From an uncultured Erysipelotrichaceae bacterium (GTDB lineage: Bacteria; Bacillota_I; Bacilli_A; Erysipelotrichales; Erysipelotrichaceae): a DNA stretch of 64,000 nt. The notes beneath the pieces are model-generated. The model was not told where the DNA came from. It made no database searches and saw only the letters and a list, made by a program, of their open reading frames with translations. The position numbers were made by a program, and so were the translations under genes. This document shows, piece after piece, positions 1 through 64,000 of this stretch; the stretch's first letter is position 1, and each line of letters begins with the position of its first letter. The DNA lies in NCBI GenBank assembly GCA_903789495.1, contig CAIFEQ010000001.1, forward strand, positions 122,559-186,558, written 5' to 3'.

Positions 1-1511
1 GCCATGGAGTCAATGATGCGGGCAAAGGATTCATAGGTGCAGAAGAAGCCATGCCGCCCGGTGAGCAGATAGCCTTCCAGCCAGCCCTCGCACATATGTT
101 CCGACAGCATCGAGTCCATGACCCGGCCATAGGGATCCAGATGGTCATCTGTTTCCGTCCGGGCCGCGTTCCAGTCCCGGTTCTCGACTTCAAAGACAGC
201 ACCCAGACGGTTGGAATTGGTCTCGTCCGGTCCGAAGATCCGGAAGTTCTTCGCTTCCTTGTTCAGGGTAAAGACATCCCGGACATACTTGCCCAGTTCG
301 ATCATGTCCTGCCCTTCCTTCGATCCGTGCTTCTCCCCGATGTCAAAGGCATAGGCCTTGAAGTCCGGCAGCCGCAGATCCCGCAGAAGCTTGCCGCCGT
401 TGGCATGCGGGTTGGCCCCGATGCGGCGGTCTCCCTGCGGCGCCAGTTCCCGCAGATCGGCGCGGAAGGTGCCGTGTTCGTCGAAGAGTTCTTCGGCATG
501 ATAGCTGCGCAGCCACTCCTCGAGGATGGCCAGGTGTTCCGGCTTGTCCATGGCAATCGGTACCTGATGGGACAGGAAATTGCCTTCGATCTTCTTGCCG
601 TCCACCACCTTCGGACCCGTCCAGCCCTTCGGGGTCCGCAGCACGATCATCGGCCAGACCGGCCGGGTCGTATCATGGGCCTCCCGGGCATGTTTCTGGA
701 TGGCCAGGATCGATTCGATGACCGTATCCATGGTCTCAGCCATCTTCCTGTGCATGGTCATCGGGTCATCCCCTTCGACGAAGTAGGGTTCCCAGCCGCA
801 GCCATGGAAGAAGTCCACCAGTTCCTGGTGAGACATTCTGGCAAAGATGGTCGGATTGGCGATCTTGAAGCCGTTCAGATGCAGGATCGGCAGAACCGCA
901 CCGTCACTGACCGGATTCAGGAACTTATTGCACTGCCAGGAAGTGGCCAGCGGCCCGGTTTCGGCTTCGCCGTCCCCGACCGTCACGGCGGCGATCAGAT
1001 CCGGGTTGTCAAAGACCGCCCCGAAGGCATGCACGATGCTGTAGCCCAGCTCGCCGCCTTCATTGATGGAGCCCGGTGTTTCCGGAGCACAGTGACTCGG
1101 CACGCCGCTGGGGAAGGAAAACTGCTTGAACAGTTTCTTCAGGCCCTCCTCATCCTGGCTGATATTGGGATAGATGTCGGTATAGGAACCGTCCAGATAG
1201 TCATTGGCAATGAAGAAATTGCCGCCATGTCCCGGTCCGGACAGCAGGATGAGATCGAGGTCATAGCGCTTGATGACCCGGTTGAGATGCACGAAGACAA
1301 AGTTCTGTCCCGGCACGGTACCCCAGTGGCCGACAATCTTCTTCTTGATGTCGCTCCACTGCAGGGGCCGCTTCAGCAGCGGATTATCCAGCAGATACAG
1401 CTGACAGGCCGACAGATAGTTGGCAGCCCGCCAGTAGGCATTCATTTTCTGAAGAAGATCCTCGGTGATCGGTCCCTTTTCCGGACAGGTCTTTAACGCA
1501 GAACTGGTCAT
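1..1511 (-). CDS. xfp: Phosphoketolase (xylulose-5-P/fructose-6-P), C-terminus beyond window
   Basis: This enzyme uses thiamine diphosphate and phosphate to cleave xylulose-5-P (and often fructose-6-P) into acetyl-phosphate plus an aldose phosphate, the key step of the cytosolic phosphoketolase pathway. About 503 N-terminal codons are present; the family is usually near 790, so the rest lies left of the window. Reading inward from [15 protein letters not shown] see [11 protein letters not shown], the [10 protein letters not shown] loop, the cofactor motif [14 protein letters not shown] and [12 protein letters not shown], all family signatures. The ATG at 1511 follows GGAAAGGAAG. A promoter lies at 1579-1608. 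The gene is monocistronic at its 5' end. Identification is secure; preference for xylulose-5-P over fructose-6-P cannot be told from sequence. Confidence 0.95.
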
Positions 1512-1578
1512 ACTGGTCTTCCTTTCCAGCCGGAGCGTTTCTTCCGGCAGCAGGCAGAAAGCACTGCTCTGCACCTGC

Positions 1579-1608
1579 AATTTACAGTCAGGGAAAATCG
1601 TCTGTCAA
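1579..1608 (-). promoter_or_regulatory. Sigma-70-type promoter of the phosphoketolase gene
   Basis: On the minus strand a perfect -35 TTGACA (1603-1608) is followed after 18 bp by TAAATT (1579-1584), four of six matches to the -10 consensus. The inferred transcription start near 1572 gives a leader of about 60 nt before the ATG at 1511. No operator palindrome is obvious. Confidence 0.5.
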
Positions 1609-1663
1609 ATGTAAGGGGATTCATCCCCCGGATGCCGCTTTTCCGCTTCCGGAAAGCGCTTTT

Positions 1664-3985
1664 TTACAGCGCCTGCAGGCTGATCTGTTTGCCGCCCAGC
1701 AGTGCCGCGGTATCTTCCTGGCAGGTCATGTAGAGGATCTGGGTATGGCGGGCATAGTCCTGCAGCAGTCTGGCGGCGGCCTGCCGGCGCGGCTGATCCA
1801 TTTCCAGCAGATCATCGTCCAGGACCAGGAAGCTGTCGCCCGGTTCAGAGAAGTATTCCAGCAGAGCCAGCCGGAATGCAAGCATGACACTCTGCCGGGT
1901 GCCGCCGGACAGCAGCTCGGTCGGTATGGTATTGGGACCGGACTGCAGGCGCAGGGTCTCGTCTTCCACGGCCGCATGGACGCGCCCGCCGGTCAGGCTC
2001 TGCAGATTGGCATCAAACTTCTGCAGGAAGAGTCTGTAGCGTTCCTCCGGTCCCTGGGTATTCAGGCGTTCCAGATCCTGCTGAATGCGCAGGTAATTCT
2101 GATAGGTCTGCCGGTCTTCCTGCAGCTTCTGTTCAGCCTGCCGCAGACTGTCCTGCAGTTCGGATACATCCGCCTCGGTCGCTTCCAGTCCGGCCTTTTC
2201 GGAGGTCAGCTCCAGGATCTCCTTCCGCAGAGCCGTCAGGCGCTTGTCCAGATCGGCAGGCATGCTTTCCTGATTCTCCGGCAGACCATCCTGCAGTTCT
2301 TCTGCTTTCTGCTGTTCTTCCCGGATCTGCTTCTGCAGCTGCGCCGGATTCTGATACATGCTTTCATACTTTTCGATGGTTTTGGCACAGTAAACCAGCA
2401 GCCCGTCCAGGCTGGCCATGCCGGCCTGCCGCAGCAGCCGGGCGATCTGTTCGGCAAGATCCTGCGGAACCGGCAGACCGCGCAGCACCGGCAGGGTCTG
2501 CGCCTCGATGTCGGCCAGGGTACGCCCCTGCAGCAGCTGTTTCCGCTGGTTCTGCAGTACCGGAAGACGCGCGTTGACCTTCTGCAGCTGCTCCTTTTTC
2601 TGAACCAGCTCGGCTTCGCTCTGACAGCCATAGCGCTGCAGCAGCAGCGGGCATTCCTGCTCTGCCGAGGCAATTGCCTGTTCCAGTCCCTGAATATCCA
2701 GGTCTTTCGGCCTGACCGTCAGCCGGCCGGATGATGGCAGATCCACCTGCACATAGCCCTGCAGAATCTGGGTCACGCTGTCGTGTACCGTGTTGGAACC
2801 AAAGGCATCCCGGACGGCTGCCTGCTGCCCGGCCGGCAGGTGCATCTGCAGTTCCAGCTGGGTGGCCTTCAGCAGACTTTCAGCCTGAGCGGCCTCTGCC
2901 TTAAGGTGCTGATAGCGTTTCAGATCTTCAGACAGATTCTGATGTTTCTGACGGAACTGTTCGTCCTGCCGGATCTGCTCGGCCAGTTCATGAAGCTTCT
3001 GCAGAAGTTCCTGATGATCCTGCTGCAGTTTCCGGTTCTTCTGCTCCTCTGCGTATTCTTTCAGTTTCTGAGCCTGCTGCAGCAGGCTTTCCTGCTTCTG
3101 CCAGTCCGCGGCCGCTTCCTGCATGTCCTGCAGGGCTTTCCTGGCAGCATCAAGCAGCTGCCGCTGGTTCTCCAGCTGCCGGGCATCCTGCTGCAGGCGG
3201 CCCAGCCGTTCTTCCTCGGATGCGGCTTTCTGCAGTCTGCCTTCCAGCTCCTGAATCTCTTTTTCTCTGTCCTGAGCCTGCTTCAGTGCGGCCTCAGCCC
3301 TGTCGCGTTCCTGCCAGTCGAGAACCAGCAGGCCGGCTTTCTTCCAGAGCGCACCGGAAGATCTGCTTTCCGGTCTGCCGCGGTCCGGATCCCATTTTCC
3401 GCCGTATGCCGTGATTTTTTCCTGCAGCAGATTCTGCAGCTTTTCCGGCGCAATGCCCCCGGCAGCGGACAAAGCGGCCTGCCGTACCTTCTGGCGGGCT
3501 TCCGCGGTCTCCTCGTTTTCTTCGGCCGCAAAGAAATCAGCGCACCAGGCCAGAATCTGCTCTTCATTCTTCTGCTGGCCGAGAAACAGATTGCGGTAGA
3601 CGGCACTGCCATAACGGGTCAGTTCCGCCAGCTGCTGTTCTGCCTGTCCGCCGCTCAGATAATGCCCGGTCTGCTCATCGGTGAGCCGGATCGTGCCTTT
3701 CCTGCCGCTGCGCTCCCAGGTCTTTTCCAGCTTCCAGATCTTCTGACCGCTCTGAAAACGCACGGCCGCATCGACGGTATCAAAGCCGCCGGTCGGAAAC
3801 ATGCCGGCATCAACCTTTCTTTTCCCCCCTCGGACCGGAACGCAGAACAGCGCATACAGCATGCCGATGAGCGTACTCTTGCCGCTCTCATTCGGTCCGT
3901 AAACCACCGACAGACCATCGGGAAATTCCAGGTGCAGGTTCACCACGCCGGCAAACTGCCGGCAGCTGACAGAAAGAATCTTCAT
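1664..3985 (-). CDS. SbcC/YhaN-like AAA ATPase with coiled coil
   Basis: This 773-residue SMC/Rad50-like ATPase is probably the DNA-bridging subunit of an SbcCD-type (or Bacillus YhaO/YhaN-type) nuclease. The Walker A motif GPNESGKST sits at about residues 30-38. The middle, roughly 200-650, is Gln/Glu/Lys/Leu-rich coiled coil. The C-terminus carries the ABC signature LLSGGTRQ and a Walker B region, SFLVLDDDLLEMD. It lacks an evident CxxC zinc hook and is shorter than classical SbcC (about 1000 residues), which favours the YhaN branch. I place the start at 3985 (MKILSVSC), behind GGAGGGG and one base after the stop of the phosphoesterase gene. An upstream in-frame start exists but would lie inside that gene. 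The two are surely co-translated partners. Confidence 0.85.
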   Translation of the reverse strand: MKILSVSCRQFAGVVNLHLEFPDGLSVVYGPNESGKSTLIGMLYALFCVPVRGGKRKVDAGMFPTGGFDTVDAAVRFQSGQKIWKLEKTWERSGRKGTIRLTDEQTGHYLSGGQAEQQLAELTRYGSAVYRNLFLGQQKNEEQILAWCADFFAAEENEETAEARQKVRQAALSAAGGIAPEKLQNLLQEKITAYGGKWDPDRGRPESRSSGALWKKAGLLVLDWQERDRAEAALKQAQDREKEIQELEGRLQKAASEEERLGRLQQDARQLENQRQLLDAARKALQDMQEAAADWQKQESLLQQAQKLKEYAEEQKNRKLQQDHQELLQKLHELAEQIRQDEQFRQKHQNLSEDLKRYQHLKAEAAQAESLLKATQLELQMHLPAGQQAAVRDAFGSNTVHDSVTQILQGYVQVDLPSSGRLTVRPKDLDIQGLEQAIASAEQECPLLLQRYGCQSEAELVQKKEQLQKVNARLPVLQNQRKQLLQGRTLADIEAQTLPVLRGLPVPQDLAEQIARLLRQAGMASLDGLLVYCAKTIEKYESMYQNPAQLQKQIREEQQKAEELQDGLPENQESMPADLDKRLTALRKEILELTSEKAGLEATEADVSELQDSLRQAEQKLQEDRQTYQNYLRIQQDLERLNTQGPEERYRLFLQKFDANLQSLTGGRVHAAVEDETLRLQSGPNTIPTELLSGGTRQSVMLAFRLALLEYFSEPGDSFLVLDDDLLEMDQPRRQAAARLLQDYARHTQILYMTCQEDTAALLGGKQISLQAL

Positions 3986-3986
3986 C

Positions 3987-5111
3987 TTATTTCCCCTCCC
4001 GGCAGGCCTGCACCAGGTCATACGCCAGACTGAGCAGATCCGGATCATCCAGGTATCCCTTCAGCAGTCGGTTTTCCAGCGAACCCGGCAGGGTTTCCTG
4101 ATCGATCTGGGCGGCATCGATCTGCCGGTGCAGGGCCGCATCATCGATTTCCACGCTGACATAGCTGCTGCGCAGACTGTCGTAGAGATTTTCCCGGTTC
4201 TGATAATCTTCCCCGCTGACCGAGCCGGAAAGGCTCAGCCGCAGAGACGTCTCGGCCGGCTTCAGATCCTGCAGACCGTCTGCCAGGGCAGAAGCCAGGG
4301 AGACATCGGGTTTCAGGGTCAGAGACCGGCTGACAAAGTGCAGCACCGAAACCGCAAGCTTTTCTGCCGTGATCTGCTTCTGATCATCCACATCCAGCAG
4401 GAAGACGGAGCCGGGGGAGGAATCCGCGTGGTCGGTCTGCTGGTGTGTGCCGGCATTGAAGATCCTGCTCTTCAGCCGCTGCGGCTGATCAAAGGGCAGA
4501 TCCGGCCAGGGAATATGCGTATGACCGATCAGCCAGAGATCCACCGGAATCGCCTCCAGTTCCTGAAGACTCATCCGGTAATAGCGGTTCTCCAGATCGG
4601 CAGAGATGCCTGCCAGCGCCCCATGGGCCACGCCGATGTTCAGACAGGCCGGATCAAAGGTTTCCTGCCGCAGCCAGGCCAGACGGTTTTCTTCCGAGTG
4701 CCGGCTGGCGCAGACCGCCGGGTAGAACACGACCTGCCTTCCGGCAGCGGTTACCGGGTAAGGCCGTTCTTCGTTCAGCAGCAGGATCTGACTGCCGCAT
4801 TCTTTCTTAAAAGCCTGCCAGAACGGATCCTGGGCATCCGTACAGTAGTCGTGGTTGCCAGGCAGAACCGCCACAAGACAGGCCGCCTGGTTCAGCAGCG
4901 CACAGGTTTTCTTCATCAGTTCCCTGGCAACGCTGTGACTGTCAAAGAGATCCCCCGTGATGACGAGCAGATCACATTCCTTCTCTTCGCTCAGCCGCAG
5001 TATCTTTTCCAGGGCGGCGAATCTGGCCTCGGCATAGCGTTCCGCCAGCCGGGGCTCATATTTTCCATAGCTGCGGCCCAGATGCAGGTCGCCGGTTTCC
5101 ATGATCCGCAT
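3987..5111 (-). CDS. SbcD/YhaO-like DNA repair metallophosphoesterase
   Basis: This 374-residue calcineurin-like metallophosphoesterase is the likely nuclease subunit partnered with the following AAA ATPase in double-strand-end processing. Metal-binding motifs appear in family order: GDLHLGRSYG near the N-terminus, ITGDLFDSH, LPGNHDYCTD, and later IGHTHIPWP. An accessory C-terminal domain follows. The length matches YhaO/SbcD proteins. The ATG at 5111 lies 7 nt after GGAGGTGG, and a perfect TATAAT at 5133-5138 suggests a very short leader. The stop codon is one base before the ATPase start. The fold and pairing are clear; the choice between the SbcD and YhaO names is inference. Confidence 0.88.
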   Translation of the reverse strand: MRIMETGDLHLGRSYGKYEPRLAERYAEARFAALEKILRLSEEKECDLLVITGDLFDSHSVARELMKKTCALLNQAACLVAVLPGNHDYCTDAQDPFWQAFKKECGSQILLLNEERPYPVTAAGRQVVFYPAVCASRHSEENRLAWLRQETFDPACLNIGVAHGALAGISADLENRYYRMSLQELEAIPVDLWLIGHTHIPWPDLPFDQPQRLKSRIFNAGTHQQTDHADSSPGSVFLLDVDDQKQITAEKLAVSVLHFVSRSLTLKPDVSLASALADGLQDLKPAETSLRLSLSGSVSGEDYQNRENLYDSLRSSYVSVEIDDAALHRQIDAAQIDQETLPGSLENRLLKGYLDDPDLLSLAYDLVQACREGK

Positions 5112-5132
5112 ATTCCACCTCCGCTTTGTTTC

Positions 5133-5138
5133 ATTATA
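5133..5138 (-). promoter_or_regulatory. Candidate -10 hexamer for the nuclease operon
   Basis: The minus strand reads a perfect TATAAT 22 nt upstream of the phosphoesterase ATG. Transcription would begin near 5126, with a leader of about 15 nt carrying just the ribosome-binding site. No convincing -35 is present at 16-18 bp. Confidence 0.4.
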
Positions 5139-5154
5139 CGGGCAGGGCTGTCAG

Positions 5155-5186
5155 AAAAGACATCTGCCGAAGCACAGATGTCTGCT
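5155..5186 (-). terminator. Rho-independent terminator after the GT-C-like membrane gene
   Basis: A 9-bp perfect stem, AGACATCTG paired with CAGATGTCT around an 8-nt loop, is followed on the minus strand by TTTTCTG. It lies about 110 nt after the stop of the membrane-protein gene, which is transcribed toward it. Confidence 0.65.
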
Positions 5187-5292
5187 CAGACAGGCTGCCT
5201 GACCGTATTCCGGAACAATCTGATCCGCAGCGATGACAGGATCCTTTTGCCCCTGTTCTGGCTGCCTGTCTGAAAAGCACGCAGGGAAAGAC

Positions 5293-6867
5293 TTACGGCC
5301 TGGCTTTATGCACCGGCAGATGTCTGTGCAGAGCCTGCCAGCCGGCATGCAGGCCAAAGCAGGCAATGGTCAGGCCATACACCATGTAGGGCAGAATATA
5401 GCGGCTCTTGGCCTCCCAGATCATGCTGAAGAGGAAGCCGCCGAAAATCGTATAGGCCAGCACGGAATTCTGGCCGTCCTTTTTCCGCAGGGCCAGCACC
5501 CCGGCGGTCAGGGCCGGGTAGTAGAACAGTTCAAAACCCTTCAGGAACGACTGCAGCAGCCGTCTGAGCAGACCGTTCTGCAGCGATGCCACCAGGGCGG
5601 AACTCCCATTGCTGGTGTACAGCACCATCTGCAGGCACTCATAGGCCGGAGCATTCCACTGGGACTGGAACTTGAAGCGGATAAACATCCGGAACAGGTC
5701 CGGATTGGCTTTCCAGTCGGCGATGGACTTGTCCATGACTTCCAGACAGCGCTCCCGGATCAGATCCGGATCGCCGCCGCTGTTCCAGTAGACCTGCGCA
5801 TTGAACCCGTTATACCCGCCGCCCCTACCCTGCATGCCCATGGCAACATAGGCAATGGCCGGGATCGACGAAACCCCCTTCAGCGCCTCCCGGTATGGCA
5901 GCCGGATCAGCCAGTTCAGGCCCCAGATCAGAGCGGCCAGACAGCCAATCTGCAGCAGCCGGGAGCTCAGCCGGTACTTCCTGGAAAACAGAATGGCCAG
6001 CGCGAAGGCAATGGCCGGGATCAGGGCATTGTGCCGCAGACTGACCGCCAGGGCCAGAACAAAGAAGCTCAGAACATGTTTCGGAAAGGAAGAATCCAGG
6101 AACAGCGCCGCAGCGATCATGACCAGCGATGTCGACTGCAGGTCATTATAGAGATACGGCACATAGATCAGGATCGGCAGGGCCGTCAGGTACAGCGTTT
6201 CGTACCAGAGGGTCGTGTCTTCCGATTCCCAGATCTGCTGTACGATCCGGGCGCCGCACCAGCCGATGCCCAGTACCGCCAGAATGGCATTGAGGATCTG
6301 GAAAGACAGATAATTCCCGTCGCCGAACAGGAAAAACAGAACTCTCAGCAGGCTGACCATGCCGAGCTGATTCTGATGGGCTGCCAGATAGCCATAGCTG
6401 TGGACATCCAGGCTGGAATAATCCCCCTGGTTGATCTGGCTGGCACTGTCGGCCACCAGTTTCTGATCTGCCACCGGCGCATACTGCAGCAGGAAGATAA
6501 GGGCCAGGGACAGCACCAGCTCCACGCCGCAGACGGTCAGCACGGTCCTCTTCAGACCCAGATGCCGGTGCAGTTTCCGCAGCACCCAGGACAGGATTCC
6601 CGCGCCTGCCGTATACAGGATCAGGGAACGGATAAAGGAACCGGGATTCTCCGGAATCAGTTCCACCCCCTGCTCTTTGAGGTCAGAGAAGTTCACTGCC
6701 GTACTGCCCAGCGAACACAGAAAACAGAGCGCAGTAAAACAGGCAATCAGAATACCGACCCCGCGGACAACCGCATAGGGCTTTCCGATCTGCCTGCTGC
6801 TACTCTGTGCTGTCTGATTATCAGCCTGCAGGGTCTGCTCTCCCTGCTTTCCCCCTGTTTCCGGCAT
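5293..6867 (-). CDS. Polytopic membrane protein, probable GT-C-type glycosyltransferase
   Basis: This is a 524-residue protein with a soluble, Gln/Ser-rich N-terminus of about 30 residues and then roughly ten or more hydrophobic segments. I cannot name the family with certainty. Features that recall lipid-linked-sugar GT-C enzymes are an early extracytoplasmic loop with QGDYSSLDVHSYGYLAAHQ, the PYLYNDLQST segment, SLRHNALIPA, and a late EAKSRYILPYMVYG segment resembling the E-x-R-Y element of PMT/ArnT-like proteins. It would act at the cell surface on polysaccharide or teichoic-type polymers. It is monocistronic, divergent from the M20 gene, and ends at the terminator at 5155-5186. It could instead be a flippase or polymerase of unknown substrate. 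Confidence 0.7.
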   Translation of the reverse strand: MPETGGKQGEQTLQADNQTAQSSSRQIGKPYAVVRGVGILIACFTALCFLCSLGSTAVNFSDLKEQGVELIPENPGSFIRSLILYTAGAGILSWVLRKLHRHLGLKRTVLTVCGVELVLSLALIFLLQYAPVADQKLVADSASQINQGDYSSLDVHSYGYLAAHQNQLGMVSLLRVLFFLFGDGNYLSFQILNAILAVLGIGWCGARIVQQIWESEDTTLWYETLYLTALPILIYVPYLYNDLQSTSLVMIAAALFLDSSFPKHVLSFFVLALAVSLRHNALIPAIAFALAILFSRKYRLSSRLLQIGCLAALIWGLNWLIRLPYREALKGVSSIPAIAYVAMGMQGRGGGYNGFNAQVYWNSGGDPDLIRERCLEVMDKSIADWKANPDLFRMFIRFKFQSQWNAPAYECLQMVLYTSNGSSALVASLQNGLLRRLLQSFLKGFELFYYPALTAGVLALRKKDGQNSVLAYTIFGGFLFSMIWEAKSRYILPYMVYGLTIACFGLHAGWQALHRHLPVHKARP

Positions 6868-6990
6868 TCCCCAGTATTTTACTACAGATAAAGCCGTTCG
6901 GGCAGAAATTCAGACAATTCCGTGTCCGGAACACTGGCACAGACGCCCTGTCATTCAGTACCATAAGAAACAGAAGGAAAGGAATCGTTT

Positions 6991-8082
6991 ATGACAAGTA
7001 TCAGTGCACTCTGGCAGAACCTGCATGCCCATCCCGAGCCGGCCGGGCAGGAACACCAGACCAGAAAGATTCTGCAGGACTACCTGCGGCAGGAAAGCGA
7101 TCTGCAGCTGTTCGACCGGGGCAGCTGGTTCTACGGGATCCATGACGAACAGGCGGCGGAGACCATCGGGATCCGGGCCGATATGGATGCCATCTTCACT
7201 TCCCGGGGAACTCTGTTCCACGGCTGCGGACACGACGGGCATATGGCCATGGCCTGCGCCTGTGCCCACCGCATTGCCGGAAAGAAGATCGGCAGAAATG
7301 TCGTCTTCCTCTTTCAGCCGGCCGAAGAAAACGGTCAGGGCGCGGCCGAATGCCTGCCGCTGTTTGCGGAGCGCAGGATTGACCGGATGCTGGGGCTGCA
7401 TAACATCCCCGGCTATCCGCTCGGGCAGGTGCTGGTGACCCGGGGTACCTTTGCGGACGGTTCGCTGGGCCTGATCCTGCATCTGAAAGGAAAGCAGAGC
7501 CATGCGGCTTATCCGGAAGACGGCATCAATCCGGCTTTTGCGATCAGCCAGCTGGTCTGCCGTCTGCCGCAGATTCAAAGACTCATCTGTTTCGAACAGT
7601 TCCAGGAAACCACCGTGATCTACGTGCATGTCGGCGAGCCGAACTTCGGCATCAATGCCGGCGAAGGTGAAATCGGTCTGACCCTGCGGGCTCAGAAGAA
7701 CACCGATCTGAAGCGTCTGAAGGAAACGGTCATCCAGGAAATGAAAGAGGCCATCCTGGAGGCCTATGCGCCTGAGCAGGCTGCACAGGTGCAGCTGGAG
7801 ATCCGCGAACAGGATGTCTTCCCGGCTACGGAGACCCGGCCGGAAGATGACGCCCATGTCATGCAGATGCTGCAGCGGGATGGCTTTGATGCGGCGCTGC
7901 TGCCGGACCCGATGCGCTCGGCGGAGGATTTCGGCCACTACACCGCAAAGACAGAGACCTTCTTCTTCGGACTTGGCAGCGGGATAGAACAGCCCAACCT
8001 GCATACCGATCCCTATGTCTTTCCGACCGAGCTGCTGGAGAAAGGCGGGCAGGTCTGGGAAGAGATGCTGAAGATCTTCTGA
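6991..8082 (+). CDS. M20 family metallo-amidohydrolase
   Basis: This 363-residue zinc amidohydrolase belongs to the M20 family (amidohydrolase/hippurate hydrolase/N-acetyl-diaminopimelate deacetylase branch). It carries IRADMDAIF, then the metal-binding HGCGHDGH at about residues 77-84 and FQPAEENGQGA at about 109-119, with the catalytic Glu and a metal ligand. The dimerisation domain carries GKQSHAAYPEDGINPA, and the C-terminal metal His region follows near RSAEDFGHYT. The ATG at 6991 has AAGGAAAGGA upstream. It is cytosolic (no signal peptide) and is followed 66 nt later by a MATE gene on the same strand. The substrate (an N-acyl amino acid or peptide) is not readable from sequence. Confidence 0.88.
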   Translation: MTSISALWQNLHAHPEPAGQEHQTRKILQDYLRQESDLQLFDRGSWFYGIHDEQAAETIGIRADMDAIFTSRGTLFHGCGHDGHMAMACACAHRIAGKKIGRNVVFLFQPAEENGQGAAECLPLFAERRIDRMLGLHNIPGYPLGQVLVTRGTFADGSLGLILHLKGKQSHAAYPEDGINPAFAISQLVCRLPQIQRLICFEQFQETTVIYVHVGEPNFGINAGEGEIGLTLRAQKNTDLKRLKETVIQEMKEAILEAYAPEQAAQVQLEIREQDVFPATETRPEDDAHVMQMLQRDGFDAALLPDPMRSAEDFGHYTAKTETFFFGLGSGIEQPNLHTDPYVFPTELLEKGGQVWEEMLKIF

Positions 8083-8135
8083 ACCGCAGAAAGACAATCG
8101 CCGCGATCTGTTCTGTCTCAGCCGAGGCAAAGTTC

Positions 8136-8141
8136 TATAAT
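8136..8141 (+). promoter_or_regulatory. -10 TATAAT positioned for a leaderless MATE mRNA
   Basis: A perfect TATAAT ends 7 nt before the ATG at 8149, so the expected transcription start would be at or next to the A of the start codon. There is no Shine-Dalgarno sequence between them. The -35 region (8113-8118, CTGTCT) is poor. Confidence 0.45.
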
Positions 8142-8148
8142 AGACGGC

Positions 8149-9525
8149 ATGACAGCAGATCAGTATAAGGAACGTTATGAAAAAGAGAATATGTGGCATC
8201 TGCTGATGTCCATGTCTCTTCCCATGGTTGCCGCCCAGCTGGTCAACCTTCTCTACAGCGTCATTGACCGGGTCTACATCGGTCATATTCCCGGGGTCGG
8301 TACGACGGCCCTGGCAGGGGTCAGTCTCTGCAGTACGATGATCATTCTGGCTGCCGCCTTTGCGACGATCGTGTCCGGCGGCGGGGCTCCCCTGGCCAGC
8401 ATTGCCATGGGCCAGGGCAAGGAAAAGGATGCCGGTAAGATTCTGAATACCGGCTTCTGCCTGCTGGTGGTCTTTGCGGCCGCCATTACGGTGCTGGGCC
8501 TGCTCTTCATGACTCCCTTCCTGAGAGCCTGCGGGGCCAGTGATGCCACCCTGCCCTATGCCAGTGCCTACATGCGGATTTATCTGCTGGGCACGATCTT
8601 TGTCCAGCTGTCGCTGGGCTTATCGGCCTTTGTGACCGCCCAGGGACAGTCCCGGTATTCCTTCAAGGCTGTGACCATCGGCGCCGTCCTGAACATCGTA
8701 CTGGATCCTGTGTTCATCTTCACGCTGAACATGGGCGTCCGAGGTGCCGCGCTGGCGACGATTCTCTCGCAGGCCGTCAGTGCCGCCCTGATCGTGCGTT
8801 TTCTGACCTCAGCCCGGGCCAGTCTGCGGCTGCAGAAAGAAAAGATGCACCTGGATCGGAATATTGTCAGCCGGATCTTCAGTCTGGGCGTCTCCCCTTT
8901 TGTGATGGCCTCGACGGAAGCGGTACTGGGTTTCGTGCTCAACGGCCAGCTGGCCAGGTATGGTGATATCTATGTCAGTGCCCTGGCCATCATGCAGAGC
9001 GGGATGCAGATGATCAGCACGCCCCTGCAGGGCTTTGCCCAGGGCAGCACGCCGATCCTGTCCTATAACTACGGCCATGGCAATGCCCGGAGACTAAAGG
9101 AATGCTTCAGGTGCATGCTCATTGTCTGCTTTACGTTTAATCTGGCGATGACGATGTGGATGGTCTTCTGTCCCCGTCAGATTGCCTCCGTCTTCACGTC
9201 GGATACCGAACTGATCGATACGGTGGCACAGGTCATGCCGTACTTCATGGCCGGCATGAGCATCTTCGGCCTGCAGAGAGCCTGCCAGAATACCCTGGTG
9301 GCCACCAATCAGGCCAAAGTCTCGCTGTTCATTGCCTTCCTGCGCAAGATCTTCCTGCTGATCCCGCTGGTGTACATTCTCCAGCAGGTCATCACGCCGG
9401 GCTATCTGGGCGTCTATCTGGCGGAATCCATCGCCGATGCCACAGCAGCCATCTGCTGTGCCATCATCTTCGCCCGCCGCTTTCCGAAGATCCTGCGCTC
9501 CATGCCGCAGACCAGTGCTCAGTAA
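8149..9525 (+). CDS. MATE family efflux transporter
   Basis: This 458-residue, twelve-helix antiporter of the multidrug and toxin extrusion family exports cationic compounds using an ion gradient. Its first helix reads SLPMVAAQLVNLLYSVIDRVYIG, the MATE signature, and the second repeat carries FAQGSTPILSYNYGHGN. The protein is full length. The start chosen, MTADQYKERYEKENMW, gives the usual short cytosolic head; an internal Met at 8191 is an alternative. No ribosome-binding site precedes 8149, and a -10 element lies directly upstream. A terminator follows immediately (9528-9556). Confidence 0.92.
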   Translation: MTADQYKERYEKENMWHLLMSMSLPMVAAQLVNLLYSVIDRVYIGHIPGVGTTALAGVSLCSTMIILAAAFATIVSGGGAPLASIAMGQGKEKDAGKILNTGFCLLVVFAAAITVLGLLFMTPFLRACGASDATLPYASAYMRIYLLGTIFVQLSLGLSAFVTAQGQSRYSFKAVTIGAVLNIVLDPVFIFTLNMGVRGAALATILSQAVSAALIVRFLTSARASLRLQKEKMHLDRNIVSRIFSLGVSPFVMASTEAVLGFVLNGQLARYGDIYVSALAIMQSGMQMISTPLQGFAQGSTPILSYNYGHGNARRLKECFRCMLIVCFTFNLAMTMWMVFCPRQIASVFTSDTELIDTVAQVMPYFMAGMSIFGLQRACQNTLVATNQAKVSLFIAFLRKIFLLIPLVYILQQVITPGYLGVYLAESIADATAAICCAIIFARRFPKILRSMPQTSAQ

Positions 9526-9527
9526 AA

Positions 9528-9556
9528 ACACGCAGATCCTGTCTGCATGTTTTTTT
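9528..9556. terminator. Bidirectional terminator between convergent MATE and SGNH genes
   Basis: The stem ACACGCAGA/TCTGCATGT (one mismatch) around a 5-nt loop is flanked by AAAA on the left and seven Ts on the right, so it can terminate the MATE gene on the plus strand and the SGNH gene on the minus strand. Confidence 0.75.
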
Positions 9557-9560
9557 CTGC

Positions 9561-11045
9561 TTAATAGGGATCGCCCGTCACGGAAGGCGCATGGCCGTTG
9601 CAGGCCCACTCCCAGCAGGCCGAAGGCCACAGCCTCAGCATCGTATCGATGCCGATCGGATCGGTATGACTGGCCGTGTCGGTCATGAAGATCAGCTCCA
9701 TGTTGTCGGTATGGGAGGAACTGTATGCCCCGTCAATCAGGATGCCGTCCTCGGTAAACTCCAGGACAGAGCCGTTGTAGGTGATCTGGAAGGGTTCGGA
9801 GGATTCCTGCACGGGCTGGCCGTTGACGACAAAGGCATAGTAGTCCGTGTCATAGTCCTGCAGGAAGTCCTTGCTTAAGCCGATCGAGGCCAGGGCCTCC
9901 TGGTCTTCTTCCGTCAGCATCGTTCCTTCCCGGGCGGTATAGCGTACCGCGACGGCTGTGTTCTGATAGGCTGCGGCGATGTGGAGCAGCCGCTGCACAT
10001 CGAGGTTATAGGGCACGATCAGGGAATAGGCACTGGTCAGACTGGCCTGGGCATACTGCTGTTCCAGTTCTTCGTTGTCCTGATGGTTCTGCACCAGGCC
10101 GTTCTCCAGAATGTATTCGCCCAGCCCCCGGGTGACCTTTTCGGCCCCCCAAGAGTTGTTATGCCAGATATCCCCGTCCATGAGCAGATGCCAGCCGATC
10201 GCCTCCGGATGATTGGCATAGTCCACATAATCCTGTCCCTTTTCTTCCAGATAGGCCCAGAGGGCAGCCAGCTTGTCGGTATCTTCCTGTGAGATCTTGT
10301 AGGGGGTCTTGATGAACAGCAGATGGACATCATTCTCCTCACAGAGTGTGATCATCCGGTCCAGCAGGTCTTTTTCCTCCTGGCTCAGTTCCACCTGCCG
10401 GCTGACGGCATAGGTGTCATAGGAGCCGGTCCGGATGTCCGTCGGTTCCTGGCGGACAAAGCCGAAGGTCGTGACCGGACCCTGATTGAGTTCGGCATTG
10501 TCCAGGATGCTGTCGGGATCGCTGAAGTCCATGACCCGCCAGTTGTTGTGATTCATGATCAGATCATAGGCATAGGGCAGCCGCTTTTCCGCCTCGCTGT
10601 CCGGCATGTTCAGGGCGGCCTGCACACGGGTCTCGCCGGTCATCATGTCGATGGCGGTATAGTACATGCCTTCGCCATAGCAGACCTGGGACTGGGGCAG
10701 GAAGGTGAAAACATCCATGATGATCACTTCCGGAGACTGGGTCTTGAGGATTTCCTCCATCATGTAGTAGCTGGTCTCCGGCGGCTGACACATGCTGCCC
10801 ATGACATAGCTGTAGAGACCGGTCTCGGCATAGAGCACGCCGGGATCAAAGGCATACTGGGCATGACTGGAGCCCACGACGACGACATCGAGGCTGTCTT
10901 CCGGCAGGGTGCGGAAGAGATCTCCGGTATCGTTATGATCAATGCGGAAATAGGGGGTCAGGAAACGCCAGACCCCGACCGTCAGACAGCCGGCCAGGGC
11001 GGTCTTGCCCGCAATCCGGAACAGGTTTTTCAGGAACGTCTTCAT
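9561..11045 (-). CDS. SGNH/DltD-like acyltransferase partner of an MBOAT protein
   Basis: This is a 494-residue single-span protein with an extracytoplasmic SGNH-hydrolase-like domain. An N-terminal membrane helix covers about residues 11-28. It is followed by VVVVGSSHAQYAFDP, with the catalytic Ser in GSSH, and a later block with HNNSWGAEKVT, which resembles the Asp/His block of DltD and AlgX/AlgJ proteins. It begins 9 nt after the MBOAT gene, so both are translated from one transcript. By analogy with DltB/DltD and AlgI/AlgJ, the MBOAT passes an acyl group across the membrane and this protein places it on a surface polymer. The acceptor is unknown. The last ~150 residues (after GLVQNHQDNEE) look specific to this group. 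Confidence 0.8.
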   Translation of the reverse strand: MKTFLKNLFRIAGKTALAGCLTVGVWRFLTPYFRIDHNDTGDLFRTLPEDSLDVVVVGSSHAQYAFDPGVLYAETGLYSYVMGSMCQPPETSYYMMEEILKTQSPEVIIMDVFTFLPQSQVCYGEGMYYTAIDMMTGETRVQAALNMPDSEAEKRLPYAYDLIMNHNNWRVMDFSDPDSILDNAELNQGPVTTFGFVRQEPTDIRTGSYDTYAVSRQVELSQEEKDLLDRMITLCEENDVHLLFIKTPYKISQEDTDKLAALWAYLEEKGQDYVDYANHPEAIGWHLLMDGDIWHNNSWGAEKVTRGLGEYILENGLVQNHQDNEELEQQYAQASLTSAYSLIVPYNLDVQRLLHIAAAYQNTAVAVRYTAREGTMLTEEDQEALASIGLSKDFLQDYDTDYYAFVVNGQPVQESSEPFQITYNGSVLEFTEDGILIDGAYSSSHTDNMELIFMTDTASHTDPIGIDTMLRLWPSACWEWACNGHAPSVTGDPY

Positions 11046-11054
11046 AGGTGCCTC

Positions 11055-12443
11055 TCAGAATGTGACATAGATGAAGTCCTGCGGATCATACCCGGGACCA
11101 TAGACGCCGAAGATGATGGCGATGACCATCAGCAGGAAGTAGAAAGCCCAGCGTATGACAAAGGGCCTTCTGGCCAGGCCTTCCACCATGTTCCAGCGGT
11201 TACGCAGCAGATCGCTGACCACGATGATGCCCAGCAGAATCCACAGCCAGCCCCATTCATTCCCGGTCAGGCCCAGCAGGGCCGGATCCAGCGGCAGCGA
11301 AGCCGCCGAGAGCGGGAAAAGATCCCGGAAGATCTGCAGCGCCTCCGCCAGGCTGGCGGAACGGAAGAAGACCCAGAGCAGGCTGACCAGCACGAAGTTG
11401 ATCAGAACCCCCAGGACATGCAGCAGAGCAGACCAGAACTTCCCGATCTGCCGGTTCCGGAAGGGCCTGCGGAGCCAGCCTTCCAGGACGCTGAGCAGGC
11501 CATGGCCCAGACCCCAGCAGACATACATCCAGGTGGAGCCATGCCAGAGGCCGGAGACCAGAAAGACCAGCAGGACATTCAGGGCATGGCGCCCGGCACT
11601 GCAGCGGCTGCCGCCCAGCGGAATGTAGACATAATCCCGCAGCCAGCTGCTCAGGCTGATGTGCCAGCGCCGCCAGAATTCCTGGATATTGCCCGCCAGA
11701 TAGGGGGTATGGAAGTTGGCCGGGATATGATAGCCCAGCATACGGGCAGTGCCGATTGCGATGTTGCTGTAGGAATCAAAATCCACATAGATCCAGAAGG
11801 AATACAGGACAATGCCCAGAACCAGATACCAGCCCTGCAGGCCGGAGGACAGCAGACGCTGGGCAATCGGGCCGAGATAGTCGGCGATGACCAGTTTCTG
11901 AAACAGCCCCAGCCCCGCCTGGATACAGCCGTTTTTCTGATCGGTATAGGAAAAGGTAAACTGATCGGTTTCCTTCAGGAATTCGGCACAGCGGTTGATC
12001 GGACCGGCCTGGATCAGCGGAAAGAAATACAGATAGTCAAACAGTACGGCCGGATTCCGGATCACCGGACATTTTCCATGCTGCAGATCCAGCAGGTAGG
12101 AAACGGCCCGGAAGGTAAAGAAAGACAGCCCCAGAGGCATCAGGGGCAGCGTCCAGTCCAGCAGTCCTGCCGCCTTCCAGACCACCAGGGCACTGGCGGC
12201 CCCCAGGCCGAGCAGGAGGGTGATCTTCTGATTCCGGTAACGGGAAATCAGCAGACCGGCCAGCCAGACACAGACCAGATACAGCACAAAGAAGGCATAG
12301 CGCTTCACCGTATAGTGCAGAAGAGCAAAAAAGGCCAGATTGGCCACGCACACAAAAAACCATCTGGCCTTCTTCGGCGTCAGCCAGAGCAGTATCGCGG
12401 CAGCCCCAGACAAAAGAAGATACTCCAGGGTCAGTACGTTCAT
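11055..12443 (-). CDS. MBOAT family membrane O-acyltransferase (AlgI-like)
   Basis: This 462-residue polytopic protein belongs to the membrane-bound O-acyltransferase family. It shows the hallmark FWRRWHISLSSWLRDYVYIPLGG followed by SGLWHGSTWMYVCWGLGHG, whose His is the invariant catalytic residue of the family, and many hydrophobic helices. The ATG at 12443 follows GGAGGGG. It is the first gene of a two-gene unit with the SGNH protein (9-nt gap) and lies 47 nt after the GNAT gene, with which it may be cotranscribed. The likely role is O-acylation (often O-acetylation) of a cell-wall or capsular polymer. The acyl donor and acceptor cannot be read from sequence. Confidence 0.9.
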   Translation of the reverse strand: MNVLTLEYLLLSGAAAILLWLTPKKARWFFVCVANLAFFALLHYTVKRYAFFVLYLVCVWLAGLLISRYRNQKITLLLGLGAASALVVWKAAGLLDWTLPLMPLGLSFFTFRAVSYLLDLQHGKCPVIRNPAVLFDYLYFFPLIQAGPINRCAEFLKETDQFTFSYTDQKNGCIQAGLGLFQKLVIADYLGPIAQRLLSSGLQGWYLVLGIVLYSFWIYVDFDSYSNIAIGTARMLGYHIPANFHTPYLAGNIQEFWRRWHISLSSWLRDYVYIPLGGSRCSAGRHALNVLLVFLVSGLWHGSTWMYVCWGLGHGLLSVLEGWLRRPFRNRQIGKFWSALLHVLGVLINFVLVSLLWVFFRSASLAEALQIFRDLFPLSAASLPLDPALLGLTGNEWGWLWILLGIIVVSDLLRNRWNMVEGLARRPFVIRWAFYFLLMVIAIIFGVYGPGYDPQDFIYVTF

Positions 12444-12490
12444 GCTTCCCCTCCCTGCATCTGTACACCCGTACTCAGCGTACCATGATT

Positions 12491-13030
12491 TCAGACGAAT
12501 TTCTCATAGGCATAGCGAGGATCATTGTCTTCTTCGACGTGTATGATCCCGGCTCTTTCATACCCCAGTTTGGCCAGCAGATGCTGCATCGGAATGTTAT
12601 CCGGATGCGTATCGATGCGGATGTGTCCGCACTGCTCCAGGGCCCAGTTCAGACAGGCGGTTCCGATGCCCGGTACCGAACCGTCGCCAGCCAGCCGGTG
12701 CACCACCCCATAGGTATTCCCCTGCTCTTCGCCCAGTGCGGCGATGGCGGGCCACTGGCCATCAGTAATCCGATCATAGCAGGGCTCGGCATGGGGTCCA
12801 ACCATCATGCAGAAGGTGCCGACGACCCGTTCCTGCGGCGTGCCGGCATCCAGGACGCAGACATAGCTGCGCTGCCGGGCAATATCCGTTTTCAGCAGTT
12901 CCTCTGGCGGCCAGTGCCGGTTTCCCCACTGCCGGGGATTGCCATGGGCCGCCATGAAAGCTCTGGCCGTGGCATAAATGTCCAGCATCTGCGGCAGATC
13001 CTCCATGCTGGAATGTCTGATTGTCAGCAT
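12491..13030 (-). CDS. GNAT family N-acetyltransferase
   Basis: This 179-residue cytosolic acetyltransferase has a GNAT fold: MLTIRHSSMEDLPQMLDIY (strand 1/helix 1), VVGTFCMMVG (strand 4), VVHRLAGDGSVPGIGTACL (an acetyl-CoA-binding loop of the GxGxx type) and IRIDTHPDNIPMQHLLAKLGYERAGII (the C-terminal motif). I start at 13030, where MLTIRHS is preceded by AAAGGAAAAGAGAGG; a longer in-frame start has no ribosome-binding support. It lies between the esterase gene and the MBOAT gene on the same strand. The substrate is unknown. Confidence 0.85.
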   Translation of the reverse strand: MLTIRHSSMEDLPQMLDIYATARAFMAAHGNPRQWGNRHWPPEELLKTDIARQRSYVCVLDAGTPQERVVGTFCMMVGPHAEPCYDRITDGQWPAIAALGEEQGNTYGVVHRLAGDGSVPGIGTACLNWALEQCGHIRIDTHPDNIPMQHLLAKLGYERAGIIHVEEDNDPRYAYEKFV

Positions 13031-13098
13031 TCCTCTCTTTTCCTTTCTGTTTCTGTCTTCTATCCTATCATGTCCGCTCACGCAGTGTCTGCTGTCCG

Positions 13099-14019
13099 TT
13101 ATTCTTTCCACAGGGTGCTCAGACCATGTTCCGTCTCGGCCTCCAGGGAGGCCTGGCTGTGGCCGCCGCCCTCATTTTCCCAGTAAAGAAGATTCCGGGC
13201 ATTGATCAGATCCGGATAAGCCGACCGCAGGGCTTCGATCTGCGGCCGCATGGTGTATTTTGTGGAGTCCAGACTGCCCACCATTGCCAGGATCCGGAAA
13301 TCCCCGGGTCCATAGCCGCCCGCCAGCAGACCCTGCATGAGCTGTTCTTCCACCGGCTCATCAGAAAGCCGATCCAGCCAGCAGTCGCCGGCCATGGGCA
13401 GATAACAGGCAAAGGCATCGGCCTGCAGGGCCAGCACATCCCAGGTCGTCACGCCGCCCATGGAATAGCCGCCGAATGCCCGGTGCATCCGGCTCTGCTG
13501 CAGACCCTGTGCGTCCGTGCTCTGGGCATAGGTATGATACGTGCTTTCCACCGCCTGCAGCAGGAGTGGGACTTCCTGCCGGGCAAAGAAGTGGTTCAGG
13601 GGATAGTCCTGCGTGTAGTCGGCCTGAACAAAGGAGCGGTCCGGATAATAGGTCGGAAAGACCACCAGCATCGGGACTATTTCCCCGCTGCGGATCCATT
13701 CATCCAGCAGCGGTGCCAGATCTTCTGCCATCTGAGAAGCGCTGCCCTGAGAGCCATGCAGGAGGTAGACGATGTTCATGGGTTCCTGCTCCTCATAGGA
13801 CGCCGGCACATAGACGTAAGCCGTCTTGGTATAGGTCTGCTCTTCATAGCGGATCTCATAGCGTACCGTTTCCAGACTGCCGGCCTCCGCTGCGGCAGAT
13901 CCGCTCTGCGCCGTTTCCGGCGGCAGCGGTTCTGTTCTTCCGGCCGCACAGCCGCTCAGAATGCCCAGGTTTCCGATCACCAGAAAGACAAGCATCGTTC
14001 TGCTGAATTCTGTTCTCAT
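13099..14019 (-). CDS. Lipoprotein esterase (PF00756-type alpha/beta hydrolase)
   Basis: This 306-residue surface-anchored esterase has a lipoprotein signal peptide ending LGILSGC, so Cys24 would be lipidated. The mature part has VPASYEEQEPMNIVYLLHGSQG (oxyanion region), the nucleophile elbow GGYSMGG, and a late GGGHSQASLE with the likely catalytic His. This pattern fits esterase-D/feruloyl- or acetyl-xylan-esterase-like enzymes. I start at 14019, where AAGGA precedes MRTEFSRTM. The in-frame ATG at 14064 overlaps the previous stop (ATGA) but has no ribosome-binding site. It is the distal gene after another lipoprotein hydrolase. The natural ester is unknown; an acylated polysaccharide is plausible. 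Confidence 0.85.
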   Translation of the reverse strand: MRTEFSRTMLVFLVIGNLGILSGCAAGRTEPLPPETAQSGSAAAEAGSLETVRYEIRYEEQTYTKTAYVYVPASYEEQEPMNIVYLLHGSQGSASQMAEDLAPLLDEWIRSGEIVPMLVVFPTYYPDRSFVQADYTQDYPLNHFFARQEVPLLLQAVESTYHTYAQSTDAQGLQQSRMHRAFGGYSMGGVTTWDVLALQADAFACYLPMAGDCWLDRLSDEPVEEQLMQGLLAGGYGPGDFRILAMVGSLDSTKYTMRPQIEALRSAYPDLINARNLLYWENEGGGHSQASLEAETEHGLSTLWKE

Positions 14020-14060
14020 TTCTTTTTCCTTCAGAAAAGAAGCACGCGCAGGTGCTTCTT

Positions 14061-15164
14061 TCATGCGTTTCTGCTGAACAGGTCCGTCAGCCAGGCCGCG
14101 TAATCCCGGACCCAGCCGCCGTCCCCGCCGAAGCCATGCGGCCAGCCGTCCAGCACGATCCGCCCGGCTGCGATTCCCATTTCAGATAACAGACGGTACT
14201 GCGCTTCAAACTGGTCATAGAACGGATCTTCCGTCCCGTACACAAAGAAGGTCGGAGGCAGATCGGCCTCTGCCAGCGCCGCCTGATCCAGCGTGCCGTG
14301 GGACAGCCTGCCATAGAAGGAATAGATCATCCCGTCTGCGGCGGCATAGGCCCTGAGCGCATCCAGTTCATCCGGCTGATACGAGGGATCCAGGATGGTG
14401 CCGCTGACGTCTTCGTCATAGCCCATCAGAAACTGCCCGGCCTGAATGCCGCCGGCGGAATACCCCATCACGGCAATGTCATCGGGATCAATGCCGTATG
14501 TTTCGGCATTCTGACGGATGAACCGGACGGCCCGGGCCACATCCAGGGCCCCTTCCTGCTGGCTGTACGGCTGCAGGCGGTAATCCACGATGAAGGGCCG
14601 CAGACCATACTCCCGCAGCTGGGCCGCAGTAGGCAGGGTATCCGTGTAGTTGCCCCGGATCCGATAGGCACCGCCAGCCAGCAGGACGACGGCTCCTCTG
14701 GCGCTGACCCCTTCCGGCAGCGGGATGGACGTGACATAGGGACGGAAATCATAGGGGTCAAAGTAGCCGGTCATTCCCGGCGTAAAGGCCGTGACGGCCG
14801 GAACATTGCCTTCTTCCCAGAGATACAGGGCCTGGAATTCATCCGGTCTGACCTCGGCATGTGCAACCGTATCCTCTGCCCGTTCCGGCAGAGGCATCCT
14901 GCGCACCTGCAGGTCCTGGGACCAGTCTCCCATGAGACCGGACCCATAGTCATAGGCGGGCGGAAAGTCTGCCGGTGCCGCCAGCGTTTCGCCGGAGGTC
15001 CCTTCGCGCAGACCGCTTTCTGTACTTTCCTGATTTTCCTGCATGGTTTCTCCTTCCGCCGGCTGTGTCTGACTGCCGGCCTGACCGGCACAGCCGCTCA
15101 GGGAGAGCAGAGCGGCCAGGGTCAGGCCAGACAGATGCTGTAGGATTTTTCCCGGGTCAGTCAT
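14061..15164 (-). CDS. Lipoprotein alpha/beta hydrolase (BD-FAE-like)
   Basis: This 367-residue lipoprotein has a signal ending LLSLSGC. A Glu/Thr/Ser-rich linker leads to an alpha/beta hydrolase domain with VVLLAGGAYRIRG (oxyanion-loop equivalent), ARAVRFIRQNAETYGIDPDD, the nucleophile elbow GYSAGG, FFVYGTEDPF with the likely Asp, and a final WPHGFGG with the His. This arrangement matches BD-FAE and acetyl-esterase-like carbohydrate esterases. The start overlaps the dehydrogenase stop by 8 nt with no clear ribosome-binding site, so it is probably translationally coupled. Its tail overlaps the next lipoprotein esterase region. Confidence 0.82.
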   Translation of the reverse strand: MTDPGKILQHLSGLTLAALLSLSGCAGQAGSQTQPAEGETMQENQESTESGLREGTSGETLAAPADFPPAYDYGSGLMGDWSQDLQVRRMPLPERAEDTVAHAEVRPDEFQALYLWEEGNVPAVTAFTPGMTGYFDPYDFRPYVTSIPLPEGVSARGAVVLLAGGAYRIRGNYTDTLPTAAQLREYGLRPFIVDYRLQPYSQQEGALDVARAVRFIRQNAETYGIDPDDIAVMGYSAGGIQAGQFLMGYDEDVSGTILDPSYQPDELDALRAYAAADGMIYSFYGRLSHGTLDQAALAEADLPPTFFVYGTEDPFYDQFEAQYRLLSEMGIAAGRIVLDGWPHGFGGDGGWVRDYAAWLTDLFSRNA

Positions 15165-16239
15165 TGTAGATGACCGGCTTGATCAGACTGCGGTCATGGT
15201 TCAGGAAGAGATCCATGGCCTGCGGAATCTGCTCCATGCCGTGGAAGCGGTGCGTGATCATCTTCTCAGGCGCGACTCTGCCATCCGCAATCAGTCTGAC
15301 CATCCGGCTCATCAGCAGCCTGCCGCCGCCGCAGCCGATGCCCTTGATGGTCTTGTCCCCATAGCCGTAGCCCCAGGCAGCGGGATCAATGGGAATATCT
15401 TTTCCGCTGAAGTAGGCCGACAGATTGACCAGAGTACCGCCCTTCTTGAGCATCTTCAGGCCCTTCGACAGCTCGGCTTCCGTACCGCCGCACAGGACGA
15501 CCCGGTCCACCGGACCGTCGTTGGCGCGGATGATGTCATCAATGTAGCCCTCCTTGTGGTAATCCACGCAGTGCGTGGCCCCGTATTCCTTTGCCGCCTC
15601 AAAGCAGACCGGACGGGAACCGATGGCAAACACATGCCCCGCTCCGTGCAGAACCGCTGCCCGGACGGCCATCAGACCGACCGGACCGATGCCCAGAACA
15701 GCAACCGATTCCCCGAAGCGCAGATCCAGCGCCTCCACGCCCGTAAAGGCGGTGCACATCATATCCGGTACCATGACGGCCTGTTCCAGACTGACATTGT
15801 CCGGAATCAGAGCCAGGTTCATGTCCGCGTCACGGATGTAGTATTCCTCCACAAAGGAGCCGCCGCGGTCCGGATAGTCGATGCCGGCATACATGTTGTC
15901 CTGAACCTGAGCCGCATGGCCATCCTGGGCTTCCAGGCTGCGCCAGTGCGGCATGATGGCACAGACGATGACCCGGTCACCCGGCTTGAAATCTCTCACC
16001 TCACTGCCGACCGCGACGATTTCGCCGCACATCTCATGCCCGGCTGCCTTGCCCACCAGATAAGGCAGAGAAGCCGCACCGGTAGCACACAGATGGGCAT
16101 CGCTGGTGCAGGGTGACCAGATCAGCGGCCGGATCAGAGCCCCGGTGGGAACGATGTTCTCCGCCTCCGGGACCGGGCAGTGCGGGCTGACCTCCATTCT
16201 GTTTTTCCCGGCAATCACAACACCTTTCAGATAACGCAT
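15157..16239 (-). CDS. NADP-type secondary alcohol dehydrogenase (zinc, MDR)
   Basis: This 360-residue medium-chain dehydrogenase closely resembles the clostridial/Thermoanaerobacter isopropanol (secondary alcohol) dehydrogenases. It has WSPCTSD with the zinc Cys near residue 44, AAGHEMCGE with His68 and Glu69, and VPDMMCTAF with Asp159, the family's Cys-His-Asp zinc set. LGIGPVGLMAV is the nucleotide fold, and IGSRPVCFEAAKEYGA carries the GSRP element typical of NADPH preference. The four structural-zinc cysteines are absent, as in that family. The start at 16239 has AAAGGAGGAATC upstream and overlaps the EFR1 gene end by 13 nt. It probably interconverts ketones and secondary alcohols; the true substrate is unproven. 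Confidence 0.88.
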   Translation of the reverse strand: MRYLKGVVIAGKNRMEVSPHCPVPEAENIVPTGALIRPLIWSPCTSDAHLCATGAASLPYLVGKAAGHEMCGEIVAVGSEVRDFKPGDRVIVCAIMPHWRSLEAQDGHAAQVQDNMYAGIDYPDRGGSFVEEYYIRDADMNLALIPDNVSLEQAVMVPDMMCTAFTGVEALDLRFGESVAVLGIGPVGLMAVRAAVLHGAGHVFAIGSRPVCFEAAKEYGATHCVDYHKEGYIDDIIRANDGPVDRVVLCGGTEAELSKGLKMLKKGGTLVNLSAYFSGKDIPIDPAAWGYGYGDKTIKGIGCGGGRLLMSRMVRLIADGRVAPEKMITHRFHGMEQIPQAMDLFLNHDRSLIKPVIYND

Positions 16240-17045
16240 GATGATTCCTCCTTTTCCGCTTCTTCCGGAAGCGCTTTGCGCCAGTTGGCATGAACCAGAT
16301 CCGACAGACTGACATGGACATTGCGGTAGCGGGTCTGGGGATCCGGTTCCCGGAAACCCAGAACCGGGTTGATCCGGATGGCCTTTTCCGGGCAGACATG
16401 CACACATGCCATACAGGCCTGGCAGTTCTTCCGGTTCCGGACCGCCCGATGTTTCTGCAGATGAATACAGCCGGCCGGGCAGACCTTCGTGCACAGACCG
16501 CAGCCGATGCACCGGGCCGTAAAGCTGAAGTCTGCCCAGACCGTGGCCGGCTGATGCCCGACCAGCTGCAGGTAATGCTCATGCGCCTGCCGGTCGGCCT
16601 CGGTCACTTCCTCAAAGCCATGTTTTCTGACGGCAAGATCCTGACGGATCACCTCCAGCTGTTCCTCCACATGCTTGTCCAAGGCCAGCTGTTCCTTCAT
16701 GTCAAAGGCGGGCAGAAAATTGTCCACCATCAGCAGGGTGCGGATATAGTCGATCCGCTTCCCGGCATCACCGAAGACCTGACGGGCCAGTTCCACGGCA
16801 TTGGCATGCCGGTTCCCATAGGTCAGGATCAGAAACACATAGGAAGTCTCAAAGGTGGCCCGGCTGATGAAGGCCTTGACCATCTGCGGCATCTCATGCC
16901 CGTAGATCGGGGCCACGATGCCGATCCGCTCCGAGCGGAAATGCAGGTCTGTACGGTCAATCACCTGGGGAATACTGATGACATCCGTATCCAGACTCCT
17001 GGCTGCATACAGACTGTTTCCGGTTCCGGAAAAACAGAAGATCAT
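16227..17045 (-). CDS. EFR1 family flavodoxin-ferredoxin fusion
   Basis: This 272-residue cytosolic electron carrier has an N-terminal flavodoxin-like domain (MIFCFSGTGNSLYAARSL, an FMN phosphate loop, then APIYGHEMP). A C-terminal pair of 4Fe-4S motifs follows, CIGCGLCTKVCPAGC and CQACMACVHVCPEKA. This architecture is the EFR1 family, common in anaerobic Bacillota. The ATG at 17045 follows GGGAGGAAAG. It is first in a run with the secondary alcohol dehydrogenase (13-nt overlap) and two lipoprotein hydrolases. It is divergent from an iron alcohol dehydrogenase, with a shared 21-bp element 79 nt upstream. It may supply electrons to the neighbouring redox steps (inference). Confidence 0.9.
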   Translation of the reverse strand: MIFCFSGTGNSLYAARSLDTDVISIPQVIDRTDLHFRSERIGIVAPIYGHEMPQMVKAFISRATFETSYVFLILTYGNRHANAVELARQVFGDAGKRIDYIRTLLMVDNFLPAFDMKEQLALDKHVEEQLEVIRQDLAVRKHGFEEVTEADRQAHEHYLQLVGHQPATVWADFSFTARCIGCGLCTKVCPAGCIHLQKHRAVRNRKNCQACMACVHVCPEKAIRINPVLGFREPDPQTRYRNVHVSLSDLVHANWRKALPEEAEKEESSCVI

Positions 17046-17123
17046 AGGCTTTCCTCCCGGAAGGCTGCTGCTGATCTCTGCCTTCCTGTGCTCTACGTCT
17101 GCATGCTAGCGGGAATCCGGAAA

Positions 17124-17144
17124 TCTGTACAATATTGTTTCCGC
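17124..17144 (-). promoter_or_regulatory. 21-bp element shared with the flavodoxin promoter at 23725
   Basis: The plus-strand element starts TCTGTACA and ends CGC. It matches the element at 23725-23745 at 17 of 21 positions and sits 79 nt upstream of the EFR1 start (78 nt in the other case). Its core here is the perfect palindrome ACAATATTGT. It overlaps a poor -10-like AATATT with no good -35, as expected for an activator-dependent promoter. The nearby LysR protein is the obvious candidate regulator (inference). Confidence 0.5.
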
Positions 17145-17273
17145 AACCAGCTATTCAGCAGATGAATTCTCCTTTTCGTTTTCCATCATGTACTTCCCGG
17201 GAAATCCGGATTATGCTCAGAATCGGAAATGCAGAGCCGTCCTGCGGTTCTGCATCTGGCCAGGAGGAAGAAC

Positions 17274-18461
17274 ATGAAAACATTTCAGTACACAGGAATG
17301 CCCAGGGTCTACTTCGGGGAAGGTGCCCTGGAGACGGCACTGACTGCGGAACTGCCCCAGATCGGCAGGCGGGTCATGCTTGCCTATGGCGGCGGCTCCA
17401 TCAAGCGCAACGGGATCTATGATCAGGTGTGTGCCCTTCTGCACAAAGCCGATAAGACCATCATTGAGTTCAGCGGCATCATGGCCAATCCGACCTATGC
17501 CAAGGTACAGGAAGGCGCCAGGCTGGCCCGTCAGGAAAAGGTGGACTTCATCCTGGCCGTCGGCGGCGGTTCCGTCATGGACTGTTGCAAGATCGTCTCT
17601 GCCCAGGCCAGGATGGAAGAGGATATCTGGAACGCCGAGTTCAGTGAACATAAATATCCCACGGATTTCCTGCCGCTTGGCATGGTGGTGACTGCTTCCG
17701 GCACCGGGGCCGAGATGAACAATGGCGCCGTGATCACCAACGAAGAAACCCGGCAGAAGAACGGCATGGGCGGAGCCCTGGCCCGCTTTGCGGTGCTGGA
17801 TCCGTCTTACACGCTCAGCGTACCGATGTCCCAGGCGGTGTCCGGAGCCTTTGATACCCTGTCCCACTGCATGGAAACCTACTTCGGCAGACCGTCGGAA
17901 ACCAATGTCTCCGATGAGATCAATGAAGCCATCATGCGGAATGTCATCCGCAACATCCGGGCCATGATCGCCCATCCGGAAGACGTCGGTGTCCGTTCCG
18001 AACTCATGTGGGATTCTTCCATGGCGGAAAACGGCATCCTCAAGCTGGGCAAGCAGACGGACTTCCAGTGCCATATGATCGAGCATCAGCTCGGTGCCTA
18101 CACCGACTGCAATCACGGGCAGGGACTGGCTGTCATTCACCCGACGGTCTACCGGCACCTGCTCAAGGGCAACACATCAAAGTTTGCCCGCTTTGCCCGT
18201 GAGGTCTGGCAGCTGCCTGCGGAAGGCCGCTCGGAAGAAGAACTGGCGGCTGCCGGGATCCAGGCGCTGGCCGACTTCATCCGGGAAATCGGTCTGCCTG
18301 CCACGCTGACCCAGCTCAAGGCCAATCTGCGTCCCGGCAGTCCGGATCCTGCCGACCGGGATCTGCTGCGCAGGGTGGCAGACAGCACCATCCTTTCCGG
18401 CGGCTGTGCCCGGAAGCTGACGGCAGATGAAATCTTCCAGATTCTGACCGAGTGCCTCTGA
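17274..18461 (+). CDS. Iron-containing alcohol dehydrogenase (butanol dehydrogenase type)
   Basis: This 395-residue group III dehydrogenase has an N-terminal Rossmann-like part with VMLAYGGGSIKRNG, ILAVGGGSVMDCCK and VTASGTGAEMNNGAVI. The metal-binding helical part has FDTLSHCMETYF and HMIEHQLGAYTDCNHGQGLAVIHP, whose histidines are the usual iron ligands. This matches NAD(P)H-dependent butanol/aldehyde reductases (BdhA/YqhD group). I start at 17274 (MKTFQYTGMPRVYFG) because CCAGGAGGAA precedes it; the longer in-frame start lacks support. It is divergent from EFR1, and a group II intron begins only 9 bp after its stop, so any native terminator has been displaced. Confidence 0.92.
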   Translation: MKTFQYTGMPRVYFGEGALETALTAELPQIGRRVMLAYGGGSIKRNGIYDQVCALLHKADKTIIEFSGIMANPTYAKVQEGARLARQEKVDFILAVGGGSVMDCCKIVSAQARMEEDIWNAEFSEHKYPTDFLPLGMVVTASGTGAEMNNGAVITNEETRQKNGMGGALARFAVLDPSYTLSVPMSQAVSGAFDTLSHCMETYFGRPSETNVSDEINEAIMRNVIRNIRAMIAHPEDVGVRSELMWDSSMAENGILKLGKQTDFQCHMIEHQLGAYTDCNHGQGLAVIHPTVYRHLLKGNTSKFARFAREVWQLPAEGRSEEELAAAGIQALADFIREIGLPATLTQLKANLRPGSPDPADRDLLRRVADSTILSGGCARKLTADEIFQILTECL

Positions 18462-18511
18462 GCAGAACAATAGGGTAGAGTGAGCCGCGTGAGCGGCTCG
18501 ACCCTCCCATT

Positions 18512-18544
18512 GCACCGTACGTACGGTTTTCCGTATACGGCGCT
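18512..18544 (-). ncRNA. Group II intron domain V hairpin
   Basis: The minus strand reads AGC, then GCCGTATACGG, an AAAA tetraloop and CCGTACGTACGGTGC. This forms the short stem with an internal CG bulge and the catalytic AGC triad typical of domain V. It is followed directly by the domain VI stem GAGCCGC/GCGGCTC. Confidence 0.8.
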
Positions 18545-18554
18545 ACGTCTGTAT

Positions 18555-19865
18555 TTATGCACGGATACTGAGATAGTAGTTCAGCGGGTTGACCAGTCCT
18601 GGCCGACCCGTTTTCCTGTTTGGCAGGGCCAGTACTTTCGGGCTCAGGGCGTAGTTGACCACATCCATTCCGCATCTCCGATACCAGCCCAGGCGGGAAT
18701 TGGCCACCTTGAAGGTATCTTCTTCTGTGAAATGACAGTGAAACGTCCGATTGAGTTTCTGCAGATTGATATCGATTCTCTTCGGTCTTTTCCACTGCTT
18801 GATGATGATCACTCTGACCTTGTGCCGCATCCATTGACCGAACCGGTCAAGAAAGCCCTTCATATCTCCTATGGAGAAATAATTGATCCAGCCTCTCATG
18901 ATCTGATTCAGCTTTGTGAATGTGACTGCCAGCGGTCTGGACACTGCCTCTCTGCGTTTCAGAACCAGCCTGACTTTGGCGATCAGACGTTTCTTCCTGT
19001 CATCGCTTGGCTTGCAGTGCCATCCATCCTTACTGCTCTTCCAGTACGTAAAGCCCAGGAACTCACTGTTCTGCGGTCTGCCCACCTTTGTTTTGGTCGG
19101 ACTGACCTTCAGGAACAGCTTCCGTTCCAGCCACGAGGCTGCCGACTTCATCACCCTGTTTGCGGCCATCTCGCTTCCGACAAAGATATCGCAGTCATCT
19201 GCGTATCGAACAAAGTGCAGTCCTCTGCTCTCCAGTTCCCTGTCAAATTTATCCAGATAGATGTTCGCCAGTATCGGCGATAACGGGCCTCCCTGCGGGA
19301 CACCCATTTCCGAGGGTGATACGAGACCGTTTTCCATCACGCCGGCCTTCAGGAACGACCTGATGAGATGGAGCGTCTTCCTGTCGTTCACCTTCTCTCT
19401 CAGAATGGAGATCAGCTTGTCGTGATTCACCGTGTCAAAGTACTTCTCAATGTCCAGATCGATGACCCATTCATACCCGCTGTTCAGGTATTCCAGCACC
19501 TCTTCCATGGCGCCATGCGCACTCCGGTTCGGGCGGAATCCATAGCTGTGTTCACTGAACGTACTGTCCTAGATCCGGCTCAGTACCTGGGCCACGGCCT
19601 GCTGAATGACCCGGTCCGCGACCGCCGGGATGCCCAGCGGCCTTTGCTTGCCGTTCGGCTTGGGTATATAGACTCTGCGGACCGGTTTCGGTCTGTACTG
19701 CATGTTCCGGATTTCTGCTTTGATTTCTTCCCCATGACGGGCAAAGTATTCTTCCAGTTCTCCGGTTTTCATCCCGTCCGTTCCGGCGGCGCCGTGATTC
19801 CTCTTCACCCTCTGAATCGCTTCTCTCAGGTTCTGATCACTCAGGATCACTTCAATGAGTTCCAT
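18555..19865 (-). pseudogene. ltrA: Group II intron reverse transcriptase-maturase, in-frame amber codon
   Basis: The reading frame spans 436 residues plus stop. It runs from MELIEVILSDQNLREAIQRV through GAAGTDGM and IPKPNGKQRPLGIPA (fingers), then RYADDCDIF (the catalytic YADD). It continues to the maturase region LNQIMRGWINYFSIGDMKGF and stops without an HNH endonuclease. One TAG at about 19569-19571 splits it. The product reads AQVLSRI, stop, then DSTFSEHSYGFRPNRS in the same frame, where the family has an uninterrupted FSEHSYGFRP block. So it is one gene with a nonsense change, not two genes. Unless the codon is suppressed or is a base-call error, mobility should be lost. Confidence 0.85.
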
Positions 19866-20420
19866 TCCGCTGTGCCACTCCTTTCTATTTACAGAGAATT
19901 CCGAAATCGTCCCCGGGCCTTTTGCCGTCAGAAGCTACGTTCTTCTGCCTCAGGCTTATTCTCCCTTTCGGACTGTTCGGATCTTGTGTATAGTGGGGCA
20001 CACTATACAGACATTAGGTCCTTCGCTCCGCTTCCATTACAGAAGTTTCAACGCTACTGTGACCTCAGCTGACTTCTTGCGATAGACCTTTTCCGACCGG
20101 AGTTTTACGATAGCTGTTTGAAAGCGTTTCGGATTTCTCCGTCCGCAAGATCTCCCGGGATAAGACATACATCCTTCGTTTCCACAGCCCTCCGATTTAC
20201 TGCTTTGGCCTTACGTCTGTCTTTAGGACTTTGGCTTGTATGGCAGCCTTATCCGCCTCACAGCCTCATCGGATTCCTGTGCGTAGGCTCAGAAACCTGC
20301 TAGCCACTGCTTTCACCCATGACGTCACCGTCACCGGCTGGTGGTTCACTTCACTTGGCGACAAATACCTGTGATCCGCATTTCAGCGGACTGGATGTAT
20401 GCCATGCCCGGCATACCATG

Positions 20421-20463
20421 AAAATCCCGGAACCTGACAGGAAAAACAGGTCCCGGGATTTTT
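20421..20463. terminator. Terminator of the LysR gene
   Basis: A long hairpin, AAAATCCCGG-a-ACCTG paired with CAGGT-c-CCGGGATTTTT, lies 17 nt after the LysR stop. It has T runs on both sides and could act in both directions. The group II intron begins about 40 nt further on. Confidence 0.8.
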
Positions 20464-20479
20464 GCGCTGTCCGGCCGGT

Positions 20480-21337
20480 TCAGGCAAAGACCGCCTGCAG
20501 CTGGTACAGCATGTTTCTCCTGCAGGTGAGATAGTAGGTGACATTCACCTCCGGATCGGTGATCTGCACGGCAGTCCGACCGGTGATGTCTTTCATGCCC
20601 TTCAGGGAGAGATCGGTCACAAAGCAGGGCAGAACGGAATTTTCAATCAGCTCCCGGAAGGTATAGCGTTCATTCTGCATCAGGACCCGGGAATCCGGCA
20701 TCTTTCGATGGACAATCTCCGACCAGAAACCGATATCGGAGAACAGCAGCATGTTTTCGCCGTTCATATCCGCCAGCTTCAGCTTCTTCCGGCGAGCCAG
20801 GCGGTGGTGCACCGGCAGATAGAACAGCAGGTGTTCCTCCCCGATGGCTTTGGCATAGAACTCGGAAGTCTGACCTTTCTTTCCCTTCTTTGAAGACAGG
20901 TCATAGGGCAGGATGACCAGCTGATAGCGGTCCTCTGTCAGACCTCTCTCGAGGTCGGCCGGCAGCCCGGGCTCCGAGACAATGGCTTTCTGCGGAAAGG
21001 CCCGCGAGATCCGGCTGATCAGGCCGGGCAGTTCGATGACGGCAGCCGTGCCGATGGAGATGGTCCGGCTGGCCCGGTCATAGGAACGGACCCGATCCAC
21101 CATCTCATCGGTCTGTTTCAGCAGCAGCCGGATCTCTTCCGCCGCCAGCCTGCCATTGTCATTCAGGGCAATGCTGTTGCGGGTCCGGTTGAAGAGCGGA
21201 ACTCCGAAAGTCTCCTCGGCTTTCTTCATGGCCCGGGTAATGGTCGGCTGTGAAATGGTATACTTTTCCGCCACCTCCGTCAGCGTTCCGTACTGGGCAA
21301 ACGCCGCAAAATACTGCATTTCCTCATACGTCAGCAT
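20480..21337 (-). CDS. LysR family transcriptional regulator
   Basis: This 285-residue LTTR has an N-terminal winged helix-turn-helix (MLTYEEMQYFAAFAQYGTLTEVAEKYTISQPTITRAMKK..., about residues 1-60). It is followed by a linker helix and the two-lobed effector domain (TISIGTAAVIELPGLISRI onward). The ATG at 21337 follows AGGAGAAAAGGAAA. A perfect TATAAT lies at 21386-21391. It is followed by a strong terminator. Located between the two flavodoxin/dehydrogenase groups, it is the best candidate to control the 21-bp elements at 17124 and 23725 (inference). The effector is unknown. Confidence 0.92.
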   Translation of the reverse strand: MLTYEEMQYFAAFAQYGTLTEVAEKYTISQPTITRAMKKAEETFGVPLFNRTRNSIALNDNGRLAAEEIRLLLKQTDEMVDRVRSYDRASRTISIGTAAVIELPGLISRISRAFPQKAIVSEPGLPADLERGLTEDRYQLVILPYDLSSKKGKKGQTSEFYAKAIGEEHLLFYLPVHHRLARRKKLKLADMNGENMLLFSDIGFWSEIVHRKMPDSRVLMQNERYTFRELIENSVLPCFVTDLSLKGMKDITGRTAVQITDPEVNVTYYLTCRRNMLYQLQAVFA

Positions 21338-21385
21338 TTTCCTTTTCTCCTCTCCTGCTCTGAAACAGCAGCTTTTTCTGTCTCT

Positions 21386-21391
21386 ATTATA
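21386..21391 (-). promoter_or_regulatory. -10 of the LysR gene
   Basis: The minus strand carries a perfect TATAAT 49 nt upstream of the LysR start. The -35 region at 17 bp (AGCCGG) is poor, which would fit weak or autoregulated expression. Confidence 0.45.
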
Positions 21392-21485
21392 AAGCCCTGC
21401 CGCTATACCGGCTTTGTATTCTGTTTCAGTCCTCTAATTTCTGCCGCAATACCCGGAAAGGGTCTGTCAGTGCGAACCCGCGCAA

Positions 21486-21517
21486 AAATCTCCGTGAAAG
21501 TGTCTTCACGGAGATTT
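21486..21517 (-). terminator. Terminator of the flavodoxin-hydrolase-reductase operon
   Basis: A perfect 13-bp stem, AAATCTCCGTGAA/TTCACGGAGATTT, with a 6-nt loop is followed on the minus strand by a run of Ts. It lies about 25 nt after the stop of the FMN-reductase-like gene. Confidence 0.85.
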
Positions 21518-21540
21518 CCGGGCGTGCATGGCAAGAGGGG

Positions 21541-21984
21541 TTATTTTCTCAGCTTCTCTGCCTGTTCTGCTGTAGTCGCCATGCCGCCCCAGGTAAAGCC
21601 ATACAGTTTGGCAAACCGGTTCATCGTATATTCCCCGGCATCCAGCATCCACTTTTCCGGTGCGGCGCCCTGATACAGGAAGTAGAGGGTGCGTCCCTTC
21701 ATGCTGCCGGTCTTGACCGGACCATAGAAGCGGTCCAGCAGAGTGCGGACACTGCCGCAGAGATTATGCCAGTAGACGGGCGAACCGATGGCCACGACAT
21801 CTGCTTCCTTCATCTTTGCGGCAATCTCATCAAACTGATCGCCCGGCAGGTTCTGCCCGTAGAAATTGATACGGTAATCCGTCAGGTTCAGAGTCTCATA
21901 AGGCTGATCGCCGAAAAGTGCTTTGGCAAATGCTGCGGTGGTGCCATCCTTGTTGGGACTGCCATTGATGAACAATGCTTTCAT
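21541..21984 (-). CDS. Flavodoxin-like NAD(P)H/FMN oxidoreductase
   Basis: This 147-residue protein of the NADPH-dependent FMN reductase/flavodoxin-like-fold superfamily starts MKALFINGSPNKDGTTAAFAKAL (FMN phosphate loop SPNKDGTT). VVAIGSPVYWHNLCGSVRTLLDRFYGP is the second flavin-contacting segment. The family is usually 170-200 residues, so this is a short member. The ATG at 21984 has AAGGAAAT upstream and begins 7 nt after the hydrolase gene. It is the last gene of the three-gene operon before a strong terminator. Its role is probably in cytosolic flavin or quinone redox; the substrate is unknown. Confidence 0.85.
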   Translation of the reverse strand: MKALFINGSPNKDGTTAAFAKALFGDQPYETLNLTDYRINFYGQNLPGDQFDEIAAKMKEADVVAIGSPVYWHNLCGSVRTLLDRFYGPVKTGSMKGRTLYFLYQGAAPEKWMLDAGEYTMNRFAKLYGFTWGGMATTAEQAEKLRK

Positions 21985-21990
21985 ATTTCC

Positions 21991-23025
21991 TTATTCCTCC
22001 TCTGTATGCATATGGCGCAGCCAGAACGCTTCCGCATGGTCCACCCAGCCCTCGGCAGCGGTTCCGGTACCCAGGCCGAAGCCATGGGCCAGACCGGGAA
22101 AGACATCGATTTCGGCATCGATGCCCGCCTCCTGCAGACGGTCGATCCGATCTTCCATGGTGCGGTACCAGGCAATCTGATCCGCGGTGCCGACATTGGC
22201 ATAGGTCGGCGGTTCGCTGCCGGTGACTTCGGAAATGCCGCTATACTGCGTGACCACAATGGCCGGCTGCGGATATTCCTCTTCCCCGAACATGCCGGTT
22301 CCCAGGGTGCCGACCCAGTTGGCCATGCGGGCACCGGCTGAGCCGCCCCATAACGAGTAATCCGTCATGTCAATACCCAGGCTCTGCGCATTTTCATGCA
22401 GGAATGCGATGGCCCGGGACAGATCCTCACAGGCTTCTTCTGCATCCGGACGGTAGATCAGGGCAAAGGCGTTATAGCCCCGGTCTGAAAGTTCCAGCGA
22501 TACCGGAAAACTGTCCTGCATGGCCCCGACATAGGCAAACCCGCCGCCTGCCGAAACCACTGCGGTTCTGGCGTTTTCTTCCCCGCGGAAGAAGAACAGA
22601 CCGGTATCTGCCTTGTCAGGATCGGCCTGCTTTTCTGCTTCGGTGTAGATGTCATAGAAGATCTGCTGTCCGGACGAAGCCTGTTCATAGAGATAATTGA
22701 CAATCTGCACCGTCATCTTCGGATCGATGTTGTGATACCAGACCAGCTGCAGATCACCCAGCGTACTGCCGCTCATGTACCCTTCCTCGACGGGAAACAG
22801 CAGGCGGCCATAGTCCCCGAACACCGGATCATCGCGCACCTCGTCAATCGTGGTTTCCGTGGTATAGGGAGCTTCGGTCACGGCCGTATGGAGACCGACC
22901 GCAGAAGTCTGCGGTGCGGAACTGCTCTGTGTCATGGCCGTACTGCCGCAGGCAGACAGGCCAAGGCTGCACAGCAGCAGGCCGGTGAACCTTCCAGGGA
23001 TGCGCAGCTCAGCCGGCCAGGACAT
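21991..23025 (-). CDS. Lipoprotein alpha/beta hydrolase
   Basis: This 344-residue surface hydrolase has a signal peptide ending LCSLGLSAC, so the Cys would be lipidated. The domain carries TAVVSAGGGFAYVG (oxyanion region), FALIYRPDAEEACEDLSRAIAFL, the nucleophile elbow WGGSAGARMANW, and a late FPGLAHGFGLG with the likely His. This is the BD-FAE/acetyl-esterase-like class also seen at 14061-15164. The chosen start, MSWPAELRIPG at 23025, overlaps the upstream flavodoxin gene by 17 nt. A more distant in-frame start (23127) would place a long basic stretch before the signal. The ribosome-binding site is weak, so coupling to the flavodoxin gene is likely. Confidence 0.78.
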   Translation of the reverse strand: MSWPAELRIPGRFTGLLLCSLGLSACGSTAMTQSSSAPQTSAVGLHTAVTEAPYTTETTIDEVRDDPVFGDYGRLLFPVEEGYMSGSTLGDLQLVWYHNIDPKMTVQIVNYLYEQASSGQQIFYDIYTEAEKQADPDKADTGLFFFRGEENARTAVVSAGGGFAYVGAMQDSFPVSLELSDRGYNAFALIYRPDAEEACEDLSRAIAFLHENAQSLGIDMTDYSLWGGSAGARMANWVGTLGTGMFGEEEYPQPAIVVTQYSGISEVTGSEPPTYANVGTADQIAWYRTMEDRIDRLQEAGIDAEIDVFPGLAHGFGLGTGTAAEGWVDHAEAFWLRHMHTEEE

Positions 23026-23647
23026 CTTCTGCCCACGCGGCAACCTCCGAGGCATCTGCCTGTGAGGCAAAGCGCTGTCCTTCCTGCCAGTCGCCGGTGC
23101 CTGCCAGGGCAGCGAGATCCTGGCCACTGGAACCGATCCCGGATGAAGCAGAGGTGCAGAACGGAATCACGGTCTTGCCGGTAAAGTCATTGTCTGCAAT
23201 GAACTGTCTGACCGGCCAGGCGGCATTCCCCCACCAGATCGGATAGCCGAAGAACACCACATCATAGCTGTCCCAGTTCTCGACCGTGGTGGTGGTCAGT
23301 TCCACCTGATCCTGCAGTGTTTCATTTTCATGTTCCTGAGAGACCCGGCTGTCCGCATTCGTCCAGTCCAGATCTTCTTCGGTATAGGGATCCACCGGTG
23401 TAAGTTCATAGAGATCCGCGCCGACTGTATCGGCGATGGTTTCCGCCACGGCTCTGGTATTGCCGGTGCCGGAGAAATAGACCACCAGAGTCGCGCCGGT
23501 ATTTTCCGTTTCGGCTGCGGTGCTTTCTGCCGCTGCCGCGGTAGTGGCTGCGGCAGAGGCGGTGGCTGTACTGCTCTGGGCACTGCAGCCGGCCAGCAGG
23601 CCTGCCGCCAGGACCAGGCTCATCACTTTCTGCATTGTCTGTCTCAT
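23009..23647 (-). CDS. Lipoprotein flavodoxin
   Basis: This 212-residue protein has a lipoprotein signal (AAGLLAGCSAQSS), an Ala/Thr/Ser-rich linker to about residue 50, and a flavodoxin domain. The FMN loop is VYFSGTGNTRAVAE, FGYPIWWGNAAWPVRQF stacks on the flavin, and CTSASSGIGSSGQDL follows. The ATG at 23647 follows AAAGGAGCAG. It is the first gene of the operon with the lipoprotein hydrolase and the FMN-reductase-like gene. The promoter region shares a 21-bp element with the EFR1 gene. A surface-exposed flavodoxin would work outside the membrane, for example in extracellular electron or flavin chemistry (inference). Confidence 0.88.
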   Translation of the reverse strand: MRQTMQKVMSLVLAAGLLAGCSAQSSTATASAAATTAAAAESTAAETENTGATLVVYFSGTGNTRAVAETIADTVGADLYELTPVDPYTEEDLDWTNADSRVSQEHENETLQDQVELTTTTVENWDSYDVVFFGYPIWWGNAAWPVRQFIADNDFTGKTVIPFCTSASSGIGSSGQDLAALAGTGDWQEGQRFASQADASEVAAWAEDVLAG

Positions 23648-23709
23648 GACTCTGCTCCTTTCGATTCTTTCCGAAGCAGGCTGTCCCTGCTTCCTGCAGG
23701 AACATCATA

Positions 23710-23756
23710 AAAGCCGCCCCGGTTTCTGTACATTATCGCTTTCGCAGGGCGGCTTT
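23710..23756 (-). terminator. Terminator of the U32-like gene, loop holding a promoter element
   Basis: The stem AAAGCCGCCC/GGGCGGCTTT has an unusually long 27-nt loop and is followed by TTTTA on the minus strand. The loop contains the whole 21-bp element at 23725-23745, placing the downstream operon's promoter inside the terminator of the upstream gene. Confidence 0.7.
23725..23745 (-). promoter_or_regulatory. 21-bp element upstream of the lipoprotein flavodoxin
   Basis: The plus strand starts TCTGTACATTAT and ends TTTCGC. It matches the element at 17124-17144 in 17 of 21 positions and lies 78 nt upstream of the flavodoxin start. Read on the minus strand it contains GATAAT, a good -10, without a -35. 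Confidence 0.5.
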
Positions 23757-23778
23757 CATTTCCTGAAACCTGAAGGAT

Positions 23779-24690
23779 TCAGAACAGGTCCAGTGTATTG
23801 CTGAGATAGATGTCTTCCCGGACCGTCAGCTGATACGCCGGCCGGGTCAGGTAGTAAAGCAGAAATTCCAGGATCAGGGCACTGCCCAGACTGCGTCCTT
23901 CGATCTTGAACTGCGTGAAGCCTCTTGGCAGATAGTCCTGCTGAATGGCATCCAGGCTGATGAAAGCAGGACTCTGCATGGCCCGGGAGAAGCGGTAGCC
24001 TTCTTCGGCATGCGGGGCCCGGCACACGTGTTCCGGTCCGTCTTCGCCCAGCACTTCCCGGCTGACCGCCTCATAGCAGGCCCGCCGGTCCTGACACCCG
24101 GTCCAGCAGCAGGTATTGCAGAGGAATTCCGTCTTCTCCCTCTGATGCGGGGAAAGCTGGTCCAGTTCGGCAAAATGATTGTTCAGACGGTAGTCGGCGA
24201 CCACATAGCGGAACTCCGGCCGGTTCAGTTCCTGCACAAAGGCGGGAAACTGATCCAGTACCTTGGTCGTCGAAGACACCAGATACAGCTGCGGATACGT
24301 CTGCCGCAGATAGGCCGTCAGCAGTTCGGCATGCACGATGATCCCGTTCTGTACACCGTCCGTTCCGGCCAGCCGGGCACAGAGCGCATTGCACCGGGGA
24401 TCGGAGAGATGCTCGGGCCGGAGCAAGGAATTGCTGAAGGTCAGCCGGGCGGAGATGCCGTATTTCTGGGCAAGAGCCAGGGCTTCCTGCACCCTGGCCT
24501 CTTCGGCCCCCAGCCGGCCGCCGCCCCAGATACAGTCTGCCGGACAGCCATAGAGCGAACCGATGTCACACCAGTCATAAAAGTATTCCCGGTGTTCATA
24601 GAACAGCGGCAGGAAGACCTGATACAGGTCAACGAATTCAAACAGACCGGGCAGATGATAATGGGCGATGTGGTTCATCTGCTTCATCAT
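23779..24690 (-). CDS. Peptidase U32-like protein with a cysteine cluster
   Basis: This 303-residue protein shows the U32 hallmark FKIEGRSLGSALILE (about residues 263-277) and a beta-barrel-like order of strands. It also carries cysteines in CDIGSLYGCPADC near the N-terminus and FLCNTCCWTGCQDRRACYE in the second half. Known U32 relatives (UbiU/UbiV, RlhA, TrhP) use such cysteines for a 4Fe-4S cluster and act in hydroxylation rather than proteolysis. Whether this one is an oxygen-independent hydroxylase or a peptidase is open. It is monocistronic; the start at 24690 has a weak ribosome-binding site with two adjacent Met codons. Confidence 0.7.
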   Translation of the reverse strand: MMKQMNHIAHYHLPGLFEFVDLYQVFLPLFYEHREYFYDWCDIGSLYGCPADCIWGGGRLGAEEARVQEALALAQKYGISARLTFSNSLLRPEHLSDPRCNALCARLAGTDGVQNGIIVHAELLTAYLRQTYPQLYLVSSTTKVLDQFPAFVQELNRPEFRYVVADYRLNNHFAELDQLSPHQREKTEFLCNTCCWTGCQDRRACYEAVSREVLGEDGPEHVCRAPHAEEGYRFSRAMQSPAFISLDAIQQDYLPRGFTQFKIEGRSLGSALILEFLLYYLTRPAYQLTVREDIYLSNTLDLF

Positions 24691-24806
24691 ATCCCCAAGA
24701 GCGTCCCAGCGTTCGGTCTTTTCTGCCCTTTCAGGTCAGAAAGAAAACCCGCCTGTCTGAAAACAGCACAGCGCTGCCAGCACCAGGAGGGTCTCTTGTA
24801 TGTACC

Positions 24807-25214
24807 TTACGGATGCATCGGAATGCCCTTGGTGATCTTGTCCAGCTGGTTCCGGGGACCGCGGATGAGAAGACCGACCAGATCCAGATCCTCTGCCTTG
24901 CAGGCTCGGACTTTCGCACGGCTTTCTTCATCGTTATGGGCTGTGAACATTTCCTTCGTATAGACGGAAACTTCCATCTGCCGGTCTACAGCTTTCTTTC
25001 TGACCTCTCTGAGCCTGTCGGCAGAAGCGGACAGGACCAGCATGGGCTGTCTGTTCAGCGGCAGATACTGATTGCCATCCGCATCTTCATACGGTTCGCC
25101 GAGCTCTCCTTCCAGACTTCCGAGTCCGCTGGCCAGAAAAGCGGTGATATTCAGTTCCTGCCACGGCTGCAGATCATCCCGCAGGATGATCTTGATTCTG
25201 GTATCAAAGTCCAT
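24807..25214 (-). CDS. DUF2000 family protein
   Basis: This 135-residue cytosolic protein begins MDFDTRIKIILRDDLQPWQELNITAFLASG, the typical DUF2000 opening, and ends KITKGIPMHP. DUF2000 proteins have a peptidyl-tRNA hydrolase-II-like fold but no established function. The ATG at 25214 follows GGTGGAGGACAG. It stands alone; about 115 bp separate it from the U32-like gene. Confidence 0.8.
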   Translation of the reverse strand: MDFDTRIKIILRDDLQPWQELNITAFLASGLGSLEGELGEPYEDADGNQYLPLNRQPMLVLSASADRLREVRKKAVDRQMEVSVYTKEMFTAHNDEESRAKVRACKAEDLDLVGLLIRGPRNQLDKITKGIPMHP

Positions 25215-25373
25215 CTGTTCTGTCCTCCACCATTCCTCTGTTCCGCTGAACCGGTGTGTGATGCATCTTTTCTTTATGATCCGGGTGCAGCAGATCCAGC
25301 AGTTTCAGCTAACAGAAACATACCCATGATTCCCCGTTCTGCCAACGGTTTTCTGCACCGGTGCCGGGAAAAT

Positions 25374-25820
25374 TCAGAGTTTCTCCATGACAAAATTGGT
25401 CATCTGCACGCCCCGACGCTCCACGGTCTGTTTCCGGACGACCCGGTAGCCGCGCTGTTCGAAGAACGGCCGGGCGGTGATTGAGGCGTGGGTTGTGATC
25501 GGGCCGGTGACAGACTGTTCCAGCCGATCGCAGATCGTCGTGCCGACACCCCTGCCCTGCCAGTGTGCATGCACATACAGACGATCCAGATAACCGGTTT
25601 TCTCGATGTCTCCGAAGCCGACGATCGTCTTTCCTTCCACCGCCACGACGGTGTCGTGGGCCAGCAGGGAGGCATTCCACTGCTCAGCCGGCAGATCTGC
25701 CGGTGCCCAGGCATTGAGCTGTTCTTCCGTATAGTCACGGGCATTGACCGTATGAACTGTCTGACAGAACAGGGCCAGGATTTCCTCACAGTCTGAGGGC
25801 TGATAGTTTCTGAGCTGCAT
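25374..25820 (-). CDS. GNAT family N-acetyltransferase
   Basis: This 148-residue acetyltransferase runs MQLRNYQPSDCEEILALFCQTV (strand 1/helix 1), VAVEGKTIVGFGDIEKTGYLDRLYVHAHWQGRGVG (strands 4-5 with the acetyl-CoA loop Q-G-R-G-V-G) and ITARPFFEQRGYRVVRKQTV (C-terminal motif). The substrate is not predictable. It is monocistronic, with GGAGA before the start. Confidence 0.88.
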   Translation of the reverse strand: MQLRNYQPSDCEEILALFCQTVHTVNARDYTEEQLNAWAPADLPAEQWNASLLAHDTVVAVEGKTIVGFGDIEKTGYLDRLYVHAHWQGRGVGTTICDRLEQSVTGPITTHASITARPFFEQRGYRVVRKQTVERRGVQMTNFVMEKL

Positions 25821-25873
25821 GCCTGTTTCTCCGTTTCTTCTTTTATCATACCCGGGCCGGCAGTGAACAGAAA

Positions 25874-25895
25874 AGAGCCGATTGATTTCGGCTCT
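25874..25895 (-). terminator. Terminator of the ABC exporter operon
   Basis: AGAGCCGA pairs with TCGGCTCT around a 6-nt loop, followed on the minus strand by TTTTC. It lies just after the permease stop. Confidence 0.7.
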
Positions 25896-25918
25896 GCAAT
25901 GGATATGTAATCTTTCTT

Positions 25919-26713
25919 TCAGTTGCCGGTGACCATGTTGTGGAATCTCTTGAATCCGAAGTAGCCCAGCACCAGGATACTGACAACCAGACCCGTGATG
26001 CTCCAGCCGATGGCCATGCTGTCAATCTGGGGAGTCAGCACATAGCGCAGCGCCTCGTTGGCATAGACCATGGGGTTGATCAGAACCAGCTTCTGGAAGA
26101 TCGGGACAGCGGACAGGCTCTTCCAGCTGAAGAAGATGGCACCCGAGAAAACCAGCGGCATCAGGAAGCCCGGGAACATGGCGGCAACCTGCATGGGCTT
26201 GACAATCGTGCCCACCAGCAGACCTAACGTAGCCGAGACCAGGGCGATCAGGATCAGGATCGGGATCAGCATCAGCACGCGTTCCGGCGTGATCGTGAAT
26301 TCCACATTGCTGCCCATGAAGATGGCGGATACCGGCAGGACCAGCAGACCGCCGATGAAGGCTTCAATGATGCCGACAAACATCTTGGCAAAGGCGACCA
26401 GATTGGCCGACACCGGGGCCTGCAGACGGTCCTCGATCTCATGCATGTTGTTGAAGTCCATGGTGAACGGCACAGCCGTGCCATGGATCCCGGTCACGAT
26501 GATGCTCATGCCGATCATGCCGGCAAACATCTGGGTCGGGAAGGTAGACGGCAGCAGGCCGATCTTGGGCAGGACATAGCCATAGGTGATGATCAGGACG
26601 GTCGGCAGCATGACGACCCGGAAGACGAATTCCCATTTATCACGCCACTGAGCAATCAGGTCTCTCTGGACCATTGCCCAGAATACGGACATATTGTTAT
26701 TTTTCTTGCTCAT
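25919..26713 (-). CDS. ABC-2 type transporter permease
   Basis: This 264-residue, six-helix permease of the ABC-2/DrrB type has a cytosolic N-terminus (FWAMVQRDLIAQWRDKWEFVFR). Its conserved last part has FPGFLMPLVFSGAIFFSW followed by FQKLVLINPMVYANEALRYVL. The start at 26713 follows GAGGAGAAC and lies 26 nt after the ATPase gene. Together they form a DrrAB-like exporter of drugs, lipids or peptides. Expression is probably controlled by the twin operators at 27732-27786. Confidence 0.9.
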   Translation of the reverse strand: MSKKNNNMSVFWAMVQRDLIAQWRDKWEFVFRVVMLPTVLIITYGYVLPKIGLLPSTFPTQMFAGMIGMSIIVTGIHGTAVPFTMDFNNMHEIEDRLQAPVSANLVAFAKMFVGIIEAFIGGLLVLPVSAIFMGSNVEFTITPERVLMLIPILILIALVSATLGLLVGTIVKPMQVAAMFPGFLMPLVFSGAIFFSWKSLSAVPIFQKLVLINPMVYANEALRYVLTPQIDSMAIGWSITGLVVSILVLGYFGFKRFHNMVTGN

Positions 26714-26739
26714 GTTGTTCTCCTCTTTTCCTCTGTTTC

Positions 26740-27705
26740 TTACTTCTCCGGCGCGTTGATGGCATTGCCCGTCAGATACAGGAAGACGTCATCCAGTGTG
26801 CTGGTGCTGAGACTGATGTTCTTCAGGGTTCTTCCCCGGTTCTCTGTCCACTTGATGATGGCATCGAAGTCGACCTGATTGTCCTTCAGATACAGCTGCA
26901 GGGTGCCGCCCTGATAGGCGACCTTCTCCACGTTGGGCAGCTGACCGGCCAGCTGAATGTCTTCGTCGGTCACCTGATCCAGCTTCAGGGAGATGATGTT
27001 CTTGGAAGGGATCATGGCCTTCAGTTCCTCACTGGTGCCGATGGCCTTCAGCTCGCCCTTGTTGACGATGGCGATGTTCTGACAGAAGCGTTCCGGTTCT
27101 TCCATGTAGTGTGTGGTCAGGAAGATCGTCGTGCCCTGCCTGTTGAGGTCCATCATCGCTTCCCAGAGGATCTCCCGGTAGTTGGGATCCAAGCCGGTGG
27201 TCGGTTCATCCAGGAACAGGATCTCCGGCGTGTGCATCATGGCCCGGGCAATCTTCAGACGCTGTGCCATGCCGCCGGAATAGCTGGAGACGTAGTCATT
27301 CTGCCGCTGGGCCAGGCCGAACTTTTCCAGATACTCATCGGCCTTCTTCTTTGCCACATCCATGTCCATGCCGAAGTATCTGGCATGGAACAGCAGGTTC
27401 TCCCGGGCCGTCAGACTGCGGTCGAGGTTGTTGTGCTGGGTGACGACACCGATCTTGGCTCTGACCCTGGCCGGATCCTTCACAATGGAGAGTCCGTCAA
27501 TCGTCGCATCGCCGCCGCTGGTCTTCAGCTGGGTCGTGAGCATCGAGATGGTCGTGCTCTTGCCGGCGCCGTTCGGCCCCAGGAAGCCGAAGATTTCGCC
27601 CCGCTTCACATCAAAGGAAATCCCTTTGACGGCCTCGATGGTGGAACCATTCTTGGTGTGATATGTTTTCTTCAGATCTCTGACACTTAAGATATTTTCA
27701 TCCAT
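26740..27705 (-). CDS. ABC transporter ATP-binding protein (DrrA-like)
   Basis: This 321-residue ATPase has Walker A GPNGAGKST, the signature YSGGMAQRLK, Walker B EILFLDEPTTGLDP and the H-loop FLTTHYMEE. The C-terminal extension of about 100 residues after the ATPase core is typical of DrrA-type exporters. The ATG at 27705 follows AAGGGG. It is the first gene of a two-gene operon with an ABC-2 permease. Its promoter is overlapped by a palindromic operator, and a second one follows the transcription start, suggesting tight repression. No regulator gene lies next to it. Confidence 0.95.
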   Translation of the reverse strand: MDENILSVRDLKKTYHTKNGSTIEAVKGISFDVKRGEIFGFLGPNGAGKSTTISMLTTQLKTSGGDATIDGLSIVKDPARVRAKIGVVTQHNNLDRSLTARENLLFHARYFGMDMDVAKKKADEYLEKFGLAQRQNDYVSSYSGGMAQRLKIARAMMHTPEILFLDEPTTGLDPNYREILWEAMMDLNRQGTTIFLTTHYMEEPERFCQNIAIVNKGELKAIGTSEELKAMIPSKNIISLKLDQVTDEDIQLAGQLPNVEKVAYQGGTLQLYLKDNQVDFDAIIKWTENRGRTLKNISLSTSTLDDVFLYLTGNAINAPEK

Positions 27706-27731
27706 GTTGGTTACCCCTTTTCCATCCGGAT

Positions 27732-27748
27732 ATACCCTGGTAGGGTAT
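27732..27748. promoter_or_regulatory. Operator 1 of the ABC exporter, perfect inverted repeat
   Basis: ATACCCT-N3-AGGGTAT is a perfect 7-bp inverted repeat just downstream of the predicted transcription start of the ABC operon. A near copy overlaps the promoter spacer. Confidence 0.6.
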
Positions 27749-27764
27749 CCATCCGACAGTCAGT

Positions 27765-27793
27765 ACAATATACCCCATCAGGGTATTAGTCAA
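27765..27793 (-). promoter_or_regulatory. Promoter with embedded operator 2 of the ABC exporter
   Basis: On the minus strand TTGACT (27788-27793) and TATTGT (27765-27770) are separated by exactly 17 bp. The spacer holds the second palindrome, ATACCCT-N3-GGGGTAT (27770-27786, one mismatch), so a bound repressor would block RNA polymerase. TetR, PadR or CsoR-type repressors use sites of this size; which one is not determinable here. Confidence 0.6.
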
Positions 27794-27966
27794 CACCGAT
27801 TCTGATGATTTTCACCTTTTTTCACAGAATGACTTCGGTTCCGGTATCAGGCATCTGTTAAAAGAAGCGGCTCATCTGTTGATTTGCCACTTCAGATCTT
27901 AAAAATCGCCATGGTTCCGGAACGGTTTTCCGCCTATTCTGAGGTATCAGAACAGCGCTGAAAACC

Positions 27967-29307
27967 ATGCCGGAAAGAACCAGGAATATCGAGCTGACGG
28001 AAGGAACCACCTGGAAGGTGATTCTGGCTTTTGCCGTGCCCATCATCATCGGCAATCTCCTGCAGGAACTCTACAGCGTCGTGGACACCATGATTGTGGG
28101 CAGAACCCTGGGTTCACTAAAGCTGGGGGCGGTCGGGGCAACCGGAGCGGTGCTCTTCCTGGCTACCGGGTTCCTGAACGGCTTTACCGGCGGCTGTACG
28201 GTTCTGACCGCCAACCGCTATGGGGCGGGCGAACCGGAAGGCCTGCGCAGAAGCACGGCCGCTCAGATCGCCGGCTGCACCACGCTCACGCTGGTGCTGA
28301 CCATCGTGCTGTGGTGCCTGGCCCCGCAGCTGCTGCAGTTTCTGCAGACCACCGAGGTCATGTACCCCTATGCCCTGCAGTATGTGCGCATCATCTATGC
28401 CGGTCTGCCGGCTACCCTGCTCTATAACCTGACGGCGGCCCAGCTGCGGGCCATCGGCGACAGCCGGACCCCGCTGGTCATGCTCATCCTGTCTTCGCTG
28501 CTGAACATCGTGCTGGACTTTGTCTTCATCCTGGTCTGCGGCTGGGATGTGGCCGGAGCAGCCATAGCCACGGTACTTGCTCAGCTGGTCTCCGGACTGC
28601 TGTGTCTGGCGATCCTGGTCCGTCATTTCCCCTTCCTGCTGCCCAGGCGGAAGGATTTTCATGCTCTTCTGCCCGTCATCCGGGAAGAATTTGCCACGGG
28701 CATTCCCATGGGTCTGCAGCTGGCCGTCATCTCGATCGGCATGATGAGTGTGCAGTACTTTGTCAACGGTTTCGGGGATGCGGCTGTTTCCGCCTATACG
28801 ATCGGAAACCGCCTGCAGATGCTGCTGCAGTCCCCGCCTTCCTCCATGAACCTGGTCATGGCCTCCTTTGCCGGGCAGAATGCCGGTGCCGAGAGATATG
28901 ACCGGATCTGGAAGGGAACCCGGGAAGCCGGTCAGATCATGGTGATTTACGGCATCCTCTTCGGGGCGCTGGGCCTGGTCTTTTCCCGGTCTCTCATTAC
29001 CCTGTTTGTATCGGCTGCGGAAACCGAGACGGTGGCCATGGCTGAGCAGTACCTGCAGTGGTGCTGCCCGCTGCTCTGGACGCTCTGTCTGCTGTTTGTC
29101 TGCCGCGGCGTGCTGGAAGGTCTTTCGGATGGGGTGACACCCATGCTGGGATCCTTCCTGGAAGTGGCCATGCGGGTGCTGATTCCCCTGCTGTTCTGTG
29201 ATATGCTTGGCTATACCGCCATCGTGATGGCCAGCCCGGCCGCCTGGACAGCCAGTGCCGTGCTGATCGTGGCGGTCTACCGGAAGAGAAAAGCCGCAGG
29301 AAAATAA
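27967..29307 (+). CDS. MATE family efflux transporter
   Basis: This second MATE exporter in the window is 446 residues with twelve predicted helices. It opens NIELTEGTTWKVILAFAVPIIIGNLLQELYSVVDTMIVGR, the NorM/DinF-type signature. It differs clearly from the copy at 8149-9525 (little identity outside the family motifs), so it is not a recent duplicate. The start at 27967 has no clear Shine-Dalgarno sequence (CGCTGAAAACC), but an internal start would delete the conserved head. It is divergent from the ABC exporter. The substrate is unknown. Confidence 0.92.
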   Translation: MPERTRNIELTEGTTWKVILAFAVPIIIGNLLQELYSVVDTMIVGRTLGSLKLGAVGATGAVLFLATGFLNGFTGGCTVLTANRYGAGEPEGLRRSTAAQIAGCTTLTLVLTIVLWCLAPQLLQFLQTTEVMYPYALQYVRIIYAGLPATLLYNLTAAQLRAIGDSRTPLVMLILSSLLNIVLDFVFILVCGWDVAGAAIATVLAQLVSGLLCLAILVRHFPFLLPRRKDFHALLPVIREEFATGIPMGLQLAVISIGMMSVQYFVNGFGDAAVSAYTIGNRLQMLLQSPPSSMNLVMASFAGQNAGAERYDRIWKGTREAGQIMVIYGILFGALGLVFSRSLITLFVSAAETETVAMAEQYLQWCCPLLWTLCLLFVCRGVLEGLSDGVTPMLGSFLEVAMRVLIPLLFCDMLGYTAIVMASPAAWTASAVLIVAVYRKRKAAGK

Positions 29308-29421
29308 CAGAGCAGAAAACCAGACAGAAGAAATCATTTGTGGGAAGATGAAAATGTAGCAGTAAAATGAAGAAAAGAATTTCTTTTTCTGCTATGTTCA
29401 TCCTGTGTGAGAGGAATTTCC

Positions 29422-31065
29422 ATGAAGTTTTCGGATTACAGAAACCGGCTTCGCAGGGCAGCCGGAGCATTGCTTGTTTCTGGCCTTGCAGTATCATCTC
29501 TGACGGTTACACCGGCAAATGCCGAGACCGTAAACTACTCTCTGGAAACCGAGATGTGGGCAGATCCCTATGATCTGTACCCGGACAGTCTGACGACGAC
29601 GGTTTCTCTGCAGCTGCCTTCCGCCGATGCGCGGATCAACAGCGACGTGGTTTTTGTCGTGGATATTTCAGACTGCGTCGATGAAACGCTGACGTCTCTG
29701 CAGAACATGCTGGTTCAGCTGAAGGAAAGCCAGGACAGACAGGGTGTCACCACCCGGATCGGGGTTGTCTTTTTCCGAGGCAGTGCCTACCGCTACCTGG
29801 AACTGGAGGAACTCACGGATACGGCCTACCAGCAGATCTATGACGCCATTTCCTATTATCTGACGATTCCGGAAGGTTCCCGGAACGATGCGATCCTGGC
29901 AGACATTGCGGAACGGAATACCGGCGACGCGGTGATTGCCAAAGGATCCAATCTGGACAGCGGGCTGCAGGCGGCCCAGGCCATGCTGCAGGAAGAAACC
30001 CTGCCGGGCAACAGCCAGTATGTCATTGCCGTCTCGGATGGCATCAGCTATCTCTTTGACGACGAGGAGGGCGATACCAAAGCCATCTATTCCGGCATTC
30101 AGGGCGATACGACGGTCACTTCCATCATGGCACTGTTCTATGAATGGGAAACCCGGTATAACTTTAACGGCGAAGATTATACCTACATCGGGGGCAACTT
30201 TACGCAGGCAGACTGGGACAGTCTGTTTGAAGAGATGCAGCTCAAGGTGGCCGCCGATGCCGGAGCCTATGACGTCAGTGTCCGGGCGGCTGCCGCACTG
30301 CATGCGGATTACCGGAATATGCCGCTGAGCATCATGGATGAACAGCACTTTCCGTATCTCCTGGGCAGTGAATCTTATCTCAATTCACATGCGGTCGGTA
30401 TTGAAAAGGCTCTCGTCGAGGCCTATGACACCTGGATGGAAATGGTCAATGCCGGGTATCAGTGTTTCTTTGTCAACCCGACCTTTGAGGACGCAACCGA
30501 TACTTTCCCGTATTTCTATACCCAGATGATGAATACCGCCTCCGGGCAGACCGGTACGGTGAACTTTGAAACCATCACCGCCCAGGCCATCAATGCCGTA
30601 GCGAGTGCCAGCATTCAGGATGTCATCAATCCGGAATTCGAGCTGAATCTCGAGGATGGCGTCGTACCGTTTACGATGCTCAGAGGCAATGAAGTCCTGA
30701 CCGGAACTGCCGATGCCAGCCTGGCCAATACCTGGAATTTCGGAGAACTGACCGATGACGGCGTCTATTCATACGTCGTGACCTACGATGCCTCGACCGG
30801 CACGATTGTCTGGGGCATCAACGTTCCGGTGGTCAAGGGGCAGGAACTGACACTGACCTACCAGCAGACGCTGAAGACGGCTGGTTCGGAACTGAAGGAA
30901 TATGCGGTCAGTACCTCTGTACCCTTTACCTACACGGATTCTCTGGGCCGTACCGGCAGCGGGACCTTTACGATCCCCAATGTGCTCTATCATCCCCCGG
31001 TGGTGATTCCGGTCACGACGCCGACCCCGGCAGGCCGGCTGGTTCCCGACACATCCGTGAAGTAA
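29422..31065 (+). CDS. Secreted von Willebrand factor A domain protein
   Basis: This 547-residue secreted protein has a signal peptide ending VTPANA, then a VWA domain of about residues 65-320. The metal-site start is VVFVVDISDC, where the last Ser of the usual D-x-S-x-S is Cys. GSNLDSGLQAAQAML and YVIAVSDGISY supply later metal-site elements. The second half is beta-rich and pilin-like. It ends PAGRLVPDTSVK with no hydrophobic helix or basic tail, so it lacks a normal sortase anchor. The start at 29422 follows GAGAGGAA. It probably acts in adhesion, either released or held by another route (inference). It is monocistronic, with a terminator right after it. Confidence 0.78.
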   Translation: MKFSDYRNRLRRAAGALLVSGLAVSSLTVTPANAETVNYSLETEMWADPYDLYPDSLTTTVSLQLPSADARINSDVVFVVDISDCVDETLTSLQNMLVQLKESQDRQGVTTRIGVVFFRGSAYRYLELEELTDTAYQQIYDAISYYLTIPEGSRNDAILADIAERNTGDAVIAKGSNLDSGLQAAQAMLQEETLPGNSQYVIAVSDGISYLFDDEEGDTKAIYSGIQGDTTVTSIMALFYEWETRYNFNGEDYTYIGGNFTQADWDSLFEEMQLKVAADAGAYDVSVRAAAALHADYRNMPLSIMDEQHFPYLLGSESYLNSHAVGIEKALVEAYDTWMEMVNAGYQCFFVNPTFEDATDTFPYFYTQMMNTASGQTGTVNFETITAQAINAVASASIQDVINPEFELNLEDGVVPFTMLRGNEVLTGTADASLANTWNFGELTDDGVYSYVVTYDASTGTIVWGINVPVVKGQELTLTYQQTLKTAGSELKEYAVSTSVPFTYTDSLGRTGSGTFTIPNVLYHPPVVIPVTTPTPAGRLVPDTSVK

Positions 31066-31082
31066 AAACCAGACATAACCTG

Positions 31083-31114
31083 AAAGGATCCTGCATGCAT
31101 GGCAGGGTCCTTTT
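31083..31114. terminator. Bidirectional terminator between VWA and TetR genes
   Basis: AAAGGATCCTGC and GCAGGGTCCTTTT form a long hairpin around ATGCATG, with a T run on the right. It separates convergent genes. Confidence 0.75.
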
Positions 31115-31116
31115 CT

Positions 31117-31659
31117 TTACTTCTGGATCAGGGCAAAGTAGTACTGCACGAGGGTTTCCGGACGTTCCGGACAGCCCTTGCGGATCCACTGCGATACCAG
31201 TTCGGCAAAGGAGGTCACATAGAAAGTTTCGGCATATTCCTCCGGTACAGAAGCAGGAAACAGTTCCTGCATGCCCTCGAAGGCCCGGCCCAGCTGTTCC
31301 CGGAAATACTTCAGAAAGACATCCCCGCTTTCTCCGGAGAACAGACTGGCAATATCCGTTCTTTCCTGCAGATGGTACAGCAGATGCGTCAGTTCACTGG
31401 CCAGGGTCGGCGGCTGACCGGAGAAATCATGGGTGGCCTCGCGGTGTTCCACCGATGAGAAGACATGACTGAAGATCTCCTCACACATCTGGTTCAGGAG
31501 ATCTTCTTTGGTCTGGAAATGGGCATAGAAGGTCGTCCGGCCGACATCGGCCTCATCGATGATGTCCTGCACGGTAATCCGGCTGTAGTGCTTTCTGGCC
31601 AGCAGTCTGCTGAACGCCTGAAAGATGGCTTCTCTGGTCTTGCGCTGTCTGCGGTCCAT
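31117..31659 (-). CDS. TetR/AcrR family transcriptional regulator
   Basis: This 180-residue repressor-type regulator has the helix-turn-helix ITVQDIIDEADVGRTTFYAHFQTKEDLL in its first 60 residues and an all-helical ligand domain after it. I start at 31659 (MDRRQRKTREAIFQAF) behind ACAGGAGGAAAG; a longer in-frame start extends into the operator region and lacks a ribosome-binding site. It is divergent from the metal P-type ATPase, with several palindromes between them, so it very likely controls itself and the ATPase. A TetR, rather than ArsR, MerR or CsoR, for a metal pump is less usual. Confidence 0.9.
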   Translation of the reverse strand: MDRRQRKTREAIFQAFSRLLARKHYSRITVQDIIDEADVGRTTFYAHFQTKEDLLNQMCEEIFSHVFSSVEHREATHDFSGQPPTLASELTHLLYHLQERTDIASLFSGESGDVFLKYFREQLGRAFEGMQELFPASVPEEYAETFYVTSFAELVSQWIRKGCPERPETLVQYYFALIQK

Positions 31660-31679
31660 GTCTTTCCTCCTGTCTGCCG

Positions 31680-31796
31680 AAACAGATTTCTGTTTTTGTC
31701 CGGTATGGAATGGGAAACGGAAACTGTTTCTTGTGTTCTGCCGGAATCTGTCCATAAGATCAGGTTGCAGAACAGACTGTTCTGTTTCAAACAGAA
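31680..31796. promoter_or_regulatory. Divergent operator region, TetR gene and metal ATPase
   Basis: Three palindromes of related sequence lie between the divergent genes. They are AAACAGA-TT-TCTGTTT (31680-31695), CAGAACAG-A-CTGTTCTG (31768-31784) and TTCTGTTT-C-AAACAGAA (31780-31796), the last two overlapping. The repeated AACAG/CTGTT half-site suggests cooperative binding by the TetR protein encoded at 31117. Confidence 0.6.
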
Positions 31797-31834
31797 TGTA
31801 ACGTTATCCGGTCAGAAATACAAGGAGGAAGAAT

Positions 31835-33721
31835 ATGCAGAAACTCAGTGCGTGGCTGCGGGTAGAGGCGAATTTCCGCCTGGTCAGAATCGCTGTTTCC
31901 GGGATTGCCTTGGTGGTCAGTCTGGGGAAATGGGGTACCCTGCCTGGCGGCCTGGATATGGCCTGGATTGCCATCCTGCTCTGCGGCATTCCGATCATTG
32001 TCGGGGCGGTGAAGGCATTGATTCAGGAACACGATATTACCGCTGATGTCCTGGTCTCCTGTGCCCTGATCGGTTCCCTGCTGGCCCGGGAATTCTTTGC
32101 GGCCGGGGAAGTGGCCTTCATCATGGAGATCGGCTCTGCTCTGGAGGATTACACCTCAGCCAAGGCCAGGAAAGGCATCGAAAAGCTGATCCAGCTGATG
32201 CCGTCCATGGTCCGCGTCAGACGCGGGGATGCGGAAGAAATGATTCCGGTGGAAGAGGTCCGGGCCGGGGATACGATCCTTGTTCAGGCGGGCGAGACGA
32301 TCCCGACCGACGGGGTCATCACCTCCGGCACGGCGGTCATCGATCAGTCGGTCATGACCGGGGAATCCCTGCCGGTGGATAAAACGGTCGGGGATCCGGT
32401 CATCAGCGGCACCGTCAACAAGACCGGTGTCTTTGCCTATACCGCTTCCACAGAAGTGGCAGACAGTTCCCTGCAGAAGATGATTGATCTGGCCAGACAG
32501 GCCGATGAAAACAAGGCCCCGATTGTCACCCTGGCCGATAAATGGGCGGCCTGGCTGGTCATTGCGGCCTTTACGGCAGCCGTGCTGACCTTCTTCATCA
32601 ACTGGGCTGTCTTGGGCGATTCCTACGCTGCCTTCCTGCGGGCCGTGACCGTCCTGGTGGTGGTCTGCCCCTGTGCCTTCATCCTGGCGACCCCGACCGC
32701 GATCATGGCCGGCATCGGCAATGCCTCAAAGTACGGCATGATCATCAAGTCCGGTGAAGCCCTGCAGCGTTTCGGAACCATTGATACCGTGGCCTTTGAC
32801 AAGACCGGCACCTTAACCTATGGAAAACTGGGCATCGAAGAAGTCAGGTCCCTTTCTTCTGTCTATTCGGAAGAAGAGATCCTGCGTCTGGCAGCGGTGG
32901 CGGAAGCCCGTTCCGAGCATCCGATCGGACAGGCCATCTGTGCCGCAGCCAAGACGAAAGAACAGGCCTCTGCGTATGTCGTGACGCCCGGAAAAGGAAT
33001 CACCGCCAGTTATGCGGGAAAATCCCTGCTGATCGGCAAGGCTGCCTTTCTGCAGGAGAACCACATAACAGTCGATGAAAAACTCGCAGAACCCTATCAC
33101 AACGTCGGGGCTACCGTGGTCTTTCTGGCCGTGGACGGCACCGCAGCCGGCCTGATTGCCCTGTCGGATACCCTGCGGGAGAGCGCTGCCCCGACGATCC
33201 GGAAACTGCAGGACATGCAGGTGGAAACGGTCCTGCTGACCGGCGACAGTGCGGCGGCCGCTCAGATGATTGCGGAAAAGGTCGGCGTCTCTGCCGTCAG
33301 AAGTGAACTTCTGCCGGAAGACAAGCAGAAGATCATTCAGGAATACCAGAAGCAGGGCCATAAGGTCTGCATGATCGGCGACGGCATCAACGACGCGGTG
33401 GCGCTGCGTACCGCCGATGCGGCCATTGCGATGGGCGGCATCGGTTCCGATATCGCCATTGAATCCTCGGATGTCGTTCTGGTCCAGGATGAGATCAGCC
33501 GGGTTCCCTATCTGCTTTATCTGTCCCGGAAGGTGCTGAAGAAGATTCAGTCCAACATCATCATTTCCCTGTCCATCAATGCCCTGGCAACGATCCTGGC
33601 CGCCACAGGCGTTCTCAATGCCATTGTCGGCGCTCTGGTCCACAATGCCGGTTCGGTGTTTGTGGTCCTGAATTCGCTGTTCCTGCTTTCGGTGAAAGAT
33701 ACGGATCAGCCTTCCAAATGA
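31835..33721 (+). CDS. Heavy-metal P1B-type ATPase
   Basis: This 628-residue membrane cation pump carries the P-type motifs: TGES (about 175-178), the CPC metal site in VVVCPCAFILATP (278-280), the phosphorylated Asp in DKTGTLT (about 322), SEHPIGQ and GDGINDAVAL. There is no N-terminal metal-binding HMA domain. The last helix reads VHNAGSVFVVLNS and lacks the Asp typical of ZntA/CadA zinc-cadmium pumps and the copper-pump MSS motif, so specificity is open. The ATG at 31835 follows AAGGAGGAAG. It is divergent from TetR and probably exports a toxic metal from the cytosol. Confidence 0.92.
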   Translation: MQKLSAWLRVEANFRLVRIAVSGIALVVSLGKWGTLPGGLDMAWIAILLCGIPIIVGAVKALIQEHDITADVLVSCALIGSLLAREFFAAGEVAFIMEIGSALEDYTSAKARKGIEKLIQLMPSMVRVRRGDAEEMIPVEEVRAGDTILVQAGETIPTDGVITSGTAVIDQSVMTGESLPVDKTVGDPVISGTVNKTGVFAYTASTEVADSSLQKMIDLARQADENKAPIVTLADKWAAWLVIAAFTAAVLTFFINWAVLGDSYAAFLRAVTVLVVVCPCAFILATPTAIMAGIGNASKYGMIIKSGEALQRFGTIDTVAFDKTGTLTYGKLGIEEVRSLSSVYSEEEILRLAAVAEARSEHPIGQAICAAAKTKEQASAYVVTPGKGITASYAGKSLLIGKAAFLQENHITVDEKLAEPYHNVGATVVFLAVDGTAAGLIALSDTLRESAAPTIRKLQDMQVETVLLTGDSAAAAQMIAEKVGVSAVRSELLPEDKQKIIQEYQKQGHKVCMIGDGINDAVALRTADAAIAMGGIGSDIAIESSDVVLVQDEISRVPYLLYLSRKVLKKIQSNIIISLSINALATILAATGVLNAIVGALVHNAGSVFVVLNSLFLLSVKDTDQPSK

Positions 33722-33746
33722 ATCTCGGACTTTCTGACAGCATCTC

Positions 33747-33776
33747 AAAGGCAGGTCTGAAAAAAGGCCTGCCTTT
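33747..33776. terminator. Bidirectional terminator after the P-type ATPase
   Basis: A perfect 9-bp stem AAAGGCAGG/CCTGCCTTT with a 12-nt loop (33747-33776). It lies between the ATPase stop and the end of the convergent secreted-protein gene. Confidence 0.7.
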
Positions 33777-33809
33777 CAGCAGACCTCCTGATCAGACCGC
33801 AGCCTGATA

Positions 33810-34985
33810 TCAGAGCTTCAGACTGCTCAGCAGCCAGGCAGCGAAAGAACGGATGCCGGCCGTCAGCTGACAGAAGAGATCCTGCAGACCGGGCCCGTCA
33901 TCCTTGGTGTTGACGACCACTTTCAGTTCATTGACAGCCGACTGTGCAGGAACAGGCGTTGGCTCTGCCGTTTCTTCCGTCTCGGTATCTGAGGTATCGG
34001 CTGTGTCCTCTTCTGAGGCTGGATCTTCCGTTTCAGCAGGTTCCTCGGTTTCAGCAGGCTCTGTGGGTTCTGCCGTCTCTTCGGTTTCACTGTCTTCCGG
34101 TTCTTCGGTTTCTGTCTCCGCCGCAGCAACCTGGAAAGTCACATGTGCCTGATACCCGGCAGCCCCTGTATCCGGATAAGGCTCTGCCAGGTCATCATTC
34201 CCTGCTTCCGGCGAAGCCAGCGCTTCGAAATCATAAGTACTCCCGTCGATGCTGACAGACACTATTCCCTGCGGAACTGCGCCAATATAGAAGAGATCAC
34301 CAACGCTGTAACCAGAAGGAACGGATAAGCCGGTCAGAGTGATCTTGCCGGATGCGTTCTCCTGCCAGACACTCAGCAGTTCGGAAACAGAGGTGTAGTC
34401 TGTGATCGGCGAAAAGGTCAGCGCAATCACATGGACAGAATCATATGTTTCCTCCCCTATATCCGCAATTTCAAACAGAGAATAGAAACCTTCCAGAATA
34501 AAAGAAGAACTGCTTATGCCCGATGTATCAAGATCCGACGGCAGAAGATAATAGACGTACAGCTTCGTGTCCTGATACGATTCTTCCTCAATCACATCGG
34601 TTCCCAGTGCAGATAGAACCTCCTCCATCTTTTCGACGAGTGCAGTATCGTTCTGAACATAGGTCACCACGAAGGATGATTCCGGTTCCACGGTCTGAAT
34701 CTGTGTCGTGGTTGTGGCATCATCCGCATATAAATCGATCGGTACGCTTACCCCATAGTTATAGTCAGTAGCAAGCTGTGTGGACGGAGAAAGTCCCTCT
34801 GTCACAGAGGAGACAGCAATTGCTTCTGATGCCGTGGAAGAGGTTTCCAGCCCTGCCGGCAGCCGGGTCAGAGCCTGGCTGTTTTCAAGGGCATGAACAG
34901 GCACGCTGGTATACCCAAGGCTCGTTCCTGCTATGGCCGCAGAAATGAAACCTTTCATAAAGCAGTAATATTTATCGTATTTCAT
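33810..34985 (-). CDS. Secreted protein with acidic Glu/Thr/Pro repeat tail
   Basis: This is a 391-residue protein I do not recognise. It has an N-terminal signal-like segment (FMKGFISAAIAGTSLGYTSVPVHA), a globular region rich in Ser/Thr/Val of about residues 40-285, and then about 60 residues of acidic low-complexity repeats (units like TEEPAE and ETEEPED). It ends with a 35-residue tail, LKVVVNTKDDG..., closing in an amphipathic FAAWLLSSLKL. There is no LPxTG motif. Translation starts at 34985 or 34958; neither has a Shine-Dalgarno sequence, and the upstream region is very AT-rich. A surface-attachment or adhesion role is only a guess. Confidence 0.65.
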   Translation of the reverse strand: MKYDKYYCFMKGFISAAIAGTSLGYTSVPVHALENSQALTRLPAGLETSSTASEAIAVSSVTEGLSPSTQLATDYNYGVSVPIDLYADDATTTTQIQTVEPESSFVVTYVQNDTALVEKMEEVLSALGTDVIEEESYQDTKLYVYYLLPSDLDTSGISSSSFILEGFYSLFEIADIGEETYDSVHVIALTFSPITDYTSVSELLSVWQENASGKITLTGLSVPSGYSVGDLFYIGAVPQGIVSVSIDGSTYDFEALASPEAGNDDLAEPYPDTGAAGYQAHVTFQVAAAETETEEPEDSETEETAEPTEPAETEEPAETEDPASEEDTADTSDTETEETAEPTPVPAQSAVNELKVVVNTKDDGPGLQDLFCQLTAGIRSFAAWLLSSLKL

Positions 34986-35164
34986 AGTATTTTTTTATTT
35001 TATCTATTTTCGATAAATTTATACAGCAAAAACGTCCTACCGTTACAGTCTGATTTTCCCTGTCTTGATCTTTCGACAGTGACCAAGTTATTGTTCTGCA
35101 CTTCAGAAGACAGATAGGAGCTGTTTCGAATGGACATTTCTGATTCAGGCCAATGGGCATAGTC

Positions 35165-36232
35165 CTAAATGCCAAAATGATCCTCTAAAATATGGTTCAA
35201 CTGTGCTGCGATAACGGAGAACTCCTGATTCAGATCCAGTGTCTTTACAGATATCTGATTCCCACTCATCTGATAAACATTATCCGGCACAAGATCCTCA
35301 TCTGTTTTTGCATATAAAAGCATTCCTGAAACATGATGTTCTGTGCCTTTCAATTGCTCCTGCTTGTTTTTTACGTATGTGAAAATCTGGTACATATTTC
35401 CAGAATGAACCGTCTGTACATCGAAGTTTGACTGCACGGTCCGCTGGTAATACTTTGCATCAATGATGAGTGTCTGATTTCCATAAGTTAGTGTAATGTC
35501 TGTCTGCATAACAGGAAGCAATGCATCATAGCCATTATCCAGCTGCCAGGGAATCTGCAGAGCTTTGGAAGAAAAACCTCTGACCCTTTGACCAAATTCC
35601 TGCGCGTAGTATTCCAGGATGAATTTCTCGTACAATCTGCTCATCCTCTGTTCATCCACAAAACTGGCAAGGCGATATTCTCCGCTCTCTGTCGTCATCA
35701 GCATTCCTTCAATCAATAACTGGCAGATGGCCAGCAGCAGCTGGTATGTGCGGTTATTTCGCTGAAAGCGGATATCAGCCCAGCGGATTTCCGACAGTTC
35801 TGTCACATCAACACCGGAAAAATAGAGCATCTCCTTCTTCAGCTCAGCCTTGTATTTCCTGTCGACATCGTTCTGACGCAAAAGCAGAAAAACTGTTGAT
35901 TTCAGGATCTGATTCAGAAGATTGTTCTCAGACAGCACATCGTAATCACAGGTCACCATCACCTGATGATTCAGTTTATTCCGGATTGTTCCCGGCATAT
36001 CGATTTTTCCGCGGACAACAGCAAGATCCTGGATCTGATTGGTGTACTCACGATAAAGTCCCTGCTTCAGCTGCAGTCCGATTCCCTTGGAAAGAATTGC
36101 CGCGAACAGATTATGAATATTATCAAAAGGTTCCGTCCGGATATCGTCATAGACTGATTCCTTCAGAACTGTGAAGGCATAGGAAAGCATATAGTAGATG
36201 TTTTTTATGAATATGCTTTTATCCTTTGTCAT
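35165..36232 (-). CDS. mcrC: McrC-like nuclease subunit of a type IV restriction system
   Basis: This 355-residue protein would cut DNA when assembled with McrB. The C-terminal PD-(D/E)xK nuclease core is visible: TDITL with Asp245, LIIDAKYY with Asp258 and Lys260, and a downstream Gln in YQIFTYV. The N-terminal part (MLSYAFTVL..., VRGKIDMPGTI...) is the usual McrC arm that contacts the McrB ring. The start overlaps the McrB stop (ATGA). Base composition here is clearly more AT-rich than in flanking genes, a sign of transfer. About 180 bp of AT-rich DNA follows to the next gene. Confidence 0.93.
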   Translation of the reverse strand: MTKDKSIFIKNIYYMLSYAFTVLKESVYDDIRTEPFDNIHNLFAAILSKGIGLQLKQGLYREYTNQIQDLAVVRGKIDMPGTIRNKLNHQVMVTCDYDVLSENNLLNQILKSTVFLLLRQNDVDRKYKAELKKEMLYFSGVDVTELSEIRWADIRFQRNNRTYQLLLAICQLLIEGMLMTTESGEYRLASFVDEQRMSRLYEKFILEYYAQEFGQRVRGFSSKALQIPWQLDNGYDALLPVMQTDITLTYGNQTLIIDAKYYQRTVQSNFDVQTVHSGNMYQIFTYVKNKQEQLKGTEHHVSGMLLYAKTDEDLVPDNVYQMSGNQISVKTLDLNQEFSVIAAQLNHILEDHFGI

Positions 36233-38634
36233 TGAAATATTCCGTGCAGGATGTTGTCCCAGCGCTGTACCTTGTCTCCGTCATCAAACCAGTATTCGGC
36301 AAGCATAGGCAGAATATCGTAATCGACGATGGACTGCATCCACTCATCCGTACAGCTTTCTTTTGTTCTGCCGCAGAAATAGCTGTGTCCAATGCAGAAA
36401 CCCTTTCCCAGTGATTTATCCCGCCTGATTTCATCATTCAGCTCAATGACCTTCTGTATCAGGTCATCAAATGTTTCGTTCGCAAGCATCTTCTGATAAG
36501 CAGTGAATCCTTCAGATTCAAATGCCGGATCCATCTCAAAGAAACTGAACCTGCGCCGCAATGCGTAATCGATCATGGCAAGGCTGCGGTCTGCTGTATT
36601 CATCATGCCGATGATGTACAGATTATCCGGAACAGAAAACGACATGTCCGTGTAGGCCAGTGTAGCCTTTGTGCCACGATAGTCTTTCTCAATCAGCATC
36701 AGCAGTTCACCGAAAATCTTGCTGAGATTGCCGCGGTTGATTTCATCAATGAGGAAGAAGTGCTTCTTGTCCGGCTGACTCTCTGCTTTCTTGCAGAAGG
36801 TGTAGAACACTCCGTTTTTCAGCTCGAAGGAATCCCCAGCGGGTTTATAGCCCATCATGAAATCTTCGTATGAATAGTTCTGGTGGAACTGAACGAATTC
36901 TATTCTGCTGTCATCTTTTTCTCCCATCAGAGAATAGGCAAGCCTTTTTGCGGCAAACGTCTTGCCGACGCCTGGTGCACCCTGCAGGATGATATTCATT
37001 TTGTTAAGCAGTACTCCTGCCAGCCTGTCATACTTTTCTTCTGACATGTAGACTTCAGACAGAAAATCTTTCTTCGTATAGGATGGAATCTCTCTCTCCG
37101 TGCTCAGCGGATTCTCCTCACGGATCATATCCATGATGAATTCATATTCTTCCTTTGTCAGTCTGAAGAGACTGCCGTTCGGATTCTGAAAGAACTCCAT
37201 TTCCGCCAGTTCCTGGCATTCCTTCAAAGTTACATAATCGATCGGATTGGCAAGGGACTCCGTTTTTTCAAAATAAATTCTCTGCCCGTCATTTGCTGTG
37301 CTGACTTTGGCAAGCGCAACAATCTGTTTGACAGGATTGGATTCGTAGCCAATAACAAGATCGCCTGTCTTGGCATCAAGAAAATTCTGGAATATGCGCC
37401 GCTTATTCCCGTTCCCGTTATACAGCGTGTAGTCCTGTACGTCACCGACCTGGAGATCGGAAAAACTCCATATCTTCGGATTGGCATTCAGCCACCAGTA
37501 ACCGGTTTTCTTATTATCTTCTTTGTTTGCATACAGATCAACATGACTCAGATCCACCTGACGCAAGGCATCGGAGAGTTCGCTGCGCAGTTTCCAGATC
37601 ATGCCGCTTTCTTCCTCTTTTGCGGCATTTTTGCAAACATAAAGCACAGCCAGCCATTCAGGATGATCAGAATCCTCTGCCATGACCGGACAGCCAGTCT
37701 TTTTCAAAACGCGCTTGGCCAGTTCTGTGGATTCCGAATGGTAAAAATCCTTCTTCTCACCATATTTCACTGCAAGCTGTGACCAGGCAGCAGATCCGCC
37801 ATAGTCCTGGATCCTTTTCATGACTGCAAGACTGCTCTGTGTAAAGACACTCTCATCTTCAAGAAGGCCAATCCACTCAGATGTTGTGATTCCCGGGTTG
37901 TATTCCTCAGGCGAGGGATGCCACTCACTGTCTTCGGAAGAAATACCTTTTTTCTTTAAAGGATTTCGATAGATATAGAAACCAATATCGAAAGTCAGTG
38001 TTTTCAGCTCCGGATCCGGATAACAGCTTTCTGTAAGCTGACTCCTGAACAGAGTCACAAGTTCCGTATCCTGTTTCAATACATTGCAGATCTCATTGTA
38101 AAATGCATAAAAATTCCGAAGATTTTCGGCATAAGCTCCTTTTTTGAAGCTGTAACTACTGCTCAGTCTTTCTGATACTGACCTTGCTTCAGTGTATTTG
38201 TAGATATAGTACTTGTCCGGATAGCGCAGCCAGAGATATGTGGTGATTACATTTTCATACTGATAATGCTGCCTGGCACCGTTACCATACTTTTCCAGAA
38301 GAATGGATGACTGCTTCTTAAAAGTATCTATTCTTTCATATACATCCTGGTTCTCATCGAACAGGTCGATATACATGGACCGCACTTCTTCAGGAGCAGT
38401 TTTGGCAAATCCAAGAATCATTCCTGCCGGGAAATTGTTAGCGGATGCCAGCAGATTATTGGTTTTAGCCAAAGAGCGGCTGAGCATATCAGCAAAATTC
38501 ACTGCATTGATATCCCAGTTATCCTGAAAACATTTAACTGCTTCCCATTTATATTTTTCGTTTGGCCAATGCTTTGATATAAACTCTTTTTTGTACTGGA
38601 CCAGTACCTCGTTTAAACAGGATTGATCAAACAT
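36229..38634 (-). CDS. mcrB: EVE-domain McrB-type AAA+ GTPase
   Basis: This 801-residue motor and DNA-sensing subunit has an alpha-helical N-terminal region (about 1-230) and a linker. An EVE/YTH-like domain (about 378-510) starts YWWLNANPKIWSF and contains the GDLVIGYESNP element; such domains bind modified cytosine or related bases. The AAA+ domain follows, with Walker A GAPGVGKT (552-559), Walker B FFLIDEINRG (about 626-635), the McrB-specific MNTADRS (678-684) and LRRRF. It differs from E. coli McrB, whose reader is not EVE. The start at 38634 follows GGAGG. With McrC it should restrict DNA carrying modified bases (family knowledge; specificity unknown). Confidence 0.92.
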   Translation of the reverse strand: MFDQSCLNEVLVQYKKEFISKHWPNEKYKWEAVKCFQDNWDINAVNFADMLSRSLAKTNNLLASANNFPAGMILGFAKTAPEEVRSMYIDLFDENQDVYERIDTFKKQSSILLEKYGNGARQHYQYENVITTYLWLRYPDKYYIYKYTEARSVSERLSSSYSFKKGAYAENLRNFYAFYNEICNVLKQDTELVTLFRSQLTESCYPDPELKTLTFDIGFYIYRNPLKKKGISSEDSEWHPSPEEYNPGITTSEWIGLLEDESVFTQSSLAVMKRIQDYGGSAAWSQLAVKYGEKKDFYHSESTELAKRVLKKTGCPVMAEDSDHPEWLAVLYVCKNAAKEEESGMIWKLRSELSDALRQVDLSHVDLYANKEDNKKTGYWWLNANPKIWSFSDLQVGDVQDYTLYNGNGNKRRIFQNFLDAKTGDLVIGYESNPVKQIVALAKVSTANDGQRIYFEKTESLANPIDYVTLKECQELAEMEFFQNPNGSLFRLTKEEYEFIMDMIREENPLSTEREIPSYTKKDFLSEVYMSEEKYDRLAGVLLNKMNIILQGAPGVGKTFAAKRLAYSLMGEKDDSRIEFVQFHQNYSYEDFMMGYKPAGDSFELKNGVFYTFCKKAESQPDKKHFFLIDEINRGNLSKIFGELLMLIEKDYRGTKATLAYTDMSFSVPDNLYIIGMMNTADRSLAMIDYALRRRFSFFEMDPAFESEGFTAYQKMLANETFDDLIQKVIELNDEIRRDKSLGKGFCIGHSYFCGRTKESCTDEWMQSIVDYDILPMLAEYWFDDGDKVQRWDNILHGIFQ

Positions 38635-38879
38635 TCATGCATCCTCCATGGAGCCTTGCAAATTCTTGTATATCAAGCAAGACAAATTACACTGTAGAAT
38701 ACCAGCGATTCTTCATTTTTTTCATACGAAATGGTTTTGATGACATGGCAGGTGTATGTTTCTTCTATATATGTTATTACCTTTAATCAATTCGGATTGG
38801 AACCTGTGTGCCCATTTTAAACGGCAAGGTCATTTACATGATACGTATTTCCGCATCCTAAAGTGAATCACGGAAGGCA

Positions 38880-39200
38880 TCAGAGCTGATCGTATTTATC
38901 CGCCCTGCCTTTGGCTTTCTCTGCAGGGTATTTCTTCTCATTCTGCTCCATCTTCATATTGACAATATCGTCCGCATCCAGATCCAGCTTATCCAGCATG
39001 TTCTGGCAGTAGATCATGACATCTGCCAGTTCTTCCTTCACATGCTGAAGATCATAATGCTCATCTGACCACTGAAAGCATTCCAGCAGTTCGGATGCTT
39101 CGATGACAATGGACTTGGCTAAATTGGACGGTGAATGGAACTGATCCCAGTCTCTGTCCTCACTGAACTTCCTGATTCGTTCAATCGTCTCCGGTTTCAT
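38880..39200 (-). CDS. MazG-like nucleotide pyrophosphohydrolase
   Basis: This 106-residue all-alpha NTP pyrophosphohydrolase has the metal-binding signature IVIEASELLE (Glu34, Glu37) followed by VKEELADVMIYC (Glu57, Asp60). It is the short, single-domain type related to RS21-C6 dCTPase-like enzymes, which hydrolyse (d)NTPs to monophosphates. The ATG shares one base with the helicase stop (TAATG), so the two are translationally coupled. Beside McrBC and a nuclease-helicase, a role in depleting or cleaning nucleotides during phage attack is possible (inference). Housekeeping sanitation is the alternative. Confidence 0.85.
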   Translation of the reverse strand: MKPETIERIRKFSEDRDWDQFHSPSNLAKSIVIEASELLECFQWSDEHYDLQHVKEELADVMIYCQNMLDKLDLDADDIVNMKMEQNEKKYPAEKAKGRADKYDQL

Positions 39201-40894
39201 TATGGTTTCCTTTCCACATACTGACTGATATAGGCTCTCAGATTGTCATCACAGACATAGAGATAGGTCCCTCTGATGCCCCTGGTCAGCAGAACATAGT
39301 AGACATGCCTGATGTATTCGCAGAGATCTTCATCATCCGCTGATCTCTTGCCGTTCTGATCAAAGTACTGATCCCGGCGGAAGATGATCTTACCATCTTC
39401 CATGCCGATATCTTTTCCCAGGATCACAAAAGCATAGTTCAGATCAAAGCCCTGAATGGAATGAATGCAGCCGACCTCATCAATGGCTTCGGGCTTATTG
39501 ACCCAGCCCTGCGTGCAGTGATTCCACATTCTCTGTATGCCCTGAATCTCAATATCCTTCGTCTTATGATCCTGCTTGCTTTTCCATTCCCAGGCATAGC
39601 CGGCGACCATGCGGGACAGGCCGTATTCCTTTTCCTTCTCATACATATCCCGTTCAAATGCTGAGAAATCATCATAGAGTCCAAGTTCATAGGCATCGGA
39701 ATGATAGGGTTCCGTGCACTCGCCATGCAGCAGTTTCCTGACGAAGTCCAGGTAGCCATTGCCGCCCCGCACCCGCATTTCGGTCAGCAGTTCATAATAC
39801 CTGCAGAGACGATGCTGTTCCTTTTCCGCTCTTTGAATCTTGTCCCGGAAGCGCTGGTAGTCGATACCTGAAGGACCGACTACCTGATCGCGGTCATAGA
39901 ACAGAATGGCGGTCTCAGACTGTTTCAGAATCCAGTCCAGTTCATCTGCTTCAGTCGTCATGCCCAGCTTCTCACAGTTCTTCTTGAAGGCACCCATGTA
40001 GGAAATGTTCTTATACTGGTGCAGGCGATGGGCTTCGTCCACAATCAGAATGTCATACTTTTCCCGGACGACGTCTGACGGAGAAAGCACCTGGGACGGT
40101 TTCAGGCCATAGATCGTCTTGAAGATGGACTTCATGGTTTCCCGAAGAGAAGTCTGCGGGACCACAAAACCGATCTTCTTCCCCTGGAACTGTTCATCAT
40201 CTGCCAGGTATTTCATCAGATAGACTGCGACTATGGTCTTGCCGGTACCAGGCATGCCATTGACTACGACGATCTGGGCTTCCCTGTTCTCAATAACCTC
40301 CAGGATGTCATCGACTGCCTGCCGCTGATTGTCATTAAGTTCTTTATAGGGAGAATATTTGAACAGATCTGAGTTTTCGATCTCTTCCAGTGAATGTGTA
40401 ACCAGCTTTTCTTTCTGCAGCTTGCGCCACAGTCTGACAAAGTCCTGATCGTATTCCTGTTTCTGATAGTACTGCTTATCCGCGATGCCGGCATTCTTGT
40501 TTGTCACCTCAAAGAGCTGATCCGCCGCAATATACTGGATCAGCTTGGATTCATAATCAAAGGTAACCGACTGGTTGAACATCTTCGAATAGATGAAATG
40601 CACGGTATCGAAGATCTTCTTTTCTTCCACCGTCGCATGCTGAGACATCCTGGTCTTTGCATGACTGGATTCCCCGATATAGGCTTTCCTGCCGTTTTCC
40701 AGAATATAAAGCATGGGCCAGTTATCGAGATAGGCCTCGTCGGGATAGTCCTCATTTTTAAAGTTACAGGAAATGACCTTAAATCTTTCAGTGCCCATTA
40801 CACTACCATGATATCCTAACTGTCCCCTTCTGGTATCGGCACAAATACACGGATTTCCGCTCTGTCTGATCTCAGACAGCTTGAAAACTGCCAT
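39200..40894 (-). CDS. GIY-YIG nuclease fused to DUF2075 superfamily-1 helicase
   Basis: This 564-residue predicted nuclease-helicase has a GIY-YIG fold in residues about 58-120 (PMLYILENGRKAYIGES, Arg82 in AKTRMSQH, Glu115 in DYESKLIQY). A DUF2075 P-loop domain follows, with Walker A GMPGTGKT (213-220), Walker B ILIVDEAHR (282-290) and C-terminal helicase motifs (CIHSIQGFDLNYAFVILG, YVLLTRGIRGTYLY). I start at 40894 (MAVFKLSEIRQ) behind AGGAG; the longer in-frame start would overlap the divergent promoter. It is coupled to the MazG-like gene by TAATG and lies next to McrBC, suggesting a two-gene defence module. Its exact function is undescribed to my knowledge. Confidence 0.88.
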   Translation of the reverse strand: MAVFKLSEIRQSGNPCICADTRRGQLGYHGSVMGTERFKVISCNFKNEDYPDEAYLDNWPMLYILENGRKAYIGESSHAKTRMSQHATVEEKKIFDTVHFIYSKMFNQSVTFDYESKLIQYIAADQLFEVTNKNAGIADKQYYQKQEYDQDFVRLWRKLQKEKLVTHSLEEIENSDLFKYSPYKELNDNQRQAVDDILEVIENREAQIVVVNGMPGTGKTIVAVYLMKYLADDEQFQGKKIGFVVPQTSLRETMKSIFKTIYGLKPSQVLSPSDVVREKYDILIVDEAHRLHQYKNISYMGAFKKNCEKLGMTTEADELDWILKQSETAILFYDRDQVVGPSGIDYQRFRDKIQRAEKEQHRLCRYYELLTEMRVRGGNGYLDFVRKLLHGECTEPYHSDAYELGLYDDFSAFERDMYEKEKEYGLSRMVAGYAWEWKSKQDHKTKDIEIQGIQRMWNHCTQGWVNKPEAIDEVGCIHSIQGFDLNYAFVILGKDIGMEDGKIIFRRDQYFDQNGKRSADDEDLCEYIRHVYYVLLTRGIRGTYLYVCDDNLRAYISQYVERKP

Positions 40895-41033
40895 TTTTTC
40901 TCCTAGTATATGGTCTGACTGGTAATGTATTCCGCCGCCGGGTGGATCAGAGGAGGGATTCCTGCGCATCGTAAGGCCATAGAAGATGCGGCAGGTATTC
41001 CTCATTTTCTTACCAGATACCAGGGAGGAAGCC

Positions 41034-41756
41034 ATGCAGAAATTCATTACCGACGATGCCTTCTGGGAGCTGTTCCCGGATGCTGCGATTGCCATCCTGT
41101 CTCTGTCCGATGTCCGGGAAGCAGCTCAGCTGGATGCGGAAAAGGAAGAGGAAATCAGAACCCTGCTGCAGGAAGCCAACGAAACTGCCAAGAAGTATGT
41201 CCCGAATGACCCGATCAGTGAAAACACCGTCCCCAAACTGTGGCGTCAGGCCTACCAGAAATTTCCGACCAAGAAAGGCGCAAGATGTTCCATCGAAGCC
41301 CTGCTGAAGCGGGTTCTGCATGGTACGCCTGTCGGATCCATTCTGCCTTCTGTGGATATTACCAACTCCATTTCCCTGAGGTATGCCTTCCCGATCGGGG
41401 CTGAAAATCTCGATGCCATTGTCGGGGATCTGCATCTCGGGCTCATGAAGGGAGATGAAGATTTCCTGCCGATCGGTTCCGAGAAACCCGAACCGCCGCT
41501 GCCGGGCGAACTGGCCTACTACGATGAGAAGGGTGTGGTCTGCCGCTGCTGGAACTGGCGTGACGGACAGCGTACGGAGATCAACGAAAAGACCACCAAT
41601 GAATTCATCGCCATGGAATGCATTGAACCGGAACGGATTCAGGAACTGCAGGCAGCTCTGGATGAACTGGCCGGCCTCATGCAGAAATACCTGAGTGCGG
41701 AGGTAAAGGCCAAGACCATCCTTACTGCACAGAATCGGGAAACCGTCCTGCGCTGA
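41034..41756 (+). CDS. B3/B4 domain protein (tRNA-editing-like)
   Basis: This 240-residue protein consists of a single B3/B4 domain, the fold that edits mischarged tRNA in the phenylalanyl-tRNA synthetase beta subunit. Recognisable blocks are IPNDPIS-type YVPNDPISENTVPKLWRQAYQKF, SILPSVDITNSISLRYAFPIGAEN and GELAYYDEKGVVCRCWNWRDGQRT. Stand-alone versions may clear misacylated tRNA in trans, but this is unproven. I start at 41034 (MQKFITDDAFW) because CCAGGGAGGAAG precedes it. It is divergent from the nuclease-helicase and has its own terminator. Confidence 0.85.
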   Translation: MQKFITDDAFWELFPDAAIAILSLSDVREAAQLDAEKEEEIRTLLQEANETAKKYVPNDPISENTVPKLWRQAYQKFPTKKGARCSIEALLKRVLHGTPVGSILPSVDITNSISLRYAFPIGAENLDAIVGDLHLGLMKGDEDFLPIGSEKPEPPLPGELAYYDEKGVVCRCWNWRDGQRTEINEKTTNEFIAMECIEPERIQELQAALDELAGLMQKYLSAEVKAKTILTAQNRETVLR

Positions 41757-41779
41757 GTTTCACGGATTGCATAGCAAAA

Positions 41780-41820
41780 TGCCAGAAGATCTTTCAAACG
41801 GAGATCCTCTGGCACTTTTT
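41780..41820. terminator. Terminator after the B3/B4 gene
   Basis: TGCCAGA-AGATCT pairs with AGATC-CT-CTGGCA around a 9-nt loop, followed by CTTTTT on the plus strand and TTTT on the minus strand. It serves both convergent genes. Confidence 0.8.
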
Positions 41821-41844
41821 GTCTTGTATCTGGGCTTTACGGAA

Positions 41845-42885
41845 TCAGTCTTCCGGATCAATATCGATGATCACCTTCATGGTCTTTTCACGGTTATCAT
41901 CAATGTACTTATAGGCATCCAGGTAATGTTCCATATCAAAGTGCTTCGTGATCAGGGGCTTCAGCTGGACCTTTCCTTCCTGAACCAGCTGGATCGCCTT
42001 CACATAGTCCTCATGCCGGTACATCATGGTGGTATTCAGATCCAGTTCCGAGTCATTCAGCTTGGCCAGGTCTACGTTGGCCATCTTGGCAAAGACCGCA
42101 ACGAGAATGATGGTACTGCCTTTGCGGGCATTCTGAATGGCCGCATTCATCGTGACATCATTGCCGGCACAGTCATAGATCACATCCGCTTTATCCGGTC
42201 CGAACTCCCTTAACAGAATGTCTCCGAAGTCTTCTTTCTGCGTATTGGCTACAGCATCTGCGCCGACCTGTTTGGCCAGGGCCATACGGAACTCGGAGAT
42301 ATCCGTACTGACCACTTTCTTTGCCCCGCAGGCCCTGCAGACCTGAGTCAGCAGAATGCCGATCGGTCCGCAGCCCAGAATGGCCACATTTGCCCCTTTC
42401 ATTTCCGGAAACCTGCCTGCCGCATGAACGGTCACGGCAAGGGGCTCAATCATGGCCCCTTCGTCATAGCTGAAGTCATCCGGCAGCGGGGTCACCTTGG
42501 ATTCATCGACGGCAAAGTAGTCGCTTGCCGTACCCACGGTCTGAAAGCCCATGACCTTCAGCTCTTCACAGAGATTGTAGTGACCATGCAGACAGGGATA
42601 GCAGTGACCGCAGAATACCTGCGGCTCAATGGTGACCTTCTGCCCGATCTTGTATTTGCCGGCATACTGGCCGCACTTCACAATCTCTCCGGAGACTTCA
42701 TGTCCCTGGGTAACCGGATACTTCGTATAGGGATGCGTGCCGTGATACACGTGGACATCACTGCCGCAGATCCCGATCCGCTTGATCCGGACCAGCACCT
42801 GATCCGGTCCTGGTTCCGGGATTTCCACCTGCCGGATGACGATCTCACCCGGCGCTGTCATGACTTCCTGTCGCATCATCTTCAT
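41845..42885 (-). CDS. Zinc-dependent MDR dehydrogenase (sorbitol/threonine/butanediol type)
   Basis: This 346-residue medium-chain dehydrogenase has the catalytic-zinc region GICGSDVHVYHG and VTQGHEVSGE, then the structural-zinc set CGHCYPCLHGHYNLC. Next come IEPLAVTVHAA and the Rossmann loop ILGCGPIGILLTQVC with a following Asp in VSTDISEF that favours NAD. This fits polyol, threonine or 2,3-butanediol dehydrogenases; the sequence alone does not decide. It differs from the NADP secondary alcohol dehydrogenase at 15157 in having the structural zinc. I start at 42885 (MKMMRQEVMTAPGE) behind AAGGAG; an in-frame GTG at 42972 is a weaker alternative. It is monocistronic with a long upstream leader region. 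Confidence 0.88.
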   Translation of the reverse strand: MKMMRQEVMTAPGEIVIRQVEIPEPGPDQVLVRIKRIGICGSDVHVYHGTHPYTKYPVTQGHEVSGEIVKCGQYAGKYKIGQKVTIEPQVFCGHCYPCLHGHYNLCEELKVMGFQTVGTASDYFAVDESKVTPLPDDFSYDEGAMIEPLAVTVHAAGRFPEMKGANVAILGCGPIGILLTQVCRACGAKKVVSTDISEFRMALAKQVGADAVANTQKEDFGDILLREFGPDKADVIYDCAGNDVTMNAAIQNARKGSTIILVAVFAKMANVDLAKLNDSELDLNTTMMYRHEDYVKAIQLVQEGKVQLKPLITKHFDMEHYLDAYKYIDDNREKTMKVIIDIDPED

Positions 42886-43199
42886 GGTTCTCACTCCTTC
42901 CGCTGTCCGTTCCTCTTTACGGACCTGTGTTTCAAAAGATGTCTGTTCAGCTGACTCGGTACGGTCTAACACGATTTTCTTCTTTCCTTGTCCTGGCGGA
43001 ACAGGGAAAACAGGTACCAGAAAACACGCTGGACCGCAGACTCAAGGAAAAGCCGTACTCTGTCAGTACATGATTGTTGGTTATGAGGTCGGAATTGGTA
43101 CCGCTGACGTTCAGAAGACCCTGTGTCCGTCAGCTCTGCTGTTTAAGACTCCCCGTTTATTGTAGCACCTGGGATTCCCTGCCTGAGCACAGAAAGAAA
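42886..43199 (-). other. Gene-free leader/promoter region of the zinc dehydrogenase
   Basis: This 314-bp stretch holds no gene I can support. A TACAAT on the minus strand near 43157 could be a -10, which would give a leader of over 250 nt with several GC-rich segments, including GGTACC twice and CCTGTTCCGCCAGG. I do not recognise a riboswitch, T-box or attenuator in it. Confidence 0.35.
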
Positions 43200-43222
43200 A
43201 CATGTCCCGTTCCGGAACATGT
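43200..43222 (-). terminator. Terminator of the GNAT pseudogene
   Basis: ACATGTYCC pairs with GGRACATGT around a short loop, followed on the minus strand by TTTTCTTTC. It lies 12 nt beyond the end of the acetyltransferase frame. Confidence 0.65.
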
Positions 43223-43234
43223 CTCCAGGTCTCA

Positions 43235-43740
43235 TCAGCGCAGATCCAGCACCATCAGATCGCAGTCAAAGCAAGCGTTGCCGATTTTGAAGCAGGCCGG
43301 GTACGTGCCAGTCCGGCGGAATCCGTATTTCTCGTACAGGTGGATGGCCGGAGCATTGTCGCTGCGCACTTCCAGGGAAATCAGTTCGAGGCCGTGTTCC
43401 CTGGCATAGGCGATCAGAGACGTCATCAGACGGCTGCCGACCCCTGATTCCAGTATGCCTTGCGTATTGAAAGACTCAGTTCTGCCCGGTGGCTCATGCG
43501 GCGCGGCAGACCGGACAGACTGCCGCTGCCGATCAGACTGTCACCGGCAAAGGCACCCAGCAGGACCGAGTGCGCATCCGCCTGCACCGACTGCAGATAG
43601 GCCTGCTCGACCAGAACAGAGATCGGCAGACCTTCGGCCCTATAGGACAGATTGTCAGATTCGCCACCCGTCTCCTGCAGAAACAGCAGGAGCTGTTCCG
43701 CATCCTTGGTCTGTAATTCCCTGATGGCAGGATCCTGCAT
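43235..43740 (-). pseudogene. GNAT acetyltransferase broken by a one-base frameshift
   Basis: The first frame runs MQDPAIRELQTKDAEQLLLFL through ELSLSIRKAYWNQGSAAV and stops (43426-43740). The second frame continues MTSLIAYAREHGLELISLEVRSDNAPAIHLYEKYGF to 43235. Restoring one G in the GGGG run near 43441-43444 gives WNQGVGSRLMTSL, the normal acetyl-CoA-binding Q-G-V-G-S/T-R-L of the family, joining the halves. The whole protein would be about 168 residues, a normal GNAT length. The broken loop should abolish cofactor binding. It is either a true pseudogene or a homopolymer sequencing error. It overlaps nothing and lies 8 nt from the next gene. Confidence 0.82.
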
Positions 43741-43748
43741 CCTTCCTC

Positions 43749-45317
43749 CTAGTTCAGCAGATCAGAATCCGGTTCGATGAAATCTTCATCCGTGCATTTC
43801 CGGATGATGTGCCTGGTCTGGTTCATGGGCCGGGGCACCTTGTCTTTGGCATAGTACTCCACCGCGACGACCTGGGCAATGGCCTCATGATTATCCTCAC
43901 CGGCCGGTACCAGCACATAATCATCTATTTCAATACTGTCGTCATCGGTCAGGTAGTAATAGGTTTTCTCTTCGTCTCCACCGAAGATGACACTGCAGTA
44001 GATGACTTCTCCGATCCGGCGTTTTGCCTTGTCATAGACCACGGGATCCAGAATCTCTCCCATGCCGTAGAAATGAATGAAGTCAAAGATGCGGTCCGCA
44101 AATTCACCGAAGTCATCCGGCAGACCATTCCGGTCAAACGTACCGGTGATGACCCTTTCCGGACCTTTTTGATAATCAATGGTGATGCGGTAGTCCTTGG
44201 TCTCATCCGGGTTTTCCACCACATCATCGGGATTCCCGGCCACGTGAGAGAAGAATGTCTCGGCATCGAAGCTGTCCAGCAGACTCTCGACACCGCCTTC
44301 AATCTCATATTTCCGCGAGACCTTGCAGTCACTGGCAATGTTCTGGATATGTTCCAGGGTTTTCTCTGCCCGGTCAATGATCAGATGCTCCGTATAGTCC
44401 CAGTGCACCGTATTGTCTTTTGTCCCTTCCAGATTCAGAAGAGCAGGCGGCCTGAAGATCGTCAGGCGGTGATAATCAATGGCGATCCGGCTGATCTCAT
44501 CCGTCTCTGTTCCGCCGAAGACCGCCATCTCCGGAATGCCGGTCATGTCACGCACCAGCTGCGACAGATCCAGGTCATCCGGTTCCTGACCCGCTGCTCC
44601 AACAGACAGATCCCCGTGATACCGGAAGACCTGTCCCTTGGTATTGGTCAGTTCCAGGTCCCAGTCGCCGACATCTGTAGTAATCATGCTCTGCTGATAG
44701 CCCCGGCAGAAACGGGCACTGATCAGATCCAGGAGTCCGGCCGCTTCTTCCTTGCCTATGCTGTAGTTAAACGTTCTGGTTTTCGGCAAGGCACCCGATC
44801 CATCCCCGAAGGCATAGGCCGAAAACCACACCCTGCCTGCTCTGTTGATCGTCAGATGCTGTTCCACTTCTTCGTCAGGGTCTGGCGTGGGGCCGTAGGT
44901 GAGCATATTGGTCACCAGGCGCATCTTCTGCAGCGTACCGGTAAAGATGTTCTGGTTCTCGTCACTCAGCACCGCCAGCCTGTCCAGAGCCAGCATAAAC
45001 CAGGCCCGGTTCTCCGGCTCCGTGATCCGGCGTCTCAGCCCCGGCCGCGGTGTGAAGTGTTTCCAGCGGGCATAGACCGCCGAGCCAAGCAGAGGAATAT
45101 CGGTGATGCCATCCACAACATTCTCCAGTTCCATGCAGTTCCAGCCCGCCTGGCCATAGACCGCGCTGAACGTATGTCCAACGCTCGTCTGAAAGCCCAT
45201 GGCCGCACATTCCGCACCCAGTTCCGGGCCGGCCAGTTCTTCCGGGCTGCTGTTTTCATCGCCGAATTTCCGCAGCCATTTCAAGGCAAAGGCGTGTAAC
45301 TGTTTTCTGTCCGTCAC
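43749..45317 (-). CDS. Protein of unknown function, 522 residues, GTG start
   Basis: I do not recognise this protein. It is cytosolic (no signal or membrane helix) and acidic, with an alpha/beta N-terminal region of about 250 residues (MTDRKQLHAFALKWLRKFGDE, then GFQTSVGHTFSAVYGQAGW). A middle region carries ITIDYQKGPERVITGTFDRNGLP. The C-terminal domain, YYYLTDDDSIEIDDYVLVPAGEDNHEAIAQVV, ends VPRPMNQTRHIIRKC, a module seen attached to varied Bacillota proteins. I choose GTG at 45317 because GGAGGTGACC lies 6 nt before it and a promoter -10 at 45369-45374 leaves no room for the longer in-frame starts. It lies next to two frameshifted genes but is itself intact. Confidence 0.7.
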   Translation of the reverse strand: MTDRKQLHAFALKWLRKFGDENSSPEELAGPELGAECAAMGFQTSVGHTFSAVYGQAGWNCMELENVVDGITDIPLLGSAVYARWKHFTPRPGLRRRITEPENRAWFMLALDRLAVLSDENQNIFTGTLQKMRLVTNMLTYGPTPDPDEEVEQHLTINRAGRVWFSAYAFGDGSGALPKTRTFNYSIGKEEAAGLLDLISARFCRGYQQSMITTDVGDWDLELTNTKGQVFRYHGDLSVGAAGQEPDDLDLSQLVRDMTGIPEMAVFGGTETDEISRIAIDYHRLTIFRPPALLNLEGTKDNTVHWDYTEHLIIDRAEKTLEHIQNIASDCKVSRKYEIEGGVESLLDSFDAETFFSHVAGNPDDVVENPDETKDYRITIDYQKGPERVITGTFDRNGLPDDFGEFADRIFDFIHFYGMGEILDPVVYDKAKRRIGEVIYCSVIFGGDEEKTYYYLTDDDSIEIDDYVLVPAGEDNHEAIAQVVAVEYYAKDKVPRPMNQTRHIIRKCTDEDFIEPDSDLLN

Positions 45318-45368
45318 AATGGTCACCTCCGATTGTTCTTTTCTGATCGCAAGTCCCCCTGTGCTCTC

Positions 45369-45374
45369 ATTATA
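45369..45374 (-). promoter_or_regulatory. -10 of the unknown 522-residue gene
   Basis: The minus strand reads AATATAATG, a perfect TATAAT, with CTGACG (four of six) 17 bp upstream. Transcription would begin near 45362, which supports the GTG start at 45317. Confidence 0.5.
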
Positions 45375-45518
45375 TTTTCCTTCCCTGTTTCCGTCAGCAT
45401 TCTCGGACATATTTCCTGTTTCTCCTGTTCCGAACAGCAGAAAACACAGACTGATATACTGTGGGCAGAACAAAAAGAGACTGTGCAAGGTACAGATCTC
45501 GGGAAAGGCAGAAAGCGC

Positions 45519-45886
45519 ATGAATGTGGATACCATGCTGTTCTTTGCGGATGACGTCGATGCCTTCTTCCTTTATGCCAGGCTGGAAGACGAGATTCTGA
45601 AGCGGATGGATGATGTCCGCATCAAGACCCGGAAAACCCAGATCTCTTTCTATAACCGGCATCTGTTTGCCTGTGTCTCCTTTATCCGCATCCGCAGAAA
45701 GAAGGACTGTCCGGAACACGATATCGTGGTGACGTTTGGCCTGGATCATAAGCTCAGATTGAGACTGCCACCGAATCCTATCCGCACCGCTGGCCCCATC
45801 ATGTGCTGATCACGAAGCCGGAGGGAATCGATGCCGAGCTGCTGGGCTGGATTCAGAAAGCAGCCGATTTTGCCCGGCTGAAATAG
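45519..45886 (+). pseudogene. DUF5655-like gene broken by a one-base frameshift
   Basis: The frame opens MNVDTMLFFADDVDAFFLYARLEDEIL and reads FNIKTRKTQISFYNRH-type sequence (here VRIKTRKTQISFYNRHLFACVSF) to about 45762. It then runs out of frame and stops at 45807. In the next frame the expected ending continues IETATESYPHRWPHHVLIT and then ELLGWIQKAADFARLK to the TAG at 45884-45886. One base added near 45760-45765 (CTCAGATTGAG) rejoins them into a normal protein of about 122 residues. DUF5655 has no known function. Either decay or an indel error explains the break. It converges on the Rrf2 gene with one base between stops. Confidence 0.75.
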
Positions 45887-45887
45887 A

Positions 45888-46367
45888 CTATTTTCCTGTG
45901 CGGGCAGAAAGACGCGCTTCCCAGTCCACGACACCCTTCTGCCAGGCACCGTCTTCCAGAAGGTCGGCGATCTTCAGGGCATCCAGCTTCTCGTAGAAAG
46001 CCTCCATGCCCTCTGAGAAGGTGGCCATGATCTTCTGTTCACTGCGTCTGACATGCGGACGCCGGTCAAACAGTTTCTCCGCATACCCGGACTGCGAGAA
46101 GATTTCATCTCCTTCCCCGACGGCCAGGAACACATCCTTCAGACTGATCTGATCTGCGGGAGCAGAAAGGGTATAGCCCCCGCGCTTGCTGGCACTGGAC
46201 GTGATGAGTCCGCTGCGGGAGAGTTTCATCAGGATTTTCTTCAGATAGGAATCCGATACCTCCAGGAGTGCGCTCATCGTACTGCTCTTGACAGGTTTAT
46301 GATCCTGTTCCAGCGCCAGGATCATGACCACATAGATCCCCTGCTCAAATGTACTGCTGATCTTCAT
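45888..46367 (-). CDS. Rrf2 family transcriptional regulator
   Basis: This 159-residue winged-helix regulator opens MKISSTFEQGIYVVMILAL. The recognition helix region SDSYLKKILMKLSRSGLI and wing SKRGGYTLSAPADQISLKDV match Rrf2 proteins. Family members such as IscR and NsrR bind Fe-S clusters through three cysteines after this point; this protein has none there, so it is of the redox/ligand-sensing cysteine-free type. It is cotranscribed with the NAD(P)-binding protein upstream (ATGA overlap) and probably represses that operon at the palindrome at 46977-46993. Confidence 0.9.
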   Translation of the reverse strand: MKISSTFEQGIYVVMILALEQDHKPVKSSTMSALLEVSDSYLKKILMKLSRSGLITSSASKRGGYTLSAPADQISLKDVFLAVGEGDEIFSQSGYAEKLFDRRPHVRRSEQKIMATFSEGMEAFYEKLDALKIADLLEDGAWQKGVVDWEARLSARTGK

Positions 46368-46936
46368 TTTCCAATCATCTTGGTCACGAGTTCCTCGGCT
46401 ACATCATCGACCAGTACCGGCTTCAGGTTCTTCGCAAAGATGCCGAGAAACTTCAGAAGCGGTACCATTCTGGTGACCGAATCCTTGCGGCCGTTGCCGT
46501 AGACCAGCGTCGGACTGACATACTCGGTCCGGATCCCGCTGGCCAGCAGACGGGCAATGATTCGCTTCTTCCCTTCCGTGAAGGACTTCGGGCCAAGAAC
46601 ACCGCCGATCATCCCCATGGCCCTGACCTTCTTCTCTTCTGCGATCCGCAGCATCACCGCGGCCGGCAGATCGTTTTTCTTACGGAACTCGTCCGGATCC
46701 TTCTCCGGTCCTCCTACAAAATCAACAATATAATCTACTTTCTCCGGAATGACAGCCATCACCGCATCATAATCGGAACAGTCCGCCTGTACATTCCGGA
46801 TCCGTTCATTCTGAAGCGGATTCTTTCCGGAACGGGAGACGACCACAAACTGTGCTTCCGGATCCTTCTCCAGCCACTTCTGGGTCACGTTTCTGCCAAG
46901 ATAACCATTGCCGCCAAGCATGACTGCTGTATACAT
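46364..46936 (-). CDS. NAD(P)-binding Rossmann protein (SDR/NmrA-like)
   Basis: This 190-residue atypical short-chain dehydrogenase-like protein has MYTAVMLGGNGYLGRNVTQKWLEKDPEAQFVVVSRSGK, a Rossmann G-x-x-G-x-x-G loop with a basic second strand that suggests NADP. VQADCSDYDAVMAV and VDYIVDFVGGPEKD follow. It lacks the YxxxK catalytic pair, like NmrA/HSCARG-type sensors. I start at 46936 (AAAGGCGG upstream); a longer frame extends into the promoter. It is the first gene of a two-gene unit with an Rrf2 regulator that is often paired with such NAD(P)H-binding proteins. It could be a redox sensor or reductase. Confidence 0.82.
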   Translation of the reverse strand: MYTAVMLGGNGYLGRNVTQKWLEKDPEAQFVVVSRSGKNPLQNERIRNVQADCSDYDAVMAVIPEKVDYIVDFVGGPEKDPDEFRKKNDLPAAVMLRIAEEKKVRAMGMIGGVLGPKSFTEGKKRIIARLLASGIRTEYVSPTLVYGNGRKDSVTRMVPLLKFLGIFAKNLKPVLVDDVAEELVTKMIGK

Positions 46937-46976
46937 CGTTCTGCCGCCTTTCTTTTCCTTTGACTTATTTTGTCTG

Positions 46977-47010
46977 AAGATAATATGTATCTTCGGATAA
47001 TATTTGTCAA
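46977..47010 (-). promoter_or_regulatory. Promoter and palindrome of the Rrf2 operon
   Basis: The -35 TTGACA (47005-47010) and CATATT (46982-46987) are 17 bp apart on the minus strand. The inverted repeat AAGATA-N5-TATCTT (46977-46993) overlaps the -10 and start site, as expected for autorepression by the Rrf2 protein. Confidence 0.5.
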
Positions 47011-47055
47011 TAAATAAAACACAGGTTCCGGAATATTCCTTTCTGGGCAAAAGAA

Positions 47056-47084
47056 AACCGCTGGCTCATCAGCTGCCAGCGATT
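47056..47084 (-). terminator. Terminator of the adhesin gene
   Basis: CGCTGGC/GCCAGCG with a 9-nt loop, flanked by A and T tracts (TTTTCTTTTG on the minus strand), about 60 nt after the adhesin stop. Confidence 0.75.
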
Positions 47085-47141
47085 TCCTTTTCCCTGACCT
47101 GCATGCTGTCAGAGAGATTTCATGCAGTTCTTGATCTGTTG

Positions 47142-50100
47142 TTATTCGGTATCAGTCAGCGGCGCATCTGCCGTATTCGGCACGATGTGTCTTTCCTGCG
47201 TCGGCTTCTCGGTCTGTACCCACTTGTTGTTGATCAGGAATTCCTGATCACTGATTTTGGTAATGGTGACCGTGTATCCCGACATGGAGACTTCCGAAAC
47301 ACTGTAGCTTATTTCGTCACCCGTATCCGCATCGTACTTGGGAAGATCTGTCCAGGTATATGTCCAGTCGTTGTCCTCCGTCAGGCGGACCGTATCAGTG
47401 ACTTCCCCGTTCTTCAGGAGATTCACATCGGCATACTCACCGGTCTGTCCTTCCCATTCCTTGGTCACCGTGAGTTCTGTCAGTTCGATATTGGTTAGGA
47501 TGACCGTACCGTCGTCGTCGACAGCCTGAACGAGCTGATAGCCATCAGCGTCTTCCTCTTCGATCTCATAGCTGACGACTACGTTCGAACTGCTGTCATA
47601 GGTACTCAGATCCGTGAACGTATAGGTCCAGTCCATGTCTGAGGTGATCTGCTTCTGCTGAATGAGTGTCTTTGAACCATCCGTGTGGACCTGATACAGG
47701 TCAACGGTCACAGCATCCCCTTCAGTACCAAGCCACTTTTTCTCCACCGTCAGAGAAGTCGTATCGTGGTTGGAGTTGGTAATAATGAATTCATAGTCCC
47801 CTCCAACATTCTTTCCACCGGTCACAATGCTCTGGTAAGAGTTGTCTCCTGACGTCGCCGTTTCAACGACGCTGTAAACGATCTCTGTACCATCGGTGTT
47901 ATATTTGGGCAGATCCGTAAATGTATAGCTGAGATTGCCATCTGAATCCCGCTCAGTAATCACGGTTCCGGCATAGTCCTCAACAACAGTTTCATCTGCC
48001 AGCAGATTGACGGTAATGGAATCTGCTTCATCGCCGACCCACTGTTTCGTCACGCTCACATCTACAGTTTCCGACGTGTTCGTGTTGGTAATGGTAAAGC
48101 CTGCAGACTGACTGCCGGTATATGTGGTGGCATAGCTGTCGGTACTGCCAGTGATCACTGTTTCCTGTACCGTATACGTATATGCATTTCCATCGCTATC
48201 GGCAACTGGCAGCTCATCGAAACTGTCCGTCCACTGATTACTCGAATCCAATGTCAAGGTGCTGCCGGTGGCTACGCCGTCCCTATAGAGCTCGACAGTA
48301 ACGCTTTCTGCCGCTTCACCTTCCCAGTTCTTTGTCACAGAAACAGACGTGGTAGTCGTAGTGGTAGTGGTGGCAAGCCTGGCTGTTACAAGGTTCTGTA
48401 CCCACTGATAACCATAGTCAACGGTATTGACCGGGTTATTGGCAATGTAAAGGTCAACCTGGAACTCATCAGGAACTGCTTCCGTTGAAGTGTTTACTAC
48501 AGAAGAGTCGAACCGGGAAGATTTGCTTATGCCGACCAGCCACTTAAAGATATTTTCCACATCTTCCCAGCCCCAGACAGGGAGTACTCCGTAAATTTCT
48601 TTCAGATGTGTAATCCGATCGTCTGAAGAAAACCAGTCACCTACATTGGAATAATCGATGCCATCCGTGTAGTACCAGATCGCGCACTGTGTCGCGATCA
48701 TGAATGCATATTCTTTTCTCTGATCAATCAGAAGCTCGTAACTGTAGTTCTGATTGCTGCCATCATCCGCCGGTCCGATATCCATGGCGTCGTAGGGATA
48801 GCCGTAATACAGAACCTTTGCAATATTAGCCAGTACCGTGGAACTGCTGGCTTCTGATGACGGCTTTAACGGAACATAACCTTTGATATTAGGAGGATAA
48901 TAAAGCGGATTCGAATTTGGATTCAGTCCGGTGTAGTAATACATTTCTTCCGTCGTGACATCCGAGATCAGGCCGAACTGGTGGTAATAATTGCTCAGAT
49001 TGGAACCGATCGTATAGTAATAGTTCACGCAGTAGACGACATCGCTGCCGATCGTGTACTTCTGCAGTGCAGAATTTCTGATGCTGGTCCTGGACGGCGT
49101 ATAAATATACTCGGATTCAGACGGGATCCGAACATCGTCTGGTGTGCTGTCGCCTGATTCCGCAACCGTAAAGGTAACGGTTACAGGACCCAGTGTAATG
49201 GTATCCGAATCACCGGCCGGAGCAGTCAGGTTAAAGGTCGTCGAATAGGTCCCAGCTGAAAGACCGGTAACAGGCGTTACCGTTACGGTACCCGTCGAAC
49301 CGGCTGCGATGTTCTGCGCATTGTCCGTATTGACCGTGAAATTTGTATCCGAGTTGGTGGAAGTAAACGAAAGTGTTTCAGTACCTGTGTTGGTAATGGT
49401 AAGCGTCAGAGAGCTGACTGTTGAGTACCCGACCAGAACGGATCCGAGGTTGGAACTGTAGCTCTCCAGGCGTGCACTGTATTCCGACGTCGAATAGGCA
49501 GGGATTGTGACAGTCGTCGTTCCGGAGTAAACATTTCCATCGGCATCCACGAAACGGAAATAAGCCGTTAACTCTTCTGAACTTACAGATGTCACGGTAA
49601 AGGAAACCGGTGTATCTGCAGTCAGCTGAACCGGCGTACCGCTGAGGATTGCCTCATCGCTGGGAGCCGTTTCCGAAGAAGGCTTGACCACATAGTATAA
49701 ATAGCCATCAACAGTGGAATTTGCCCTCAGGGTCACGGAAGTGGCGGTCAGTCTCGATTCCTCAATCGTGATGGTTCCCTTCTCAATGATCGAGACAGGA
49801 CCTTCACTTACTTCTGTTGTTGCGGTTCCATAAGCAGCGAGTGACAGAGAGGATGTTGCATACTGATTGCCATCCTCATCAATGTATTTGACATAAATGT
49901 CTTTAGCCGTCTGCGTGGACTGGGCAATCGTAATCGTGTTCGTTCCTGCCGTGCAGGCCGTTGCATTTCCTGTCACATCCACTGGTGCAGCAGCGCCAGA
50001 CTCCTGAACCGCATAATAGACGGTCCCGGCCATGTCCGGATCCACCGTCAAGGTAATAGCCGTCCCATCGTCGTTCCAAGCCGCCGTATAGGACACGGTC

Positions 50101-50183
50101 GGGTCATCAGCCAGTACCGTGGTCGGTGCCAGACCGATGAGCATGCACAACGTCAAAAAGACTGCTCGAAACTTCTTTGCCAT
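47142..50183 (-). CDS. Thioester (TQXA) and Cna-B repeat surface adhesin
   Basis: This 1013-residue secreted protein has a signal peptide ending TTVLA, two Ig-like repeats, and a beta domain with LTITNTGTETLSF (choice-of-anchor type). A thioester domain follows, in which Cys385 (VYCVNYYY) and Gln499 (ATQCAIWYYTDG) would form an internal Cys-Gln thioester that can bind host amines. A Thr-rich linker leads to four Cna-B repeats (VTKNWEG, VTKQWVG, VEKKWLG, VTKEWEG openings, each with a late Glu for isopeptide bonding). It ends RHIVPNTADAPLTDTE with no hydrophobic helix or basic tail, so no standard sortase anchor. I prefer the ATG at 50183; the frame extends to 50234. Confidence 0.88.
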   Translation of the reverse strand: MAKKFRAVFLTLCMLIGLAPTTVLADDPTVSYTAAWNDDGTAITLTVDPDMAGTVYYAVQESGAAAPVDVTGNATACTAGTNTITIAQSTQTAKDIYVKYIDEDGNQYATSSLSLAAYGTATTEVSEGPVSIIEKGTITIEESRLTATSVTLRANSTVDGYLYYVVKPSSETAPSDEAILSGTPVQLTADTPVSFTVTSVSSEELTAYFRFVDADGNVYSGTTTVTIPAYSTSEYSARLESYSSNLGSVLVGYSTVSSLTLTITNTGTETLSFTSTNSDTNFTVNTDNAQNIAAGSTGTVTVTPVTGLSAGTYSTTFNLTAPAGDSDTITLGPVTVTFTVAESGDSTPDDVRIPSESEYIYTPSRTSIRNSALQKYTIGSDVVYCVNYYYTIGSNLSNYYHQFGLISDVTTEEMYYYTGLNPNSNPLYYPPNIKGYVPLKPSSEASSSTVLANIAKVLYYGYPYDAMDIGPADDGSNQNYSYELLIDQRKEYAFMIATQCAIWYYTDGIDYSNVGDWFSSDDRITHLKEIYGVLPVWGWEDVENIFKWLVGISKSSRFDSSVVNTSTEAVPDEFQVDLYIANNPVNTVDYGYQWVQNLVTARLATTTTTTTTSVSVTKNWEGEAAESVTVELYRDGVATGSTLTLDSSNQWTDSFDELPVADSDGNAYTYTVQETVITGSTDSYATTYTGSQSAGFTITNTNTSETVDVSVTKQWVGDEADSITVNLLADETVVEDYAGTVITERDSDGNLSYTFTDLPKYNTDGTEIVYSVVETATSGDNSYQSIVTGGKNVGGDYEFIITNSNHDTTSLTVEKKWLGTEGDAVTVDLYQVHTDGSKTLIQQKQITSDMDWTYTFTDLSTYDSSSNVVVSYEIEEEDADGYQLVQAVDDDGTVILTNIELTELTVTKEWEGQTGEYADVNLLKNGEVTDTVRLTEDNDWTYTWTDLPKYDADTGDEISYSVSEVSMSGYTVTITKISDQEFLINNKWVQTEKPTQERHIVPNTADAPLTDTE

Positions 50184-50225
50184 ATGTAAAGCAATGCCCC
50201 CCTTCAATTTTTTTACTACGTTTTG

Positions 50226-50282
50226 AGTATACATGAATCGGTTATAAATTCCACATCATTTGTAGTAAATTTGGTGCACCAA
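50226..50282 (-). promoter_or_regulatory. Promoter region of the adhesin with a 12-bp palindrome
   Basis: A TATACT -10 (50226-50231, minus strand) lacks a good -35. A perfect palindrome TTGGTGCACCAA (50271-50282) is centred about 57 bp before the likely start site, an activator-like position. The rest of the gene-free stretch 50184-50652 is AT-rich and shows no gene I can support. Confidence 0.4.
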
Positions 50283-50598
50283 TTTTGCTAATATTTTGAC
50301 ATGAATTTTTTGTATACAGACCGGGGACATTTGTTTCTCAGAAGAAGGATTTTGGCGGTTTTTTTAACACTTCATTCAGCCGATGCAACAGGCAGTTCCG
50401 TTCCACTGTCCAAAAGCGCAGAAACCGCCGTTTCAGAAGACTTCCGCCATGAAAACAGCAGTGAGAAACTGTCCTGCAAAACACGATGAATCAGAGGCAG
50501 AAGACACCCGGGCCTTGATGAATAATGATAGTAATAAGGAAAAACTGAGTGAGCATGCATTCATGCTGTTTACATGCATGGCACTAAGCAGACTGAAA

Positions 50599-50627
50599 AA
50601 CAGCCCGGTTTCACGGTCCGGACTGTT
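50599..50627 (-). terminator. Terminator of citrate lyase operon 1
   Basis: AACAG-c-CCGG pairs with CCGG-a-CTGTT around a 9-nt loop, followed on the minus strand by TTTTTCAG. It lies 26 nt beyond the esterase stop. Confidence 0.75.
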
Positions 50628-50652
50628 CTTTATGAAATTCTTTCTGCAGGTC

Positions 50653-52407
50653 TTATTCAATTTTTCTGCCCAGATAGCAGCGGGCTCCTGTCTCGTCCCT
50701 GGAATAGCGGCAGAGGAACTGATCATAGGAGATCCAGCTTTCTTCCGGATAGTTGGCGTGCGGCATGTCATTAACCAGACCGATGACAAACATCGGCACA
50801 GCGGATCCGTTATGCCAAACATAGTAGTCAATCGGATAGCAGGTATACTGCAGTGGCTCTTCCTGAAGTTCATATGTTCTGATGATATAGCGGATAAACC
50901 GATGCAGAAGATTATGCTCATCCAGCGGCCAGGCTGCGGAAGCACCGAAGAACCTGTCCTCTTTCCCCACCAGCAGCATCATGGGTACCTTGCCGTCCTC
51001 GAATGCCGTTTCCCGTCTATAGGTGAAATCCCCGGCATCCGGATCATCCGGCAGGGAAAACCCGCTCCAGGGAGTCACTGCCGTGAAGAGATCGCTTGCG
51101 GCCATGGCACAGTAGGAAGACATGAAGCCGCCGCTTGACTGACCGCAGGCATAGATGCGTCCCTTATCCACCGGCAGACGGCTTTCCACATCCGCGATCA
51201 TCTTCCGGACAAAGGGAAGACTGTCAAACGGCCTGCCGTTCTGACTGCCGTTCCAGAGCCGCACGCCGCGGAAGCCGCCCTTGCGGATCTGATACAGATC
51301 GGCGGTCGGGAAGACGGCAATGAAACCGCGTTCTTCCGCCACAACGCTCATCTCCGTAATGTCGAAGAACGTTTCGCCGTTGCCGCCGCGGCCATGGAAC
51401 ACACAGACCAGCGGAACCGGTTCCCCTTTCTGCTGAACCTTCTTCGGCACATACTCATACCATTCTCTCTTCATGCCATCGACAATCAGGGTATGATAGG
51501 TGGCACCATGCTCAAGAGGATTCCGGAAATAGCGCAGGATCTTGTTGCCATAGCTGCGGTGCCGCCGGGCTGAGCCGATATACGCCCATACATACGACAG
51601 CGTATCGAAGTTCAGATCCTGCAGACGGAAGCCGGTGGTCAGGCGCGTCTGGGCAATATCATCTTCGTTGATCTTTGACGTATCCTTTACGGCTGCCGGC
51701 AGGAAGATTGCGGTCTTCTTCTCATCATAGAGGGGCTGCGGCTGGGCATGGTTTTCCTTTTCCCAGTACGCCAGCAGCTGTTCAGACACGGCCGTTTCCT
51801 GCTCGATCAGCAGCCAGACGGGCAGCTGCGCACGCTTGCCGCTGATGTACATTTCTTCCTTCTGACTGCCGGCATCCGTTTCTGCATGACTCTGCGCACT
51901 GAACTGTACCGAGGCAATAGTCGGATCGCCGAAGACAGCCAGGCCGCTCCAGTCGCTGGCCATGGTCCGTGCTGCTTCCAGGGCAACATCCACGCCATCG
52001 CCGAAGCCCATCGCATAGATGCAGTCCTGCATGACGACGTAGTATTCCCGTCCCTGGACTTTTTTATAGGCCGCATTCATGAACGCGGCATCCTTGCCGG
52101 AAAGATCCCACCGGCCGGCCAGCGGTTCCAGCATGGCAATCAGAAGCTTGTCCCGGTCCGCCAGCTCGCCCAGGCCGCTGCTGGCCAGGAAGCTGTCCGG
52201 TTCCGTATCCGAGGGCGGAGCCACAATGACCGCCCGGTTATTCTGACAGAAACCTTCCGGAATATAGGTGATTATGCTGCGGTCGGTATCTCCGACTTTC
52301 CAGGTCTGACGGAACAGGCCATGCAGCGGGCAGGCCTCCGGAGCCAGAAGATCCACAGGCACCTGATCCGGTGCCGGCGGGGTAAACCATAATCTGCTGT
52401 AATCCAT
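50653..52407 (-). CDS. Two-domain PHB-depolymerase-like esterase
   Basis: This 584-residue cytosolic protein lacks a signal peptide. The C-terminal domain (about 300-584) is an alpha/beta hydrolase of the poly(3-hydroxyalkanoate) depolymerase/LpqC-like group. VPLVCVFHGRGGNGETF carries the oxyanion site, YACGQSSGG the nucleophile Ser424, and the end has a His in MPHANYPEESW. The N-terminal domain (about 1-230) looks like a degenerate hydrolase whose elbow is MGFGDGVDV, with Gly in place of Ser. The start at 52407 follows AGGAGGAA, 14 nt after the transporter stop. Its presence in a citrate lyase operon is unusual; the ester substrate is unknown. Confidence 0.78.
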   Translation of the reverse strand: MDYSRLWFTPPAPDQVPVDLLAPEACPLHGLFRQTWKVGDTDRSIITYIPEGFCQNNRAVIVAPPSDTEPDSFLASSGLGELADRDKLLIAMLEPLAGRWDLSGKDAAFMNAAYKKVQGREYYVVMQDCIYAMGFGDGVDVALEAARTMASDWSGLAVFGDPTIASVQFSAQSHAETDAGSQKEEMYISGKRAQLPVWLLIEQETAVSEQLLAYWEKENHAQPQPLYDEKKTAIFLPAAVKDTSKINEDDIAQTRLTTGFRLQDLNFDTLSYVWAYIGSARRHRSYGNKILRYFRNPLEHGATYHTLIVDGMKREWYEYVPKKVQQKGEPVPLVCVFHGRGGNGETFFDITEMSVVAEERGFIAVFPTADLYQIRKGGFRGVRLWNGSQNGRPFDSLPFVRKMIADVESRLPVDKGRIYACGQSSGGFMSSYCAMAASDLFTAVTPWSGFSLPDDPDAGDFTYRRETAFEDGKVPMMLLVGKEDRFFGASAAWPLDEHNLLHRFIRYIIRTYELQEEPLQYTCYPIDYYVWHNGSAVPMFVIGLVNDMPHANYPEESWISYDQFLCRYSRDETGARCYLGRKIE

Positions 52408-52421
52408 GAATTTCCTCCTGT

Positions 52422-53708
52422 TCAGGCCGGATAAACGGTCATGATCCATAATACATTCACGACTGTCAGAATGAGGGACGGCCAGATGCTCATGCGGATC
52501 AGGTCTTTCTGACTGTAGCCGCCCAGACCCATGATCATATTGACCGTTGCGGTAGCCATCGGCGTCATGAAGGCCGTCAGGGCACCTGCATTGGACAGCA
52601 TCATCGGGCCGACCGGATTCACGCCAAGCGACATGCAGGTCATGATGGCAATCGGGGCAAAGATGGTGGCGACGGCCCGGTTATTCAGAACCTGGGTCAC
52701 CAGGAACGGCACGATGAAGCAGACAAAGCCGATCAGATAACCATTCGTCGTTCCGCCGAGCAGCGAAGCAACCGCGTTGCCGATGGCTTCGCCGGCCCCG
52801 GTAGCGGTCAGGGCATTGCCGACTCCGAGAACGCCGACATACATCATGACGATACCGGCAAGGGAAGCGGCCTCATAGACTTCTTTCGTGGTCAGAATTC
52901 CTGTTGCGGCAATCACCAGAGCACCCACCAGGGTAATCTGCCAGCCGGCTACCCCGAGCTGATCGGCAAACAGCAGGCCTACGATGACAAAGACGAAGTC
53001 GATGATGCAGACCTTTTCCCGCCAGGGCACCAGGGGTTCCTTCTGCCTGCCTCTCTTAGCCTGGCTTTCCGTCACAACGGGCGGCAGTTCCGGGCAGAGT
53101 TTCGGGGCAATGAAAATGGCATAAAGACAGATCGCCACTACCCCGGGCAGCCTGCCAATCATCGGGTCCAGCATCCCGACTCTCTGGGTTGCCCCCAGGC
53201 TCTCCAGATAGCCGTTGAACTGGGCATAGGTTGCAGCACTGCCGCCGATCGGCAGCGCCGCACAGGTGCTGATGGAGATGATGCCAAGCGGATAGATCAT
53301 TTTGCTGCGGGTGAAGCCCATTTCATCACAGATGGCAAAGGCCATGGGATAAATGATGGCAAAGGCCGCGGAAGAACTGCCGGCAATATTGGCCAGCAGC
53401 ATGGTCACGACGACGTAGCCGGCCATGATTCTGGTAAAGGAACCCTTGCTGACCCGGCCGAGCAGCCGCGAGACTTTGGTGATGGCCTGGGTCCGGGAGA
53501 ACCCTTCTGAGACGACAAACATCGTCGCCATCAGAATGGTATTGGAGTTGCCGAAACCGGACAGCGCTGTTTTCGCATCCAGGCAGCCGGTGAAGACCAG
53601 AATGACCATTGCGGTCAGGGCGACAACGGCCCGGGAGACTTTCTTCTGCACGAACCCGATGACCATCATCAGGAACACGATCAGTGTGATAATCAGCTGC
53701 GGTGTCAT
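52422..53708 (-). CDS. DASS/ion-transporter-superfamily carboxylate transporter
   Basis: This 428-residue polytopic permease of the SLC13/arsenical-pump-like (IT) superfamily opens MTPQLIITLIVFLMMVIGF and has two related halves. Conserved elements are STCAALPIGGSAATYAQFNG and the mirror SNAGALTAFMTPMATATVN, which resemble paired SNT/helical-hairpin substrate sites. It lies between citF and an esterase in a citrate lyase operon and is therefore most likely an importer of citrate or a related di- or tricarboxylate. The start at 53708 follows AAGGAAAT, 39 nt after citF. Confidence 0.85.
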   Translation of the reverse strand: MTPQLIITLIVFLMMVIGFVQKKVSRAVVALTAMVILVFTGCLDAKTALSGFGNSNTILMATMFVVSEGFSRTQAITKVSRLLGRVSKGSFTRIMAGYVVVTMLLANIAGSSSAAFAIIYPMAFAICDEMGFTRSKMIYPLGIISISTCAALPIGGSAATYAQFNGYLESLGATQRVGMLDPMIGRLPGVVAICLYAIFIAPKLCPELPPVVTESQAKRGRQKEPLVPWREKVCIIDFVFVIVGLLFADQLGVAGWQITLVGALVIAATGILTTKEVYEAASLAGIVMMYVGVLGVGNALTATGAGEAIGNAVASLLGGTTNGYLIGFVCFIVPFLVTQVLNNRAVATIFAPIAIMTCMSLGVNPVGPMMLSNAGALTAFMTPMATATVNMIMGLGGYSQKDLIRMSIWPSLILTVVNVLWIMTVYPA

Positions 53709-53747
53709 ATTTCCTTACATCCTTTCCTGGATTCCATTCGTTCTGGC

Positions 53748-55304
53748 TTAAAAGCGGAAAGGTCTGACCTGACGGACCACATCGAGAATGGTGCCGTCGC
53801 GGGCTTCCACAATGGCGGTCACCTTGTCCTCCCATTCCAGAGGATCCGGTTCGCCGACCAGGTCGTATGCTTTTTCCTGCAGGGATTCGATGCTGACGTG
53901 GGCAATGCCGGCCTGATCCAGACATTCAATCAGATCGGTACGGACCGGATTGACGGCAATGCCGTAATCCGTGACCAGCACATCCACGCAGTCGCCAGGG
54001 GTGGTCACGGTGACCACATCCCGGCAGACGGTCGCCATGCGGCCGCGGATCAGCGGGGTCACAATGATGCAGCACTTCGAACCTGCCGCCACATCCGGGT
54101 GGCCGCCCGGTGCCCCTCTCAGAACGCCATCCGAACCGGTAATGACATTGACATTGAATTTTGTGTCAATTTCCAGAGCGGAAAGGACAACATAATCCAG
54201 TCTGTTGCAGTAGGCACCTTTGTTGCAGGCATTGGCATATTCATTCAGATCAATTTCGATGTGATGGGGATTGCGGAAGAGATGACCGGCGGCACCCTGA
54301 TCAAAATCCTGGGTGTCGAGAATGTAATCCACCAGCCCCTTGTCCTGAAGATCGCAGATCGGTTTGCTCGTTCCGCCCAGGGCAAAGCTCATATGGATCC
54401 CTCTTTCCCGCATGCGGTCTTCCAGGAAGCGGTTGACCGCCAGTGAAGGACCGCCGACACCGGTCTGGAAGGAGAAGCCATCCTGGAAATACGGGGTTGC
54501 CGCAATGACCGCGGCGACATTCTCCGCCATCATCAGTTCGCGGGGGTTCTTCGTCATGCGCGCTTCCTTGGTGGCAATCTTATCGGGATCCCCGACCGCA
54601 TCGACCACACATACCGCATCCACATCAACACAGGAAATCGAAGCTGGCAGATTCGGGAACGGCACCAGCGTATCCGTAATGATGACCGTATGATCGGCAT
54701 ATCTGGCGTCCTGCATGGCAAATCCCAGCGACCCGCAGTTATTCTTTCCGCCGGTCCCCTTCGCGTTGCCCATGCAGTCCGAAGAAGCCGCTGCCAGAAA
54801 GGCAATGTCAATATGCACTTCCCCGAGCTCCACGGCTCTGGCCCGGCCGCCATGACTGCGGATGATGACCGGACTGGCCACTTTGCCCGCCGAGATCGTT
54901 TCTCCGATTTTTCCGCGGACGCCGGAGGTCTGCGCTTCCGTGATCAGTCCCTTTTCCATGTATGCCGCAAAGGAATCCTGCGCCGTCCCCAGCGAGGTAG
55001 CGGCAACATGAAGATCCTTCAGTCCCATGTCTTCAATCAGAACCTTCGCGACCATCGCCGCAACATAATCACCGTTGCGGAATTCGGTATGAAAGGAGAA
55101 GGTCATACCGTCATGGGCACCGCATTTTTCACACGCTTCGCGGATGGACTGGCATAGTTTGGACTCCTGCGGCTTTTCATGACCGACGAGGATCGGCGAT
55201 GCTTTCCGGCTGATTCTGCCATCCTTTGCGTATTTTCCCTGATAGACTTCTCTGCCATTGACCAGCAGGGCATCCGGGATGTCTCTGCCAACTGCATTAA
55301 TCAT
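53748..55304 (-). CDS. citF: Citrate lyase alpha subunit, copy 1
   Basis: This 518-residue subunit transfers the acyl carrier protein from acetyl to citrate (citrate:acetyl-ACP transferase), the first half-reaction of cytosolic citrate lyase. It shows the CoA-transferase-like fold: GMTFSFHTEFRNGDYV, VIIRSHGGRARA, NVITGSDGVLRGAPGGH and VTVTTPGDCVDVLVTDYGIAVNP, all CitF hallmarks. I start at 55304 (MINAVGRDIPD) behind AAAGGAGGATTG. It follows citE by 17 nt. It differs throughout from the second CitF at 60581, so the two are old paralogues. One of the sets could be the related citramalate lyase; sequence alone does not decide. Confidence 0.93.
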   Translation of the reverse strand: MINAVGRDIPDALLVNGREVYQGKYAKDGRISRKASPILVGHEKPQESKLCQSIREACEKCGAHDGMTFSFHTEFRNGDYVAAMVAKVLIEDMGLKDLHVAATSLGTAQDSFAAYMEKGLITEAQTSGVRGKIGETISAGKVASPVIIRSHGGRARAVELGEVHIDIAFLAAASSDCMGNAKGTGGKNNCGSLGFAMQDARYADHTVIITDTLVPFPNLPASISCVDVDAVCVVDAVGDPDKIATKEARMTKNPRELMMAENVAAVIAATPYFQDGFSFQTGVGGPSLAVNRFLEDRMRERGIHMSFALGGTSKPICDLQDKGLVDYILDTQDFDQGAAGHLFRNPHHIEIDLNEYANACNKGAYCNRLDYVVLSALEIDTKFNVNVITGSDGVLRGAPGGHPDVAAGSKCCIIVTPLIRGRMATVCRDVVTVTTPGDCVDVLVTDYGIAVNPVRTDLIECLDQAGIAHVSIESLQEKAYDLVGEPDPLEWEDKVTAIVEARDGTILDVVRQVRPFRF

Positions 55305-55321
55305 GCTCCAATCCTCCTTTC

Positions 55322-56245
55322 TCAGAGATCGCCATGATAGACGCCGCACGCCTTGGCGAGGGCGATGATCCGCTTGGCATCTTCGAAGAACGGGACATCG
55401 ACCATCTTCCCGTCGACCGTATAGACCCCGATGCCGGCATCGGCCTGCGCCTGGCAGGAACGCACCAGCTTTTCGGCATAGGCAATTTCCTTCTGCGACG
55501 GGGCAAAGGTTTCGTGGACATAGGCAATCTGCTTCGGATTGATCAGGCTCTTGCCGTCAAAGCCCAGCCTGTGATCCAGCTGTACTTCCGCCTCAAAACC
55601 TTCGGTGTCGTCCAGATTGGGATACATGGTGTCAAAGCACTGCACGCCGGCAGCCCTTGCACACATCAGCATCCAGCCTCTGGCCACCATCATTTCGCAG
55701 CCATCCTTCTGAATCTGCACATGCATGCTCTTGCGGAAATCACCGCCGGAGATCGCACAGCCAAGCATTCTGTCAGAAGCCGTGCAGATCTCATAGGCAT
55801 TCATGACGCCCAGCGGACTTTCCAGGGCCGCCATCAGCAGGGTCCGGCCTACCTCAACCCCGAACTCCCGTTCGGCCTTTTCCACCGCTTCTTCCACCTG
55901 ATGGACCATTTCCGCGTTTTCGCACTTGGCAATCCGGATGCCGTCGGCCCCGCCGGCCACGCAGACTCTGACATCTTCCTGCCAGTGCGGGGTATCAAGT
56001 CCGTTGATCCGGACCAGCACCTCCGTATCGCCATAATCAATGCTGGTCAGGGCATGATAGAGACTGAATCTGGCAGCGTCTTTCTGGTTTTCCGCCACCG
56101 CATCTTCCAGATCCAGAATGATGGAGTCACAGCCATAGATATAGGCATCCCTGATCAGCCCGGGTTTCTGCGCATTCATGAACATCATGGTTCTGCGCAG
56201 ACGCTTTTTATCCGGCTTCGGTCTCTGAATGATTTTCTGCGTCAT
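55322..56245 (-). CDS. citE: Citrate lyase beta subunit, copy 1
   Basis: This 307-residue citryl-ACP lyase forms oxaloacetate and acetyl-ACP. It has a TIM-barrel HpcH/HpaI-like fold: TMMFMNAQKPGLIRDAYIYG, SIILDLEDAVAENQKDAAR with the magnesium Glu/Asp, VLVRINGLDT, and KSLINPKQIAYVHETF. The start overlaps the citD stop by four bases (ATGA). A longer basic head (MTQKIIQRPKPDKKRLRR) distinguishes it from copy 2. It acts in a hexameric D-E-F complex. Confidence 0.95.
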   Translation of the reverse strand: MTQKIIQRPKPDKKRLRRTMMFMNAQKPGLIRDAYIYGCDSIILDLEDAVAENQKDAARFSLYHALTSIDYGDTEVLVRINGLDTPHWQEDVRVCVAGGADGIRIAKCENAEMVHQVEEAVEKAEREFGVEVGRTLLMAALESPLGVMNAYEICTASDRMLGCAISGGDFRKSMHVQIQKDGCEMMVARGWMLMCARAAGVQCFDTMYPNLDDTEGFEAEVQLDHRLGFDGKSLINPKQIAYVHETFAPSQKEIAYAEKLVRSCQAQADAGIGVYTVDGKMVDVPFFEDAKRIIALAKACGVYHGDL

Positions 56246-56541
56246 CTGATGATTCCTTTCCAGGGAATACCCGATTCAGACTGTCCGCAGCTGCGGAAGA
56301 CGGCACATTCCACCCTTGCCTTCAACGTACAGTCCAGCGCTCCCTGATCGACGACAGCAATTCTCCCTGTCCTGACATCCAGTCGGTTCAGGGTTTCCAG
56401 TACGGTATTGCGGATCTGACGACCGTAGCGGTTCAGCACACTGCTCTGAATTTCCAGTTCGAGCGTGTCTGCCGGTTCGACGGTGACCTGGGCGTCGCTG
56501 GATTCCAGTGTTCCAGCAACAGCACTTTTTTCGATGATCAT
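56242..56541 (-). CDS. citD: Citrate lyase acyl carrier protein, copy 1
   Basis: This 99-residue ACP carries the phosphoribosyl-dephospho-CoA arm on Ser in GTLESSDAQVTVEP (about residue 14-15). The middle, SSVLNRYGRQIRNTVLETLN, and end, DQGALDCTLKARVECAVFRS, match CitD. GGGAGGAGACAATC precedes the ATG. It is the first gene of operon 1 (citDEF, transporter, esterase), with a well-formed promoter and a LysR-type site upstream. Confidence 0.93.
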   Translation of the reverse strand: MIIEKSAVAGTLESSDAQVTVEPADTLELEIQSSVLNRYGRQIRNTVLETLNRLDVRTGRIAVVDQGALDCTLKARVECAVFRSCGQSESGIPWKGIIR

Positions 56542-56607
56542 GATTGTCTCCTCCCATCCATCTCTGAATGCTTCGGCATACTGCCTGATAGATGTCCTGT
56601 TGATTTC

Positions 56608-56636
56608 AATATAGGAATGTTTAAAATTCGTGTAAA
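56608..56636 (-). promoter_or_regulatory. Promoter of citrate lyase operon 1
   Basis: TTTACA (56631-56636) and TATATT (56608-56613) are spaced exactly 17 bp on the minus strand; transcription should begin near 56601, about 60 nt before citD. The surrounding 308-bp intergenic region is markedly AT-rich. Confidence 0.6.
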
Positions 56637-56659
56637 ATAGCCGTTTTTCGCCTATTTGA

Positions 56660-56674
56660 ATTCCATTTTGGAAT
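56660..56674. promoter_or_regulatory. Candidate LysR activator site upstream of citDEF-1
   Basis: ATTCCA-TTT-TGGAAT is a perfect 6-bp inverted repeat with a 3-bp gap. Its centre lies about 66 bp before the predicted citD start site, the classic position of an LTTR recognition site. The divergent LysR gene starts at 56850. Confidence 0.55.
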
Positions 56675-56849
56675 GGTTTTGGGAAAGGGCAATCAATCCT
56701 GGATCATCTGTTTGTCTGCTGCTTCCTAAGGATTCTGCGCCTGATTGAAAACTTTTATTATTTTCTGTTATGGAATGTATTTTTGAATTTATTATTCCGT
56801 TCTGTTATTGTTGATTCAGAATCACAGTACTCCTGGCAGGAGGCCGCCT

Positions 56850-57713
56850 ATGGACGAGAAAGATATCGAAATGATTCAGGTACTCGGTGAATGCCACAGC
56901 ATCACCGAAGCCGCCAGCCGCCTTTATACTTCCCAGTCCGCATTATCCAAACGAATCAAGGCCGTCGAGGAAGAATTGCATGTCGAAATGCTGATCCGTT
57001 CGCGCCATGGCATTCACCTGACGCCGGAAGGAGAACAGATCCTGCTGCACAGCACGGCCATCCAGAAGGAAATGGATCAGCTGCGCCGCAGTCTCGATTC
57101 CATGCAGGATCGGATCTGCGGCACCCTGCGGGTCGGTCTTTCCATCAACTTCACGCTCTACAAGGCGCCGGACATTCTGGCTGCCTATCACCGCAGCTAT
57201 CCCGATGTCCAGCTGGATGTCATGACCGGTCAGAGCAGACGTCTTTACCGCAGCCTGATGGAAGGCAGTATCGATCTTGCCGTGCTGCGCGGAGACTTTG
57301 AATGGTATGGGGAGCAGTATATGCTTGCCCAGGAAAACATCTGCCTGGTCTGCAACCCGGAATACGCCGACACACCGCTGTCGGACTATCTCTATATCCG
57401 GCACTGGACAGACGCCAGCCAGGAGATCCTGATGGCTCGCTGGCTGCAGGAGCACGGCCTGAAAGTCGATCACAAAGGATTCTATGTGGACAACATCATG
57501 ACCTGCATGGAAATGGTGAAGCGGGGACTCGGCTGGAGTCTTCTGCCGGAAATTGCCCTGGATGACTTTCACGGCGTGAAGAAACCCTGTGTCTTTGCGG
57601 ACGGAGAAACCTTCTCCCGCCGCTCCTGGATTCTCTGCCGGCCCGATGCCGCAAAGCTTCCCCAGGTCCGTCGGTTTATCGATGCCCTGAAGGCGGCTTA
57701 TCCCAAGGCCTGA
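56850..57713 (+). CDS. LysR family regulator of the citrate locus
   Basis: This 287-residue LTTR has the helix-turn-helix SITEAASRLYTSQSALSKRIKAVEEEL near residues 15-45 and the effector domain from CGTLRVGLSINFTLYKAPDI. It is divergent from citDEF copy 1, with the candidate site at 56660-56674, so it likely activates the lyase genes in response to citrate or a related acid (inference). I start at 56850 (MDEKDIEMIQVLGE) because GGCAGGAGGCC precedes it. It is not closely similar to the LysR at 20480. Confidence 0.92.
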   Translation: MDEKDIEMIQVLGECHSITEAASRLYTSQSALSKRIKAVEEELHVEMLIRSRHGIHLTPEGEQILLHSTAIQKEMDQLRRSLDSMQDRICGTLRVGLSINFTLYKAPDILAAYHRSYPDVQLDVMTGQSRRLYRSLMEGSIDLAVLRGDFEWYGEQYMLAQENICLVCNPEYADTPLSDYLYIRHWTDASQEILMARWLQEHGLKVDHKGFYVDNIMTCMEMVKRGLGWSLLPEIALDDFHGVKKPCVFADGETFSRRSWILCRPDAAKLPQVRRFIDALKAAYPKA

Positions 57714-57863
57714 GTCCTGCCGGCAGAGGCTTCTGACTGAGCCGAAATGAAAAACAGTCCCCGCAGATGAACACACCGCAGGAACTGCTTTGCAGAAAAC
57801 TTCCGCCATGTAAAATAAGAAAGAACCAGGAACGATCGCAGGAAAGGCAGGCAGAACGAACGA

Positions 57864-58469
57864 ATGCAGAAATCATGCAGGAATGATAGCGATACGGAAA
57901 GAAAACTTCTGGAAGAAGCGTGGACAGAAGAACAGCCGGTCGGACTTGCCGATATGCTCACGGCACGGGAGCAGCGTGCTCATAAGCAGGCGCAGCTGCT
58001 GCAGGCCAGCCCCGGCATGACCCTGGTCTGCTTCACAATGAATATTGCCGGACCGATCAAGAACAATCCCCTGATCGAAAAAGGCTTTCAGCGCGGCCTG
58101 GCCCTGCTGAAACAGGCTTTTTCCAGCCATGATATGGCCGTTCTGTTCTCAAAGACCTATTCTGCCAAAACAGGCAATGAAGCCTTCTTCCTCCTGCCGG
58201 ACGAGGCCAGAACCGTCAAGCAGGTGACCTGCAGCGTGGAGGAATCCTCTGCGCTGGGCAGGCTGTTCGATATTGACGTGATCCGTCCGGACGGTACCAA
58301 GGTCTCTCGAGAAGAGATCGGTTTTCCGGAGCGCCCCTGCATGATCTGCGGCAGGCCGGGAAGAATCTGTGCCAGCCGCCGCACCCACAGCGTCGAAGAA
58401 CTGCAGGCCTATACGAAGAACTGTCTGGTGGAAAGCCTCCTGCAAGGCAGCGAGAATGAAAACAGCTGA
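57864..58469 (+). CDS. citX: Apo-citrate lyase phosphoribosyl-dephospho-CoA transferase
   Basis: This 201-residue holo-ACP synthase attaches the prosthetic group made by CitG to the Ser of CitD. Recognisable CitX blocks are LTAREQRAHKQAQLLQ near the N-terminus, VCFTMNIAGPIKNNPLI, RLFDIDVIRPDG and the Cys-rich CMICGRPGRICASRRTHS near the end. It follows the LysR gene on the same strand after 150 bp. With one copy each of citX, citG and citC, both lyase sets must share the same maturation enzymes. The start at 57864 has a modest ribosome-binding site. Confidence 0.9.
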   Translation: MQKSCRNDSDTERKLLEEAWTEEQPVGLADMLTAREQRAHKQAQLLQASPGMTLVCFTMNIAGPIKNNPLIEKGFQRGLALLKQAFSSHDMAVLFSKTYSAKTGNEAFFLLPDEARTVKQVTCSVEESSALGRLFDIDVIRPDGTKVSREEIGFPERPCMICGRPGRICASRRTHSVEELQAYTKNCLVESLLQGSENENS

Positions 58470-58596
58470 TCTGGCGGTCTGTCAGTTTTCTCGAAAAGAG
58501 TGAGGAATGATGATTTCACCTGCAGGCATGCAGATACTTTCTGCAGACTGATGATTCATGAATACTTTCTGAATGCCTGGTGCGTATCAAAAAGAA

Positions 58597-58627
58597 CGGG
58601 ATCGATCACATATCGTGAAAGATCCCG
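58597..58627. terminator. Bidirectional terminator between citX and citC
   Basis: CGGGATC/GATCCCG enclosing a second stem TCAC/GTGA, flanked by A and T tracts. It sits between convergent genes. Confidence 0.75.
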
Positions 58628-58714
58628 CTTTTCTGTTTTCTGAATCAGATCATCCGTGTGCTGGTCTTCTCGCCAGGCTGCCTGGTTACCCGGTGATCCC
58701 ACATCCTTAACGGA

Positions 58715-59746
58715 TCAGTCTGTTTTCTTTTTCAGCAGCTGTTCCAGTTTCTGACAGACGGCTGCAGGCACCAGGTCCTGCAGACCTTCCAGATTACCTG
58801 CTGCAAAGGCCTTACGGACGTCTGTGGCACTGATGGCCCGGTCATGGCACGCTGCCCGGGGAATGATCCGGACGGCAATGCCATGCTGAGGCAGAATGGC
58901 CTGCATCTGGCGGTTATAGTCCGCGGTGAGTTCGGAAAACGGTTCGGAACCTGCTGTCCGCAGGGTGATGTGCAGCAGCGGGGCGACCTTCTCCCAGAAG
59001 ATCTGCAGGTCCAGTTCGCAGTCCGCATGCTGTCCCTCTTCCCGGTCCTTGAAGAAATAGGTCGGAAAGGTTGCGGCGGAGATCAGATAATCCTGCGTCG
59101 TGTGCAGAATGATGCGCTCTCTGCCCGGCAGATCCTGAATTCCCGTCTCCAGCATGTCCATTCTTTCCTCGGGTGAGAATTCAAACCGGGAATCGGAGAG
59201 CAGGAAAACATGCAGGAAATCACACAGGCCCAGGGACTGTTCAATCAGATACCGGTGCCCGTTGGTAAAGGGATTGCAGGTCATGACGGCCGCACCGATC
59301 TTCTTCCTCGGCTCCAGTGCCGCCGGAGCCTGCCTGATGGTTTCTTCTTTCAGCAGGGCCAGCCAGCTGGCAAAGCCGTGCTGACGATTCTCCATGAACA
59401 GGACCCGGTCGGTGCACAGGATTTCATAGAATCCCAGGGCTCCGAAATACTCCCGGTTGCGCGGCTTCGTATACAGGAACAGTCTGGTCTGTCCCTGATC
59501 AAAGGCGTACTGGATCAGATCCGACAGGACAGTAGCCGTCAGGCCTTCTCCCTGAGCTTCCGGGGCAACCGCAATGCATTTCAGGACATTATGATCCAGT
59601 GATCCCGTGGCCTGTATGTTTCCCTGCTCATCCAGCAGACAGACGGTATATTCAATGCCTTCATCGTACTGCAGGCCCATGCGGTGCAGGAAGTCCTGCA
59701 GCTGCTTCAGCTGTGTTCCGGTAAACGGATTCCCGATGCTCTTCAT
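58715..59746 (-). CDS. citC: Citrate (pro-3S)-lyase ligase
   Basis: This 343-residue enzyme acetylates the CitD prosthetic thiol using acetate and ATP, switching citrate lyase on. The N-terminal GNAT-like domain (VLKCIAVAPEAQGEGLTATVLSDL) is followed by the nucleotidyltransferase domain starting AAVMTCNPFTNGHRYLIEQSL with its T/HxGH-like NGHRYL motif. The typical ending is HDRAISATDVRKAF. It overlaps citG by four bases (ATGA), the last gene of operon 2. Confidence 0.95.
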   Translation of the reverse strand: MKSIGNPFTGTQLKQLQDFLHRMGLQYDEGIEYTVCLLDEQGNIQATGSLDHNVLKCIAVAPEAQGEGLTATVLSDLIQYAFDQGQTRLFLYTKPRNREYFGALGFYEILCTDRVLFMENRQHGFASWLALLKEETIRQAPAALEPRKKIGAAVMTCNPFTNGHRYLIEQSLGLCDFLHVFLLSDSRFEFSPEERMDMLETGIQDLPGRERIILHTTQDYLISAATFPTYFFKDREEGQHADCELDLQIFWEKVAPLLHITLRTAGSEPFSELTADYNRQMQAILPQHGIAVRIIPRAACHDRAISATDVRKAFAAGNLEGLQDLVPAAVCQKLEQLLKKKTD

Positions 59747-60588
59747 GCCGGTTCCCCCATCAGACTGTCCAGAAAGATGCCCGCCCCCAGCAGATCGGCA
59801 CTGCCGCCGGGACTGATCCGGCGTTCCGTGAAGGAACGATCCAGCCTTTCCAGTTCCTGCTCTGCCTGGGCAGTATAGGCGCCGCCTTGCTGCAGGAAAG
59901 CCGCGGCTTCCTGCTGCACTTCAGCCAGCACGCCGGGATCATGCCGGGAGATGATATTGGAATCTTCCACATTGGCCATCAGGACCATCAGGGTCTGCAG
60001 CTTCACCCGGTTCCAGTCCTGATGCTGTTTTTTCCCTTCCGCCAGTGTCGGACAGGCATAGCGGAACAGGGCCGGATAGCCCTCAGCCGCTTCCTGGCGG
60101 ATCCCACCTGTCCCGTAGCGCAGGTAGTTGGCCGTGCCATGGCTGCTGGCCGTACGGATCGTGGCCAGCTCCTGCAGCAGCTCTTCCCGCACCATCTTCT
60201 GTTCCATCGCCAGCAGATTCTGCTCGCTGAGGGGCAGATTGCACTGAAGACATCTGGCCGCACACGCGCACCAGATTCCCAGAGTGAAAATCATGCCTTT
60301 ATGCGTATTCACGCCGCCGGTCGCCTGGAACATGGCCTTTTCGGCCTCGATGCCGATCTGTCGGATGCGGGCAAAGAGTTCCCGCTCGCTTCCCTGTTCC
60401 TGAAAGCCGGCCTGTGCCATCCGGACAAAATACGGTTTCAGAGTCCGGGCGCTTTTTTCCATCAGGGCCGCATCCATATCGGTATGGGCTCCGTTGGACA
60501 GCGGATCGACCAGGCCCGGCTTCGGGGCGGTCTGCAGTTCCTCGATCAGGGCTGCACAGGCCAGCTGACCGAGCTGCTGCTCATTCAT
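59743..60588 (-). CDS. citG: Triphosphoribosyl-dephospho-CoA synthase
   Basis: This 281-residue enzyme makes the precursor of the citrate lyase prosthetic group from ATP and dephospho-CoA. It shows the CitG motifs APKPGLVDPLSNGAHTDMD, TGGVNTHKGMIFTLG and DSNIISRHD...; the final SPGGSADLLGAGIFLDSL is family typical. I start at 60588 (MNEQQLGQLA), overlapping the citF stop by 8 nt. The chain is slightly shorter than E. coli CitG. It serves both CitD copies together with CitX. Confidence 0.93.
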   Translation of the reverse strand: MNEQQLGQLACAALIEELQTAPKPGLVDPLSNGAHTDMDAALMEKSARTLKPYFVRMAQAGFQEQGSERELFARIRQIGIEAEKAMFQATGGVNTHKGMIFTLGIWCACAARCLQCNLPLSEQNLLAMEQKMVREELLQELATIRTASSHGTANYLRYGTGGIRQEAAEGYPALFRYACPTLAEGKKQHQDWNRVKLQTLMVLMANVEDSNIISRHDPGVLAEVQQEAAAFLQQGGAYTAQAEQELERLDRSFTERRISPGGSADLLGAGIFLDSLMGEPA

Positions 60589-62140
60589 CAAAGGCAAACG
60601 GCTTGACCTGTCTGACGACATCCATGACCGTCCCGTCACGCGCTTCGATGATCCCGACGACGCGGTCGGCAAATCTGACCTTCTCCGGTGTTCCGGCAAT
60701 GCCATAGGCGATGTCGCGCAGTTCTTCAATGGTCTTGAACGGCAGATCCACATCCTTCATGGCCTCGATCAGATCCTGCCGGGCCGGGTTGATGGCGATG
60801 CCGTAATCGGTGATGACCACATCCACGCTCTCGCCCGGGGTGGTGACGGTTGTCACATCCGTGCAGACGGCCGGGATCCTGCCCTGCAGCAGCGGGGCAA
60901 TCACGATGGTGCACTTGGCCCCGGCAGCGGTATCCGGATGTCCGCCCTGTGCCCCGGTCAGCACGCCGTCGGAACCGACGACGACATTGACATTGAAGTG
61001 CGTATCGACTTCCAGAGCGGCCAGGATGACAAAGTCCAGCTTGTTGACGACGGCACCCTTGTTGAACGGATCGGCGTACTCGCCGCCGCTGATGAAGTAG
61101 TGTCCCGGCTTGCCCACGTCTCCGACTGCTGTCAGATCAAAGTCCTGTGTATCCAGCAGACAGTTCACCTGCCCGTTGCGCAGCAGATCGACCATCGGCT
61201 TGGTCAGGCCGCCGACGCCGAAGCCCATATGAATGTTCTTCTCCTGCATGATCTTCGCCAGGGAGATCGTCGAGGCAATCGAAGCCCCGCCGACCCCGGT
61301 CTGGTAGGAGAAGCCTTCCTTGAAGTACGGAGAATGTACGACAAACTGCGTGCAGTATTCCGCCATCAGCAGCTTCCGTCTGTCGGTGGTGGGCTTGGCG
61401 GCACCGGTCGCGATCTTGCCGGGATCGCCGACCTTGTCGACCACGACCACATAATCCACCTGCGTCATCGGAATGTCGGCCGGGAAGTTCGGGAACGGTA
61501 CAAGGGTGTCCGTGATCGCCACGACCTGGCTGGCATACTGGGCGTCCGCGACCGCGTAGGAAAGCACGCCGCAGTCCGACTTGCCGCCGATGCCGCGCAT
61601 GTTCCCGTAATCGTCGCAGGTCGGGGCACCGATGAAGGCGATGTCAATCTTGACTTCGCCGGTCTCAATGGCCCGCACTCTGCCGCCATGGGAATTCATG
61701 ATGGCCAGACCCTGCAGCTTTCCTTCACTGATGGCCTGTCCGATCTTCCCTCTGACACCCGAAGAACGGATGTTGGTAATCGTGCCGTCTTCGATCATCG
61801 GCACCAGGGACTCCTGGGCCTTGCCCAGGGAAGAGGCACAGATCGTCAGGTTCTTGATCCCCATGGCATGAATTTCCTGCATGACCATGGCACAGACATA
61901 GTCGCCTTCCCGGAAATGATGATGGAAACTGATGGTCATGCCGTCTTTGATCCCGCATTTCACCAGCACATCGTGGATGGAAGGCACGATCTTGCTGGTG
62001 CCGGAATTCATGACCGTCCGGACTTTTGTCGGATGCTGTTCATACACATAGCCATCGAAATGATGATTTCCCTGAAAGACTTCCTTATGGAGTGTCCGGA
62101 GAATCTCATCCGGAATTTCTCTTCCTACTGCGTTCTTCAT
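60581..62140 (-). CDS. citF: Citrate lyase alpha subunit, copy 2
   Basis: This 519-residue second CitF has all core blocks: GMTISFHHHFREGDYV, IMNSHGGRVRAI, NVVVGSDGVLTGAQGGH and VTTVTTPGESVDVVITDYGIAINP. The PGESVDVVITD form is closer to typical CitF than copy 1 (PGDCVDV). The start at 62140 follows AAGGGGGAA, just after citE. It lies in operon 2, D-E-F-G-C. Both CitF copies look intact, so neither is a pseudogene. Confidence 0.94.
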   Translation of the reverse strand: MKNAVGREIPDEILRTLHKEVFQGNHHFDGYVYEQHPTKVRTVMNSGTSKIVPSIHDVLVKCGIKDGMTISFHHHFREGDYVCAMVMQEIHAMGIKNLTICASSLGKAQESLVPMIEDGTITNIRSSGVRGKIGQAISEGKLQGLAIMNSHGGRVRAIETGEVKIDIAFIGAPTCDDYGNMRGIGGKSDCGVLSYAVADAQYASQVVAITDTLVPFPNFPADIPMTQVDYVVVVDKVGDPGKIATGAAKPTTDRRKLLMAEYCTQFVVHSPYFKEGFSYQTGVGGASIASTISLAKIMQEKNIHMGFGVGGLTKPMVDLLRNGQVNCLLDTQDFDLTAVGDVGKPGHYFISGGEYADPFNKGAVVNKLDFVILAALEVDTHFNVNVVVGSDGVLTGAQGGHPDTAAGAKCTIVIAPLLQGRIPAVCTDVTTVTTPGESVDVVITDYGIAINPARQDLIEAMKDVDLPFKTIEELRDIAYGIAGTPEKVRFADRVVGIIEARDGTVMDVVRQVKPFAFDE

Positions 62141-62142
62141 GA

Positions 62143-63048
62143 TCAGAGTTCCCCCTTATAGACGCCAGCCGCTCTGGCCAGTGCCAGTGTGCGCTTGGCT
62201 CCTTCATAGAAGGCAATATCAATCATCTTGCCGTCAACCGTAAAGACACCGATGCCCCTGGCTTTCTGTTCCTCAATCTGCTGTACGACTTTCTCGGCAA
62301 AGGTGATCTCCTTCTGCGACGGCGTATAGATCTCATGCACAATCGGGATCTGTCTGGGATTGATGATCGACTTACCGTCAAATCCCATGTCCTTGATCTT
62401 CTGCACATCTGCCCGGAATCCCTCTTCGTTGTCGAGGTCGGTATAGACGGTATCAAAGCACTGCACGCCCGCGGCCCGGGCCGCAATCACCATGTTCTCG
62501 CGGGCCCCCTGCAGTTCGATGCCGGTGCCCGTCAGGCTGGTATGCAGATCCTTGGTATAGTCGCCGCCGGAAAGGGCAATGCCGAACATCCGTTCACTGG
62601 CCCGGCAGATGTCGTAGGCATTCACGACACCCTTCGCCGACTCCAGGGCCGCCATGAGCAGGACGGAGCCCTTTTCCCGGCCGAACTCCGCTTCCGCTTC
62701 CGTCACGGCCTGATCGACGGTCTGCACATCCTCTTTGGTCTCCGTCTTGGAAATCCGGATGGCATCCGCACCGCCCGCTACCGCACAGCGGATATCTTCC
62801 TTCCAATAGGGCGTATCCAGGCCGTTGATCCGCACAACGCGTTCCGTCCCGCGGTAATCAATGGTCTTCAGGGCCTGGTACAGAGAGAAACGGGCGGCAT
62901 CTTTCTGGTTTTCGGCCACCGCGTCTTCCAGATCCAGAATGATGGAGTCTGCCCCGTAGATATACGGATCCTTGATCAGAGCCGGCTTCTGGGCATTCAG
63001 GAACATCATGGATCTTCTGAGTCTGTTCTTGTTCGGATTCATGTTCAC
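62143..63048 (-). CDS. citE: Citrate lyase beta subunit, copy 2
   Basis: This 301-residue citryl-ACP lyase shares with copy 1 the MMFLNAQKPALIKDPYIYG and SIILDLEDAVAENQKDAAR blocks and GKSIINPRQIPIVHEIY. It lacks copy 1's long basic head. Translation appears to start at a GTG overlapping the citD stop (GTGA at 63045-63048); the ATG two codons on is an alternative. Divergence from copy 1 across the rest of the chain argues for an ancient duplication or a separate origin. Confidence 0.93.
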   Translation of the reverse strand: MNMNPNKNRLRRSMMFLNAQKPALIKDPYIYGADSIILDLEDAVAENQKDAARFSLYQALKTIDYRGTERVVRINGLDTPYWKEDIRCAVAGGADAIRISKTETKEDVQTVDQAVTEAEAEFGREKGSVLLMAALESAKGVVNAYDICRASERMFGIALSGGDYTKDLHTSLTGTGIELQGARENMVIAARAAGVQCFDTVYTDLDNEEGFRADVQKIKDMGFDGKSIINPRQIPIVHEIYTPSQKEITFAEKVVQQIEEQKARGIGVFTVDGKMIDIAFYEGAKRTLALARAAGVYKGEL

Positions 63049-63338
63049 AGCTCCTTCCAGGGAATGTCATCCATCTGTTTCCGCGAACGATAGACTGCGG
63101 CTTCGACTCTGGCCCTGATCGTACAGTCCAGAGCGCCCTTGTCCACGACCGAAATCCTGACGTCATCAATCTGAAGCTTTTTCAGGGTATCCAGGACCAC
63201 CTTGCGGATCTCATTGCCGTACTGGTGGATCACATCGCTCTGCAGCGAGAAATCAATCTTTCCGTTTCCCTCTTCGAGTGTGACCTGGCAGTCGCTGGAC
63301 TCCATTGTTCCCGCAATTGCGGGCTGCGTAATTTTCAT
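63045..63338 (-). CDS. citD: Citrate lyase acyl carrier protein, copy 2
   Basis: This 97-residue ACP has the prosthetic-group Ser in GTMESSDCQVTLEE, SDVIHQYGNEIRKVVLDTLK and DKGALDCTIRARVEAAVYRS. AGGAGGATCAG precedes the ATG. It is the first gene of operon 2 (D, E, F, G, C). The same Ser context as copy 1 implies that CitX can modify both. Confidence 0.93.
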   Translation of the reverse strand: MKITQPAIAGTMESSDCQVTLEEGNGKIDFSLQSDVIHQYGNEIRKVVLDTLKKLQIDDVRISVVDKGALDCTIRARVEAAVYRSRKQMDDIPWKEL

Positions 63339-63683
63339 AGCACCTGATCCTCCTTGTCTGCAGCAGCCGGATCACGCAGAAGAACAGCAACATGCCTGTT
63401 TCTTCCGTCATCAGGATCTTTTCTGGCTGTCCGGCCAGACATGATCTGAAAAACAGGCTCGTGTGTTCTGCCGTGAATACCAGCCGGTTCCGACAGCTGC
63501 CTTTCCGGTCTGAAAAGCCTCAGACAAAACGGCTGCCGTCATTTCTTTCTTTCAATATACGGAACCGGATGCTTTTTCAGAAGAACAATTTTGACATGGC
63601 GTACCTATTGATTTGACATATCCTTTACAGGCAGAACCGGTATATCCGGGCCCTCGGAGAGACCGGTTTCCGGCAGACTCCTC
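63339..63683. other. Gene-free region between citD-2 and the SPFH gene
   Basis: About 345 bp without a supported gene. A TATATT on the minus strand near 63554-63559 could be the citD-2 -10. On the plus strand two TTGACA hexamers stand 22 bp apart (63591-63596 and 63613-63618) without matching -10 elements. I see no copy of the ATTCCA palindrome found before operon 1. Confidence 0.35.
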
Positions 63684-63723
63684 TTGACAGGATTGCTTCA
63701 ATATGATATCAAATTGATATCAA
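63684..63723 (+). promoter_or_regulatory. Promoter of the SPFH gene with TGATATCAA repeats
   Basis: TTGACA (63684-63689) and TATCAA (63707-63712) are 17 bp apart. Direct copies of TGATATCAA at 63704-63712 and 63715-63723, 11 bp apart (one helical turn), overlap the -10 and start site; the second is part of the palindrome TTGATATCAA. Confidence 0.5.
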
Positions 63724-63745
63724 GACAATATATGTGGAGGAGAAC

Positions 63746-64000
63746 ATGGAAGAAAAAGTGTTACAGATGCGTCAGAATGGAATGCCTGTCCTGCTGGGAA
63801 CTCTCGTCTTGATTGCCCTGCTGATCCTGGGAATGATCTCTGCCATTCAGAACGGGATCGTCTGGCTGATTGTGCTGACCTGCATTCTGCTGCCGGCTTC
63901 CTGTATACTCTTTGCCGGCCTGAAGATCCTCAAGCCGCAGGAAGCCCTGGTCCTGACCCTCTTCGGCAAATATATCGGCACCCTGAAGAGTGAAGGCTTC
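63746..64000 (+). CDS. SPFH/band-7 (stomatin-like) membrane protein, start only
   Basis: The first 85 codons of a membrane-anchored SPFH protein are present. It starts MEEKVLQMRQNGMPVLLGTL, with two hydrophobic segments (about residues 13-31 and 37-55), then KILKPQEALVLTLFGKYIGTLKSEGF, the usual beginning of the band-7 domain. SPFH proteins organise membrane microdomains and associated proteases. The ATG at 63746 follows GGAGGAGAAC. The rest lies outside the window. Confidence 0.85.
   Translation, partial: MEEKVLQMRQNGMPVLLGTLVLIALLILGMISAIQNGIVWLIVLTCILLPASCILFAGLKILKPQEALVLTLFGKYIGTLKSEGF

Follow-up and report, generated by a model that had tools for sequence, protein, structure and literature searches.

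The gene at 36229-38634 of the window, i.e. of the whole stretch of 64,000 nucleotides analysed here, encodes the McrB motor of a McrBC-type anti-phage restriction enzyme, for which GTP-dependent cleavage of modified DNA is predicted. Three modules precede the motor: a helical domain (N1), a winged-helix-like domain (N2) and an EVE domain. Among the N1-bearing relatives of this protein, N2, EVE and a further domain, X, behave as exchangeable cassettes on a constant pair of N1 and motor. We consider it likely that McrB hexamers are brought onto foreign DNA by such a stack of N-terminal modules, with EVE as an exchangeable base reader, N2 as an accessory, N1 as the core of recognition, and McrC carrying out the cutting.

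The McrBC operon

The initial annotation had placed the gene correctly and gave no strand; it is a single intact frame of 801 aa on the minus strand. The mcrC gene overlaps the stop of mcrB by 4 bases, and the two belong to the same operon. The features, in positions of the window, are as follows.

36229..38634 (-): mcrB, 801 aa, ATG start, intact ORF; architecture N1-N2-EVE-GTPase
35165..36232 (-): mcrC, 355 aa; DUF2357-PD-(D/E)xK nuclease partner of McrB
37957..38634 (-): N1, residues 1-226; all-helical, no named family
37516..37941 (-): N2, residues 232-373; winged-helix-like
37126..37500 (-): EVE, residues 379-503; Pfam PF01878, E=1.8e-9
36232..37086 (-): McrB AAA+ GTPase, residues 517-801; E. 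coli McrB structures 6hz4/6ut6, E~1e-90
36958-36981 (-): Walker A, GAPGVGKT, residues 552-559
36727-36759 (-): Walker B/DEINRGN, in the McrB GTPase
36583-36603 (-): MNTADRS, the NxxD signature, residues 678-684

Residues 515-798 align with the solved E. coli McrB (E~1e-90), and Pfam AAA_5 is found at residues 547-696. The motor scores 307.7 bits against PRK11331 McrB, which lies under the full-length cut-off of that model because the N-terminus differs. Its partner reaches 382.7 bits with the NCBIfam McrC model PRK09736 (cut-off 338) and carries the nuclease motif TDITL...IIDAKYY (TD...DAK). The pair has two of the hallmarks of a type IV McrBC system: the AAA+ GTPase contains the Walker A, Walker B and NxxD motifs, and McrC is encoded in the same operon. 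It does not fall into the CoCoNuT subclass, which is recognized by an NxD motif and coiled coils: the GTPase motif here is NTAD, i.e. NxxD, and no coiled-coil-rich module was seen in McrB on inspection without a coiled-coil predictor.

The EVE domain

An EVE-like domain had been proposed at about residues 378-510, directly ahead of the GTPase with MNTADRS, and both points are borne out. In Pfam, residues 379-503 match EVE, with YWWLNANPKIWSF exactly at their start, and the motor follows at 517-801. The match scores 38.2 bits against a cut-off of 23 (E=1.3e-11 when the domain is searched alone), and an EVE profile built on 11 relatives hits 2gbs, an EVE protein of solved structure, with E=1e-5. 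The domain had been described as ‘inserted’, a fair word, since close relatives lack it cleanly (L116/L117, below). Its place ahead of McrB is not unusual: according to PMC7641849, no EVE fusion is more common in defence systems than that with McrB, which is known from nearly 300 genera and often accompanied by extra domains.

The EVE domains of VcaM4I are known to flip 5mC/5hmC into a pocket (PMC7897488). By analogy, the EVE of the window McrB is a predicted reader that probably recognizes chemically modified DNA.

The N-terminal modules

The first ~370 residues had been said not to be the E. coli McrB reader, and this holds: MrcB_N/DUF3578 was sought in McrB with the Pfam library and gave no match. 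The library used contains this family (PF12102) and finds it in the relative L035 (E=1.9e-58). The window protein is therefore not an McrB of the E. coli K-12 type, with MrcB_N at its N-terminus. The description of the N-terminus as helical proved right for one part of it. There are two modules, of which N1 (1-226) is all-helical and N2 (232-373) is winged-helix-like. Both were modelled with AlphaFold2 on alignments of relatives, N1 as residues 1-229 and N2 as 228-376.

The N1 model is compact, with 11 helices (pLDDT 94.1, pTM 0.91), and its invariant core includes W30, W40, P69, Y133, W135, P139, D140, Y143, D207 and D216. The domain has no match in Pfam, no sequence match in the PDB and no significant fold match there. 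In a viral structure library, the best hit was an unnamed phage protein (prob 0.44, E 1.1). Two other kinds of helical McrB N-termini, ‘B’ (L016/L019/L022) and ‘C’ (L014/L017/L018), were considered as possible kin of N1; hhalign aligned N1 and ‘C’ at the same motif, with a probability of 2-3% only.

It may be asked whether N1 descends remotely from the HhH-GPD DNA glycosylases, with an altered catalytic site, and reads DNA by base flipping. These glycosylases make up 9 of the best 50 PDB fold matches of N1, all of them non-significant; they occupy ranks 1 and 3 among others, and no other matches have higher probabilities (up to 0.12). The motif ITTYLWLRYPDKYYIYK of N1 also resembles, by eye, the MutY stretch around the catalytic Asp, with K146 in place of the Asp. 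Against this, all the fold matches have E>1 and TM-scores <=0.33, and hhalign of N1 with MutY and Nth alignments gives a probability below 2%. The Pfam OGG-like family PF21790 provided no intermediate in the genomes searched, a result that says little as the control set lacks PF21790 too. The similarity is thus too low to place N1 among these enzymes, and we regard such a kinship as very unlikely.

N2 likewise has no Pfam match. Its model (pLDDT 85.8) has the order H-H-E-H-H-E-E-H, and the 50 listed PDB fold matches are almost all winged-helix proteins (MarR, ArsR, TFE), each of them weak (prob 0.54-0.98, E 0.03-0.13). N2 is, therefore, called winged-helix-like by its modelled fold, and kinship to any single winged-helix family is not implied. 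In the relatives L109/L110, the slot of N2 is occupied by Pfam Mrr_N (E=3.7e-9), which is a winged helix.

Of the two roles offered earlier for the N-terminus, that of an effector-sensing domain gained no support from the analysis. A second-reader role is plausible for N2, given its fold and the Mrr_N in its slot, and plausible for N1, which is the sole front module in four relatives. The comparison of the predicted structure with known DNA readers, as had been suggested, gave a winged-helix-like fold for N2 and no significant fold match for N1.

Exchange of modules among the relatives

Relatives were gathered from a species-representative collection and from viral contigs, with N1 as the query. 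In the former, 250 contigs encode N1 relatives, of which 80 were kept; they belong to Bacillota, Spirochaetota, Synergistota, Actinomycetota and others. Architectures were counted over 81 intact proteins, each having N1 and a single complete motor; a few records occur in both collections and are included twice. The arrangement N1-N2-EVE-motor is found in 55 of the 81. The others are N1-N2-motor (7), N1-N2-X-EVE-motor (6), N1-motor alone (4; L060, L090, L094 and L106), N1-EVE-motor (3), N1-Y-EVE-motor (2), N1-MrrN-motor (2, where MrrN is the Pfam Mrr_N at the position of N2), N1-N2-X-motor (1) and N1-N2-N2-motor (1). The constancy of N1 in this set is partly one of selection, because N1 served as the query.

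X and Y are unnamed domains of ~150 aa in the reader position. They were considered as relatives of EVE and rejected, as neither matches Pfam and Y has no significant match to a solved structure. By position and by the look of their sequences, they would pass as reader-like.

On the motor tree, at least 25 changes of architecture and 15 changes of EVE presence were counted; these numbers are rough because the tree is poorly resolved, with 49 of its 79 inner branches open. The cleanest case of EVE exchange is independent of the tree. L116 and L117 are 96% identical in N1 and 97.5% in the motor, and L117 is entirely without EVE.

The McrB of L043 (locus L043:814-3692) has the order N2-EVE-motor, and N1 is thus dispensable there. 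A separate 324-aa gene upstream of it encodes another helical McrB-type N-terminal domain, with a similar C-terminal end. The front module of McrB may, in this locus, work in trans.

Several other arrangements were observed in passing. In L138:6476-9049, the order is reversed, with N2 ahead of N1, and the motor is of a different McrB class with a domain inserted inside the GTPase. One McrB, L035:220-2796, combines N2 with the E. coli-type MrcB_N reader (1.9e-58); N2 is therefore not tied to N1. Stand-alone non-McrB proteins of 367-380 aa (L045:6811-7953, L174:4926-6029) contain an N1-like domain (E~1e-23) and, at the C-terminus, a small domain with an SH3-like look. The phage NatCom_35866 (PV036449; L173:5965-9919) encodes an N1-N2-X-EVE-McrB, overlapped by a gene where mcrC would be expected, and a DNA methyltransferase; only the methyltransferase gene is annotated as other than hypothetical. 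Remote searches with single divergent N1 sequences against viral contigs added at most one locus each.

Genomic surroundings and the second copy

The mcrC gene adjoins the N1-McrB gene in 85 of 94 related loci. HsdR is encoded in the neighbourhood of 32 of the 94, its stop often lying ~12 bases ahead of the mcrB start. The same genome holds a second complete N1-N2-EVE-McrBC, 81% identical (L005:3961-16259). It forms part of a type I R-M operon with the order hsdM-hsdS-hsdR-mcrB-mcrC, in which 14 bp separate hsdR from the start of mcrB. Both the hsd-linked copy and the HsdR neighbours fit the published association of E. coli-branch McrBC with type I R-M (PMC11090510). Directly upstream of this hsdM is a gene for a 787-aa AAA ATPase that, by eye, resembles RloC.

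The stretch 35000-41000 of the window has a GC content of 40-49%, against 50-59% in its flanks. Besides mcrC and mcrB, it contains a MazG-like gene and a GIY-YIG/SLFN-g3 helicase gene, and it looks like an acquired defence island. The MazG-like pyrophosphohydrolase gene lies beside the GIY-YIG + SLFN-g3 helicase gene at 38880-41095 (-) (Pfam 2e-63 for the helicase part), where the long ORF probably begins later than listed. It is possible that the two form a separate defence pair. They are not counted as parts of the McrBC system, since neither is present in any of the 94 related loci.

Could the window copy be decaying, or made redundant by the hsd-linked one, and no longer restrict DNA? It has no hsd genes nearby, and the genome does contain the other copy in full. 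Between the two, identity is 81% in N1, 65% in N2, 87% in EVE, 90% in the motor and 86% in mcrC, so N2 is the most diverged part; in the window copy, it is changed at residues that are 98-100% conserved (C284W, W328L, G334C, G343S). On the other side, the window mcrB has no stop or frameshift, its motor and the nuclease motif of McrC are intact, and mcrC is complete in both copies. In every domain, non-synonymous change is far below synonymous change, and on the tree each copy falls within a group of intact relatives. Decay is, on this evidence, unlikely. As the synonymous sites are near saturation, the two copies are not recent duplicates, and their separate acquisition is likely.

The role of N1

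In the four N1-motor relatives, the layout is that of E. coli McrB with N1 in place of the reader. In one of them, L060, the mcrB and mcrC genes are flanked by unrelated genes, which makes it unlikely that a reader is encoded in the vicinity. N1 is under purifying selection and, in L060, is as constrained as the motor (dN 0.070/dS 1.21 against 0.066/1.51). N1 is regarded as the putative core recognition module, because N2, EVE or both are missing from relatives in which N1 and the motor remain. As it has no significant sequence or fold match, it is the architecture that suggests a role on DNA.

It can also be proposed, tentatively, that N1 is a new all-helical reader of DNA modification, not akin to the readers of the PUA, MrcB_N and winged-helix types. 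It would alone programme the McrBC motor, and the EVE and winged-helix modules would be optional add-ons that widen or sharpen the specificity.

A different function for N1, less probable but a real possibility, is that of an assembly or partner domain, which stabilizes the McrB hexamer or docks a protein such as the type I R-M complex, so that only EVE and N2 touch DNA. N1 is conserved nearly like the motor and more than N2, unlike a fast-evolving reader, and it lacks any match to a DNA-binding fold; the HsdR genes so close ahead of mcrB point in the same direction. Yet most of the 94 loci have no hsdR within the stretch examined, and N1-like domains also occur in the small non-McrB proteins of L045 and L174. 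Moreover, the four N1-motor proteins contain no other candidate reader, nor is there one in the neighbourhood of L060.

With N1 taken as a recognition module, the McrB hexamers would engage foreign DNA through N1-N2-EVE. EVE would flip out a base and test it, most likely a modified cytosine, a step carried over from VcaM4I (PMC7897488). N2, as a winged helix, would be an accessory DNA-binding or second reader module, and the helical N1 would form the core of recognition. GTP hydrolysis would then drive translocation and, with McrC, the DNA would be cut, as carried over from E. coli McrBC.

Known systems and significance

The window McrBC shares with that of E. coli K-12 the GTPase branch (E~1e-90), the McrC family and the association with type I R-M, but not the MrcB_N/DUF3578 reader, which is absent from the window McrB. 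The gene has PF01878 fused to the McrB GTPase and hence belongs with the EVE-McrB fusions of Bell, Wolf & Koonin 2020 (PMC7641849), in which EVE stands on an McrB GTPase with an McrC partner, abundant in Firmicutes. The helical N1 and the reader-less forms are not described in the accessible text of that paper. Similarly, NTD-wH-NTPase/McrC fusions were listed in 2024 (Front Microbiol 2024, PMC11037411), with an NTD of unknown function; the fusions were left unstudied there, and one purification attempt failed. Compared by description, they match the N1-N2-motor relatives; no EVE is mentioned for them, whereas in the window McrB it sits between N2 and the motor.

An EVE or another PUA reader is also used for modification-dependent restriction by HHPV4I (PUA/SRA-wH-HNH) and VcaM4I (EVE-HNH). 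In HHPV4I, the PUA reader is even accompanied by a winged helix, much like EVE by N2 here; in both enzymes, however, an HNH nuclease is part of the same chain, in contrast to an McrB motor with McrC. A census of McrBC systems (PMC11090510) announces that the specificity domains are to be classified and that a paper on the E. coli branch will follow, neither of which was found in a literature search that left out most subscription journals. Thus, EVE-McrB and NTD-winged-helix-McrB fusions are already published, and what deserves further attention is N1, a domain without a family name, together with its reader-less forms.

Should N1 prove to be a reader, a widespread recognition module, present on at least 250 contigs, has gone unnamed in the domain libraries searched. 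Nature provides N1-only, N1-N2 and N1-N2-EVE proteins on a near-identical motor, from which the contribution of each reader could be measured by direct comparison. The comparison of the N1 family would, in this way, be a practical route to what many McrBC systems other than those of E. coli recognize.
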